A stretch of DNA of 47,922 nucleotides from Candidatus Bipolaricaulota bacterium (GTDB lineage: Bacteria > Bipolaricaulota > Bipolaricaulia > UBA7950 > UBA9294). This document shows positions 1 through 47,922 of this stretch, one piece after another. The stretch spans positions 1 through 47,922 of the forward strand of contig JAUWPW010000005.1 of NCBI GenBank assembly GCA_030611415.1. The letters run 5' to 3'. A program made the translations under genes and the position numbers. Each line of letters starts with the position of its first letter. Position 1 is the stretch's first letter. Below the pieces are notes generated by a model that made no database searches, had not been told where the DNA came from, and saw only the letters and a list, made by a program, of their open reading frames with translations.

Positions 1-86
1 GGAAGATTACGTGCCAGGTACCTGAGGTTGGGCGGGTTGTCTATGACATAACTAGTAAGCCACCAGCTACTATTGAGTGGGAGTAA
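1..86 (+). CDS. guaA: GMP synthase (glutamine-hydrolysing), C-terminal fragment, 5' truncated by window edge
   Basis: Frame starting at nt 3 reads KITCQVPEVGRVVYDITSKPPATIEWE*, matching the conserved GuaA C-terminus (RVVYDITSKPPxTIEWE). Confidence 0.85.
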   Translation, partial: KITCQVPEVGRVVYDITSKPPATIEWE

Positions 87-109
87 TTGATTCCTGGGAT
101 CTTAGCGGC

Positions 110-138
110 TTGAGTGAGTGAAACGAGCGGGCGAGAGA
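110..138. repeat. 29-nt dispersed intergenic word, copy 1 (ttgagtgagtgaaacgagcgggcgagaga)
   Basis: 28/29 identical to 43915-43943; both are intergenic. Confidence 0.8.
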
Positions 139-243
139 AAAGCTTCATCTCAGAAGGAGGTCCTTATTACACTCCGTACCTTGTGTCCAGCGTGAGGAGC
201 CGGTTTCTTTTCTTCAAAACGATCTAGAACAAGTATTATCCAG

Positions 244-804
244 TTATTGTGGCAGGGTTACTCCTTGTTGGCCTTGATAAATTCCACCGGTCTCTTTTTC
301 TGCATAGGTGCGCAGTGGCCTCTTTCCTCGGAAAAAGATCACCTGGGTTATTCCTTGGTGAATGTGAAGCCGGATCGGAAGAGGTGAAAGGTTGGCAAGT
401 TCGAGGGTAAGTTTTCCTCGCCATCCTGGCTCAAGTGGTGTTACGTTTACCAGAAGGCCGCAGCGAGCATAGGAGCTTTTTCCCCAACAAACAGCACAAA
501 CATTGTCTGGTATGTTGAACCATTCGACAGATTCAGCGAGTACCTGGGAGCCTGCAGCGATTTCAAGAATTTCATCAGCTTCGATCTCTCTGAAGTGGTG
601 CACAGGAAAAGCTATCGGGTCAAGTACGGCGTTGATGCCGCCTAGTGGTACTAAGAATTTGTTTCCTAGTCGCAGGTCATACCCAAAACTTCCCAACCCA
701 TAGGAAGGTTTCCCTTCCTGAAAAGGAACGAAGGGATCAATCATCGGGTTATTGCGCTCGCACAGGGCAGCGACTTCGTGATCGGATAAGATACCGTTGT
801 TCAT
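244..804 (-). CDS. dcd: dCTP deaminase (dUTPase/dCTP deaminase superfamily)
   Basis: Motifs SFGYDLRLG, GKSSYARCGLLVNVTPLEPGWRGKLTLELAN, and a C-terminal YQGQQGVTLP tail. Confidence 0.9.
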   Translation of the reverse strand: MNNGILSDHEVAALCERNNPMIDPFVPFQEGKPSYGLGSFGYDLRLGNKFLVPLGGINAVLDPIAFPVHHFREIEADEILEIAAGSQVLAESVEWFNIPDNVCAVCWGKSSYARCGLLVNVTPLEPGWRGKLTLELANLSPLPIRLHIHQGITQVIFFRGKRPLRTYAEKETGGIYQGQQGVTLPQ

Positions 805-1583
805 TTGGCCTCCCTTGCTTTCTCAAAGAAAGGAGCAGCAAAGCTGGTTGTCCATGTACGTTTGTCAAAAGGCCGGGTTCTTACGGAAGAGAGGAATTTC
901 TCAAATTCTTTCCAATCCTTGCCGTAGATATGATAAGAGTCTGATATATCCATGTATCCTCCGCTATATACAGGCTGTTTGATCTGATTCTGTAGTTGTT
1001 CTGCAACAGCACGTTGTAAGTCGGTCAATGCCCACATGTTCATAAACGCTGCTTTGAAAGCATCTCTTGATCTCCAGTGGGCGTTCATGTTGAGCACTAA
1101 ACCATCATTGCCAGGAAGTACCCGAAAATGGAGCCGCTGAAGACAAGGTGGTTCATCACTGTGCAAATCCTGGGCAGGGATCCAGGTTATCGCCTGAGCA
1201 CGGCGGGTATACGGTGTTTTAGCAAGCCTTCTTACTACGTAGGAAAGCTGGTCTATTTCGTCAGCATACGAGAATAATCGGTGATGGTAGCTGTAAGGCC
1301 ATCTGCCCTCTCCCACGCGGTTGTCATGGATACCGTTTACTACTTCTAGGCGATAGATCTCCAGGTCTTCCAGTTTTGCAGGAAAAGATCGATGGATTCG
1401 TGGTTCAGCAAAAGGCTCTTTCACTGTTATTATCATCGTGCAGTCCTTGCTCGGAGGGTCATTGGGGCGGTCATATTCGGTCTCTATCTCGATTCCGTTC
1501 TGCCAAGCCGAAAGAACCGATTTTTCCCAAGCTTCGGGCAAAAGCCTTTCCGAAACATGCAACACCGGAATGTGTCCTTTCAT
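801..1583 (-). CDS. Thymidylate synthase, ThyA superfamily (archaeal-like divergent form)
   Basis: Catalytic-type PPC followed by LHFRV...LNMNAHWRSRDAFKAAFMNMWALTDLQ and a DSYHIYGKDWKEFEKFL segment resembling the ThyA DxHIY motif; 4-nt overlap with dcd. Confidence 0.75.
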   Translation of the reverse strand: MKGHIPVLHVSERLLPEAWEKSVLSAWQNGIEIETEYDRPNDPPSKDCTMIITVKEPFAEPRIHRSFPAKLEDLEIYRLEVVNGIHDNRVGEGRWPYSYHHRLFSYADEIDQLSYVVRRLAKTPYTRRAQAITWIPAQDLHSDEPPCLQRLHFRVLPGNDGLVLNMNAHWRSRDAFKAAFMNMWALTDLQRAVAEQLQNQIKQPVYSGGYMDISDSYHIYGKDWKEFEKFLSSVRTRPFDKRTWTTSFAAPFFEKAREAK

Positions 1584-1625
1584 CTTGTCCTCCTGGCTCT
1601 CGACCCTGGACTATCTTCTGTCCTC

Positions 1626-1685
1626 TAATCCATAATCCTTAATCCTTAATCCTGTGTTTTTCACCCATCACCCATCACCCATCAC
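1626..1685. repeat. Two short heptanucleotide tandem arrays: TAATCC(T/A) x4 (1626-1653) and CACCCAT x3 (1662-1685)
   Basis: Direct inspection; intergenic between thymidylate synthase and nrdG. Confidence 0.9.
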
Positions 1686-1703
1686 GATTTACTATTTCTA
1701 TCA

Positions 1704-2405
1704 TTAGCGTGCCCCCCCTGCAGGAAACGAACTTTTTATCTGTTCCCATATTGCACCCAACTCTTCCTCCGAGAAAGCTTGCCTATCCTTCCAGGCGGGA
1801 TCAACCAAGGCTTTGTCCTGTGGTACCACGAACCGCTGTAGATAGTAACGTTTTGCTCCGGCAATCATAGGAATTGTCTCCTCTATATCACCAACAGTGA
1901 TTGTTGGGGCAACGGTTGTGCGAAACTCGTAATCGGGCGCATTATGGATTACGAGACGGATCGAGTGCCGGATTGCATCGATATCAACATGGACCCCCGC
2001 TAGTTCGTCATATCGCGCTGGTGGGCCCTTGACGTCCATCGCGACGTAGTCAAGGAGATGGGCCCGAAATAGTGCTTCAAGAATCTCAGGTTGTGAGCCG
2101 TTGGTGTCAAGCTTGACTAGAAGACCGAGGTGTTTTACGCGTGTGATGAATTGGCCTAGATCAGGCTGTAAGGTTGGTTCTCCGCCGGTGATGACCAGAG
2201 CATCGATAAACCCTTCTCGTTCGCGCAAGGTGCTAAGGATATCATTTTCCGGGATGAGGTGGAGCTTACTTGTTTCCTCTGGCAACACTAATTCTGAGTT
2301 GTGGCAGAAGGGACAGCGGAAGTTGCAGGCTGCCGCGTAGACCAGTGCCGCAATATGGTCTGGGTAATCAATTAGCGTCATTGGAAGCAGGTGAGCAAAT
2401 TTCAC
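1704..2405 (-). CDS. nrdG: Anaerobic ribonucleoside-triphosphate reductase activating protein (radical SAM)
   Basis: CNFRCPFCHN radical SAM CxxxCxxC, GGEPTLQPDL; next to nrdD. Confidence 0.9.
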   Translation of the reverse strand: MKFAHLLPMTLIDYPDHIAALVYAAACNFRCPFCHNSELVLPEETSKLHLIPENDILSTLREREGFIDALVITGGEPTLQPDLGQFITRVKHLGLLVKLDTNGSQPEILEALFRAHLLDYVAMDVKGPPARYDELAGVHVDIDAIRHSIRLVIHNAPDYEFRTTVAPTITVGDIEETIPMIAGAKRYYLQRFVVPQDKALVDPAWKDRQAFSEEELGAIWEQIKSSFPAGGAR

Positions 2406-2540
2406 ATGAGACCCCCGCTTAATACATACATTAAGCCTTGTCCGCGTATTCCAGGCACAGAAGATTCAGTGTTCATCTTGGGTATTATCTCTCTGAATAC
2501 CGAACCTTGCTAGTGACGTTTTCCTCGCAGATTCTTATAA

Positions 2541-4655
2541 CTACGGATTTGCGGCTACCTTAGCGAGTTGACCGGTTGAGTATACTTTGCGGTCAGCAAA
2601 CTCAGCGCGTTTCCCATCATTCCATTGCTCTACCGGTCTCAGGTATCCAACCACGCGGGAGTAAACCTCGGTATGTGCGCCACATAGCGGACAACTTGTT
2701 TGCTCTCCCACAAGATATCCATGCTCTGGACAAATAGAGAAGCTCGGCGTAAGGGTGTAGTACGGCAGATGGAAGCCCTCGGCTATCTTTCGTACTAGTT
2801 GCTTGGTCGCCTCAGAGCTTGGCAAGTGCTCGCCAAGGAATCCATGAAAGACCGTTCCGCCCGTGTAGCGAGTTTGCAATGGATCCTGCATCTGTAGTGC
2901 TTCGAATAGATCGTCAGTCAACCCGACCGGTAGGTGAGTGGAGTTGGTGTAGTACGGCTCCTTGCCCCCATAACGCTCTAAGGTGTATATATGAATATTC
3001 GGATAGCGATTGAGGTCCTTCCTTGCCAAACTGTAGCTTGCTCCTTCGGCTGGGGTTGCTTCTAGGTTAAAGATCTCATTGGTTTCTTCCTGAAAATTAC
3101 TTAGCTTTTCTCGCATGAAGTCGAGCGTTTTTAGCGCGAAGGCTTGTCCGGCAGGATCAGCAATCGAAAGGCCATACAAGTTGAGTAAAGCATCATTCAT
3201 TCCAATAAGGCCAATTGTGGAGAAGTGATTTCTCCAGTAACCTCCTATGCTTTGTTTGACCTCTTGTAGATAGAACTTCGAATAGGGGTAAAGCCCTTTT
3301 TCTGTAAGGTTCTCTAGAGTCTTGCGCTTGATCAATAGTGATTCTCTAGCGAGATCCATCAGATCACTCAAGCGGTTGAAGAAATCAGACTCGTTCTTAG
3401 ATAGGTAACCCAAGCGTGGGATGTTGATCGTTACCACGCCGATCGATCCAGTGAGTGGGTTTGCCCCGAACAGTCCGCCGCCGCGTTTCCTGAGCTCACG
3501 ATTGTCAATACGAAGGCGGCAACACATACTGCGGGCATCCTCCGGCTTCATGTCGCTTCCTATGAAATTAGAAAAGTATGGTATCCCATATCTTGCTGTC
3601 ATCTCCCACAGCGGAGCGAAATTGTCATTTTCCCAATCGAAATCCTCTGTTATATTGTAGGTGGGGATAGGGAAGGTGAACGGTCGATCGTGCATGTCTC
3701 CTTTAACCATCACCTCGGCAAAGGCACGATTGAACATGTCCATTTCGTGTTGATAGTCACCATAGACAGAGTCTTGCAGCTTTCCGCCTATGGCTATTGG
3801 TTCTCCTCTCATATAACGCGGGACCTCCAGGTCAAAAGTTACGTTGGTAAACGGGGTCTGAAAGCCAACTCGCGTGGGCACATTCATGTTGTACACAAAC
3901 TCTTGCAGGTTTTGTTTTACTTCGCTGTAGGAGAGGTTGTCGTGTCGGATGAAGGGAGCAAGATAAGTATCGAGGTTTGAGAAAGCCTGTGCTCCGGCCG
4001 CTTCGCCCTGTAAAGTGTACATAAAGTTTACTACCTGGAGTAGCGCAACGCGGAAGTGTTTTGCCGGTGCGGCCTCTATTTTTCCCCGTACACCACGGAA
4101 GCCACGCATGAGCAAATGATACAAGTCCCAGCCCACACAGTAGGCGCCAAGGGTTCCCAGGTCGTGGATATGAAAGTCCCCTTCAATGTGGCGCTCACGG
4201 ATTTCCTTGGGGTAGATCTTATTCAGCCAATAACGTGAGATCACTCTATCCGTAATATGGGTGTTTAGCCCTTGTAGCGAGTAGGTCATGTTGCTGTTCT
4301 CGCGCACCCGCCAGTTGCGGTCCTGTAGGTAGTCTTCCACGAGTGGGATTTCAGTAAGGAGGCCGCGCATCTCGCGCATGTCAGCGTGTTGTTTGCGATA
4401 AAGAATGTAAGCCTTGGCCGCTCTGATGTATCCTGTTTCGATGAGTACTTTTTCTACTGTATCCTGGATTTCTTCTACCTTGGGCGGCTTATCTACAAAT
4501 GTCTCATAGAGGTACTCCACGACCCGGCCCGACAATTGCTCGGCCGCTGCTCTGTCAGGGTTTCCCACCGCGTGCATGGCTTTCTGGATAGCGGTTGTGA
4601 TTTTCTCCTTATCGAAGGGCATTACACGGCCGCTGCGTTTAATGATTCTGTCCAA
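2541..4655 (-). CDS. nrdD: Anaerobic ribonucleoside-triphosphate reductase
   Basis: N-terminal ATP-cone (IIKRSGRVMPFDKEKITTAIQKAM), NrdD core, C-terminal zinc-binding CPEHGYL...CPLCG and Gly-radical-like RVVGYLRP. Confidence 0.97.
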   Translation of the reverse strand: MDRIIKRSGRVMPFDKEKITTAIQKAMHAVGNPDRAAAEQLSGRVVEYLYETFVDKPPKVEEIQDTVEKVLIETGYIRAAKAYILYRKQHADMREMRGLLTEIPLVEDYLQDRNWRVRENSNMTYSLQGLNTHITDRVISRYWLNKIYPKEIRERHIEGDFHIHDLGTLGAYCVGWDLYHLLMRGFRGVRGKIEAAPAKHFRVALLQVVNFMYTLQGEAAGAQAFSNLDTYLAPFIRHDNLSYSEVKQNLQEFVYNMNVPTRVGFQTPFTNVTFDLEVPRYMRGEPIAIGGKLQDSVYGDYQHEMDMFNRAFAEVMVKGDMHDRPFTFPIPTYNITEDFDWENDNFAPLWEMTARYGIPYFSNFIGSDMKPEDARSMCCRLRIDNRELRKRGGGLFGANPLTGSIGVVTINIPRLGYLSKNESDFFNRLSDLMDLARESLLIKRKTLENLTEKGLYPYSKFYLQEVKQSIGGYWRNHFSTIGLIGMNDALLNLYGLSIADPAGQAFALKTLDFMREKLSNFQEETNEIFNLEATPAEGASYSLARKDLNRYPNIHIYTLERYGGKEPYYTNSTHLPVGLTDDLFEALQMQDPLQTRYTGGTVFHGFLGEHLPSSEATKQLVRKIAEGFHLPYYTLTPSFSICPEHGYLVGEQTSCPLCGAHTEVYSRVVGYLRPVEQWNDGKRAEFADRKVYSTGQLAKVAANP

Positions 4656-4849
4656 TATTGTTCCCCCTCATTGAAACATGCGTTGATATGTAAGACCGAG
4701 CTCAGCGTAGCTTATGGAGGGATATAAAGTCAACCGTAACTTGTTCGCCTTTGTGGTAATGAAGGAGTGATCGCCAGGGGATAAGAACAAACGCCATATA
4801 CAAAAGAGTGATAGAGGTCTGACAATAGGGCAGGGGGTGATGAGCGAAA

Positions 4850-4866
4850 AACGGTGAACGGTGAAT
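4850..4866. repeat. AACGGTG heptamer x2 plus partial
   Basis: aacggtgaacggtgaat in the nrdD-rpsT intergenic region. Confidence 0.6.
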
Positions 4867-5065
4867 CGTACCCCTAGTCCTGCTTCCGGCCTCCGATTCT
4901 CCACTGCTGGCGCTTGACTGCAGTAGGTAGGCCAGATAGGGAAGAACCCCTCTTGCGTGAATTGGAGAGTAGCTTCGAGTAAAGGTTTCGGAGCTTGATT
5001 TTGCGATGAGCATGAGATAAGCTTCTGCAGTACTGAATAATTCGACAATTAGTAATCCAGGAGAG

Positions 5066-5335
5066 GTGATCAAAATACCTAACATTCGTTCAGCAGAGAA
5101 GCGTTTGCGTCAGAGTAAAAAACGTCGAGGACTCAATCGAGCAAAAAAGACGGCACTCAAGCATGTCATTAAGCAGATAAAGACTCATCTGGCTGCTGGC
5201 GATAGAGAGGCGGCACGCGCACTCTTGCCCGAGCTTGCCAAAGTAACTGATAAAGCGGCCAAACATCACACAATTCATAAGAATAAGGCCAATCGGATTA
5301 AGTCTCGGTGGATGAGGAGGGTGGGAGCAGTTTAA
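5066..5335 (+). CDS. rpsT: 30S ribosomal protein S20
   Basis: NIRSAEKRLRQSKKRRGLNRAKKTALK...IHKNKANRIKSR; GTG start. Confidence 0.94.
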   Translation: MIKIPNIRSAEKRLRQSKKRRGLNRAKKTALKHVIKQIKTHLAAGDREAARALLPELAKVTDKAAKHHTIHKNKANRIKSRWMRRVGAV

Positions 5336-5346
5336 GGGAGGTTTGC

Positions 5347-6246
5347 GTGCGACAGTACGATTTTCTTGGCAAAGCAAAGTACTTGGTTCCCATCTCTATC
5401 ATTCTTGTAGTGGCGAGCATTGTTCTCTTGATCCCTCAAGTGCGAGGCCTAAATCCAGGGATTGAGTTTACCGGTGGAACCGAATTTACGATTAAGTTCG
5501 CCGGGCCAGTAGAGATAGCTGATTTGCGTGGCGTATTAGCTGGGCTTTCCCCTGAGAGTACGGATTTAGGAAAGAGCGCTATCCAGGATGTTTCTGGCAA
5601 GAACACTAAGGTCATCACAACACAGTTAGACGTAGAAGCAAATCAGTCGACAATTGATCAGATCGAAGAGACTATAATAGCTCAGTTTGAAGTGGAGGAT
5701 ATCAACCGTCGCTCAATTGGCAAGCAGGTTAGCCGGGAGCTTACTCAAAAGGGTTGGCAAGCTGTGTTGCTTGCCCTGGTGGTAATACTGGTTTACGTCT
5801 CGTGGCGATTTCGCCTGCGGTACGCTATCGGCGCTGTGGCGTCAGTTACGCATGACGTAATCATCGCACTGGGTATCTTTGCTCTTTTCAAGATTCAAGT
5901 GAATCTACCTACAATTGCTGCGTTTTTGACTATCGTTGGGTATTCCCTCAATGATACAATAGTTATCTTTGACCGCATTCGTGAGAATATCAAGATGAAC
6001 AAGAAAAGGTCGATCTTCGATACTATCAACCTTAGTGTTAATCAATCATTGACTCGGACCCTAAACACTTCGTTTACAACTTTTATTCCCGTCTTGATCT
6101 TGTTCTTGTTTGGTGGAACGGTTTTACGCGGATTCTCTGTGGCTCTTTTTATTGGGGTGGTTGTAGGCACGTATTCCTCTATGTATGTAGCTAACCCGAT
6201 TCTCTATGCATGGACACTTAAGGCAGGTGGGGCGAAGAAGGGTTGA
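5347..6246 (+). CDS. secF: Protein translocase subunit SecF
   Basis: GIEFTGGTEFTIKF, GYSLNDTIVIFDRIREN, SVNQSLTRTLNTSFTT; GTG start at 5347 preferred over the track start, which overlaps rpsT. Confidence 0.93.
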   Translation: MRQYDFLGKAKYLVPISIILVVASIVLLIPQVRGLNPGIEFTGGTEFTIKFAGPVEIADLRGVLAGLSPESTDLGKSAIQDVSGKNTKVITTQLDVEANQSTIDQIEETIIAQFEVEDINRRSIGKQVSRELTQKGWQAVLLALVVILVYVSWRFRLRYAIGAVASVTHDVIIALGIFALFKIQVNLPTIAAFLTIVGYSLNDTIVIFDRIRENIKMNKKRSIFDTINLSVNQSLTRTLNTSFTTFIPVLILFLFGGTVLRGFSVALFIGVVVGTYSSMYVANPILYAWTLKAGGAKKG

Positions 6247-6247
6247 T

Positions 6248-7969
6248 GTGAAGTCTCTTATCCATCCAGGGAAGGAATGGAAACTCTCCGCTTGTCCAAG
6301 TGATAGCCTGATTCACGAGATTCAAGAAGCAATTCCCTGTAAACGACCGTTTGCTGTCTTGCTCGCGCAACGTGGCGCGCATAAATGGGAAGCATTGATG
6401 AATCCTTGTTCTCGGGATTTTCATTGCTCTTCTCTTATGCTGGGAGTGGAAAAGGCTGTCCCTCGACTGATACAAGCAATTGGGAAGAAGGAAAAGATAT
6501 TCATCCATGGAGATTTTGACGTTGACGGCTTGAGTGGAGCAGCTGTCCTTTACAAAGGCTTGCTACCTCTGTTCCCCCCAAAAACAATAAAAGTCGAGGT
6601 CGGTACCCGCGAGCAAGGGCACGGCTTGTCTGTTGGTTTTGTGCGCCGCGTGATAGGTGAGTTGTTTTCACTTGTTCTCACTGTTGATTGTGGGATCTCC
6701 AACGGTAAAGAGATTTCCGAGCTACGTGATGCGGGGATTGACACAATCATCACAGATCACCATTTGCCCAGCCGGCAACTGCCTCCGGCGGTGGCCATCC
6801 TTGATCCACATCAGGCGGGTGAAACATACCCTAACTGTGATTTGGCTGGGGTAGGTGTGGCCTACAAGTTGATCTGCGGGCTGTACAAGCAACTCGGGCG
6901 AGAAGTTCCCTATTCTTTTCTGGATTTGGTTGGTCTAGGAACGATCGCGGACCTTGTTCCCCTTGCCAGAGGCTCAGAGGTGGAGAACCGAGCGATAGTG
7001 CGGGAGGCACTTTCGCTGTTGGCTAGCGGTACAGGATCTTCACTTGGCCTACGGGTATTGATGGATAGAATGTCTGTCAACGTAACAAGAGTAACAGCTA
7101 GAGACATTGCTTACATGGTTGTCCCCAAGTTGAACGCGGCGAATCGGGCTGGTGATCCCAAGGTGGCTTTTCTTCTTCTCTGCACAGGAAAGCAGGAGCG
7201 TGCGAGATATCTAACCGAGATCCTACTAGACTACAATCGCGATCGTGAGATTGCGCAAGCTGATTTGTTGGCTCAGGCCGAGGAGAAGATAGCAGCAGAG
7301 GGAACAGACCCGGCAAAGGATGGTATCGTTGTTCTTACTGGAAAGTATTGGAATGAAGGGATACTAGGGCTCGCAGCTTCTAGGCTGGTTGATCGTTATC
7401 ATGTTCCGGCAGTTGTTATCTCTCGCGGAGATCGAATGAGTCGTGCTTCTTGCCGCACCATAGAAGGATTTGACATCGCGGAGTGCCTTGAGGCGCATTC
7501 TGATTTGCTTATTCGTTACGGTGGGCACAAAATGGCAGCGGGGTTTTCGGTTTCAAATGATCTGCTTCCCATATTGCGCAAGCGGCTCCTGCTTTATGCT
7601 ACAGAAAAGAATCTAGCTCCTTTGTCCACGGCTAACAGCATTGATGTGGAGCTTGTGCCTGATGGGATCGATATACAGCTCTATACTAACCTGCGCTCGC
7701 TAGCTCCTTATGGGCAAGGTAATCCCTTGCCCATCTTTCTCTTACGGGGATGTTTATTCGATGGTCTCTCTTTGGTAGGCGCGCGAAAGCAACACCTAAA
7801 GGGAAGGGTTGTGTGTGATGGATCACGGGTTCCATTTATCGCTTTCCGCATGGCAAGGCATATTAATACCTTTGAAAACACATGTAACGTTGCCGTTGTT
7901 TTTAGAGCTGGATTTGATAGCTGGCATAAACAAGTGCAATTAGAAGTTATTGACTTGGTGGAAAACTAA
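6248..7969 (+). CDS. recJ: Single-stranded-DNA-specific exonuclease RecJ (DHH family)
   Basis: HGDFDVDGLSGAA, TVDCGISN, ITDHHLP, GVGVAYKL, RYGGHKMAAGFSV; GTG start at 6248. Confidence 0.92.
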   Translation: MKSLIHPGKEWKLSACPSDSLIHEIQEAIPCKRPFAVLLAQRGAHKWEALMNPCSRDFHCSSLMLGVEKAVPRLIQAIGKKEKIFIHGDFDVDGLSGAAVLYKGLLPLFPPKTIKVEVGTREQGHGLSVGFVRRVIGELFSLVLTVDCGISNGKEISELRDAGIDTIITDHHLPSRQLPPAVAILDPHQAGETYPNCDLAGVGVAYKLICGLYKQLGREVPYSFLDLVGLGTIADLVPLARGSEVENRAIVREALSLLASGTGSSLGLRVLMDRMSVNVTRVTARDIAYMVVPKLNAANRAGDPKVAFLLLCTGKQERARYLTEILLDYNRDREIAQADLLAQAEEKIAAEGTDPAKDGIVVLTGKYWNEGILGLAASRLVDRYHVPAVVISRGDRMSRASCRTIEGFDIAECLEAHSDLLIRYGGHKMAAGFSVSNDLLPILRKRLLLYATEKNLAPLSTANSIDVELVPDGIDIQLYTNLRSLAPYGQGNPLPIFLLRGCLFDGLSLVGARKQHLKGRVVCDGSRVPFIAFRMARHINTFENTCNVAVVFRAGFDSWHKQVQLEVIDLVEN

Positions 7970-9666
7970 CCGCTCTCTTCGCTAATGGAGAGGAAAGCAA
8001 ATAGATTTAGAGCGAGACGAGCTACAAGAACCCTGGTGATGAAAACCGGTATTGTAATGGCGCTCTTGATCCGATATGGTTGGTGCAAGAGGCGGTACAA
8101 CCATTCTAGACCCATCCGTTGCCAGTGAGCCGGCGCGCGTGTGCAATTACCAGCAAACACATCGAGTGCTCCTCCAATCCCGATCATTAAGGGTACATGA
8201 AGTCTATCTTTGTGCTTGGCCATCCATAGCTCTTGCTTGGGAGCTCCCATCCCCACTAGAAGAATATCCGGGGCTGTTTGTGCAATTGTCTTGATTACTG
8301 TCTCATCGTCGTTGAAGTAACCGTGATGGGTGCCTACAATAGCAAGGTTGGGAAAGTGTTCTGTGATCTTGTCTCTTGCCTGCTCTGCTACTCCTTCTCT
8401 CCCTCCAAGGAGGAAGATACGGTAGCCTTTTGTGTTTGCCAGTTCTAGCAAGCGTTTTGTCAGGTCAATCCCTGTGACCCGTTCTTTGAGTGGTAGACCA
8501 AGAAAGCGGGTTGCCCAAACGATCCCCACTCCATCTGCGGCTACAAGATCCGCATCCAGGTATGCCTTACGAAGGATCTGATTCTTTCTTGCTCGCAGCA
8601 AAGCCACGCTGTCTGGCGTTACGATAACGTGTGGCCGCCTAGGAGCGAGAAGCATCTTTTCGAGACGGCAAAGAGCTTCGTCCAATGCCAGGTTGTTGAA
8701 TCCTATTCCGAAAACGACACGTCGAGATCCCTGCTTAATTACCCAACGTTTGGCAAGCCAACCGGAAACAGGCTTACGAACAAGGTGTACTGCAAGCAGG
8801 AAAGGTATGACTCCAGCAACAAGAAACCCATGGGCTGGAGAGAGATGAACACCAAGCACGGCTCCTATAGTGAGAGCACTCGACAGCACTAATAGCAAGA
8901 ACGCAACTTCGCCTTGAGTGTACCCCCGCGCGACCAGCCATGGAGGCAGAGGCTTCACCCTGGCTCTGGTTGATCCCTGGGCGATAAGACTATAAGAAGT
9001 GGTCATGATCGGAAGGGTGATTATAGCAAGTGGAGCTAGTAACGAGAGGGAAATCGGTGTTTTCATGACCCCACTGATTCCATAGAGTGCTAAACAGAAT
9101 GCTACTGTGCGATGAAGTTTGATCAAGAGTCCGCGGTAACCTTGATAGACAGCAACTGCCGTTGCCAACACAATCCCCAACAGGGCAAATGGGAGGTGAA
9201 TTGCGATTGGTTCCAGGCGTGTTTGTGGTGATATCATTGTGAGCAGAATAGCATTGATTACTAAGGTAGCATCAAAAGCGAGCTGTAGTGCTGGGCGGGG
9301 AAGCAGTCGAGAGAGCTCCTCGCGCGAGCGCAGGATGATGAGAACCCAAACAACAGTAAGGGGAAGGGAGATCCAGTTAAGGTATATGTAACCACCTCCC
9401 GGATTGGTAAAGAAGTGTATGCGGAAACCGAATAGAGCAGCTATGAGAGCTGCAACAAGTCCTTGCAGAAAAGGTGTAGCTCCTCGATTGGGTAGATCAA
9501 GAGAGAGCACAAAAAGCCCCAATCCCAGCCCGAGAATTTCAATTCGAGGTCCCACGGTAAACAACAGCGCTAGTACTGGCAGACACCAGGCCATACGGTG
9601 CAGATAGCGTGTACCTGATATGCCAAGCAGTCCGGTTAAAGCCGAGGAAACTAGCCCATATACCAT
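7966..9666 (-). CDS. Fusion: N-terminal multi-TM TagO/WecA-like domain (degenerate) plus C-terminal WecG/TagA/CpsF glycosyltransferase
   Basis: C-terminus has VTPDSVALL, DLVAADGVGIVWATRFLG, RIFLLGG, LLVGMGAPKQELWM, GIGGALDVFAG (GT26). N-terminus is hydrophobic with WecA/TagO-like spacing. Confidence 0.88.
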   Translation of the reverse strand: MVYGLVSSALTGLLGISGTRYLHRMAWCLPVLALLFTVGPRIEILGLGLGLFVLSLDLPNRGATPFLQGLVAALIAALFGFRIHFFTNPGGGYIYLNWISLPLTVVWVLIILRSREELSRLLPRPALQLAFDATLVINAILLTMISPQTRLEPIAIHLPFALLGIVLATAVAVYQGYRGLLIKLHRTVAFCLALYGISGVMKTPISLSLLAPLAIITLPIMTTSYSLIAQGSTRARVKPLPPWLVARGYTQGEVAFLLLVLSSALTIGAVLGVHLSPAHGFLVAGVIPFLLAVHLVRKPVSGWLAKRWVIKQGSRRVVFGIGFNNLALDEALCRLEKMLLAPRRPHVIVTPDSVALLRARKNQILRKAYLDADLVAADGVGIVWATRFLGLPLKERVTGIDLTKRLLELANTKGYRIFLLGGREGVAEQARDKITEHFPNLAIVGTHHGYFNDDETVIKTIAQTAPDILLVGMGAPKQELWMAKHKDRLHVPLMIGIGGALDVFAGNCTRAPAHWQRMGLEWLYRLLHQPYRIKSAITIPVFITRVLVARLALNLFAFLSISEESG

Positions 9667-9755
9667 GACATATCATAATGGTGATCTTGTCTGATAAGAA
9701 AAGGAAAGAGGTCTCTATCTGTAATGCTGTTGGTCACTGGCCTGCGTGATAATTG

Positions 9756-11117
9756 TCACTTCCCTACGCAAAAACGAGCGAAAATGTGATCAAGCACATC
9801 TTCGCTTAGATCGATTCCCTGAAGCTCGCCGGCAACCCTGTACGCCGAACGTAGTTGTTCAGCGACCATGTCGGGTGATTGAGCATTCTTAAGCGCTTCT
9901 GCCGCGTTACTTAGGAGGTTGCTGATGCGAAAAAGGAGGTCTTGTTCCCAGACATCGAGCAGAAGGATCGTCTGCTTGCTGGGGACGTATCCCTCGAGCA
10001 ACAGGTTGACTATCCCGTGAGACAGCTGCTTGATTCCCTCCCCGTTTCTCGCGGAGATCTTGTAGGCGTTTTTTGCTGTGCCGGGGATTGTCTGTTGGAG
10101 TTTGCATGGAAGATCCGACTTATTGATTACAACCAGCACCGGTTTTTCCCAGTTTTTTTCTAGTAGGGTGTGATCTTCGCTTGTGAGAGGGGAGCTTGCG
10201 TCTAGGAGGAGTAACACAAGATCAGCACGGTTGATTGCCTGCTCAGTCCGTCTTACTGCGGCTTTTTCTATCTGGCCGGTAGGTTTGCATAATCCAGCAG
10301 TGTCTATGATGCGAAATAACACTCCATTGATTGTTGCCTCTTCTTCTACCGTGTCTCGTGTCGTTCCAGGGATTGGTGTAACGATGGCTCTTTCTTCGGC
10401 CAACAAAGCGTTAAACAGAGTTGACTTGCCAACGTTTGGTCGACCAACCAGGGCAATAGTAAGTCCATCTGTTACAATCTTCCCTTGTTCCCCTTGCTTA
10501 AGTAGCTTGTTAGTGTAATCAATAACCTTGACTAAGAGAGGAAGAATTTGCCCTATTTGTTCTTCCTGGTCCGGGAAGTCAATTCCTACATCGATCTCAG
10601 CGAGCGATTCAGCTATTTTGTCACGAATAAAGGCGATTCCTTCCGAAAAGCGTCCGTGTAGTTGGTCAACTGCGGCTTCTAAGCCGAGCTTTGTCTTTGC
10701 CTTCACGATGTCCAGGACCGACTTGGCTTGGTCGAGTGATATACGACCATTTAGGAATGCTCGTTTCGTAAACTCCCCTCGTTCTGCTAATCGTGCTCCT
10801 TTCCTTAAGGTAAGGTCAAGCACTGTACGTAGAGCAACAATTCCGCCATGGCAGTTGATCTCGACGATGTTTTCACGGGTATACGTGCGAGGGGCGTGCA
10901 TTACTGTGACAAGGACCTCGTCGATTTCTCTTCCTTGAGAGACAATAGTGCCGTAGTGCAACGTGTGGCTCTTAGCTTGCTTGAGAGAAATGCCATGCGC
11001 GGGGTGAAAGATTTCTTCAGCAATAGTTATTGCTTGTGGACCGCTCATGCGAACGATTCCGATTCCTCCCTCACCGAGGGGGGTAGAGATAGCGGAGATG
11101 GTGTCATCATACATCAT
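9756..11117 (-). CDS. mnmE: tRNA modification GTPase MnmE (TrmE)
   Basis: DTISAISTPLGEGGIGIVRMSG, GRPNVGKSTLFNALL, DTAGL, C-terminal FCVGK. Confidence 0.97.
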   Translation of the reverse strand: MMYDDTISAISTPLGEGGIGIVRMSGPQAITIAEEIFHPAHGISLKQAKSHTLHYGTIVSQGREIDEVLVTVMHAPRTYTRENIVEINCHGGIVALRTVLDLTLRKGARLAERGEFTKRAFLNGRISLDQAKSVLDIVKAKTKLGLEAAVDQLHGRFSEGIAFIRDKIAESLAEIDVGIDFPDQEEQIGQILPLLVKVIDYTNKLLKQGEQGKIVTDGLTIALVGRPNVGKSTLFNALLAEERAIVTPIPGTTRDTVEEEATINGVLFRIIDTAGLCKPTGQIEKAAVRRTEQAINRADLVLLLLDASSPLTSEDHTLLEKNWEKPVLVVINKSDLPCKLQQTIPGTAKNAYKISARNGEGIKQLSHGIVNLLLEGYVPSKQTILLLDVWEQDLLFRISNLLSNAAEALKNAQSPDMVAEQLRSAYRVAGELQGIDLSEDVLDHIFARFCVGK

Positions 11118-11584
11118 ATCTGGCTGGGCTCGATGACCACTCGACGCTGATCTCCTTTGCCTATGCTATATGTCTTCACTGCAGGGAAGCTGGCAAGGGT
11201 AACGTGAATCGTTCGCCGTTCTCGAGCAGACATTGGATTTAGGCGGATCCGCTTGTGCTCTTTTCTAGCAGATTCGGCGGCTGTGAGCGCAAACCGAATT
11301 AGAGCGGCTTTCTTTCGCTTTATTGCCCCATTTGTGTCAATGACAACTTTGCATTCAGTCTCTGTTTCGCGGTCCAAATAAGCCTGGAGAAGACGCTCAA
11401 GTGAGGTTAGGATAGGGCGCTCTTGCGGGATGGAGAATATGTTTCCTGTGATATTAATATAGATGTCTTCAGGGGTTTGGCCCTGGATTTCGAACGTTGC
11501 TTCCTCTTCCATGATAGAGAGAAGACTCTGCAGGTAGTCTTTAATCTGTGCTTTGGTCTTCTCCATCATCCGTTTCTCCATCAT
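11114..11584 (-). CDS. khpB: SpoIIIJ-associated / KhpB (Jag) RNA-binding protein with R3H domain
   Basis: LNPMSARERRTIHVTLAS R3H-type motif; position between yidC and mnmE. Confidence 0.82.
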   Translation of the reverse strand: MMEKRMMEKTKAQIKDYLQSLLSIMEEEATFEIQGQTPEDIYINITGNIFSIPQERPILTSLERLLQAYLDRETETECKVVIDTNGAIKRKKAALIRFALTAAESARKEHKRIRLNPMSARERRTIHVTLASFPAVKTYSIGKGDQRRVVIEPSQI

Positions 11585-13109
11585 CCAGGATTGCCTCGGC
11601 CGGGGCTGACATGGATGTTATCGTCTTTGCTTTGGCCATTTCCCAGTTGACGAAGTACTGCTGTCCAACCTGGGAAAGCGTGGTCAACAGATAGTAGAGC
11701 CATAATCCCGCAGGGAAGCTATATAAGAAAACTGCCATAAATATGGGGAATATGTACCCCATGTATTTCTGGCTTCCACCGGTATTGCTAGCCGTCATTG
11801 GCGTCATCATCCGCTGTTGCAAGATCATGAGCAATGTAGTGATCCCGACAAGAATGAAGTAAGGATCACGCAAGCTAAGATCTGGTACCCATAGGAACCC
11901 AGGAGAAAGATGAATCTGCTCAGCGGAGTACAGGATTGCTTTCCAGAGAAGAATTAGGATTGGAAGTTGTACAAACATTGGAAGACATCCACCCATCGGG
12001 TTGACCCCTTCTTGTTTGTATAACTGCATCATTTTTCGCTGTAGTAGCTGACGATCGTCTTTGAACCGTTCCTGGATTCTCTTAAGCTTTGGTTGTAGTT
12101 TCTGCATTTTGGCCATTGAGTGGTACTGTTTACGCATTAAGGGAAACAAGATCACCCTGGTCAAAATCGTGAACAGAATGATTGCCCAGGCATAGTTTCC
12201 TGTATGACGATATAGGAAATTGAGGAATTGAATTACTGGCACCATCATTCGTGCCATGTTTCCTGGCGAGTCGAGTTTTCCTAACCCAGCATCCTCCATG
12301 AGTAGGAACCTGCGACGCCCGCCGTACAGAGAAAATGAATAGTGGGTTGTTCCTCGTGTCAAAGGTAGGCTTACTCCGAAGCGCTGGCTGCCGGCCGGTG
12401 TACGCTCTGAAAAAGGTGCAGCTTCTGTCAAGCCAACTGGCATGAGGAAGAAGACGGTTTGTTTGTCCATCAACCCGAGCCCATCAAACGAGGTGTAGGA
12501 GTTTGGAACAAGCAGGGCTTCTGTTGGGGCATCATCGAATAGATAGACCAAGGCTGGGCTGTTCTTGGTAGGTGTATGATCGGCGAGGATCATGAGCAAG
12601 GTGGAAGAGAGATTTTCCCCATCTAGGTTATCGATTACGAGTTCCATATCAACCGTGTAGTACGGTTCGTTGCGGATGGTAAAACGTTTTGTGAAATCAA
12701 CGCCACCCGCTCTACCCTTGAATTCAACAATGACTTCATCTGCATAGGCTTGTATCGGGGTAGAAAGCACGCAGTCGGCCTCCGTTCCGTTCATTAGTAC
12801 GGTAAATGGAAATGTGGTGTTGGCCACATATTGTCTGTCTAGATCATCAGGGTCTGTCTTTGTCCCTGGTACAAGCTCGCTTGATTTTGAGCCATAGGGA
12901 GAGAAGGTCAAGAACACGCTTTGTAGTGTGCCCTTCTCTTCTGAAAAAACATAACTTGTTAGGGCTGTCCTAACTTCAATCTCTTTGTACTCCCCGGACT
13001 GATAAATGCTATAGGTTAGATCTGTTTGTACTCCCCAGCTCGGGACTCCCACTAAGAGGAAGAGAGACAATGTAATGAATATCGTTAGCCAAGTACGGAT
13101 TTTTCTCAA
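11541..13109 (-). CDS. yidC: Membrane protein insertase YidC
   Basis: MRKQYHSMAKMQKLQPKLKRIQERFKDD...YKQEGVNPMGGCLPMFVQLPILI. TTG start at 13109 preceded by aaggaggt; the track start at 13217 would overlap ribE. Confidence 0.93.
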   Translation of the reverse strand: MRKIRTWLTIFITLSLFLLVGVPSWGVQTDLTYSIYQSGEYKEIEVRTALTSYVFSEEKGTLQSVFLTFSPYGSKSSELVPGTKTDPDDLDRQYVANTTFPFTVLMNGTEADCVLSTPIQAYADEVIVEFKGRAGGVDFTKRFTIRNEPYYTVDMELVIDNLDGENLSSTLLMILADHTPTKNSPALVYLFDDAPTEALLVPNSYTSFDGLGLMDKQTVFFLMPVGLTEAAPFSERTPAGSQRFGVSLPLTRGTTHYSFSLYGGRRRFLLMEDAGLGKLDSPGNMARMMVPVIQFLNFLYRHTGNYAWAIILFTILTRVILFPLMRKQYHSMAKMQKLQPKLKRIQERFKDDRQLLQRKMMQLYKQEGVNPMGGCLPMFVQLPILILLWKAILYSAEQIHLSPGFLWVPDLSLRDPYFILVGITTLLMILQQRMMTPMTASNTGGSQKYMGYIFPIFMAVFLYSFPAGLWLYYLLTTLSQVGQQYFVNWEMAKAKTITSMSAPAEAILDDGETDDGEDQSTD

Positions 13110-13200
13110 TATAACCTCCTTGCGATAGGGTATCCCAGTGATTAGAAGGTTGCAACTCCGTTGATAGGGGCTAAGGCTTGCTGTAAACTTCTTAGTGTCG

Positions 13201-13785
13201 ATGTTTACAGGGATCATTCAGAACCTAGGAGTGTTACGCAGACGAAGGACGGGTCTCCTTGAAGTGGAAGTACCTACGTCGATCCGGGAACGATTGACTG
13301 TAGGGGTAAGCATTGCAGTGAATGGGGTTTGCGTGACTGTTAGTGAGCTATCAGCCAAAGCGTTTTCGGCAAGCATCTCACAACAGACTCTTTCTTGTTC
13401 CACCGTTGGAAGATTGAGAGAGGGGACACCGGTAAATTTGGAGCTTCCAGTTGGCCCGGAGGGTGCTTTTGACGGACACATTGTGCTTGGGCATGTTGAT
13501 ACAATTGGTCGAGTGCGAGGGGTTTTTCGCGCTCGAGAAGGCCGGGTATTCATCTTTTCCTTTGCCCATGAGTTTTGTCGTTATGTAGCAGATAAGGGGG
13601 CGGTGAGTGTGGACGGCATTAGTCTTACCCCATTTGCTGTCAGCAAGGATGATTTTCGCTGCGCAGTGATTCCGCAAACACTTGCCTTAACAAATCTACA
13701 GTATCGAGCCAACGGAGATTCGGTAAACTTGGAGTTTGACATCTTAGCAAAGTATGTGGAAGGGATGATAAAAAATGTCCATTGA
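13201..13785 (+). CDS. ribE: Riboflavin synthase alpha subunit
   Basis: [43 protein letters not shown]. Confidence 0.95.
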
Positions 13786-14974
13786 AATAGAGGAAGCAAT
13801 TAGGCGATTTAGTGCTGGGGAAATGTTGATAATCGTTGATGAGGAAAGCAGGGAGAATGAAGGCGATCTAATGATAGCAGCCGACCATGTTACCCCAGAT
13901 GCGATTAATTTCATGTCCAAGTACGGCCGTGGATTGGTCTGTTTGGCTATCGACAGTAAACGAGCCCATTCCCTTGCACTGGCCCCGATGGTCTCCGAGA
14001 ACACCGCTTTGCATGGAACCCATTTTACCGTATCTGTCGATGCGAAAGATGGTGTAACCTCTGGCATATCTGCTCACGACCGGGCTCGTACAGTACAGGT
14101 AATGATAGATGAGGCGACACAGCCAGAGGATCTGGCTCGTCCTGGGCATATCTTCCCGTTAATTGCTTGTGAGGGAGGCGTGCTCAAACGTGCTGGACAT
14201 ACGGAAGCTGCAGTTGATCTGGCACGGCTGGCTGGCCTAAAACCAGCGACCGTCCTTTGTGAAGTGCTGAATGATGACGGGACCATGGCGCGTTTACCCG
14301 AACTGAAGATAATAGCGGATAGACATAGTCTAGGTATTGCCAGCGTTGCTGATTTGATTACTTATAGAAAGCGGAATGAGCCTTTGGTCACGCGGGTGGC
14401 GAGCGCGGAGCTTCCTACCATCCATGGTGATTTTAGAATCTACAGCTACTTCAGCCAAATAGAAGACGAAGAACACGTGGCTTTGGTGAAAGGAAATGTG
14501 GCAGGGAAGAAGAACATTTTAGTTCGGGTTCACTCAGAATGTCTTACCGGTGATGTGTTTGGCTCGCTGCGGTGTGACTGCGGGGATCAACTCCACCGTG
14601 CCCTTGATATGATTGAACAGGAAGGGTGTGGGGTGTGCTTGTACATGCGACAGGAGGGAAGGGGAATTGGCTTACGCAATAAGGTGTGTGCCTACAGACT
14701 ACAGGATGAGGGTTTGGATACCGTGGAGGCAAATGAGCGGCTTGGCTTTGCGGCCGACCTGCGCGATTATGGTATTGGTGCTCAGATCTTGTGCGATTTG
14801 GGTTTGTCCACCATCCGTCTTCTTACCAATAACCCAAAGAAAGTAATCGGTCTCTCTGGTTACGGCTTGCAGATCATAGAGCAGATCCCTATTGAGGTCT
14901 CTCCGAATGAACATAACCGTTACTATTTGAAGACCAAGAAGGAAAGATTGGGACATCACCTGACAAATGTCTAG
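13775..14974 (+). CDS. ribBA: Bifunctional DHBP synthase / GTP cyclohydrolase II
   Basis: [26 protein letters not shown] and [37 protein letters not shown]. Confidence 0.97.
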
Positions 14975-15022
14975 GGTCGTCCTGTAGATTAGTTACAGGA
15001 CGAAGAGATGATCTAAGGAGGA

Positions 15023-15496
15023 ATGACTATGGGGAATACGTATGAAGGAAAACTAGATGGACATAGCCAGCGAGTAGGAATTGTTGTTAGCCGCTTCAAT
15101 AATTTCGTCACAAGTAGGCTTCTTGATGGTGCCCTTGATCGACTGAAGCGGTCAAATGTACCACAGGAATCAACGGATGTATGCTGGGTTCCAGGCGCCT
15201 TTGAGGTTCCTAAGGCAGTAAGGCAAATGGCCAATACGGACCGTTATGATGGAGTAATTGCGCTAGCTGCAGTAATTCGAGGGGCGACCCCGCACTTTGA
15301 GTACATTGCCAGTGAAATCACCAAGGGGCTAGCCAGAATTAACCTGGAAGTTGCTATTCCAGTGGCATTTGGCGTAATTACCTCTGATACTGTTGAGGAA
15401 GCGATTGAGCGAGCCGGTACGAAGCTAGGAAACAAAGGAGCGCAAGCGGCGGAAAGCTTGATTGAGATGATCAATGTGCTACAAGAGATTGGATGA
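15023..15496 (+). CDS. ribH: 6,7-dimethyl-8-ribityllumazine synthase
   Basis: VVSRFN, WVPGAFEVPKAV, ALAAVIRGATPHFEYI, PVAFGVITSDTVEEAIERAGTKLGNKG. Confidence 0.96.
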   Translation: MTMGNTYEGKLDGHSQRVGIVVSRFNNFVTSRLLDGALDRLKRSNVPQESTDVCWVPGAFEVPKAVRQMANTDRYDGVIALAAVIRGATPHFEYIASEITKGLARINLEVAIPVAFGVITSDTVEEAIERAGTKLGNKGAQAAESLIEMINVLQEIG

Positions 15497-16767
15497 AGTA
15501 CGAATCGGTTCGCGGGATGCGTGATATCTTACCAGGCGAGATTGGCTACTGGAAGCAGGTTGAGGAAAAGGTACGTGAAGTAGCAACCTGTTTCCATTAT
15601 GGTGAGATCCGTCTACCCCTTATGGAGCATACCGAGATCTTCTCACGCGGTATTGGTGAAGAGACAGATGTCGTAAATAAGGAGATGTATACCTTCCTAG
15701 ACAAGAAGAATCGTAGCTTGACCTTACGACCAGAGGCAACAGCGTCAGTTGTAAGAGCCTACCTTGAACATGGCCTTCATATTAGGGAACCGTTCCAAAA
15801 ACTCTTCTATATTGGGCCAATGTTCCGTTATGAAAAGCCGCAGAAAGGACGTAGTCGTCAATTTCATCAGTATGGGGTAGAAGCAATTGGTTCACTTGAT
15901 CCAACATTGGATGTAGATGTAATAAGCTTTGCTTGGACATTGATGGATATGTTGGGTCTTTCCGGCCTGTCGCTGCGATTAAATAGTATTGGTTGCGCGG
16001 AGGATCGACGACGTTACAAGAAGGCCTTATCCGGTTACTTTGCCATCCATATTGATGAGATGTGTACAGACTGTCAAAGGCGTTATGATTCTAATCCATT
16101 ACGCATTCTTGACTGTAAGAAAAGCCAGTGTCAGCCGTATATTCAACAGGCACCAGCTAGTATTGATTACCTGTGCGCCGATTGCGCTCGACACTTCGCA
16201 GAGGTACAAGGTTACTTGGATGAGCTAGGATTGAATTACGGGATTGATGCACGCCTTATCCGCGGGCTGGATTACTACACGCGCACCGTGTTTGAACTCA
16301 TCTCCAAGGACCTTGGCGCCCAAGATGCCTTGCTTGGCGGGGGGAGGTACGATGGTTTGGTTGAGTTGCTTGGCGGCCCAGCTACTCCAGCTGTTGGCTT
16401 TGCCGGTGGAATGGAGCGGTTGATCCTTGTTTTGCAGGAAAAAAACGGGTCCTTTGGGCAAGAAAAGCGGCTCGACCTGTTTCTTCCTGCGTTAGGGGAA
16501 AAGGGGCGCTTGCTTGCCCTTACGCTTGCACAAGGGTTGCGTAGTCAGGGAATATCGGTTGACCTTGATTACCGTGGCCGATCCTTGCGCAAGCAACTTG
16601 GCTATGCCGATCAAGTCGGAGTACGTTACTTGATCATACTCGGCGAAGATGAAGTTACCTCAAGAAAGGGTAGGATCAAGAATATGGACAGAGGGCAAGA
16701 ATACGAAATTGCCCTAACCACTGATGCAATAGCGCGTATTGTGCATGGGACTAAGCATGGAGATTAA
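15493..16767 (+). CDS. hisS: Histidyl-tRNA synthetase
   Basis: VRGMRDILPGE, LRPEATASVVRAYLEHG, GPMFRYEKPQKGRSRQFHQYGVEAIG, LIRGLDYYTRTVFE. Confidence 0.97.
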   Translation: MKYESVRGMRDILPGEIGYWKQVEEKVREVATCFHYGEIRLPLMEHTEIFSRGIGEETDVVNKEMYTFLDKKNRSLTLRPEATASVVRAYLEHGLHIREPFQKLFYIGPMFRYEKPQKGRSRQFHQYGVEAIGSLDPTLDVDVISFAWTLMDMLGLSGLSLRLNSIGCAEDRRRYKKALSGYFAIHIDEMCTDCQRRYDSNPLRILDCKKSQCQPYIQQAPASIDYLCADCARHFAEVQGYLDELGLNYGIDARLIRGLDYYTRTVFELISKDLGAQDALLGGGRYDGLVELLGGPATPAVGFAGGMERLILVLQEKNGSFGQEKRLDLFLPALGEKGRLLALTLAQGLRSQGISVDLDYRGRSLRKQLGYADQVGVRYLIILGEDEVTSRKGRIKNMDRGQEYEIALTTDAIARIVHGTKHGD

Positions 16768-17239
16768 GATTGTTCAGGTTGATAACCCACGTGGATTGAA
16801 TCTTATCCTTGGTCAAACGCACTTCATTAAATCAGTGGAAGATTTGCACGAGGCATTGGTCACTGCAGTACCGGGAATCAAGTTTGGAATAGCATTCTGT
16901 GAGGCGTCTGGCCCAGCGCTTGTTCGCTACTCTGGAACTGATCAGAAGCTAATTGACCTTGCCATTAATAACGCAAAGGAGATTGGAGCTGGACATGCGT
17001 TCATCATATTCCTAGATGGGAGCTTCCCGATCAATGTACTGAATAGGATCAAACAAGTCCCAGAAGTGTGTTATATTTACTGTGCCAGTGCCAACGCAGT
17101 GCAGGTAGTCATCGCCGAAACAGAGAAGGGACGCGGAATACTTGGTGTAATTGATGGTATTTCGCCAAAGGGAGTGGAAACGGAGACTGACATCACCGAG
17201 CGGAAGTCATTCCTGCGAAAGATCGGATATAAGCTGTAG
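16757..17239 (+). CDS. Adenosine-specific kinase family protein
   Basis: GQTHFIKSVEDLHEALV, GIKFGIAFCEASGPALVRYSG, ANAVQVVIAETEKGRGILGVIDG; ATG at 16757 overlaps the hisS end. Confidence 0.85.
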   Translation: MEIKIVQVDNPRGLNLILGQTHFIKSVEDLHEALVTAVPGIKFGIAFCEASGPALVRYSGTDQKLIDLAINNAKEIGAGHAFIIFLDGSFPINVLNRIKQVPEVCYIYCASANAVQVVIAETEKGRGILGVIDGISPKGVETETDITERKSFLRKIGYKL

Positions 17240-17247
17240 GTTAACGC

Positions 17248-17898
17248 TTATCTGATTTCGCCGTCATTTTCCCATAGAGAGTGCAGGAGGATTTCAATCT
17301 TACGTTTAGATTTACTGGAGCGTGGGCGTTTCACTTTTCCTTGATATAGACGGTTTACTAGTTTCACATCTACCTTTGCGATTCGCGCAAATTCTGTGAG
17401 TGCGATACCAAAATGATCAAGGGTTACCTCTAGCCTAAAGCTCAATGGTGCCGAATTCTCTAGCTCTGAAGGGACGCCACACAGTTCCCAATCAATCTTT
17501 CCCGGATCAGCCCAATCGCACGTGTTACTCAATGGCGGATGTGTTTTGTTATTGAGTGTCCGTCGTCGTTTGTCGTCGCTCTTCCCTAGAACTACGATCC
17601 CATGCAGCACTGTTGGCGTCATACGAGGTTCCTTGCTCTGGGTAGCCTTGCGCTTCTTGGGAGGTTTCCTGTACGCAGTGCAGGGTGGTTTCTCTGAACG
17701 GATAAAACCATCTGCTGCTACCATGCGAACCAAGGCCTTATCGGGGGTAAGTTCAACAACGCTGACCTCAAGCTCTCCTAGTCCTTGGTCGACTAACTCG
17801 GTTAAGAAAGCATGGATCGAAAGATCTGTTTCCTCCTTGGTGTTGACCAAGCGATATCCTCGGTTTATCAACGACTGAATTGCAGCTTGATATTTCAT
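17248..17898 (-). CDS. Hypothetical protein with C-terminal helix-turn-helix-like segment
   Basis: MKYQAAIQSL start; C-terminal GIALTEFARIAKVDVKLVNRLYQGKVKRPRSSKSKRKIEILL resembles an XRE-like HTH. Confidence 0.55.
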   Translation of the reverse strand: MKYQAAIQSLINRGYRLVNTKEETDLSIHAFLTELVDQGLGELEVSVVELTPDKALVRMVAADGFIRSEKPPCTAYRKPPKKRKATQSKEPRMTPTVLHGIVVLGKSDDKRRRTLNNKTHPPLSNTCDWADPGKIDWELCGVPSELENSAPLSFRLEVTLDHFGIALTEFARIAKVDVKLVNRLYQGKVKRPRSSKSKRKIEILLHSLWENDGEIR

Positions 17899-18137
17899 CT
17901 GACATGAAACTCCTCTTAGTCTGACTACTTTGTTGATAGTATATCTGTCGACCGATTTCAATGCTCCCGAGCGTCGCCCTCGGCAATTGAAGTACTTACG
18001 GGAGGGACGTATCAGCAACTTGGTGTGTCACACCTTATGGAGTTGTTGTTTGTTGTAAGAGAACGGGTAGAATGTACTTAAAGCAGTAAAGGGAATAACT
18101 TCTGAAGGTTGAAATAAGACGCATTACGGAGGGGTTG

Positions 18138-19286
18138 GTGAAAGTAATAGTGATTGGTGCTGGGATGATGGCACGGGCAATTACCTTTAACCTAACTCAG
18201 CGAGAGGAGATTGATGAAATCTGTCTTGTCGATCGGGAAGTAAAAAGAGCCGAGCAGATTGCGGACTGGTTATCAGATAAGAGGGTGGTTCCTATGCGGT
18301 TAGATGTAACTGCCCCTCGTGCTGTACGTGAAGCAATGCAGGGATGTGTAGCTGCAGTTAGTGCCGTGCCCTATTTTCTTAATCTCTCACTTGCGCAAGC
18401 AGCCGTGGCTAGCGGTACTCATTTCTGCGATCTTGGAGGGGACAAGCGCATAGTAAAAAAGGAATTTGCCCTTGATGAGCAGGCAAAACAAGCAAGAGTA
18501 ACAGTAATTCCTGATTGCGGTCTTGCTCCGGGCTTGGTTAATATCCTTACTGCTGGGGCAATTGCCGAACTTACAGATGTAGAGGTGGTCAAGATCCGAG
18601 TAGGTGGGCTTCCTCAACGCCCGCACCCACCCCTTGAGTACCAGATTGTATCCTCTCCTCATGGCTTGATTAACGAATACATGGAGCAAGCGACTATTAT
18701 CCACGATGGAAAAGCTGTCAAGGTGTCATCTTTGACAGAGCCGGAAGAGATTTCGTTCCCCGGGTATGAATGTCTGGAAGCATTTCACACCTCAGGAGGT
18801 ACTTCCACTTTGCCGCAAACTATGCTTGGTCGAGTGGCTAACCTGGATTACAAAACGATTCGTTATCCAGGGCATCTTGAAAAGATAAGTGCAATGGCAA
18901 CGCTTGGTTTCTTTGGTACAACGCCACGGCTGGTAGGCAAAGTTGAGGTAAGCCCACGAGAATTAGCGGTACAGCTGTTGAGTGAGAATCTTTCATTTGA
19001 TGAGCCGGATGTTGTGCTGTTGCGCGTGACGGCAAACGGAAAAATAGATGGCCAAGCAGTAGAAGTGTGCTACCAGATAATTGATCACTTCGATGAGAAG
19101 ACCGGGCTTTCTGCTATGATGCGTACAACCGGTTTTTCCGCGGCTCAGGTTGTTTTTATGCTTGCGAGCGGATGGATCAAAGAATATGGGGCGCTTACAC
19201 AAGAGACTTGTGTACCGCACGAGGAATTTATTGCCGGATTACGCAGATTTGGTATAGAGGTTAAACGTACGGTCACCAGGCAATGA
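18138..19286 (+). CDS. Saccharopine dehydrogenase-family NAD(P)-dependent oxidoreductase
   Basis: VIVIGAGMMARAITFNL Rossmann motif, HFCDLGGD, PDCGLAPGLVNIL, SSPHGLINEY. Confidence 0.85.
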   Translation: MKVIVIGAGMMARAITFNLTQREEIDEICLVDREVKRAEQIADWLSDKRVVPMRLDVTAPRAVREAMQGCVAAVSAVPYFLNLSLAQAAVASGTHFCDLGGDKRIVKKEFALDEQAKQARVTVIPDCGLAPGLVNILTAGAIAELTDVEVVKIRVGGLPQRPHPPLEYQIVSSPHGLINEYMEQATIIHDGKAVKVSSLTEPEEISFPGYECLEAFHTSGGTSTLPQTMLGRVANLDYKTIRYPGHLEKISAMATLGFFGTTPRLVGKVEVSPRELAVQLLSENLSFDEPDVVLLRVTANGKIDGQAVEVCYQIIDHFDEKTGLSAMMRTTGFSAAQVVFMLASGWIKEYGALTQETCVPHEEFIAGLRRFGIEVKRTVTRQ

Positions 19287-19927
19287 TAAAGCTAATCGGA
19301 TTTGATATGGATGGAGTTATCCTGGATTCAGATAACCTTAGCCAGGGTAATTGGTTTATGGAAGTATTCATGCAAACCTTGCGGGAGTTTGGCATCCCAG
19401 AAACAGAAGAAAATGCTCGTTTGCTCTATATCAAGAATCTGCGTAACAATGCTGAGGCCATTTGTAAGAAGTTCGGGATTGATAAGCCGGAGGAATTGTG
19501 GAATCGCCGTGATGCCAATTATGTTGCGGGTAAACTTGCCGCACTTGAAGCAGGTAAAATTCCCCTTTATCGCGATGTTGCCGCCTTGGAAGAGTTGGCG
19601 GCAGACTCCAACTATCGGATTGGTATTGTAAGCAATTCTCCGCAAGTAGTGGTGGATCGAGTAGTTGCCTACTTTTCTCTGGATCGCATATTCGACACTT
19701 GGATCGGTCGCGGAACTACATTGAGTGACATCCAGTTTGCTAAGCCTGCTCCAAACCTGCTTGAACGTCTGAAAGCGGTCCTTGGAGTGGTCCATGGCTA
19801 TTATGTCGGAGACCAACCCGAGGATGCCCAGGCTGCTCGTGCAGCCTCACTTGTTCCTATTATCATCGCTCGCAATGGAAATGGTGGAGATATAAAGAGC
19901 CTGACAGGACTGAAGTATTTACTCTGA
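19283..19927 (+). CDS. HAD-superfamily hydrolase (phosphoglycolate phosphatase-like)
   Basis: LIGFDMDGVILDSD, IGIVSNSPQ, KPAPNLLERL, YVGDQPEDAQAARAASL. Confidence 0.85.
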   Translation: MIKLIGFDMDGVILDSDNLSQGNWFMEVFMQTLREFGIPETEENARLLYIKNLRNNAEAICKKFGIDKPEELWNRRDANYVAGKLAALEAGKIPLYRDVAALEELAADSNYRIGIVSNSPQVVVDRVVAYFSLDRIFDTWIGRGTTLSDIQFAKPAPNLLERLKAVLGVVHGYYVGDQPEDAQAARAASLVPIIIARNGNGGDIKSLTGLKYLL

Positions 19928-20020
19928 TAACCATGATGGCCGAGTATGGCAGCAATGTGTCCACTGGATGAAACTGGGCATATGGTTTCAATCATCCCAG
20001 GCAAAGCCTATAATGATTCT

Positions 20021-21280
20021 ATGTCGAAGAAAAGTGCTATTGAAGCCAGACTGCGTACCGCTAGCCTTCCAGGACTGCCGAAAGAAAAACTAGTTATCCC
20101 CGACTATAGAGGTTTCTGTATTGATGCTATTCCCGATCTTGTATCTTCGTTGTATGGTCTTTCGAGCACAAGAGCACCCTTGTTGAGCCTGGAGCTCTCT
20201 TCTTTGATCGATTCAGGGTTTAAGAGAGTGGTTCTATTTCTTATAGATGGATTGGGTTACCTGCACCTATGCAATCTTCTCGATCGTTTTAGGAAACTCT
20301 ATTTGCATCACCTGATAAGAGATGGGATTTTTCTCCCACTTACCTCTGTCTTTCCCGCCACAACAGCGACTGCCTTGACAACCTATAGCACCGGATGTAC
20401 ACCCCAGGAGCATGGGATGTTAGGGTATCGTCTGTATCTTAAGGAAACCTGTGCAATTACCAACATGGTACGCCTGTCGCTTTTGGGCAATAGTGAAAGC
20501 AACTCTGCGGTCAAAGCGGGGATAGATCTGGAGACTTTCCTTGGTGTTCCCACCGTGTACGAGAAACTAAGCGCGATGGGTGTGCAAACGCATCTGATAT
20601 TGAGCAGGCATATTGCATCGAGTGGGCTTTCATCAATTCTCTATAAGAGCATTGACTGCGTTAATCCTGTGGTTAATCTGTCGGACATGCTTGTCACCGC
20701 TCGTCGAGTGTTGGAACAGACGAGCGATAGAGTCTTTGTCAGTCTTTATTGGGGAGCAACGGATGCCATTGCACATACGCATGGGCCATGGGGTGAGGAA
20801 TTTGCCGCTGAGTTCCGGGCAATTGATGCGGCATTAGAGCGTGAGCTGAAAGACAGCAAGGACACACTGTTGATTCTGTGCGCGGACCATGGATTTGTGG
20901 GGATGGAGGAGTCTGACTATCTATCAATTTGTGACTATCCAGAACTAGAGGAAAATCTTGTCATGCCTCCAGTGGGAGAAACGCGGGCCTCATATTTATT
21001 TGTAAAGACTGGCAAGAAAGCTGCTGTAGCCGGATTTATCAACGAGAACTTCGGTGGAGATATTGTATGCATCGACTCTCGAGATGCACTTGCTCAGGGT
21101 TTGTTTGGCCTGGGGGACCCAGGATCGCGGATCTATGATCGCATTGGTGATCTTATCGTTCTTTCCACGGGTAAACGTGCTCTATACTATCCATACAAGA
21201 ACAGCACTAAACTCAAAGGGATGCATGGTGGGATGACGCCCCAGGAGATGCTTGTTCCACTAATCGCTTGTCCCTTGTAG
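20021..21280 (+). CDS. Alkaline phosphatase superfamily / type I phosphodiesterase-nucleotide pyrophosphatase-like protein
   Basis: LFLIDGLGYLHL, FPATTATALTTYSTGCTPQEHGMLGY, WGATDAIAHTHGP, LLILCADHGF. Confidence 0.85.
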   Translation: MSKKSAIEARLRTASLPGLPKEKLVIPDYRGFCIDAIPDLVSSLYGLSSTRAPLLSLELSSLIDSGFKRVVLFLIDGLGYLHLCNLLDRFRKLYLHHLIRDGIFLPLTSVFPATTATALTTYSTGCTPQEHGMLGYRLYLKETCAITNMVRLSLLGNSESNSAVKAGIDLETFLGVPTVYEKLSAMGVQTHLILSRHIASSGLSSILYKSIDCVNPVVNLSDMLVTARRVLEQTSDRVFVSLYWGATDAIAHTHGPWGEEFAAEFRAIDAALERELKDSKDTLLILCADHGFVGMEESDYLSICDYPELEENLVMPPVGETRASYLFVKTGKKAAVAGFINENFGGDIVCIDSRDALAQGLFGLGDPGSRIYDRIGDLIVLSTGKRALYYPYKNSTKLKGMHGGMTPQEMLVPLIACPL

Positions 21281-21291
21281 GTGGAGGAATA

Positions 21292-21645
21292 ATGATTGTA
21301 AAAGGCAGAAGCAAAATGGTAACTGCGCTTGACCTTAGTGATGGAAAGACGGTTTGTGATGTAACAAAGCAGGTTCTAATAGGGCCAGATCAAGGCGCAA
21401 GTAATTTTGTGATGCGTCTGTTTGTGCTTAAAGAAGGTGGTTACAGCCCGCATCATTCCCATCCTTGGGAACACGAGGTATTTATCCTGACTGGAGAAGG
21501 GATAGTGAAATCTCAGGATGACGAAATCCCGGTTGAGGAGGGGGATTTTGTTTACGTACCTCCAATGGAGAAACATCAATTCCTGAACGCTGGCTCTACT
21601 CCATTCGAGTTCTTGTGCATTGTGCCTGCCGAGGGCAAGAGGTAG
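21292..21645 (+). CDS. Cupin domain protein
   Basis: MRLFVLKEGGYSPHHSHPWEHEVFILTGEG...GDFVYVPPMEKHQFLN. Confidence 0.9.
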   Translation: MIVKGRSKMVTALDLSDGKTVCDVTKQVLIGPDQGASNFVMRLFVLKEGGYSPHHSHPWEHEVFILTGEGIVKSQDDEIPVEEGDFVYVPPMEKHQFLNAGSTPFEFLCIVPAEGKR

Positions 21646-21646
21646 T

Positions 21647-22702
21647 GTGAGCAAGCGCGTCGTTGTCTGTATGAGTGGCGGCGTAGACAGCACTGTAGCC
21701 GCGTATCTGTTGCAAGAACAGGGTTATGAAGTTGAGGGGATCACTTTTTCTTTTTGGTCGTTTTCTGGGGCGCCCCATTACCTAGAGAAAGCAGGGCGTT
21801 GTCTGGTTAACATTACAAGTCTTGCTGCGCGCGAGCTTGAGATCCCTCACCATACGATCGATGCCAGCGCACAATTCTACGACCTTGTTCTGCGCGATTT
21901 TGTCGAGCGCTCACGCCTTGGAGAGACCCCCAATCCTTGTGGCCGCTGCAATCGTTACCTGCGCTTTGATCTTGCTCTGCATTATGCTGCCAAGCACGGA
22001 TTTGATCGGGTGGCAACTGGTCACCATGTGCAAATCGTTAAGGGAGAGGATGAGCGGCTCCATCTTTGTCAAGGGAGAGATTCGCAAAAGGATCAGTCCT
22101 ATTTTCTGTATGGATTGAAGGCAAGGGATCTAGGCCGCCTTGTCTTTCCAGTGGGAGGGATGACCAAGGAGGAAGTGTTCGCTATTGCCGATGCTCAAGG
22201 GTTACGCGCAGCATCCCTTCCGGAAAGTCAGGACCTCTGTTTTGTTCAAGGGGGCCGGGCCGATTTCTTGTTTTCTTCGAAGGATCTTACCCCTGGGCCA
22301 ATTATTGATCGGCAGGGACATATCCTTGGGGAACACAAGGGTCTCCCTTTCTATACTGTTGGTCAACGGCGAGGTCTTGGGGTTACGGCGAAGCGGGCAC
22401 TGTATGTAATTGCTATTGACAAGACAAGAAACGCACTTATTGTGGGACAAGAAGAAGGCCTTTACGCAAGCAGCCTTGTTGCTAGAGAGGGGCACTTTCT
22501 TTCCGGAGAGGCTATGCTTGCTGGATCGCGTGTTAGTGCAAAGATTCGTTACCGCTCACCGGCCTACGCTTGTACCTTTTGTCCTTTGGATAACGAGCGA
22601 TTCTCCATTGACTTTGATGAACCACAGCGAGCAATTACTCCTGGTCAGATTGTTGCCATCTATGATGGTGCACGCCTTCTTGGCGGTGGGATAATTGAAT
22701 GA
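21647..22702 (+). CDS. mnmA: tRNA-specific 2-thiouridylase MnmA
   Basis: VVVCMSGGVDSTVAAYLL, NPCGRCNRYLRF, RVATGHHVQI, DQSYFLYGL, SQDLCFV, GQRRGLGV; GTG start. Confidence 0.94.
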   Translation: MSKRVVVCMSGGVDSTVAAYLLQEQGYEVEGITFSFWSFSGAPHYLEKAGRCLVNITSLAARELEIPHHTIDASAQFYDLVLRDFVERSRLGETPNPCGRCNRYLRFDLALHYAAKHGFDRVATGHHVQIVKGEDERLHLCQGRDSQKDQSYFLYGLKARDLGRLVFPVGGMTKEEVFAIADAQGLRAASLPESQDLCFVQGGRADFLFSSKDLTPGPIIDRQGHILGEHKGLPFYTVGQRRGLGVTAKRALYVIAIDKTRNALIVGQEEGLYASSLVAREGHFLSGEAMLAGSRVSAKIRYRSPAYACTFCPLDNERFSIDFDEPQRAITPGQIVAIYDGARLLGGGIIE

Positions 22703-22769
22703 AAGATCTGATCGTTGTTCATTCTCTAGGTGTGTGAGGAACAGAAGAGCAATGTGTATAATGATTCTC

Positions 22770-22857
22770 GGAGGGGTGGGCGAGCGGACTAAACCACCGG
22801 TCTTGAAAACCGGCGAACCATTGTGTTCCGCGGGTTCAAATCCCGCCCCCTCCGCCA
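22770..22857 (+). tRNA. tRNA-Ser (anticodon UGA), CCA encoded
   Basis: ggagggg/cccctcc acceptor, long variable arm, anticodon loop cTTGAaa, T-loop gttcaaatc. Confidence 0.95.
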
Positions 22858-22942
22858 ACAAGAAAATAGACTGCTAATGCATCCCGCATGTGGAATTCCG
22901 TGTTGTATGATTGCATGACTAGTGGAAAGAGGAGAGAAACTC

Positions 22943-24394
22943 ATGGCAGCACAAGGCGTAACTAAGCGTATTGAGGATTACTCCCGATGGTACACCGATG
23001 TGGTTAAGATGGCAGACCTGGCTGACTATGCAGCGGTTCGTGGGTGCATGATTATCAAACCTTATGGGTACGAGCTATGGGAGAATATCAAAAGTGGGCT
23101 TGACAAACGATTCAAGGCCACTGGACATAGGAATGCCTACTTCCCGCTGCTGATTCCGATGAGCTTCATCGAAAAGGAGGCAAAGCATGTGGAGGGATTT
23201 GCGCCTGAGCTTGCTATTGTCACACATGCTGGGGGTAAGGAGCTTGATGAACCGCTTGCCATTCGTCCGACATCAGAGACGGTGATCGGCCATGCCTATG
23301 CACGGTGGATTCACTCCTATCGCGACCTTCCTGTTCTCATCAATCAGTGGGCGAATGTTGTTCGCTGGGAGATGCGACCACGTCTATTCCTGCGTACCTC
23401 GGAGTTTCTGTGGCAAGAGGGACACACGGCACATGCTACCGAGGAGGAGGCGGAAGAAGAGACGATACGCATGCTTGATATCTACGCTGATTTTGCGGTG
23501 AAGGATGCAGCGATCCCAGTAATTAAGGGAGAGAAGAGTGGGCAGGAGAAGTTCGCGGGTGCCAGCAGGTCGTTCACTATTGAGGCGATGATGGGAAATA
23601 CCTGGGCTCTGCAATCTGGGACATCACACTACCTCGGCCAGAACTTTGCGCGTGCCTTTGATATTAAGTTTCTTGACGAGGAGAACAAACTTAAGTATTG
23701 CTATACCACCTCATGGGGAGTGAGCACTCGTATGGTCGGCGGGATTGTCATGGCACACGGCGATGATAAGGGACTGCGTCTTCCTCCTCGTCTTGCTCCG
23801 ATACAGGTGGTGATTGTCCCTATCTGGCGGACTGTTGATCAGCAAGGTGTGGTGATGAAGGCGATCGATGACATACGTGGCGCGCTTGTGGATGCGGGCG
23901 TGCGAGTGCACGTCGATAAGCGCGAGGGGATAACACCTGGCTTCAAGTTCAACGACTGGGAAATGCGCGGGGTTCCTATGCGTATGGAGATCGGTCCACG
24001 TGACGTTGAGCATGGTACGGCAATCCTTGCACGACGCGACATGCAAGGGAAAGATGCGAAGCAATCTGTATCGCAAGACGGGATCGCGCAGAGAGTCCTT
24101 GAGTTACTGACCGATATCCAGAATCACATGCTGGCACAGGCAACAGAGTTTCGCGATGCCCACCTGCACCGGGCAAACTCCTACGATGAGTTAAAGGAGA
24201 TTGTAACCGATGGCTGGGCCCTCATTCCTCACTGTGGTGCTTCGGAGTGTGAGGAGAAGATTAAGGAGGAGACGAAGAGCTCATCGCGGTGCTACCCGAT
24301 TGCAGAGAACAAGGATTGGGATCCACGTGAGAAAACCTGTCCCATTTGTGGTAAGCCGGCGGTTGGCCTTGCTTACTTTGCTCGCTCCTACTAG
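22943..24394 (+). CDS. proS: Prolyl-tRNA synthetase, archaeal/eukaryote-like short form
   Basis: GCMIIKPYGYELWENIKSGLD, IRPTSETVIGHAYARWI, RTSEFLWQEGHTAHAT, TSWGVSTRMVGGIVMAHGDDKGLRLPP, PICGKPA...ARSY. Confidence 0.96.
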   Translation: MAAQGVTKRIEDYSRWYTDVVKMADLADYAAVRGCMIIKPYGYELWENIKSGLDKRFKATGHRNAYFPLLIPMSFIEKEAKHVEGFAPELAIVTHAGGKELDEPLAIRPTSETVIGHAYARWIHSYRDLPVLINQWANVVRWEMRPRLFLRTSEFLWQEGHTAHATEEEAEEETIRMLDIYADFAVKDAAIPVIKGEKSGQEKFAGASRSFTIEAMMGNTWALQSGTSHYLGQNFARAFDIKFLDEENKLKYCYTTSWGVSTRMVGGIVMAHGDDKGLRLPPRLAPIQVVIVPIWRTVDQQGVVMKAIDDIRGALVDAGVRVHVDKREGITPGFKFNDWEMRGVPMRMEIGPRDVEHGTAILARRDMQGKDAKQSVSQDGIAQRVLELLTDIQNHMLAQATEFRDAHLHRANSYDELKEIVTDGWALIPHCGASECEEKIKEETKSSSRCYPIAENKDWDPREKTCPICGKPAVGLAYFARSY

Positions 24395-24499
24395 AGCTAT
24401 AGAGCAATTATCCCCTTCCATAGTCTCAAATAGAGGTCGTGCATAGAGATGGACAAGTCTCTCATCAATTCTTAGACATTCTGCAACGAGGGAGGAAGA

Positions 24500-25369
24500 A
24501 TGAATCAGGGCTACGGAAGCCAAAACATGGCTGGCCATCTGCGGCGGGTTCTTGTCAAGCGCCCTGATTCTGCATTTGCTGTAAGCGACGCAGCGAGGTG
24601 GCACTACACCGGTCGGCCGAATCTGGAGATTGCCCTGAAGGAGCATGGCCGGTTTGTTGAGCTTTTGCACCGGGCCGGCACAGAGGTTGTCTATCATGAA
24701 GAGCCACAGCCCAAGCGTGCTGATGCGATCTACGTTCACGATCCCGCGTTCGTAACTGATAAAGGGGCGATTCTCCTGCATATGGGGAAACTGCTTCGAC
24801 GTGGGGAAGAAGAGGCGATTGGTCGACGATTTGAAAGCCTTGAAATTCCGATCTTCTACAAGCTGCATGGTGATGCGACAGCAGAAGGAGGAGATCTTCT
24901 GTGGATTGACCACGATACCCTTGCTGTTGGCCAAGGATTCCGCACCAATGGGGAAGGTCTGCGACAACTGACGCTGGCGATGCGTGCCTTGGAGGTAAAG
25001 GTCATCCCAGTTCCTCTTCCTTACTTCCAGGGGCCTGATGCTTGTCTGCACTTGATGTCGTTCATCAGTATCATCGGAGAGAAAATCGCGGTCGTCTATC
25101 CGTCTCTCATGCCGATCCCGTTCTGGCAAGAGTTACGTAATCGTGGATTTAGTTTTGTCGGGGTAGCGGATGAGGAGTTCCTAACTATGGCGGCGAATGT
25201 CCTTTCCCTCACACCGACAAGCTGCGTGATGCTTGCTGGAAACCCGATTACCAAGAAACGGCTTGAAGAAGTGGGATTCGAGGTACTAACCTACGCAGGC
25301 AACGAGATCTCACTAAAGGCAGAGGGTGGCCCGACTTGCCTTACCCGACCGATCCTGCGCACTGGTTAG
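24500..25369 (+). CDS. Arginine deiminase / amidinotransferase superfamily protein (DDAH-like)
   Basis: VKRPDSAF, ADAIYVHDPAFVTDKGAIL, EGGDLLWID, DACLHLMSFIS, C-terminal GGPTCLTRPI with presumptive catalytic Cys. Confidence 0.85.
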   Translation: MNQGYGSQNMAGHLRRVLVKRPDSAFAVSDAARWHYTGRPNLEIALKEHGRFVELLHRAGTEVVYHEEPQPKRADAIYVHDPAFVTDKGAILLHMGKLLRRGEEEAIGRRFESLEIPIFYKLHGDATAEGGDLLWIDHDTLAVGQGFRTNGEGLRQLTLAMRALEVKVIPVPLPYFQGPDACLHLMSFISIIGEKIAVVYPSLMPIPFWQELRNRGFSFVGVADEEFLTMAANVLSLTPTSCVMLAGNPITKKRLEEVGFEVLTYAGNEISLKAEGGPTCLTRPILRTG

Positions 25370-25378
25370 ATCAATACG

Positions 25379-25561
25379 GTGATGAGTGACGAGTCAAAAG
25401 TCAGCAGTCAGTTGGGTTCGTTGGGTTGGTAGAGTTCGTTGAGTAAGAAGCAGGAACTGAAAGCTGATCGCTGACCGCTGATAGCTCTTTCCTGAAAGCT
25501 GACCGCTGATAGCTGTTTGCTGATGGCTGAAGACTGAAAACTACTGACTGATGAGCTGATC
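25379..25561. repeat. Composite intergenic array: GT(G/C)Annn heptads x5, nonamer x4, GCTGAnn-type heptads x14
   Basis: Units can be read in register: gtgatga|gtgacga|gtcaaaa|gtcagca|gtcagtt; gttgggttc|gttgggttg|gtagagttc|gttgagtaa; actgaaa|gctgatc|gctgacc|gctgata|gctcttt|cctgaaa|gctgacc|gctgata|gctgttt|gctgatg|gctgaag|actgaaa|actactg|actgatg. Confidence 0.93.
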
Positions 25562-25719
25562 TGTGGCGAGGGAAAAAGCAGTGCCAAGTTATGCCAGCTA
25601 GGCGCAACTCGTTTTTCTAAGTGTTGTCACCGCACAGTCTTATCGGGTACATGTAGAAACCTACTAGGCACTGCCAAAGTTGACTGAAACTTCTCTCAAA
25701 GGTAGAATGGTTAATAATC

Positions 25720-25812
25720 GGAGGGGTAGTCAAGAGGTCTAAGACAACGGTTTGCTAAACCGTCGATGGGTTCATAGCTCATCCGCGGGTTCAAATCCCG
25801 CCCCCTCCGCCA
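25720..25812 (+). tRNA. tRNA-Ser (anticodon GCU), CCA encoded
   Basis: ggagggg/cccctcc acceptor, anticodon stem-loop cggtttGCTaaaccg, long variable arm, T-loop gttcaaatc. Confidence 0.93.
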
Positions 25813-25817
25813 GATTC

Positions 25818-25891
25818 GCGCCCGTAGCTCAGTGGATTAGAGCGTCGCACTCCGGATGCGAAGGTCGGAGGTTCGAATCCTCTCGGGCGTA
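25818..25891 (+). tRNA. tRNA-Arg (anticodon CCG), CCA not encoded
   Basis: gcgcccgtagctcagtggattagagc... tcgcactCCGgatgcga, gttcgaatcc, cgggcgt acceptor. Confidence 0.94.
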
Positions 25892-26080
25892 TTCTCAGGA
25901 CCTCGCTTTACTGGCCATTATTGAGCCCTTGGTCACATATTGAGCCAAAACCATATTGCCTGGCAGCGTGTTGTTGGTTCTATCGACAAGCACGTGCAGA
26001 CCATGACCAATGTGTATTGCGAAATGCCGTTATTGATCTCTCTTTGCACGCTTGTAGGGGATCGGGTTAAAATGTGAGCG

Positions 26081-26863
26081 ATGATGGATCAGCCAGAACA
26101 ACAAAGGTTTACCGTGGCACTTCTGCAACTAGCAATTGCTAGCAAGAAGGATACGGATTGGCCAGAACGGATAGATGGACTCCTTGCTCAGGCGGGTGAA
26201 GTAGATCTTGTAATCTTACCCGAACTGTGGCGGGTTGGGTATTATAACTTTGGTTCCTACCATAGCAAGGCGGAGACAGTAAAGGGTGAAACTGTCTGTT
26301 TCTTGACAAAGCTTGCAAAGAATCTGAGAGCCTACGTGCTGGGGGGAAGCTTTATTGAGGAATGTGCTGGAAGACTGTACAACACGGCGGTATTCTTGGA
26401 TCGTGAAGGAAATGTTCTTGACTTTTACCGGAAGACGCACTTGCTTAGTTATGGCTCTAAGGAACGAGCGATTCTCTCTCCGGGAGACGGTGGCAGGGTG
26501 GTGAAAACAGGATTAGGCAGTTTTGGGATTGCTATTTGCTATGATCTTCGTTTCCCCGAACTCTTCAGAGAAATGAGCGTGAAAGGCGCAGAAGTATTTC
26601 TTCTTCCGGCGGCTTGGCCGCTGAGTCGCATGGAGGCGTGGGAAGTTCTTTGCCGGGCACGAGCGACAGAGAATCAGGCTTATGTTATCGCTTGTAATAG
26701 CGCTGGCCGAGGACTGCTTGGCAGAAGCATGGTGGTGGATCCGTGGGGGGTTAAGATTGCTGCTCTAGGGAATGGCGAGGGAGTGCTTCGTGCACAGATT
26801 GATCTTACCGCAGAAGAGAGCTTTCGGAGTGAGTTTCCTGCGTGGCGTGAGCGGAAGGGCTGA
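26081..26863 (+). CDS. Carbon-nitrogen hydrolase (nitrilase superfamily, omega-amidase-like)
   Basis: E-K-C triad context: LPELWRVGYY, YRKTHL, GIAICYDLRFPELFR. Confidence 0.9.
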   Translation: MMDQPEQQRFTVALLQLAIASKKDTDWPERIDGLLAQAGEVDLVILPELWRVGYYNFGSYHSKAETVKGETVCFLTKLAKNLRAYVLGGSFIEECAGRLYNTAVFLDREGNVLDFYRKTHLLSYGSKERAILSPGDGGRVVKTGLGSFGIAICYDLRFPELFREMSVKGAEVFLLPAAWPLSRMEAWEVLCRARATENQAYVIACNSAGRGLLGRSMVVDPWGVKIAALGNGEGVLRAQIDLTAEESFRSEFPAWRERKG

Positions 26864-26929
26864 TTACCCAAATGGAGCCCTTCTTGACATAACTTGATCG
26901 GCTACTTAAACTAGTTTGGTATGTCACTA

Positions 26930-27015
<86 letters not shown>

Positions 27016-27069
27016 TAATAGAAGAAATTGTCTTGGTTACCATATTTCTGCCTTCGAACAAGGGCTTTC

Positions 27070-28059
27070 CTAAACACGTGTTGCAATGATGCCTAGACCA
27101 ACGAACAAGATCTGGAGAATCCACAATCTAATTGTGATCTTTGGCTCTGCCCACTCTACCTTGGGGAGAAGGTAGGTATAGTCAATTCCGGTAGTGTGTT
27201 CGAAGTGGTGATGAAATGGGCTGACCTTAAAGATTCTTCTCCCTGTAAGCTTGAAGTAGGTGACTTGTAGGATTACTGAACCTGATTCAACAACAAGCAA
27301 ACCAGCAAGCAGAGGGAGGATGAGTGCTGTTCCGCTGACAAGGGCAATAGCAGCGACTACACCTCCTAATGCAAATGCCCCTACGTCTCCGAGGAAAAGC
27401 TGCGCCGGGTAGGTGTTTACCCACAGAAAACCAGTAAGTACTCCCAATAAAGGGATAATTATCCAACAGAATTCTCCGTTGAAGGAAAGGATCAGGTAAC
27501 CACACAGGATGACAATCGAAATCCCCGTTGCTAGGCCATCGAGCCCATCGGTCAGATTCATACCATTTGCTGTCCCCATGAAGGCCCCCCATAGCAGGAG
27601 GAATGAGAAAAAGGGCGACAGGGATAGGGTGATATGCGAAAATGGTACTTGAACCGGTATATGTAGTATCTGCGGAAAGGAGAAGAACAAGACCAGGGAG
27701 ACAGCAGTTGTGAGGATAACCTTCTGTCTAGCGGAAAGGCCGAGCGATCTGCTATTCCAGAGGGATAATAGATCGTCAGCTAAGCCAATCAGCCCCAGTG
27801 AAAAGCCGGCAACAACAACAAATAGGCCTTTCCAAGAGAGTGGTTGCCACCAGTGAATCGCTAAAACGCTCGCTACCCACACAAGGAGAATGACGATTCC
27901 TCCCATCGTTGGGGTTCCACTCTTTTTCTCGTGAATGTTGGGGCCGTATTTCCGAATTTGCTGTCCGAGCCCTGCTCTTCTCATACCAGCAGCGAAGAGA
28001 TGAGCAAGGACTGCCGTTGCTAGAGTAAGTAGAAGAGAGATACCAACGAGAAGACTCAT
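27070..28059 (-). CDS. mraY: Phospho-N-acetylmuramoyl-pentapeptide-transferase
   Basis: GTPTMGGIVIL, GLADDLL, ANGMNLTDGLDGLATG, FLGDVGAFALGG, SPFHHHFE. Confidence 0.93.
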   Translation of the reverse strand: MSLLVGISLLLTLATAVLAHLFAAGMRRAGLGQQIRKYGPNIHEKKSGTPTMGGIVILLVWVASVLAIHWWQPLSWKGLFVVVAGFSLGLIGLADDLLSLWNSRSLGLSARQKVILTTAVSLVLFFSFPQILHIPVQVPFSHITLSLSPFFSFLLLWGAFMGTANGMNLTDGLDGLATGISIVILCGYLILSFNGEFCWIIIPLLGVLTGFLWVNTYPAQLFLGDVGAFALGGVVAAIALVSGTALILPLLAGLLVVESGSVILQVTYFKLTGRRIFKVSPFHHHFEHTTGIDYTYLLPKVEWAEPKITIRLWILQILFVGLGIIATRV

Positions 28060-28066
28060 GGCTGGC

Positions 28067-29404
28067 TTAGCTATTAGAGTGGAACTGACCGACACATTCT
28101 AGGAGCATTTGCCTGCTGTTTGCCTGGCTGGCTTTGTCCTTTTCAGTAAGCGCTTCTCTTACCAACTTAAATAGTTCGTACGTTGACAGCAGGCAGAACC
28201 CCTGTGACTGGCAGCCACGAAGGACCTCTGGTGTAAACTGTGTCGGTCGGCGCCGTGGGTCAAGTTCACGTGAACCACTTACAACAAGGATTCCCTTAGA
28301 CGGACCCTCTCCTTTGGTGCGAGCGGAATCGACCCAACTAAGCAGGCGCTGGTAGCTATCAAGCCCGATTCTTGCCTGTTCAGAGGCCTTTACTATACCT
28401 ATTGCATCTCCTTGCTCGCTCTCCAACAGCAAATCATACCTTGAGTCGCTCACCTGGAAGCCAATGGTACGAAATGCTTCTTGTACAACCGGTAGAAGGG
28501 CAAAACGACCCTTTGTGTAAAGAATACGTTTGTATTTTGCCGCAGCATCAAGTTGCGCCGAAAGCTCTTCTACCTTATGGGCAAGTTTGTTCCTGCGACC
28601 GATAAGGCGTGATACCTCATCGCGAAGCTCATCTTCATCGGGAAGGGAGTAAGCAGGAAGCCAGTCTGGTTCCGGGGAGAAAGCGGGGCGAAAATCCATA
28701 GCAGACACAGCTTCTAATAGAGCAGAGGCCTCACTTGTTGGTGAGACTCCTTCAATGGGCGGAATCAGAACTAGTCTTCCTTCATCAAACGGAATTTGTA
28801 GCGCGACGATATCTCCTGCCTTATTGTAGGCAAGAACTTGAGCAAAACGATCGATTGGGGTGGAGAGAAGGTCTCGATAGACGGCTCGATAGACAATCTT
28901 TCCTTCAAATCTGCGTAGGTAATCTTCAAATGGGTTTCCTGTTTCGGCAAATAGTACATCTTCGCCGGTTCGAGAGAGGAAACGACCATTTGCTGGGAAG
29001 CTTAGCTGATGATGACGATCGACCAGTGAAACAGCAGGTAGCCAGCTATAGCGGTCGATGCGTTCTTCCAGCCCTCCTTGATTGACTACTTGCAGCGCCT
29101 CTCCGCGTGGCCATAAGCGACAGACGAGGATTCCACCGGTTTTGTATAGTAAATCAGCTGTTTCACTTCGGCGTTTCTCCATGAGGCGGGAGAGTGTCTG
29201 GCCAAATCCTCTGTCCCTGTCGCTGTACGTGCGACGCCATCCATCCTTCTCTGGGGGTATATCTTGTATCCAATAGTCGTAGATCCGTTTTGGGTCGATA
29301 AATACTGCATCAATACTAGAGAAAGATTGACTCGTAAGGAAGCTCTCCTGTCTGATGGATGCATGCTCCAATTTCCAATCACTTGATATGAAATGGCGTA
29401 TCAT
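28067..29404 (-). CDS. Hypothetical protein: central coiled-coil plus C-terminal PD-(D/E)XK-like (possibly degenerate) domain
   Basis: DEDELRDEVSRLIGRRNKLAHKVEELSAQLDAAAKYKRILYTKG coiled-coil; C-terminal RYDLLLESEQGDAIGIVKASEQ...DSYQRLLSWVDS...KGILVVSGSRELDPRRRPTQFT. Confidence 0.5.
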   Translation of the reverse strand: MIRHFISSDWKLEHASIRQESFLTSQSFSSIDAVFIDPKRIYDYWIQDIPPEKDGWRRTYSDRDRGFGQTLSRLMEKRRSETADLLYKTGGILVCRLWPRGEALQVVNQGGLEERIDRYSWLPAVSLVDRHHQLSFPANGRFLSRTGEDVLFAETGNPFEDYLRRFEGKIVYRAVYRDLLSTPIDRFAQVLAYNKAGDIVALQIPFDEGRLVLIPPIEGVSPTSEASALLEAVSAMDFRPAFSPEPDWLPAYSLPDEDELRDEVSRLIGRRNKLAHKVEELSAQLDAAAKYKRILYTKGRFALLPVVQEAFRTIGFQVSDSRYDLLLESEQGDAIGIVKASEQARIGLDSYQRLLSWVDSARTKGEGPSKGILVVSGSRELDPRRRPTQFTPEVLRGCQSQGFCLLSTYELFKLVREALTEKDKASQANSRQMLLECVGQFHSNS

Positions 29405-29450
29405 GGTGATGCTATCTTACACGGATAGTTAGCCAGTAGACAAGTTGATA

Positions 29451-29477
29451 GAAGAGCCGCCTTTGGGGCGGCTCTTC
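29451..29477. terminator. Terminator-like hairpin (11-bp perfect stem)
   Basis: gaagagccgcc-tttgg-ggcggctcttc followed on the + strand by cttttccc; intergenic between two minus-strand genes. Confidence 0.6.
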
Positions 29478-29484
29478 CTTTTCC

Positions 29485-31320
29485 CTAATAACCTTCGAGA
29501 TCCTCTATTTGTCCACTCCAATTAATCCAGAAACTTCTCACTGGCCCACTCACGTTGTAAATAAACGGAATCCCTAGCCAAAAATTCGTGCTTGGGACAA
29601 GTGGCCCAGAATTCTTTTTGCGCAATCCAACTACGAACGGAAGAGTAGGTGGGTGAACCATGAGATTGCGCATATACACAAGGTTTGATGATTGTTCCAG
29701 GATGCCGTCTCCATCAATGTCAAGCCGCAGATTCATCCAAATGCTGTCTGAGCCAGAGGTTTCAAATGTGTAGTCGATGCTTTCCATTTGGAGGGTCCCT
29801 TGGAGCAGAAGCTTTCTCCCGTTATCAGTCAGGTTAGGTATGATGTTCATGAGCCTGATTCCTTCGCTTGTAGATTGGCTTACGTTTTGGAATGAGCCAT
29901 CAGTTTGCAGCTCTAACCTATACTCATGCGCACCTAGCCACCCCACCCCAGGATTGACAGTTATGTGCCAGGTGTTGGTTCCCCATACGAATATTCCAGG
30001 GATGTTGTTCATTGGAGGGGCTCCAGGGATGCTATATCCGCCAACAACCATGATCCCTTGCGTTTGAGTTGATGATAAACCAGTGTTATCAATTACAGTC
30101 AGGAGAATCAGGTGCATCCCCGGGTTGTAGTAGCGCACATAAGCTATCTGGCCACTTGCGTCTGTGATCCCGTCTCCGTCCAGGTCCCATTGATAGGAAG
30201 CAATGTAGCCATCAGGATCATAGGAACTGGTAGCGTTTAAGGCTATCCGTTCCCCGATTCCTGGATAGGTGGGAGAATAGCTAAATGTCGCGACTGGTAT
30301 GTGATTTGCGTACGCGATCTGAATAGTATGGGAGCTAGCACTGGTCAAGCCTTTATCGTCGGTAACCGTCAATGTCACAGTGTACGTTCCTCCGGCGGCA
30401 AACGAGTGCGAATCCCAGGGATAGTTCCTTGTAATCATAGGAGTGCCATCACCGTAGTTCCATGTGTAAGCCGTGATACTTCCATCAGGATCATAGGAAG
30501 TCGTTGCGTTAAATGTAACAGGATCTGCCATTAGTGGTTCAGCGGGCGAATAGCTAAATGCCGCGACTGGCACCTGATTCGTGGGAGCGATTGGTTCAAG
30601 TCTAGCAGTGATATTCCGAGTACGTCCGCTGATAACGAATATCCCGCGTGTCCAAACACGGTAACCAGTTTTGTTAAGCACAATCTTGTAGTAGTTCTGT
30701 GTGAGGCGGATAGTGCATGGAGTCTGGCCGAGATAGTTGCCGTTAGCAGTAATCCATGCGCTGCTTGGGACCGAATCAATGATTAGAGTCCCATGTGAGA
30801 CAGGTACCGCGGAGACGATATTGAAGCTTGTGGAATTCCAGCTTCGTTGGCTGACAGGTATGACTCCTAAGATGTTGTTCTGGATCCTGAGCCTGAACGC
30901 TTCAGCATCCTCTGTCATGAAAGAGAAGGGGTTCACCGGTGTTGTGGTCGCAAGAATCTGCAGATACTCGGTTCCCAGAGGGGGGCCGACAGTCCACCTG
31001 CCTGGGACTGTATATTCTCCCGGAGCAACATAGTTCTGCCACCCCGCTGAGGAGCTTGGGAAGATCTGGTGAGCGGTGCCATCGGGTTCAATATCCCAGA
31101 TGTATATGTATGCATGCTTGTCAATGTCGTAGTGAATAGAGATTGGTTCACCTACAGTGTAAACACTCTTGTCAACCCAAATCCGTACTATCAAGCCTTG
31201 GCTTTCAGGCGGAGTAGGAATGATTCCCTTTGGGGTTGTTCTCTGTGGAAGGCCAATTACAGAGAAAAGTATAGCTACAAGCACGATTACCAATGCTGAT
31301 CCGACCAATTTCTTGTCCAT
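29485..31320 (-). CDS. Secreted DUF4384 + PEGA + 2x PKD domain protein
   Basis: VRIWVDKSVYTVGEPISIHYDIDKHAYIYIWDIEPDGTAHQIFP (DUF4384-like); GTLIIDSVPSSAWITANGNYLGQTPCTIRL (PEGA); two PAEPL/ATSSYDPDG...W..GDG PKD repeats; N-terminal TM. Confidence 0.75.
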   Translation of the reverse strand: MDKKLVGSALVIVLVAILFSVIGLPQRTTPKGIIPTPPESQGLIVRIWVDKSVYTVGEPISIHYDIDKHAYIYIWDIEPDGTAHQIFPSSSAGWQNYVAPGEYTVPGRWTVGPPLGTEYLQILATTTPVNPFSFMTEDAEAFRLRIQNNILGVIPVSQRSWNSTSFNIVSAVPVSHGTLIIDSVPSSAWITANGNYLGQTPCTIRLTQNYYKIVLNKTGYRVWTRGIFVISGRTRNITARLEPIAPTNQVPVAAFSYSPAEPLMADPVTFNATTSYDPDGSITAYTWNYGDGTPMITRNYPWDSHSFAAGGTYTVTLTVTDDKGLTSASSHTIQIAYANHIPVATFSYSPTYPGIGERIALNATSSYDPDGYIASYQWDLDGDGITDASGQIAYVRYYNPGMHLILLTVIDNTGLSSTQTQGIMVVGGYSIPGAPPMNNIPGIFVWGTNTWHITVNPGVGWLGAHEYRLELQTDGSFQNVSQSTSEGIRLMNIIPNLTDNGRKLLLQGTLQMESIDYTFETSGSDSIWMNLRLDIDGDGILEQSSNLVYMRNLMVHPPTLPFVVGLRKKNSGPLVPSTNFWLGIPFIYNVSGPVRSFWINWSGQIEDLEGY

Positions 31321-31330
31321 CTTTCCTCCT

Positions 31331-32038
31331 TTATTGCAGTTGTTGACTGAGAACATTCGACAGGATACGTGTTAGGCTTTCCGGTTTAATCCGTTCGAGA
31401 ACCAACTCCACGTCTTCCGCAGGAATAATAGCATTCCGTTCTAACATCGACAAGCGAGTGTGCATTTCTTGGTAGACCAGGTAACCTTCAAGTGGGCTTC
31501 TTCCGGATTCTTGGTAATTGGCAAGTGTGTCAGCGATTTGGGTGACAAGAAAGTCAAATCGAGGAAGCGGCAGGACTAAGCAGTTCTCCTGACCATATTC
31601 CGAGCTAGTGAATATCAAGTTTGTATATAGTAGATCCCTTACTTCGGCAAGCAGGCTGGCGCGCTCGGAGACCATTTGCTTGATTGCTTGCAAGGAAACC
31701 TTGCGAGCTAGACCTTCTTCAACCTTGCCTATGAGCATAGTGACCGGCAGGGAGTCATCCTTGAGTGCACGGGCGATCGTGATAAGGATTGTTTCTTTGT
31801 CCTCTCTTTCCCCATTGTAGGCGGCAAGATTGCTCAGTAGGGAAACCACTTCATCTGGGGCTAGTCGCCCTTGTAAGAAGCCGGTTTCAATTGCGCTCAT
31901 GATTTCAGTAGTGGACCGTAACCCTAATGATTGCAGTTCTTCCTTAACATCAATGGAAGTAGTTTCTGCAAGGGTGATTTGTGTTGGAACGATCATCAGC
32001 AAGCAAGCCACAAATGCTAGGAATGCCAATTCTTTCAT
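31331..32038 (-). CDS. Hypothetical secreted helical protein
   Basis: N-terminal signal-like segment KELAFLAFVACLLMIVPTQITLAE; 4-nt overlap with upstream gene. Confidence 0.65.
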   Translation of the reverse strand: MKELAFLAFVACLLMIVPTQITLAETTSIDVKEELQSLGLRSTTEIMSAIETGFLQGRLAPDEVVSLLSNLAAYNGEREDKETILITIARALKDDSLPVTMLIGKVEEGLARKVSLQAIKQMVSERASLLAEVRDLLYTNLIFTSSEYGQENCLVLPLPRFDFLVTQIADTLANYQESGRSPLEGYLVYQEMHTRLSMLERNAIIPAEDVELVLERIKPESLTRILSNVLSQQLQ

Positions 32039-32631
32039 ATCTTATCACCAGCGTAACCCACGTAGCGCACAGAGTTGTATCCTCCAAAGCTGCGTACGTA
32101 CTCGTCGGCAAGAGGATCTTGTCCCCACCAGCGGCCGTCAACGACAAATGCGTACTCGTATCGCCCCGGAGGAAGAGAAAGGTTTGTTAACCAGATACCA
32201 TCCTTATCTTCGTCGGTTAGTAGGATTGGTTTCCAATTGTTGAAGCTTCCGACCACGGCAACGGTCTGTGCTCCTGGCGCAGGCATCACAAACAGGAGTT
32301 GTCCCTCATCAGAGTTGGTGGCTATCGTAGCTTTTTGTTGCTTGTCATATACAGAGAACAGTCCGCGAACCAAGGGGACGCGCTCAGAGACGAAGATTCC
32401 CAGGAATAGGAAGATCACAGCCGTTATTCCGATTACAGTTAGTTGCCTACGGCGAGATCTTTGCATCTGTGCAAACAGCTGCGTGAGTGTTTGCAACCAG
32501 CCTCTTTTGGGAAGCTGCCCGGTCAGTTCGGCGACGATCTTCTTCTCCAAACCATCAAGGTAGTGCCTTTCTTTACTGACCTCTTGTTGTAGAGTATCCC
32601 TTAATAGCTTCTCTAATTTATCCTCATGCAT
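32035..32631 (-). CDS. Single-TM protein with extracytoplasmic AMPK/CBM48-like glycogen-binding domain; candidate anti-sigma factor
   Basis: TM segment RQLTVIGITAVIFLFLGIFV then AQTVAVVGSFNNWKPILLTDEDKDGIWLTNLSLPPGRYEYAFVVDGRWWGQDPLADEYV; overlaps the ECF sigma gene. Confidence 0.75.
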   Translation of the reverse strand: MHEDKLEKLLRDTLQQEVSKERHYLDGLEKKIVAELTGQLPKRGWLQTLTQLFAQMQRSRRRQLTVIGITAVIFLFLGIFVSERVPLVRGLFSVYDKQQKATIATNSDEGQLLFVMPAPGAQTVAVVGSFNNWKPILLTDEDKDGIWLTNLSLPPGRYEYAFVVDGRWWGQDPLADEYVRSFGGYNSVRYVGYAGDKI

Positions 32632-33211
32632 GGTTAATCACCTCCATTTCTCCAATCTCTTGTCTTAACAAAGCTTTCCCTCGATAGATGTGTGTTTTTA
32701 CCGTTCCTTCTGGAAGAGATAGTATTCTAGCGATCTGATGATACGAAAGATCATTGTAGTAGCGCAGGGTGATCGGTGTTCGATAGCGGTAAGGTAGACG
32801 AGAGAGCCCTTGTCTGATCTGCGCCTGACGGTCTTCCTGTGCAATTGTCGTTGCAGGGTTGCATCCACCCTCCATTTGAGCGGGGAGTGGGGCAATCGGA
32901 TGGTGCCGTCTGTAGCGTAAGCGGTTTCGACATAGATTGGAGGCAATGGTGAAAATCCATGTGGAAAACCGTTTCTCCACGCGGTAACGGTAAAGGTTTT
33001 CGTAAGCACGGATAAATGTATCATGGCTGATATCTTCGGCATCGGCATGGTTTCGCAGAAATCCCAAACATAAACCAAAGACCGCTTCCTTATAGCGATT
33101 GACGATCTCCCCCCATGCCTCAACTTCGCCGTCGAGTGATGCTCTCAATAGGCTCGCCTCATCTTGAACGTGATACACGCTTGATTCTTCCTCCTTGCTT
33201 CCAATATACAC
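32624..33211 (-). CDS. ECF-type RNA polymerase sigma factor (sigma-70 family)
   Basis: DAEDISHDTFIRAYENLYRYRVEKRFSTWIFTIASNLCRNRLR and LRYYNDLSYHQIARILSLPEGTVKTHIYRGKALLR. Confidence 0.94.
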   Translation of the reverse strand: MYIGSKEEESSVYHVQDEASLLRASLDGEVEAWGEIVNRYKEAVFGLCLGFLRNHADAEDISHDTFIRAYENLYRYRVEKRFSTWIFTIASNLCRNRLRYRRHHPIAPLPAQMEGGCNPATTIAQEDRQAQIRQGLSRLPYRYRTPITLRYYNDLSYHQIARILSLPEGTVKTHIYRGKALLRQEIGEMEVINHA

Positions 33212-33328
33212 CTTGTTGAAGGAAAAAGTTTCATTCTTGCGCCGAGCGACTTGCGATTGGAGAGAGTGGACAGGCTACTTTTTGCTAGCTTGCTGCCCAG
33301 CAGGGAAAGACCGGGAGAAGGGAATTAG

Positions 33329-33421
33329 TTCCTCGCAGTTAAGGCAGGCTAGCGCAGAAAGAAAGACTGACAAGCTTAGCCTCTCGCAGAGCCGCAGAGA
33401 GCGCCAAGGAAACCAAGAACC
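33329..33421. repeat. Dispersed intergenic repeat, copy 1 of two in window
   Basis: ttcctcgcagttaaggc...cttagcctctcgca(g/a)agccgca(g/a)agarcgccaag shared with 43774-43858. Confidence 0.85.
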
Positions 33422-33438
33422 AGGGTTCTGCTTGTGTA

Positions 33439-33487
33439 GCTTGGGGGGTGTAGTAATTGATTTAAGGACGTACTACACCCCCCAAGC
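33439..33487. repeat. Perfect 17-bp inverted repeat, 15-nt loop
   Basis: gcttggggggtgtagta-attgatttaaggacg-tactacaccccccaagc. Confidence 0.95.
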
Positions 33488-33497
33488 ACTTTACTTG

Positions 33498-33522
33498 CCC
33501 CGTGCAATCCTATTGCACGGGG
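33498..33522. repeat. Perfect 11-bp inverted repeat, 3-nt loop
   Basis: ccccgtgcaat-cct-attgcacgggg. Confidence 0.95.
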
Positions 33523-33602
33523 GTCTGCGACGTTCTGTTTAACGCCGGGCACTCCAACGGGACAGGCACGGCAGACAGAGCTTGAGCGAGAGGATCGGGC
33601 GA

Positions 33603-33623
33603 GCTGATCGCTGACGGCTGAAA
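33603..33623. repeat. GCTGAnn heptad x3, second locus
   Basis: gctgatc|gctgacg|gctgaaa. Confidence 0.85.
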
Positions 33624-33641
33624 GCTTCCTTTCTTCCTAGC

Positions 33642-34580
33642 TCAGTTCCTTGCCCTGACAATACTACTGAGCCGCTGAGTTGCCCTGCTCAGTTCTGTCA
33701 TAAGCGAACCAGTCCCTTGATAGCTAAGGGAGATCATGTAGCTATCAGGTAGGGCGTAGTGAAGGAGGTAAGCAAAGTCTAGCTGCAGGTTCTCCCAGTG
33801 AAATGAGAAGCCCAGGCTGCTCCAGTCTCTGTTGGTACCTACACGGAAGACAAACGGCTTACATCCAGTGTACTCACAACCCATTCGTACACAGGCGATC
33901 TCATCACGGGTGATAAGGTTCTCAGTGAAATCAATACAGTAGGTGGTATCCTTATGTTGGTAAGATAGCCCTACAGCAATATCACGAATCCAGGGCTCGG
34001 TATGACCATGTGCATAATAGGTCCCCATGCTTAATGCATTACGCCATATGATTCCTGATGTGAGTGCTCCCTGTTGATAGAGGATAGAAGGACTCAGCGC
34101 AACACCGGAGGCGTTAGTGGGGGAGAACAGCCTGTAGCCCTTTACCTGTAGACCACAGGAAAGGTTGCTGTCTATGCGTTTCCCGAAGCCGAACAGAAGA
34201 CCGCTGCTTGTATACCTGAAGCTGCCTATGACGTTACCATAGAGATCGCGTTCCTCTAGAGTATCTGAGTCAAGGACTAACAGGTAGGTTCCCCAACCAT
34301 GCTCGGATACACCCACCGCTCCGTATGAATAGGCACCAAATGGTCTTACATAAAGGGAAGAAAACCTTGTCTTGGAAAGGGAGGCAAGCCCGGCGGGATT
34401 GTAGAAGATAGCAGCCTCATCATCGGCAACTCCGATGAATGCTCCCCCAAGACCGATCGTTCTTGCCGATACCCCAAGCTCAAAGATGGAGGCAGTGCTG
34501 ATATATGTATCACCGGCTATGGTAGGCACTACTATTAGCACGCAGATGATTAATACAACAGTTATCACTAGCTGTCGCAT
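33642..34580 (-). CDS. PorV/PorQ-like outer-membrane beta-barrel protein
   Basis: Signal peptide, then FELGVSARTIGLGGAFIGVADDEAAIFYNPAGLASL, typical of the PorV/UPF0164-like N-terminus. Confidence 0.75.
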   Translation of the reverse strand: MRQLVITVVLIICVLIVVPTIAGDTYISTASIFELGVSARTIGLGGAFIGVADDEAAIFYNPAGLASLSKTRFSSLYVRPFGAYSYGAVGVSEHGWGTYLLVLDSDTLEERDLYGNVIGSFRYTSSGLLFGFGKRIDSNLSCGLQVKGYRLFSPTNASGVALSPSILYQQGALTSGIIWRNALSMGTYYAHGHTEPWIRDIAVGLSYQHKDTTYCIDFTENLITRDEIACVRMGCEYTGCKPFVFRVGTNRDWSSLGFSFHWENLQLDFAYLLHYALPDSYMISLSYQGTGSLMTELSRATQRLSSIVRARN

Positions 34581-34597
34581 TACATCACCTCTCCTTT

Positions 34598-36397
34598 CTA
34601 TCGGTCGATCACCATCTTCTGCACCGGGGAATAAGTGGTGGTTCCATCCGTGTGCTTGATTTCCACAAGATAGAGGTACAGTCCGGTTCCGAGTAGCCTT
34701 CCCTTCTCATCCTGTGGTAGCCATCGACCTGTTTGTGGATAACGGCCGGCAGTTGGGTCAAGGCAGATGTCTGGAAGCGCTGCTCCATCAATGTCGAAGA
34801 TCTTAAGGGTTGCATCTAGAGTGTCATTCGGCAGGTTAAGCCAGAAGATGCAACCTTCGGATGGGACAGGGTTGGGGCCATAGGTTATTAGTTCAACACC
34901 TAGAAGGATATTGTTGATTGTGAAAGGGTTGCTCACTCCTTCAGCCGTGAGGCCACCTGGATCTTCTATCAGGACTCTGATCTTGTACTCTCCATTAACC
35001 ACCTTGGTAGTGTCCCAGCCGTAGGTACCATCGTTTTCCGTATCTGTTGCGATCGTGTTCCAGGTGATCCCGCTATCATCAGAGTAGCTAAGCGTTATCT
35101 TTAAGCTATCTTTGCAGTCATCAGGATCGGTTCCGTCCCATTTTATCTCCTCTGTCCCCTTCCATATCTCTCTGCCGGCAGGGGTCTTTAGTTCGATCTC
35201 TGGACCAAGACTTGCTACAGTTACATGCTTGGAAGTGCTATTGGTTGCACCATCGTCATCGGTCACGGTTAAGGTAACAGTGTAAGCGTTATTGTCAGAA
35301 TAGCTGTGAGCCAGCTTCTGGCCTGTTCCTGTTGAGCTATCACCGAAGTCCCATTTGTATTTCTCAATTGAACCATCGGGATCGGAAGAACCAGAGGCAT
35401 TAAAGTTTACGATTTCGTTAGTCTCTGGCTCGGAAGGGCTGTAATCAAAGCTGGCGATAGGGGCCTGGTTAGAAATTGTAACACTATGGGAAGTGCTATC
35501 TGTTGCGCCAACGTCATCAGTTACTTTTAATGTGACGGTGTAGGCTCCGTCATCTGTATACTGGTGAGTAGGGTTCTGTGTTGTTGAGCTGCCCCCATCG
35601 CCAAAGCTCCATTGCCAGGAGGAGATGGAACCATCTGGATCGTTTGATTCATTGGTGAACTGAACTGTCTGTTGGGTTGGAGGACTTAACGGGGAGTAGG
35701 TGAATGCGGCAGTTGGTGGTGAGTTTGTGGCTGAGTTTGTGGCTGAGTTCTTTGACTTGGGCGTGCCATTGATTGGAGATTGGCTAGCGTCAAGTCCGTT
35801 TCTTGCTACGTCGGGGTCATTTGTTACCCAGTTAGCTTCTTCTACGCCAGCTGCATTAGGGTCAATTCGTTCCATGGTTGTTCTATCTGTGCTGTTGCCC
35901 GCAAACCAGCCTCCAGTAGGTTGGTTTACCCTGTCGATTTCGGTGCCCGCGCAGTTTTGGGCATCGTAGAGAACTACTTGGCCCGGAGATGAGTTAATCA
36001 TGCTTATAGTTGCATCCCAGATATCAACATTCGTTTCCATTTCAGAGTTATTAACATCGTCTTCATGACTCGCGTAGATTAGGTAACCATAAGAAGGGAC
36101 AACCCAGCTTCTGTTTCCATCAGCATCTGTAAAATTCAGACAATCTTTGCTATCCGCTCCATGAATGGACCAATCCTTGATGTTGATTGGGGTATTCGTA
36201 TTGTTAGCTAACTCGATCCATTCGTCTCCCGAGCTTGCTTCCGTCCCCATCCAGGCAATTTCATTGATTACAACGTCTCCAGGAGAGGCGGGTAAGCCTT
36301 GAAGAACAGAGCCGAAAACCATGCAAAGAATAGCAACGCAAAATCGCAAGTTTACTTGCCATGCTCTATTCTTAAAGGGGACTTTCTCCTTTACCAT
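34598..36397 (-). CDS. Secreted lamin-tail-domain (LTD) + 2x PKD protein with FlgD/T9SS-CTD-like C-terminus
   Basis: GDVVINEIAWMGTEASSGDEWIELANNTNTPINIKDWSIHG (LTD); two PKD repeats (FGDGGSSTTQNPTHQYTDDGAYTVTLKVTDD); C-terminal YGPNPVPSEG...LLGTGLYLYLVEIKHTDGTTTYSPVQKMVIDR. Confidence 0.8.
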   Translation of the reverse strand: MVKEKVPFKNRAWQVNLRFCVAILCMVFGSVLQGLPASPGDVVINEIAWMGTEASSGDEWIELANNTNTPINIKDWSIHGADSKDCLNFTDADGNRSWVVPSYGYLIYASHEDDVNNSEMETNVDIWDATISMINSSPGQVVLYDAQNCAGTEIDRVNQPTGGWFAGNSTDRTTMERIDPNAAGVEEANWVTNDPDVARNGLDASQSPINGTPKSKNSATNSATNSPPTAAFTYSPLSPPTQQTVQFTNESNDPDGSISSWQWSFGDGGSSTTQNPTHQYTDDGAYTVTLKVTDDVGATDSTSHSVTISNQAPIASFDYSPSEPETNEIVNFNASGSSDPDGSIEKYKWDFGDSSTGTGQKLAHSYSDNNAYTVTLTVTDDDGATNSTSKHVTVASLGPEIELKTPAGREIWKGTEEIKWDGTDPDDCKDSLKITLSYSDDSGITWNTIATDTENDGTYGWDTTKVVNGEYKIRVLIEDPGGLTAEGVSNPFTINNILLGVELITYGPNPVPSEGCIFWLNLPNDTLDATLKIFDIDGAALPDICLDPTAGRYPQTGRWLPQDEKGRLLGTGLYLYLVEIKHTDGTTTYSPVQKMVIDR

Positions 36398-36619
36398 GCG
36401 TTTTCAAGCTCTCCCATGCAAACATGATGAAAGGGCAGTAGGCCTATGATCACTACAGTACCTATAAGACGATACGTGCCCTTAGATGTATTATACAGGA
36501 TAATGCCTAGAAAATCAACCATCAAAGAAGGTGGTAAGTAAGAAGGGTTTCAAGGATAGGAATATCCCATGACTAGATCCTTGTTGATTAAGGGCAACAA
36601 AGGATATAATCGGCATATT

Positions 36620-37405
36620 ATGGAGCCATTTAAAGTTGAAAAACCGCTTATAGGAATGATTCACCTGTCTCCGCTACCAGGGAGTTATCACTATGCTGGT
36701 GGAGGAGTAAGACCGATTATCGATACTGCATTACGTGATCTTGATACGTTGGAACGGGGTGGAGCCGATGCAGGGCTTGTGGAGAACCTTCGTGATACGC
36801 CATTTGCCAAATATGCTTCTAAGGAAACGTTTGCCGCGATGACAGTAGTTGTTCAAGAGGTAGTAAGAAGAGCAAGCATCCCAATAGGTGTAAATGTTCT
36901 TCGAAACGACGGTCTTGCGTCTCTGTCGATTGCTGCTGCTACTGGAGCTTGCTTTCTTCGGATAAACGTGTACTGTGGGGTTGCGTTTACCGATCAAGGG
37001 CCAATTGAAGGAGAGGCGCATGCCTTACTGGAGCTGCGGAAACGACTTGGTTGCAATGTCAATATTCTTGCTGATGTACTAGTGAAACATGCTTCCCATC
37101 TGGCTACAGTGGAACAGGCGGCACTAGACACAGCGAGGAATCTACCCGATGCGCTGGTTGTCTCTGGAATTGGAACAGGAAAGCGAACTGCACCGGATGA
37201 CCTGCAGGTAGCAAAACAGTCAACTTCTTTGCCAGTACTTGTTGGAAGTGGGGTAAGGATCGATAATCTGTTTACCTACGGCGAAGCCGATGGGTTCATT
37301 GTCGGATCTGCCCTTAAGGAGGAAGGAGAAATAACTGCACCGGTTGACTTAGAACATGTACGCGAGCTAGCCGGGGCAATAGCAAGACTTCGTGAGACGG
37401 ACTGA
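36620..37405 (+). CDS. BtpA/SgcQ family protein
   Basis: IGMIHLSPLPGS, GGADAGLVENLRDTPF, GVNVLRNDGLASLSIAAATGACFLRINVYCG, VSGIGTGKRTAPDDL. Confidence 0.88.
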   Translation: MEPFKVEKPLIGMIHLSPLPGSYHYAGGGVRPIIDTALRDLDTLERGGADAGLVENLRDTPFAKYASKETFAAMTVVVQEVVRRASIPIGVNVLRNDGLASLSIAAATGACFLRINVYCGVAFTDQGPIEGEAHALLELRKRLGCNVNILADVLVKHASHLATVEQAALDTARNLPDALVVSGIGTGKRTAPDDLQVAKQSTSLPVLVGSGVRIDNLFTYGEADGFIVGSALKEEGEITAPVDLEHVRELAGAIARLRETD

Positions 37406-37577
37406 TCTAAGTCGGTACGCTGCTCGCTCCCATGTTGTGGTGTAACAAACGATACTTCATCGTTCTTGCTGGGCACGGGTTTGATTTCCATTGAGACCTT
37501 CACAATTTGACCTTTGTCGCTTACTTGATAGATAGTGAATATAAGCTAATGGTGTATTGATGTTGAGAGGTGACCAA

Positions 37578-38291
37578 ATGGAAAATGGACGTATCTTGAT
37601 AGTGTATGACAACCGTACTACAAGCGATGACCTCACCCCAGGATGGGGTTTTTCTGCCCTTATTGAGTTACGTGAAAGAAGAATCCTCTTTGATACCGGG
37701 GCGGATGGACAAACGCTTATGGCTAACATGGGACGGCTCAAGGCTGTCCCAAGCATGATTGATACTGTGTTTCTCTCTCACTCACATGGCGATCATACAG
37801 GTGGAATAGAAGAAGTGTTAGCAGCGGGCGGGCAACTCGAAGTCTACCTTGGCCATTCCTTCTCTGATCGGCTAAAGACAGCTGTGAGAGGAGCGGGAGC
37901 GAAACTCCATGAAGTAACCAGGGCCAATCATCTATTTGGCACGGTTTACACCACAGGAGAGCTGGGATTGGGGCTCAAGGAGCAGAGCCTCATTATCGAC
38001 ACAGAGAAGGGCCTGGTTGTGATTACAGGTTGTGCTCATCCTGGAATTGTAACGATAGCAAAGGCGGCAACAGAGCAATTGAGTAGACCGATCGATCTCT
38101 TATTTGGTGGTTTTCACTTAGGCGGTATCTCTCGGGGCAAGGTTCGTTCAATCATTACCTCTTTACAGGAGCTTGGTGTAAGCCGGGCAGGGCCGTGCCA
38201 TTGTACCGGAGGCAGTGCAATAGCCCTGTTTGAGGAAGTATACAAAGAAAGTTTTGTTTCTGTGGGAGTTGGAACAACTATCAAGTTCTGA
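37578..38291 (+). CDS. MBL-fold metallohydrolase
   Basis: GWGFSALIE...ILFDTGADG, VFLSHSHGDHTGGIEEVL, VVITGCAHPGIV, LFGGFHLGG. Confidence 0.88.
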   Translation: MENGRILIVYDNRTTSDDLTPGWGFSALIELRERRILFDTGADGQTLMANMGRLKAVPSMIDTVFLSHSHGDHTGGIEEVLAAGGQLEVYLGHSFSDRLKTAVRGAGAKLHEVTRANHLFGTVYTTGELGLGLKEQSLIIDTEKGLVVITGCAHPGIVTIAKAATEQLSRPIDLLFGGFHLGGISRGKVRSIITSLQELGVSRAGPCHCTGGSAIALFEEVYKESFVSVGVGTTIKF

Positions 38292-38303
38292 AGGAAGTGA
38301 AAC

Positions 38304-38900
38304 ATAAACCGCAATTTACTAGCTGTCAGACTAGTGACACTGAGCATCGCTGTTGCTGCTGTTAGCCTTGGAGCATTTGCAGCAATAAGCAAGCAGGTAG
38401 TGACCATCACTACAGATGAGTTAAGCCTAGTCTACAGCAAGGAGATTACCTGGGATAAGGAGGGATTTAGCGAGGGGTGTCATTCTTATCTTCTTAACCC
38501 GGAAAGCTACTTGCAGGAACTTGCTACGAAGACCTCAGCAAGTTGGCTGTCCCGTGGCGTCGAAGTAACAGATTGGCAGATATCGTTTAGCTCAACTTAC
38601 ACCCTTGAAACGCAAGAAGTGACCTATAATACACGGCTTCAGTGTAATGTACACAATGCCATCTCCAAATCTGGAGATCGTTACACTGCCAGGTTTCAAT
38701 GGTTGTTGACCCCCTTAAGGCTAGATTTTATTGACGACAAGTTTATGCAATTAACCCACGGTCTTCTTTGGGAGGGAGAGCTTGCAGGCGTCCCGACCGT
38801 GATCGCGGTGGAGGCTCCTATGCGAGATTGTCCATATGGGGCCTGGCATCAGCCCAATGGTCACTGTCACGCGCACCTGTGGTGGGAAAAGCAACCTTAG
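38304..38900 (+). CDS. Hypothetical secreted protein; start codon uncertain (candidate ATA at 38304, track start GTG at 38334)
   Basis: Signal-like NRNLLAVRLVTLSIAVAAVSLGAF only if extended to 38304; aaggaag lies 6 nt upstream. Confidence 0.5.
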   Translation: MNRNLLAVRLVTLSIAVAAVSLGAFAAISKQVVTITTDELSLVYSKEITWDKEGFSEGCHSYLLNPESYLQELATKTSASWLSRGVEVTDWQISFSSTYTLETQEVTYNTRLQCNVHNAISKSGDRYTARFQWLLTPLRLDFIDDKFMQLTHGLLWEGELAGVPTVIAVEAPMRDCPYGAWHQPNGHCHAHLWWEKQP

Positions 38901-39071
38901 GCTTGAGAAACACTGTTTCTTACTGAGAATGAACGCTTGTGCTGGTATACAATCTTTTTTCGAGTTGAAATTCGGGAAGTCACAATCATCTCTGAAGGGA
39001 GAAAGGAATACTTGGGCCTCATTGAACATGTTTGCTATTAAGAAGCAAGGATAATCGTGTGGAGGAGAAAT

Positions 39072-39899
39072 ATGCCTGAATTGCCCGAACTGGAAGTGTT
39101 GAAGGAGGTCTTGGAGCGCCGGGTCGTCGGTCGTGAGATTACTGCGGTACGTGTATTGCGTCCAGGAGTCCTAAGAATAGTGGGAACGCCAGTTGAGACA
39201 CTGAACGGTAACTCGTTTGGCGAAGTCTCTCGTAGGGGGAAGCACCTTGTCCTTTCAGTCAATAGAGGCTTGCACATGGTCATTCATCTTATGACCGCTG
39301 GTCGATTGGTCATCAGCCGTAGCAACACGCGGGCGACTAAGGCTACAAGTCTGATGGTTGCCTTCTCAGATGGTGAGGATCTGCGGCTGATCGAAAACGG
39401 TCCAGTTAAACTAGTGCGGGTGCACATGGTGAAGGATCCTCTACAGGTAAAGGGAATTGTACAACAGGGAATTGAGCCCCTCGGTTCTGGGCTTACCGTA
39501 GATGTGTTAGGCGATCTGGTGGCAGGGCGTCGTCGACAGGCGAAGAGGCTTCTTACTGATCAGAAGACGATCGCAGGCATCGGCAGTGCCTACGCTGACG
39601 AAATCCTGTTCGACGCCAAGATCTCTCCTGTTCGCTATGTGAATACCCTTTGTTCTATGGAAATAGAACAGCTGTGCCGATCGATAACAAAGGTCTTGCA
39701 GAATGCGATTGAGCAGATTCGCATTCGCATTGGAGATAGCTTGTTTACTGATGAAATTCGCAATTTCATGCAGGTGTACAAACGTACTGGACAAGCATGC
39801 CTGGTTTGTGGAACTGAGATAGCAGAAATCCGCTATGCCAATACCCGCACCTACTATTGCCCAAGGTGTCAGGGAAGCAGGAAAAACACCCTCCATTAA
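39072..39899 (+). CDS. mutM: Formamidopyrimidine-DNA glycosylase family protein
   Basis: MPELPELEVLKEVLE N-terminus; C-terminal zinc finger CLVCGTEIAEIRYANTRTYYCPRCQ. Confidence 0.92.
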   Translation: MPELPELEVLKEVLERRVVGREITAVRVLRPGVLRIVGTPVETLNGNSFGEVSRRGKHLVLSVNRGLHMVIHLMTAGRLVISRSNTRATKATSLMVAFSDGEDLRLIENGPVKLVRVHMVKDPLQVKGIVQQGIEPLGSGLTVDVLGDLVAGRRRQAKRLLTDQKTIAGIGSAYADEILFDAKISPVRYVNTLCSMEIEQLCRSITKVLQNAIEQIRIRIGDSLFTDEIRNFMQVYKRTGQACLVCGTEIAEIRYANTRTYYCPRCQGSRKNTLH

Positions 39900-39981
39900 T
39901 GCTCGCTACTTAACGGTTGAGGTCCATACCTTTGCCTACGTCAAGTGTTACCGATGCAAAGTGTGGCCTCTTCTGTCAACC

Positions 39982-41352
39982 TTACCGATACAAGAGCGGC
40001 ATGTAGTCATGCAGATCGTTGAAGTCATCAATCTTAAGGGTGGCTTGGAGAAGTTCGTTCAGTTGATCCTCTGGCAATACTTGTTCAGCATTAGCCTGGA
40101 ATTTAGTGATCAGCTCTTGGTTTGATAAAGGCCTTTCTGCTCGTCCCTTGGCATGGTCTTCTTGTTTGCTGTAGGTTTCCCAATTCTTGGTCTTGATGGT
40201 CACAATTGCTCGCTTTACCTTGGGGAAAAGCTTGTCGATCTGTGGGTTGGCAACAACTTTTATCTTAGGTAAGAGTTCCCGCACGGATGGGTCCTTGAGT
40301 GCGGCATCTTCGAAATCAGATGGAAGGACGTTTTTCTTTGCTATTGCGACTGCGATGCAGTAAGGAAGGGAATGATCGGCGGTTTCTTTTGTCGTTGGAT
40401 TATATTTGCTTGGATCAGACAGGATGTCTGCTCCCCGCGTCGTTGTTTCCACAATCACTTCACTTACGCTGTGAGGACTGATCTTATGTTCTTCTATCAA
40501 CTCAAGGGTTGCCGTAATTGGTTGATGAGTGAGGGCCTCGGTGGGAAATGCTTTATACCCGCACTCGGTAATGAGGAATCTCTTCCCAAGCCCGTCGAAC
40601 AATACATCGGGATCCCACTTAACATTGGAGAGTACTTCAAAGAGTCCTTCCTTTCCTTCAAATACCTCTGTTGGTCCGGAGTAGCCGGTTCTTGCTAGCA
40701 TTGCTGCTCTAACACCTGCTTCCGTTGCCATTGGGTCGGCTGCGTTCTTCATATTCGTTAGTTGTCCAGCAACGACGCCTCCAAGGCAGAAGTGGCTCGA
40801 TCCACTTATTCCTACCGCTGCCACTAATTCGTCTTCAGACAGGCCAAGCATCCGCCCGGCGACCAGCGGGCTAACAAATTGCGTAAGTGTTGCATGGTGC
40901 CAGCCAACCTCACGAATGCCTGGATTGGCAACCAAACACATCCGCATTTCAAGTTCGTAGGCAATAACAATTCCCACGATCAGGTCTTTCCCACCCGCTC
41001 CTTGGTACTCTGCTGGAGCAAGGGCCGCCGAGATGATGTCAGATGGATGTGAGGGATCTTGCTTCCAGTAGATGTCGTTGTAATCCATAGCGCGGATAAG
41101 CAGTGCATTCATGAGCGCAGCATTAGGCATGTTGGTGCGGGTTCCATGACCGATGATGGACGCTTGAGCCGTTCCCCCGAGCGCTTGAATATAGCTGTAG
41201 GCTGCCTGCATATCTGTGTTATTAAGTGCAGCAAGTGCGCAACCGATACTGTCGAGAAGGAAACGTTTTGCCTCTTTTTGCGCTTTCTTTGGGATTTCCT
41301 CATAGCAGAGAGTGCCGGCAAACTGTGCCATCCTACGGCTGATTGATTCCAT
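39982..41352 (-). CDS. MmgE/PrpD family protein
   Basis: LLDSIGCALAAL, QDPSHPSDIISAALAPAEYQGAGGKDLIVGIVIAYELEMRM, DHSLPYCIAVA. Confidence 0.88.
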   Translation of the reverse strand: MESISRRMAQFAGTLCYEEIPKKAQKEAKRFLLDSIGCALAALNNTDMQAAYSYIQALGGTAQASIIGHGTRTNMPNAALMNALLIRAMDYNDIYWKQDPSHPSDIISAALAPAEYQGAGGKDLIVGIVIAYELEMRMCLVANPGIREVGWHHATLTQFVSPLVAGRMLGLSEDELVAAVGISGSSHFCLGGVVAGQLTNMKNAADPMATEAGVRAAMLARTGYSGPTEVFEGKEGLFEVLSNVKWDPDVLFDGLGKRFLITECGYKAFPTEALTHQPITATLELIEEHKISPHSVSEVIVETTTRGADILSDPSKYNPTTKETADHSLPYCIAVAIAKKNVLPSDFEDAALKDPSVRELLPKIKVVANPQIDKLFPKVKRAIVTIKTKNWETYSKQEDHAKGRAERPLSNQELITKFQANAEQVLPEDQLNELLQATLKIDDFNDLHDYMPLLYR

Positions 41353-41361
41353 ATTGACCTC

Positions 41362-42480
41362 CTATTGAATAGCAGCAGTTATTGCCTCAGCCATTTCTAA
41401 TGTGGATGAACTGCCGCCCATGTCATAAGTACGAACACGCCCTTCAGCGATCACAGATTCTATTGCGTGTTCAACCTGTTGTGCCTTCTCCTTTTCAGTG
41501 AGGTAGTCAAGCATCATCTTGGCGGCACGGATTGTTGCAATGGGATTGACTTTGTACTGCCCAGCGTACTTGGGGGCTGAGCCATGTGTTGGCTCGAATA
41601 AAGCGTAGTTGTCACCTATGTTTCCTGCAGAGGCAAATCCAAGCCCGCCTACAAGTTGTGCTGCAAGGTCAGATATGATGTCTCCGAAAAGATTTGTAGA
41701 GACGAGGACGCTGTAGTTCTGAGGGTTTTTCACTAACCACATGCACATTGCATCAATATTCGCTTTGCCGAAGGTAATCTTGGGGTAATCCCGCGCGATT
41801 CGACGTGCCTCACGGATCATCAACCCGGAGGTTTCACGAATAACGTTTGGTTTTTCCACTACTGTAACTGAGCTATAACCGTGTTTCTTGGCGTATTCAA
41901 AGGCATCGCGGGCAATTGTTTGGCATGCTGCGCGGGTGAAAAGACGAACCGATACGGCTATGTCTTCGTTTGCTGTGTTATTGAATCGCGCCATCTTCGG
42001 ATGAGTATTGAGTGCTTCTCGCACCTGTTTGGGGATGGGATGAAACTCGACTCCAGAGTACAGTCCTTCGGTATTCTCGCGAAAGACGACAAGATCAATG
42101 TCATCACGTAGGTTAAGCGAGTTCCCTGGATAGGCTTTGCAGGGTCGCAGATTGGTGTGTAGGTTGAACAGCTGTCTTAACATTACAATGGGGCTGGAGT
42201 AACTGAGTCCCTTCCCCTGCAGTTTAGGCGATAGTTCTGCAGCTGCTTCATCCCTGGGCTTGGAGGTGATCGCACCAAACATGCAGGCATCCGTCGATTT
42301 CAGCAGATTAATTGTCCGTTCTGGTAATGGGTTTCCTTCTGTTTTCCAGAACTCCCAACCCACGTCCCCGTGAATGTATTCGGCGTCTAAGTCAACCTTG
42401 TCTAGTACGATTCTTGCTGCTTCGAGTACCTCGCTGCCAACGCCGTCACCTGGAAGCCAGGCAATCCTGTATTTTGCCAT
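41362..42480 (-). CDS. Isocitrate/isopropylmalate dehydrogenase family protein
   Basis: YRIAWLPGDGVGSEVLEAA, VVFRENTEGLYSGVE, STNLFGDIISDLAAQLVGGLGFASAGNIG, FEPTHGSAPKYAG. Confidence 0.93.
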   Translation of the reverse strand: MAKYRIAWLPGDGVGSEVLEAARIVLDKVDLDAEYIHGDVGWEFWKTEGNPLPERTINLLKSTDACMFGAITSKPRDEAAAELSPKLQGKGLSYSSPIVMLRQLFNLHTNLRPCKAYPGNSLNLRDDIDLVVFRENTEGLYSGVEFHPIPKQVREALNTHPKMARFNNTANEDIAVSVRLFTRAACQTIARDAFEYAKKHGYSSVTVVEKPNVIRETSGLMIREARRIARDYPKITFGKANIDAMCMWLVKNPQNYSVLVSTNLFGDIISDLAAQLVGGLGFASAGNIGDNYALFEPTHGSAPKYAGQYKVNPIATIRAAKMMLDYLTEKEKAQQVEHAIESVIAEGRVRTYDMGGSSSTLEMAEAITAAIQ

Positions 42481-42660
42481 TCTCTCCTCCTTTTTGCTGT
42501 CGGTAGTCAACAATTATATAGGTTTTCCGGTTAGAGCGAAATAGGAGATTAGAGATCAAAGGTGTTGTTTGTCATATGCATAGATCAGCATAAGAAAGGC
42601 TGCTATACTATCCATATCTTCTCGCAGTGTGTTATAGTACGACTATAGAAGGGGGAGTAG

Positions 42661-43767
42661 ATGAATGCATATCAGCAGAGAGTAGCGGCGTTGTCCCAGC
42701 GTATGGATGATAATAACCTGGACTATGTTGTGGTTCTTCCAGGGGCTAATTTTACATATAACACAGGATTTACTCGTGAGATAGGCGATCGTCCACTTGT
42801 TGCCTTCTTTTCGGCAGATGGTTCCCCGAGTTTTATCGCTCCACGACTCGAACTGAAAGCTATTAATCAGGTTCTTTCCTACGATGCGCGAATTTTCTCC
42901 TATACGGATGCGCAAGGGTATGAGGATGCGTTTAGCGAGGCTTGTGCCAGACTAAAGCTGTCTGGAAAAAGGATTGGAGTAGAATACAGAGGCATGCGGC
43001 TGTTGGAGTTACGCCAATTAGAGCAGAACCTAACTGATTGTGAGATAAGGCAGGCAGACACTCTCTTGATGGAAGGACGTATGACTAAAGATATTGAGGA
43101 GCTTACTTGCATTCGAGAGGCAATCCGTATGACTGAACAGGCGTTAAACGCGACGTTGACGCAGATTTGTGCAGGGCAGACCGAATTGGAGGTGCAGAGT
43201 ATTCTGCACATGGAGCTATTTCGCGCAGGCGTAGATGGGTTAGCGTTTCCGTCTATTGTTCTGTCGGGCGGGCGGGCGACCCTACCTCATGGAACGGCAG
43301 GAGAGCGAGAAATTGTAGAAGGGGACTGCCTATTGTTTGACTTCGGCGGCAAATGCGGAAATTACATGGCGGATATTACTCGCACCTTTGCTATTGGGAC
43401 AATGGATCCTGAGTGGAAAGATATCTACGAGGTAGTTAAGGGAGCAAACGCTGCTGCGCGGAAGCTAGCCAGCCCTGGTGTTAAGGCAGAGGATGTAGAT
43501 TCGGCTGCACGCGCTGTAATCGAAGAGGCTGGTTATGGGGATTATTTTACTCATCGTACAGGACACAGTCTTGGTCTAGAGGTGCATGAGCCACCATACA
43601 TTGTTGCCGGGGATAAGACCAATCTACAACCTGGGATGACTTTTACCATTGAGCCAGGAATCTACATTCCTGATAAGTATGGCGTACGCATTGAAGACGA
43701 TGTGTTGGTCACAGAGAACGGTTGTGAATCCTTGACCAGTTTCCCGCGTGAGCTAATCAGTCTCTAA
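42661..43767 (+). CDS. M24 family metallopeptidase (Xaa-Pro peptidase-like)
   Basis: LLFDFGGKCGNYMADITRTFAIG, HRTGHSLGLEVHEPPYI, GMTFTIEPGIYIPDKYGVRIEDDVLVTENG. Confidence 0.93.
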   Translation: MNAYQQRVAALSQRMDDNNLDYVVVLPGANFTYNTGFTREIGDRPLVAFFSADGSPSFIAPRLELKAINQVLSYDARIFSYTDAQGYEDAFSEACARLKLSGKRIGVEYRGMRLLELRQLEQNLTDCEIRQADTLLMEGRMTKDIEELTCIREAIRMTEQALNATLTQICAGQTELEVQSILHMELFRAGVDGLAFPSIVLSGGRATLPHGTAGEREIVEGDCLLFDFGGKCGNYMADITRTFAIGTMDPEWKDIYEVVKGANAAARKLASPGVKAEDVDSAARAVIEEAGYGDYFTHRTGHSLGLEVHEPPYIVAGDKTNLQPGMTFTIEPGIYIPDKYGVRIEDDVLVTENGCESLTSFPRELISL

Positions 43768-43773
43768 AATGGT

Positions 43774-43858
43774 TCCTCGCAGTTAAGGCGAGGTAACCCA
43801 GAGAAAGACTCACGACCTTAGCCTCTCGCAAAGCCGCAAAGAACGCCAAGAAACCCTT
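43774..43858. repeat. Dispersed intergenic repeat, copy 2
   Basis: See 33329-33421. Confidence 0.85.
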
Positions 43859-43914
43859 TACTTGGTGTTTTATAATCCAGCATTCTCTTTCTTCTCTCTG
43901 CGATCCTGGCGTCT

Positions 43915-43943
43915 TGAGTGAGTGAAACGAACGGGCGAGAGAT
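43915..43943. repeat. 29-nt dispersed word, copy 2
   Basis: 28/29 identical to 110-138. Confidence 0.85.
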
Positions 43944-43969
43944 GAATGTTGCCTGGAGTGTGAGGAACC

Positions 43970-44833
43970 CTATTCTTTACGGAAGGATCGCACTTTCTTC
44001 AAGTTCATTTGGTCGGCATGAGCTTTCCCGTCGATCTCTTTTGGGGTTTCCAGGATGAATGGAAGGCTGCGTAGAGCGTTGTGGTTGACGATCAAGGAAA
44101 AGGCGCTCTCTCCAATCTCACCTTGGCCGATGTGGGCATGGCGATCACGGCGAGACCCAAGCGGGAACTTGGAGTCGTTTAAGTGAATGAGCTCTAACCG
44201 GTTGAGACCGATTTCCCGATCGAATGAAGTAAGCGTCTGTTCCAGCCCTTGCAGTGTGCGTAGCTCATAACCGGCGGCAAAGGCATGACAGGTATCAAGG
44301 CAGATCCCGACGCGACTTGCATCTGAGAGACCATCGATGATCGCTCCGATCTCGGGAAAGCCTGTTCCCATTGTTGTCCCAGCTCCAGCGGTGTCTTCGA
44401 GAAGAAGCCTTATACTTGGGTATCGTGAGAAGCTCTCTGAAGCAAGAACTCGATCAAGTGCAGTAGTGATGCGAGCAATTCCTGCTTCTGTCCCGCTCCC
44501 CTTGTGCGCGCCGAGGTGTGTGACGAGCCGATCGATGTTCAGCATTCCTGCACGCCTGATCTCCTCCTCTAACGCGGCAATCGAGCGTTCAAAGAGGAAT
44601 TTGTCGCGGCTTGCCAGGTTCAATAGGTACATTGTATGAATGACGATGTACTCCACCGATGAGCTTGCAAGCCGCTCCTGGAAGAGGGCAGCCGCCTTAT
44701 CAGTGATCTCCTTGATTCGCCACGAAGAAGCGTTGTGGGAGAAGATCTGTACAGCGTTTATGCCAAGCTCTTCCGCTGCGACGAGCGCACCGGTGAACCC
44801 ATTCCCGATCGATAGGTGACAGCCAAGGAGCAT
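43970..44833 (-). CDS. nfo: Endonuclease IV (AP endonuclease)
   Basis: GCHLSIGNG, RLVTHLGAHKGSG, LLLEDTAGAGTTMGTGFPEIG, GICLDTCHAFAAGY, LELIHLNDSKFPLGSRRDRHAHIGQGEIG. Confidence 0.94.
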   Translation of the reverse strand: MLLGCHLSIGNGFTGALVAAEELGINAVQIFSHNASSWRIKEITDKAAALFQERLASSSVEYIVIHTMYLLNLASRDKFLFERSIAALEEEIRRAGMLNIDRLVTHLGAHKGSGTEAGIARITTALDRVLASESFSRYPSIRLLLEDTAGAGTTMGTGFPEIGAIIDGLSDASRVGICLDTCHAFAAGYELRTLQGLEQTLTSFDREIGLNRLELIHLNDSKFPLGSRRDRHAHIGQGEIGESAFSLIVNHNALRSLPFILETPKEIDGKAHADQMNLKKVRSFRKE

Positions 44834-44846
44834 CAGATCTCCCTTC

Positions 44847-44918
44847 TCAGTGAACCTTTTTCAGTACCTTGGTGCTAACGCTGCTACCTCGAAGCCAGGC
44901 AATCCTACATTCCGTCAT
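44847..44918 (-). pseudogene. Truncated 5' relic of an isocitrate/isopropylmalate dehydrogenase paralogue
   Basis: MTECRIAWLRGSSVSTKVLKKVH*, versus MAKYRIAWLPGDGVGSEVLEAA at 42480 (minus strand); exact 16-nt match aggattgcctggcttc and a retained gaaggag RBS. Confidence 0.75.
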
Positions 44919-44949
44919 TTTCTTCTCCTTCTATTCCTGCTACTTATTA

Positions 44950-44974
44950 TATGGTCTTTTTGGGCAAGACCATA
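44950..44974. other. 9-bp perfect hairpin in divergent intergenic region
   Basis: tatggtctt-tttgggc-aagaccata. Confidence 0.7.
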
Positions 44975-45172
44975 GCGTTCTGTCTTCGCGTAAGAACACA
45001 TAACTGACCCAATTCATAAGATCAGCATTTTCTGGATCTTAGGTTGACATCTCGCTAGAGATTTGCAAGAATTTGTGTTGATTTTACGTTTATTTGAGCA
45101 GGGTTGGTTGTCAATTGAATGTCGTCGTGCCAGGTAAGGCAATAGTAATTGTGCAATGGAGGCATACAACCC

Positions 45173-47922
45173 ATGTCGGTAGAGCGGTATTTCCTTGGTT
45201 GGGATGCACCAGCAACCACAAAAGTGTGTGCTTTCCTGCTAAGTTTGCCATCTTTGAGCTCAGCCGATCTGAAGAACAAGCTAATCGTTGTGCCTACACG
45301 TCAGGCAGGAAGACGATTAAGAGGGGCGCTAGCATTACATTGTGCAGCTCGGCAGACAGCGGTATTATCCCCTCAAGTTGTAACTCCAACTTTCTTATTA
45401 CATTCGGATAACCCACCAGCGCATGTAGCGAACCAGGCAGAGATAAGAGCACTCTGGGCTGAAACGTTACTAGGGATTGATCCAAGTGAATACGCTGGAT
45501 TTTTCTCTGCGCATCCGCCGGCCCAGGATTTCGCCTGGGCGATGCATACTGGCAATATGATTCAAGGGTTGCGTAGTAGGCTTGCTGATGGAGGATATCA
45601 AATAACGGATGTGCAAAGAGATCTTGCTAACCTTGTCCAAGAACCAGAGCGCTGGAGGGACTTGGCAAGGCTAGAGGGAGCTTATCTAAAGCGCCTTCGG
45701 GAACTTGACCGATTGGATCCTCTTGAACTCATGATCAACCAAGCCGAAAACCCGAGACTTCCAGAGAGAATCGACACGGTAGTCATAGCCGCCGTTCCTG
45801 ACCCTACACCGCTTGTGCTTCAAGCGTTGGACCATCTTGCAGAGCAGATTAGTATCATTGTTCTGGTACACGCTCCGGAAAGCCTGAAAGACCAGTTTGA
45901 TAGTTGGGGACGGCCTATTACGGGAAAGTGGCGCAAGGCTCAAATTGATATTCCTGATGCGAGGGCAAATATCGTTCTTGCAGGCTCTCCGGCCTTGCAG
46001 AGCAGTGAGGTCCTGGAGGTGCTTGCTACAGAGGTTGGCAGGTTTGGTCCAAATGACATTGCTCTTGGTGTTCCGGATCGCAGTGTGACCTCGTTCTTGG
46101 CGGCTGACCTGGCTGATAAGGGACTAAGTACATTTGATCCTGCGGGGAAGACCCTTAGGGAGCATCCAGTATACCAGCTTCTCGAAGCGTTTTGGATGCT
46201 GGTCAATGATAGTAACTATGCCGCTTTTAGTGGTTTCTTACGGCAGAGTGATGTTCTCAGGTTTCTGCAGGCGAGTTGTAGCGTGTCGCTGTGCAATCTA
46301 TTGGAAGACCTGGACGTTTTTCGCAACCGTTACCTGCCTTTAGCGCTGGGAGATGTAACGCATAGCCTGTTCCGTGAGCCAGTCAATAAGACGGAGAACA
46401 AGCAGTTTGCGGATCTTAGAAGGGCCACCGCGTTTGTACAAGACCAACTAGATATCTTTGAGAATAACGAACTTGACAGTGCGCTACGCTCACTACTGCA
46501 AGCCGTATACAAAGTGCGCAGCATCGATCCTAACGATCCGGAAGATGAGGAGTTCATAGAAGTGGCAAGACTGGTTGACAGCACGCTTAACGAACTTGCG
46601 GATGAGGTCGTTACTGGAATCGGACTAAAAAAAAGGAACGCATTCGAGCTCTTGCTTAACAGGTTGGGAGAACAGTCTTATTATCCAGAAAGAGGTGATG
46701 CCGTCATCGACCTCGAGGGATGGCTTGAACTACCTTGGAACGATGCTCCGTTGCTGATAGTCACGGGGATGAACGATGGATTAGTTCCCGATAGTCAGCC
46801 AAGTGACGTTTTCCTGCCGGATTCGCTTCGGAATGAACTGGGGCTGCGACATGATGAAGATCGGCTGGCAAGGGATGCCTACTTAATGACCGAACTCATC
46901 GAGTCGCGGAGAGAAAAAGGCCGCGCTTGTTTTATAGCTGGCAAGCGAAGCAGTGCAGGTGACCCATTGAAGCCATCGCGCTTGTTTTTCCATTGCAACG
47001 ATGCGGCTTTGCCTGAACGGGCGCAACGACTTTTCACCGTACCCGAGGAGAAGCGAGCCAGTTATCCATCAACGGTCAGTTTCTTGCTTGACGTTACTCC
47101 CCCAGCGGACGTCTCAGGTGACCGCATGCAGTTAGAAGAGTTGCCGGTTAGTAGATTCAAGGATTATCTGGAATGCCCTTTCCGTTTTTACCTGAACCGT
47201 ATCCTTGAAATGGAAGAACTAAAAGAAAAACGAGAGATGGATCCGCTAGATTTTGGCCTATTAGTGCATGAAGTGCTTCACAAGATGGCCAAAAGCGGTG
47301 AGATGCGCAATTGTGAAAACAGCCGGCGGCTGAGCAACTTTCTTTGTGCCGAAGCCAAAAAGTGGGTTGTGAAACGCTTTGGGTCAACACCACCACTACA
47401 GGTGGAGATCCAGCTTGAAGCGGCAAAACAGCGTCTTAACGCTGCAGCACATGTTCAGAGCAAGTTAGCCGCAGATGGGTGGGAGATTCTGGAATCCGAG
47501 ATGGAGATCGAAGCACAGTTTGGTGGCGTGGCCGTCCGAGGACGAATTGACCGGATTGATCAACACCGTAAGACAGGCTGCATACGAATTATGGATTACA
47601 AGACTTCAGACCAAGCACAAATGCCAGAGAAAGCCCATCTTGGTCCTCTTTCGTCTCTTGTAAGAGACTACGCCAAGGTGAAGGTTGGCAAAGGAGAGAA
47701 GCGCTGGCTTGACCTTCAGCTGCCTCTTTATAGGCTGTTGCTTCCAAATAAGGAATTCCGAGGTCGTATGCAGTTAGGCTACTTCAATCTGCCAAAAGCC
47801 ATAAAGGATACTAAGCTAGTTTTTTGGGATAGTCTTGACGATGAGCTCCTGCAGGCAGCCAGGATATGTGCTGAAGGTGTTGTTGAAGATATAAGGCACC
47901 ACAGGTTCTGGCCACCGGCACC
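45173..47922 (+). CDS. AddB/RecB-like PD-(D/E)XK nuclease with helicase-like region, 3' truncated at window edge
   Basis: Open frame from ATG 45173 (ggagg upstream) to window end, with no stop seen at several frame checkpoints. Motifs: LLIVTGMNDGLVPDSQPSDVFLPDSLRNELGLR, ELPVSRFKDYLECPFRFYLNRIL, DFGLLVHEVLHKM, VRGRIDRIDQ...IRIMDYKTSD. Confidence 0.87.
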   Translation, partial: MSVERYFLGWDAPATTKVCAFLLSLPSLSSADLKNKLIVVPTRQAGRRLRGALALHCAARQTAVLSPQVVTPTFLLHSDNPPAHVANQAEIRALWAETLLGIDPSEYAGFFSAHPPAQDFAWAMHTGNMIQGLRSRLADGGYQITDVQRDLANLVQEPERWRDLARLEGAYLKRLRELDRLDPLELMINQAENPRLPERIDTVVIAAVPDPTPLVLQALDHLAEQISIIVLVHAPESLKDQFDSWGRPITGKWRKAQIDIPDARANIVLAGSPALQSSEVLEVLATEVGRFGPNDIALGVPDRSVTSFLAADLADKGLSTFDPAGKTLREHPVYQLLEAFWMLVNDSNYAAFSGFLRQSDVLRFLQASCSVSLCNLLEDLDVFRNRYLPLALGDVTHSLFREPVNKTENKQFADLRRATAFVQDQLDIFENNELDSALRSLLQAVYKVRSIDPNDPEDEEFIEVARLVDSTLNELADEVVTGIGLKKRNAFELLLNRLGEQSYYPERGDAVIDLEGWLELPWNDAPLLIVTGMNDGLVPDSQPSDVFLPDSLRNELGLRHDEDRLARDAYLMTELIESRREKGRACFIAGKRSSAGDPLKPSRLFFHCNDAALPERAQRLFTVPEEKRASYPSTVSFLLDVTPPADVSGDRMQLEELPVSRFKDYLECPFRFYLNRILEMEELKEKREMDPLDFGLLVHEVLHKMAKSGEMRNCENSRRLSNFLCAEAKKWVVKRFGSTPPLQVEIQLEAAKQRLNAAAHVQSKLAADGWEILESEMEIEAQFGGVAVRGRIDRIDQHRKTGCIRIMDYKTSDQAQMPEKAHLGPLSSLVRDYAKVKVGKGEKRWLDLQLPLYRLLLPNKEFRGRMQLGYFNLPKAIKDTKLVFWDSLDDELLQAARICAEGVVEDIRHHRFWPPA

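Follow-up and report, generated by a model that had tools for sequence, protein, structure and literature searches.

A heptad array downstream of an ADI/DDAH-like gene in Candidatus Bipolaricaulota is probably a degenerate copy of a dispersed, modular intergenic repeat

Structure of the array and its locus

The window analysed here is a 47,922-nucleotide stretch of Candidatus Bipolaricaulota bacterium (contig JAUWPW010000005.1, forward strand). It carries a gene for an ADI/DDAH-like guanidine-modifying enzyme (Pfam PF02274 and PF19420; positions 24500–25369, + strand), with orthologues in three congeners, whose stop codon lies 9 bp upstream of a repeat array, in agreement with an initial sequence-only reading that had placed the array just past a deiminase-family gene. 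The next genes after the array are tRNAs, 160 bp on, namely tRNA-Ser(GCT) (25720–25812, + strand) and tRNA-Arg(CCG) (25818–25891, + strand). A promoter-like site before tRNA-Ser (25680–25708, + strand), assigned by consensus match only and kept in four species, is located outside the array, about 120 bp past it.

By direct reading, positions 25379–25553 are filled by three blocks of units, all on the + strand. Five GTSANNN heptads (GTGATGA, GTGACGA, GTCAAAA, GTCAGCA, and GTCAGTT; 25379–25413) are followed by four nonads of the GRGTTYRTN class (GTTGGGTTC, GTTGGGTTG, GTAGAGTTC, and GTTGAGTAA; 25411–25446; TRF period 9 and Markov test), a 9-bp linker (GAAGCAGGA; 25447–25455) joining the nonads to the CTGA heptads, and fourteen RCTGANN heptads running from ACTGAAA to ACTGATG in unbroken register (25456–25553; TRF and Monte Carlo). 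The RCTGA core is exact in 10 of the 14 heptads, with C and T at positions 2 and 3 in all 14. TRF reports periods 7, 14, and 28 at 25457–25530, including a 28-bp higher-order repeat at 25463–25530 inside the RCTGANN block, and period 9 at 25411–25441; in the period survey of the source genome, the segment 25379–25411 scores 14 at period 7. Within 350 bp of the spacer holding the array, self-matching peaks at a score of 29 for period 7 and 15 for period 9, each reached by 0 of 2000 Markov sequences. The array is thus a tandem period-7 repeat longer than chance, that is, a long heptanucleotide simple sequence repeat (SSR), and the division into five, four, and fourteen units proposed earlier is borne out. 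The 7-bp phase noted with it does not run through the whole, since the middle block has period 9 and the two heptad blocks, 78 bp apart, are out of common register when aligned on TGA. The window holds two further copies of such material: an island of GTGATGG and then GGATTAA heptads that occupies the whole gap between two genes (1590–1697, − strand; TRF and island survey), and a CTGA module with its usual interruption phrase (GAGCTGATCGCTGACGGCTGAAAGCTTCCTTTCTTCC; 33602–33637, + strand).

Short-period arrays in the genome and phylum

A 257-kb sample of the source genome, picked without searching for the GCTGA word, holds 10 arrays of period 7 and 11 of period 9 that exceed the threshold, where Markov copies yield 0.33 and 0; periods 4, 5, 6, 10, 11, and 13 gave no array. 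The anticipated excess at period 7 is therefore present, but period 9 is equally enriched. The expected restriction to intergenic DNA also held, as 144 of 151 period-7, -8, and -9 arrays were mainly non-coding in a larger genus sample, part of which had been chosen for its GCTGA hits. Numerous GCTGA arrays are found no more than about 500 bp from a contig end (contigs C33 and C39 of the source genome, G000; C3, C23, C30, C32, C91, C104, and C147 of the congener G002); assemblies seem to break at dispersed GCTGA repeats, and metagenome-assembled genomes (MAGs) probably undercount the arrays.

Across 100 genomes of the phylum, three-unit runs of GCTGANN occur in 18, those of GTCCANN in 15, and the nonad in 30. 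Reversed controls are near zero except in the genus itself, in which the reversed word AGTCG is one of its own words. GCTGA and GTCCA co-occur in 11 of the 100 genomes, belonging to 6 genera (p = 6e-5 by genus).

Composite organization of intergenic islands

The intergenic islands of the genus are mosaics of about ten short-period words of 7, 8, and 9 bp, including the heptads GTGATNN, GTCCANN, GGATTAN, AGTCGNN, and RCTGANN, the octad GTTGANTN, and the nonad GRGTTYRTN. Word pairs within islands are co-oriented in 145 cases and opposed in 3 in the genus sample (40:1 in the source genome alone), although some island counts take in orthologues of one island. The words also tend to follow an order, with GTTGA8 before CTGA7 (20:1) and GGTTC9 before CTGA7 (14:1), the preferred succession being roughly GTGAT7, GTCCA7 or GGATTA7, AGTCG7, GTTGA8, GGTTC9, CTGA7, and then TACCTG7 or CGCAGAGG9. 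This is a tendency only, as GTGAT7 is found on either side of GTCCA7; the window locus (GTSA, nonad, RCTGA) agrees with it. The words of the array, regarded as unrelated in the sequence-only reading, recur together elsewhere in the genus in fixed orientation and order.

The material between the words is shared as well. The linker TTGAGTAAGGAATCGCGAGCTGA has 22 copies with at most 4 mismatches, several of them exact, beside different genes at non-orthologous sites, compared with 0 in shuffles, and the nonad–linker–CTGA junction of the window array has two more copies with at most 4 mismatches in G002. In the source genome, 28% of the sampled intergenic bases match another of its intergenic regions (tRNA genes included). 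On account of the shared linkers, fixed orientation, and intergenic cross-matches, we regard the window array as a piece of a dispersed composite repeat. The earlier proposal of unit-length copying or binding selection, in preference to fresh microsatellite expansion, named the right pair of options; the array is, however, no self-contained local expansion.

The dispersal of whole phrases is also what would be expected if the arrays represented the termini or relics of a non-autonomous mobile element, or if a templated enzyme, a reverse transcriptase for example, had added them, and the inverted pairs seen in other bacteria (described below) fit that origin as well. Within the family, reverse transcriptase genes show a weak preference for genomes with arrays (7 of 12 versus 4 of 21, p = 0.05), but the array-rich relatives G008, G001, and G003 have no detected reverse transcriptase, Y1 transposases abound whether or not a genome carries arrays, and neither defined ends nor a target duplication was seen. 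Such an origin is accordingly improbable. As candidate dispersal agents or makers of the arrays, neither enzyme clearly tracks their presence, and a phage origin was rejected, there being no match among phage records. Reverse transcriptase domains are patchy in the family, those of the source genome lying at C26:108199, C51:2254, and C19:24.

At the window locus, the RNA of the array is no more folded than shuffles (z = +0.62) and no terminator was found, which rules out a hairpin or terminator role there. The orientation of islands to neighbouring genes, counted per island, is 25:15 (p = 0.15); an apparent link between word orientation and neighbouring genes (p = 1e-4) had come from counting the words of one island separately and was discarded. 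Because the RNA is unstructured, no terminator is found, the tRNA promoter-like site lies outside, and the orientation to genes is not significant per island, it is most likely that the array is a tolerated spacer between the ADI-like gene and the tRNA promoter, rather than a terminator, promoter, or structured RNA.

Unit turnover and conservation of the core

The set of modules in the orthologous spacer is different in three congeners, with octads replacing the nonads in G002 and GGATTA and GTCCA heptads present in G001; among congeners, the RCTGA part is longer or shorter by exactly 7 or 14 bp. In the orthologous alignments, gaps in period-7 context measure 7, 7, 7, and 49, together with adjacent gaps of 1+6 and 2+12 that were summed by hand, leaving over a 3 and a 1; among other intergenic gaps, 1 of 82 is a multiple of 7 (a 7), and most are 1–2. 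The 7-bp phase thus survives because whole units come and go, and the unit turnover foreseen in the sequence-only reading is seen here between species. The arrays stand at one syntenic place in four separately binned species, and arrays of the RCTGA word also occur in complete Pseudoalteromonas and Agrobacterium plasmids; an assembly artefact, to which the several GCTGA hits a few hundred bp from contig ends might point (such hits are expected where repeats break assemblies), can be set aside with near certainty.

Among 16 copies of the CTGA module anchored on the linker, information content is 1.44–1.85 bits at the RCTGA positions but falls to 0.34 and 0.12 bits at the two spacer bases; the core is 90–98% kept, and the spacer bases are nearly random. 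Several of these copies are mutually related, but because all were found by the linker and not by the core, the contrast was not made by the search. Substitutions in core and spacer at the orthologous locus alone amount to few changes. Equal decay of all heptad positions is excluded, and simple neutrality does not describe the decay. This leaves selection on the core, a unit-making process that specifies the core only, or a shuffling within arrays of units with differing spacers; the conservation is no proof of selection, as slippage-moved units could scatter spacer bases too.

These results bear on the usual dismissal of degenerate heptad arrays as microsatellites, according to which polymerase slippage acts preferentially on units of about 7 nt and every array had its own origin and is now decaying neutrally. 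The unit-by-unit change of array length, the avoidance of coding DNA, and the finding that heptads outnumber all other long SSRs in many bacteria (Mrazek 2007, as cited in PMC4679880 and PMC4692102) all suit such an origin. It does not, however, provide for linkers, word order, and orientation common to separate loci, for nonads as frequent as heptads, or for a core retained as the spacers drift. We consider an ordinary neutral microsatellite quite unlikely and, given the shared linkers, disfavoured as a full account.

Altogether, the 180 bp probably represent one degenerate copy of an intergenic repeat of the genus that is modular, directional, and dispersed. The dispersal of phrases and linkers, the fixed orientation, the preferred order, the change of length by whole units, and the conserved RCTGA core with free spacers were each directly observed. 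As for the processes behind them, units may be gained and lost by replication slippage or by unequal exchange of one unit length, preserving the phase; phrases would be copied from one intergenic site to another by recombination or template switching; and the RCTGA core may be kept because a site recurring at a 7-bp pitch is recognised or because the copying process dictates it. With words that are ordered, co-oriented, and changing by whole units around a kept core, the question of whether such arrays are polymerase noise or sites becomes testable by genome comparison.

The RCTGA word in other bacteria

Four-unit runs of GCTGANN are present in many phyla and in complete plasmids. In 42 GCTGA-carrying genomes from many phyla, outward pairs (TCAGC..GCTGA) number 866 and inward pairs 26 with overlapping units counted, the reversed control giving 2. 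Outward matches occur in 30 of these genomes and inward matches in 8, with an excess outward in 29 and inward in 2. At named loci the outward and inward pairs stand at 39 to 5, often within 30 bp of both flanking genes, and in other genera of the family to which the window belongs at 3:0. No outward pair of arrays on opposite strands was found at the window locus or in the sample of its own genus. The outward pairs enclose a short, often AT-rich spacer and often fill the intergenic gap (loci L069–L187 and 42 named genomes), with up to 241 pattern matches in one genome, that of an Acidobacteria MAG, and 150 in the cyanobacterium Tildeniella.

The spacer dinucleotides of paired arms in three genomes are not significantly complementary (7 of 38 versus 3.9 expected), which argues for recognition arm by arm rather than as a hairpin. 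We tentatively suggest, as a reading with somewhat less than even chances, that RCTGANN arrays form one cross-phylum class, usually an outward pair of the form [TCAGCNN]n–short spacer–[NNGCTGA]n that often fills an intergenic gap and is recognised or built by a widely shared factor, and that the genus of the window absorbed one arm into its multi-word composite. The one-way polarity across phyla offers a cheap lead to whatever recognises or builds the word.

It is possible, though rather doubtful, that the array is instead simply a selected array of binding sites, with RCTGA read at 7-nt intervals by a DNA- or RNA-binding factor that regulates or organises the nearby region. The conserved core with free spacers and the polarity of the word in many phyla are consistent with this, and similar sites have been proposed as IHF/HU sites in Geobacter (PMC2700814) and the TAACTGA repeats as sites of a translational regulator (PMC4679880). 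The factor and its function nevertheless remain putative; the window locus has no tie to a promoter, terminator, or structured RNA, islands counted singly show no significant bias in orientation relative to genes, and congeners carry different modules at one site.

Only RCTGANN clearly recurs beyond the genus, together with the nonad in Desulfurivibrio (56 hits; reversed control, 13). A word vocabulary common as a whole across phyla is unsupported by the 8-kb loci around GCTGA arrays, and GTCCANN was rejected as a cross-phylum word, being found in 9 of 42 genomes with an equally common reversed control. In Desulfurivibrio sp. SURF_16, of an unrelated phylum, the 56 copies of the nonad GGGTTTGTTGAGTTTG lie beside a second nonad, CAACTCAAG (L223–L232). 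At another locus, a GCTGA heptad array directly adjoins a CRISPR-like array with the repeat CGTAATCCCTTCGTAAATCAGGTCAGGTCGGTC (L145:3600–4000). Other dispersed intergenic repeats were also met, namely a palindromic element with GCTGGATTCCGGCGCCTGCCCTGGA, a GGGGTCAGACCTTCATTT element, and a CACGGATGAACACGGAT 12-mer (L058:19286–19500, L068:2700–2900, and L064–L068).

Comparison with known systems

The kind of repeat found here is already known, and the comparison with heptanucleotide repeats of cyanobacteria alone, as first drawn, was too narrow, the same word class having been described elsewhere (PMC4679880, PMC2700814). In the literature searched, from which most subscription literature is missing, we met neither a multi-word directional composite nor a cross-phylum polarity, and none of the repeat words of the genus as a described repeat; the novelty of the composite and of the cross-phylum polarity rests on this absence, which is weak evidence.

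One close match is the direct repeat TAACTGA, described from Beggiatoaceae, Cyanobacteria, and Bacteroidetes (MacGregor 2015, PMC4679880). Read as ACTGATA, TAACTGA is an RCTGANN word; the repeats are intergenic, show indels in 7-nt steps between Cyanothece strains, and are mixed with other heptamers in Microcystis, as in the islands described here. The exact unit is absent from all 14 RCTGANN units of the window, so that the word class is the same but the word is not. In the Guaymas filament, one exact word lies mostly just upstream of start codons, unlike the window array with its free spacers, and no fixed multi-word order with octads and nonads is described for these repeats (PMC4679880).

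Class 1–3 repeats of Geobacter metallireducens are putative sites of global regulators (PMC2700814). According to the figure legends, on which this comparison is based, class 3 consists of five MTYCTGA heptads, with a CTGA core as in the window array, its sites forming pairs on opposite strands that are drawn as reading outward, whereas the window array has a single side and belongs to a composite; a further family in the same source has TWGTTGAY octads, near the GTTGA octad of the genus. The GGGNATC heptads of Xanthomonas and the GGGGA(C/T)T heptads of Nostoc are likewise degenerate, intergenic, and strongly variable in length among relatives, but are G-quadruplex-forming words without composite order (PMC4692102).

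The over-representation of heptads among long SSRs of prokaryotes has been attributed to slippage and polymerase contact (Mrazek 2007, as cited in PMC4679880 and PMC4692102). As represented in those citations, that account deals with single-word repeats, in contrast to the linked, ordered, and dispersed words of the genus. In their overall arrangement the islands resemble BIME/REP elements, which are palindromes with a GTAG or CGTC tag (PMC3733652); the window array contains no such palindromic unit, its units being untagged direct repeats, and the motifs of the genus are tandem-repeat arrays. Both, however, are dispersed extragenic mosaics built of a few motifs in ordered combinations.
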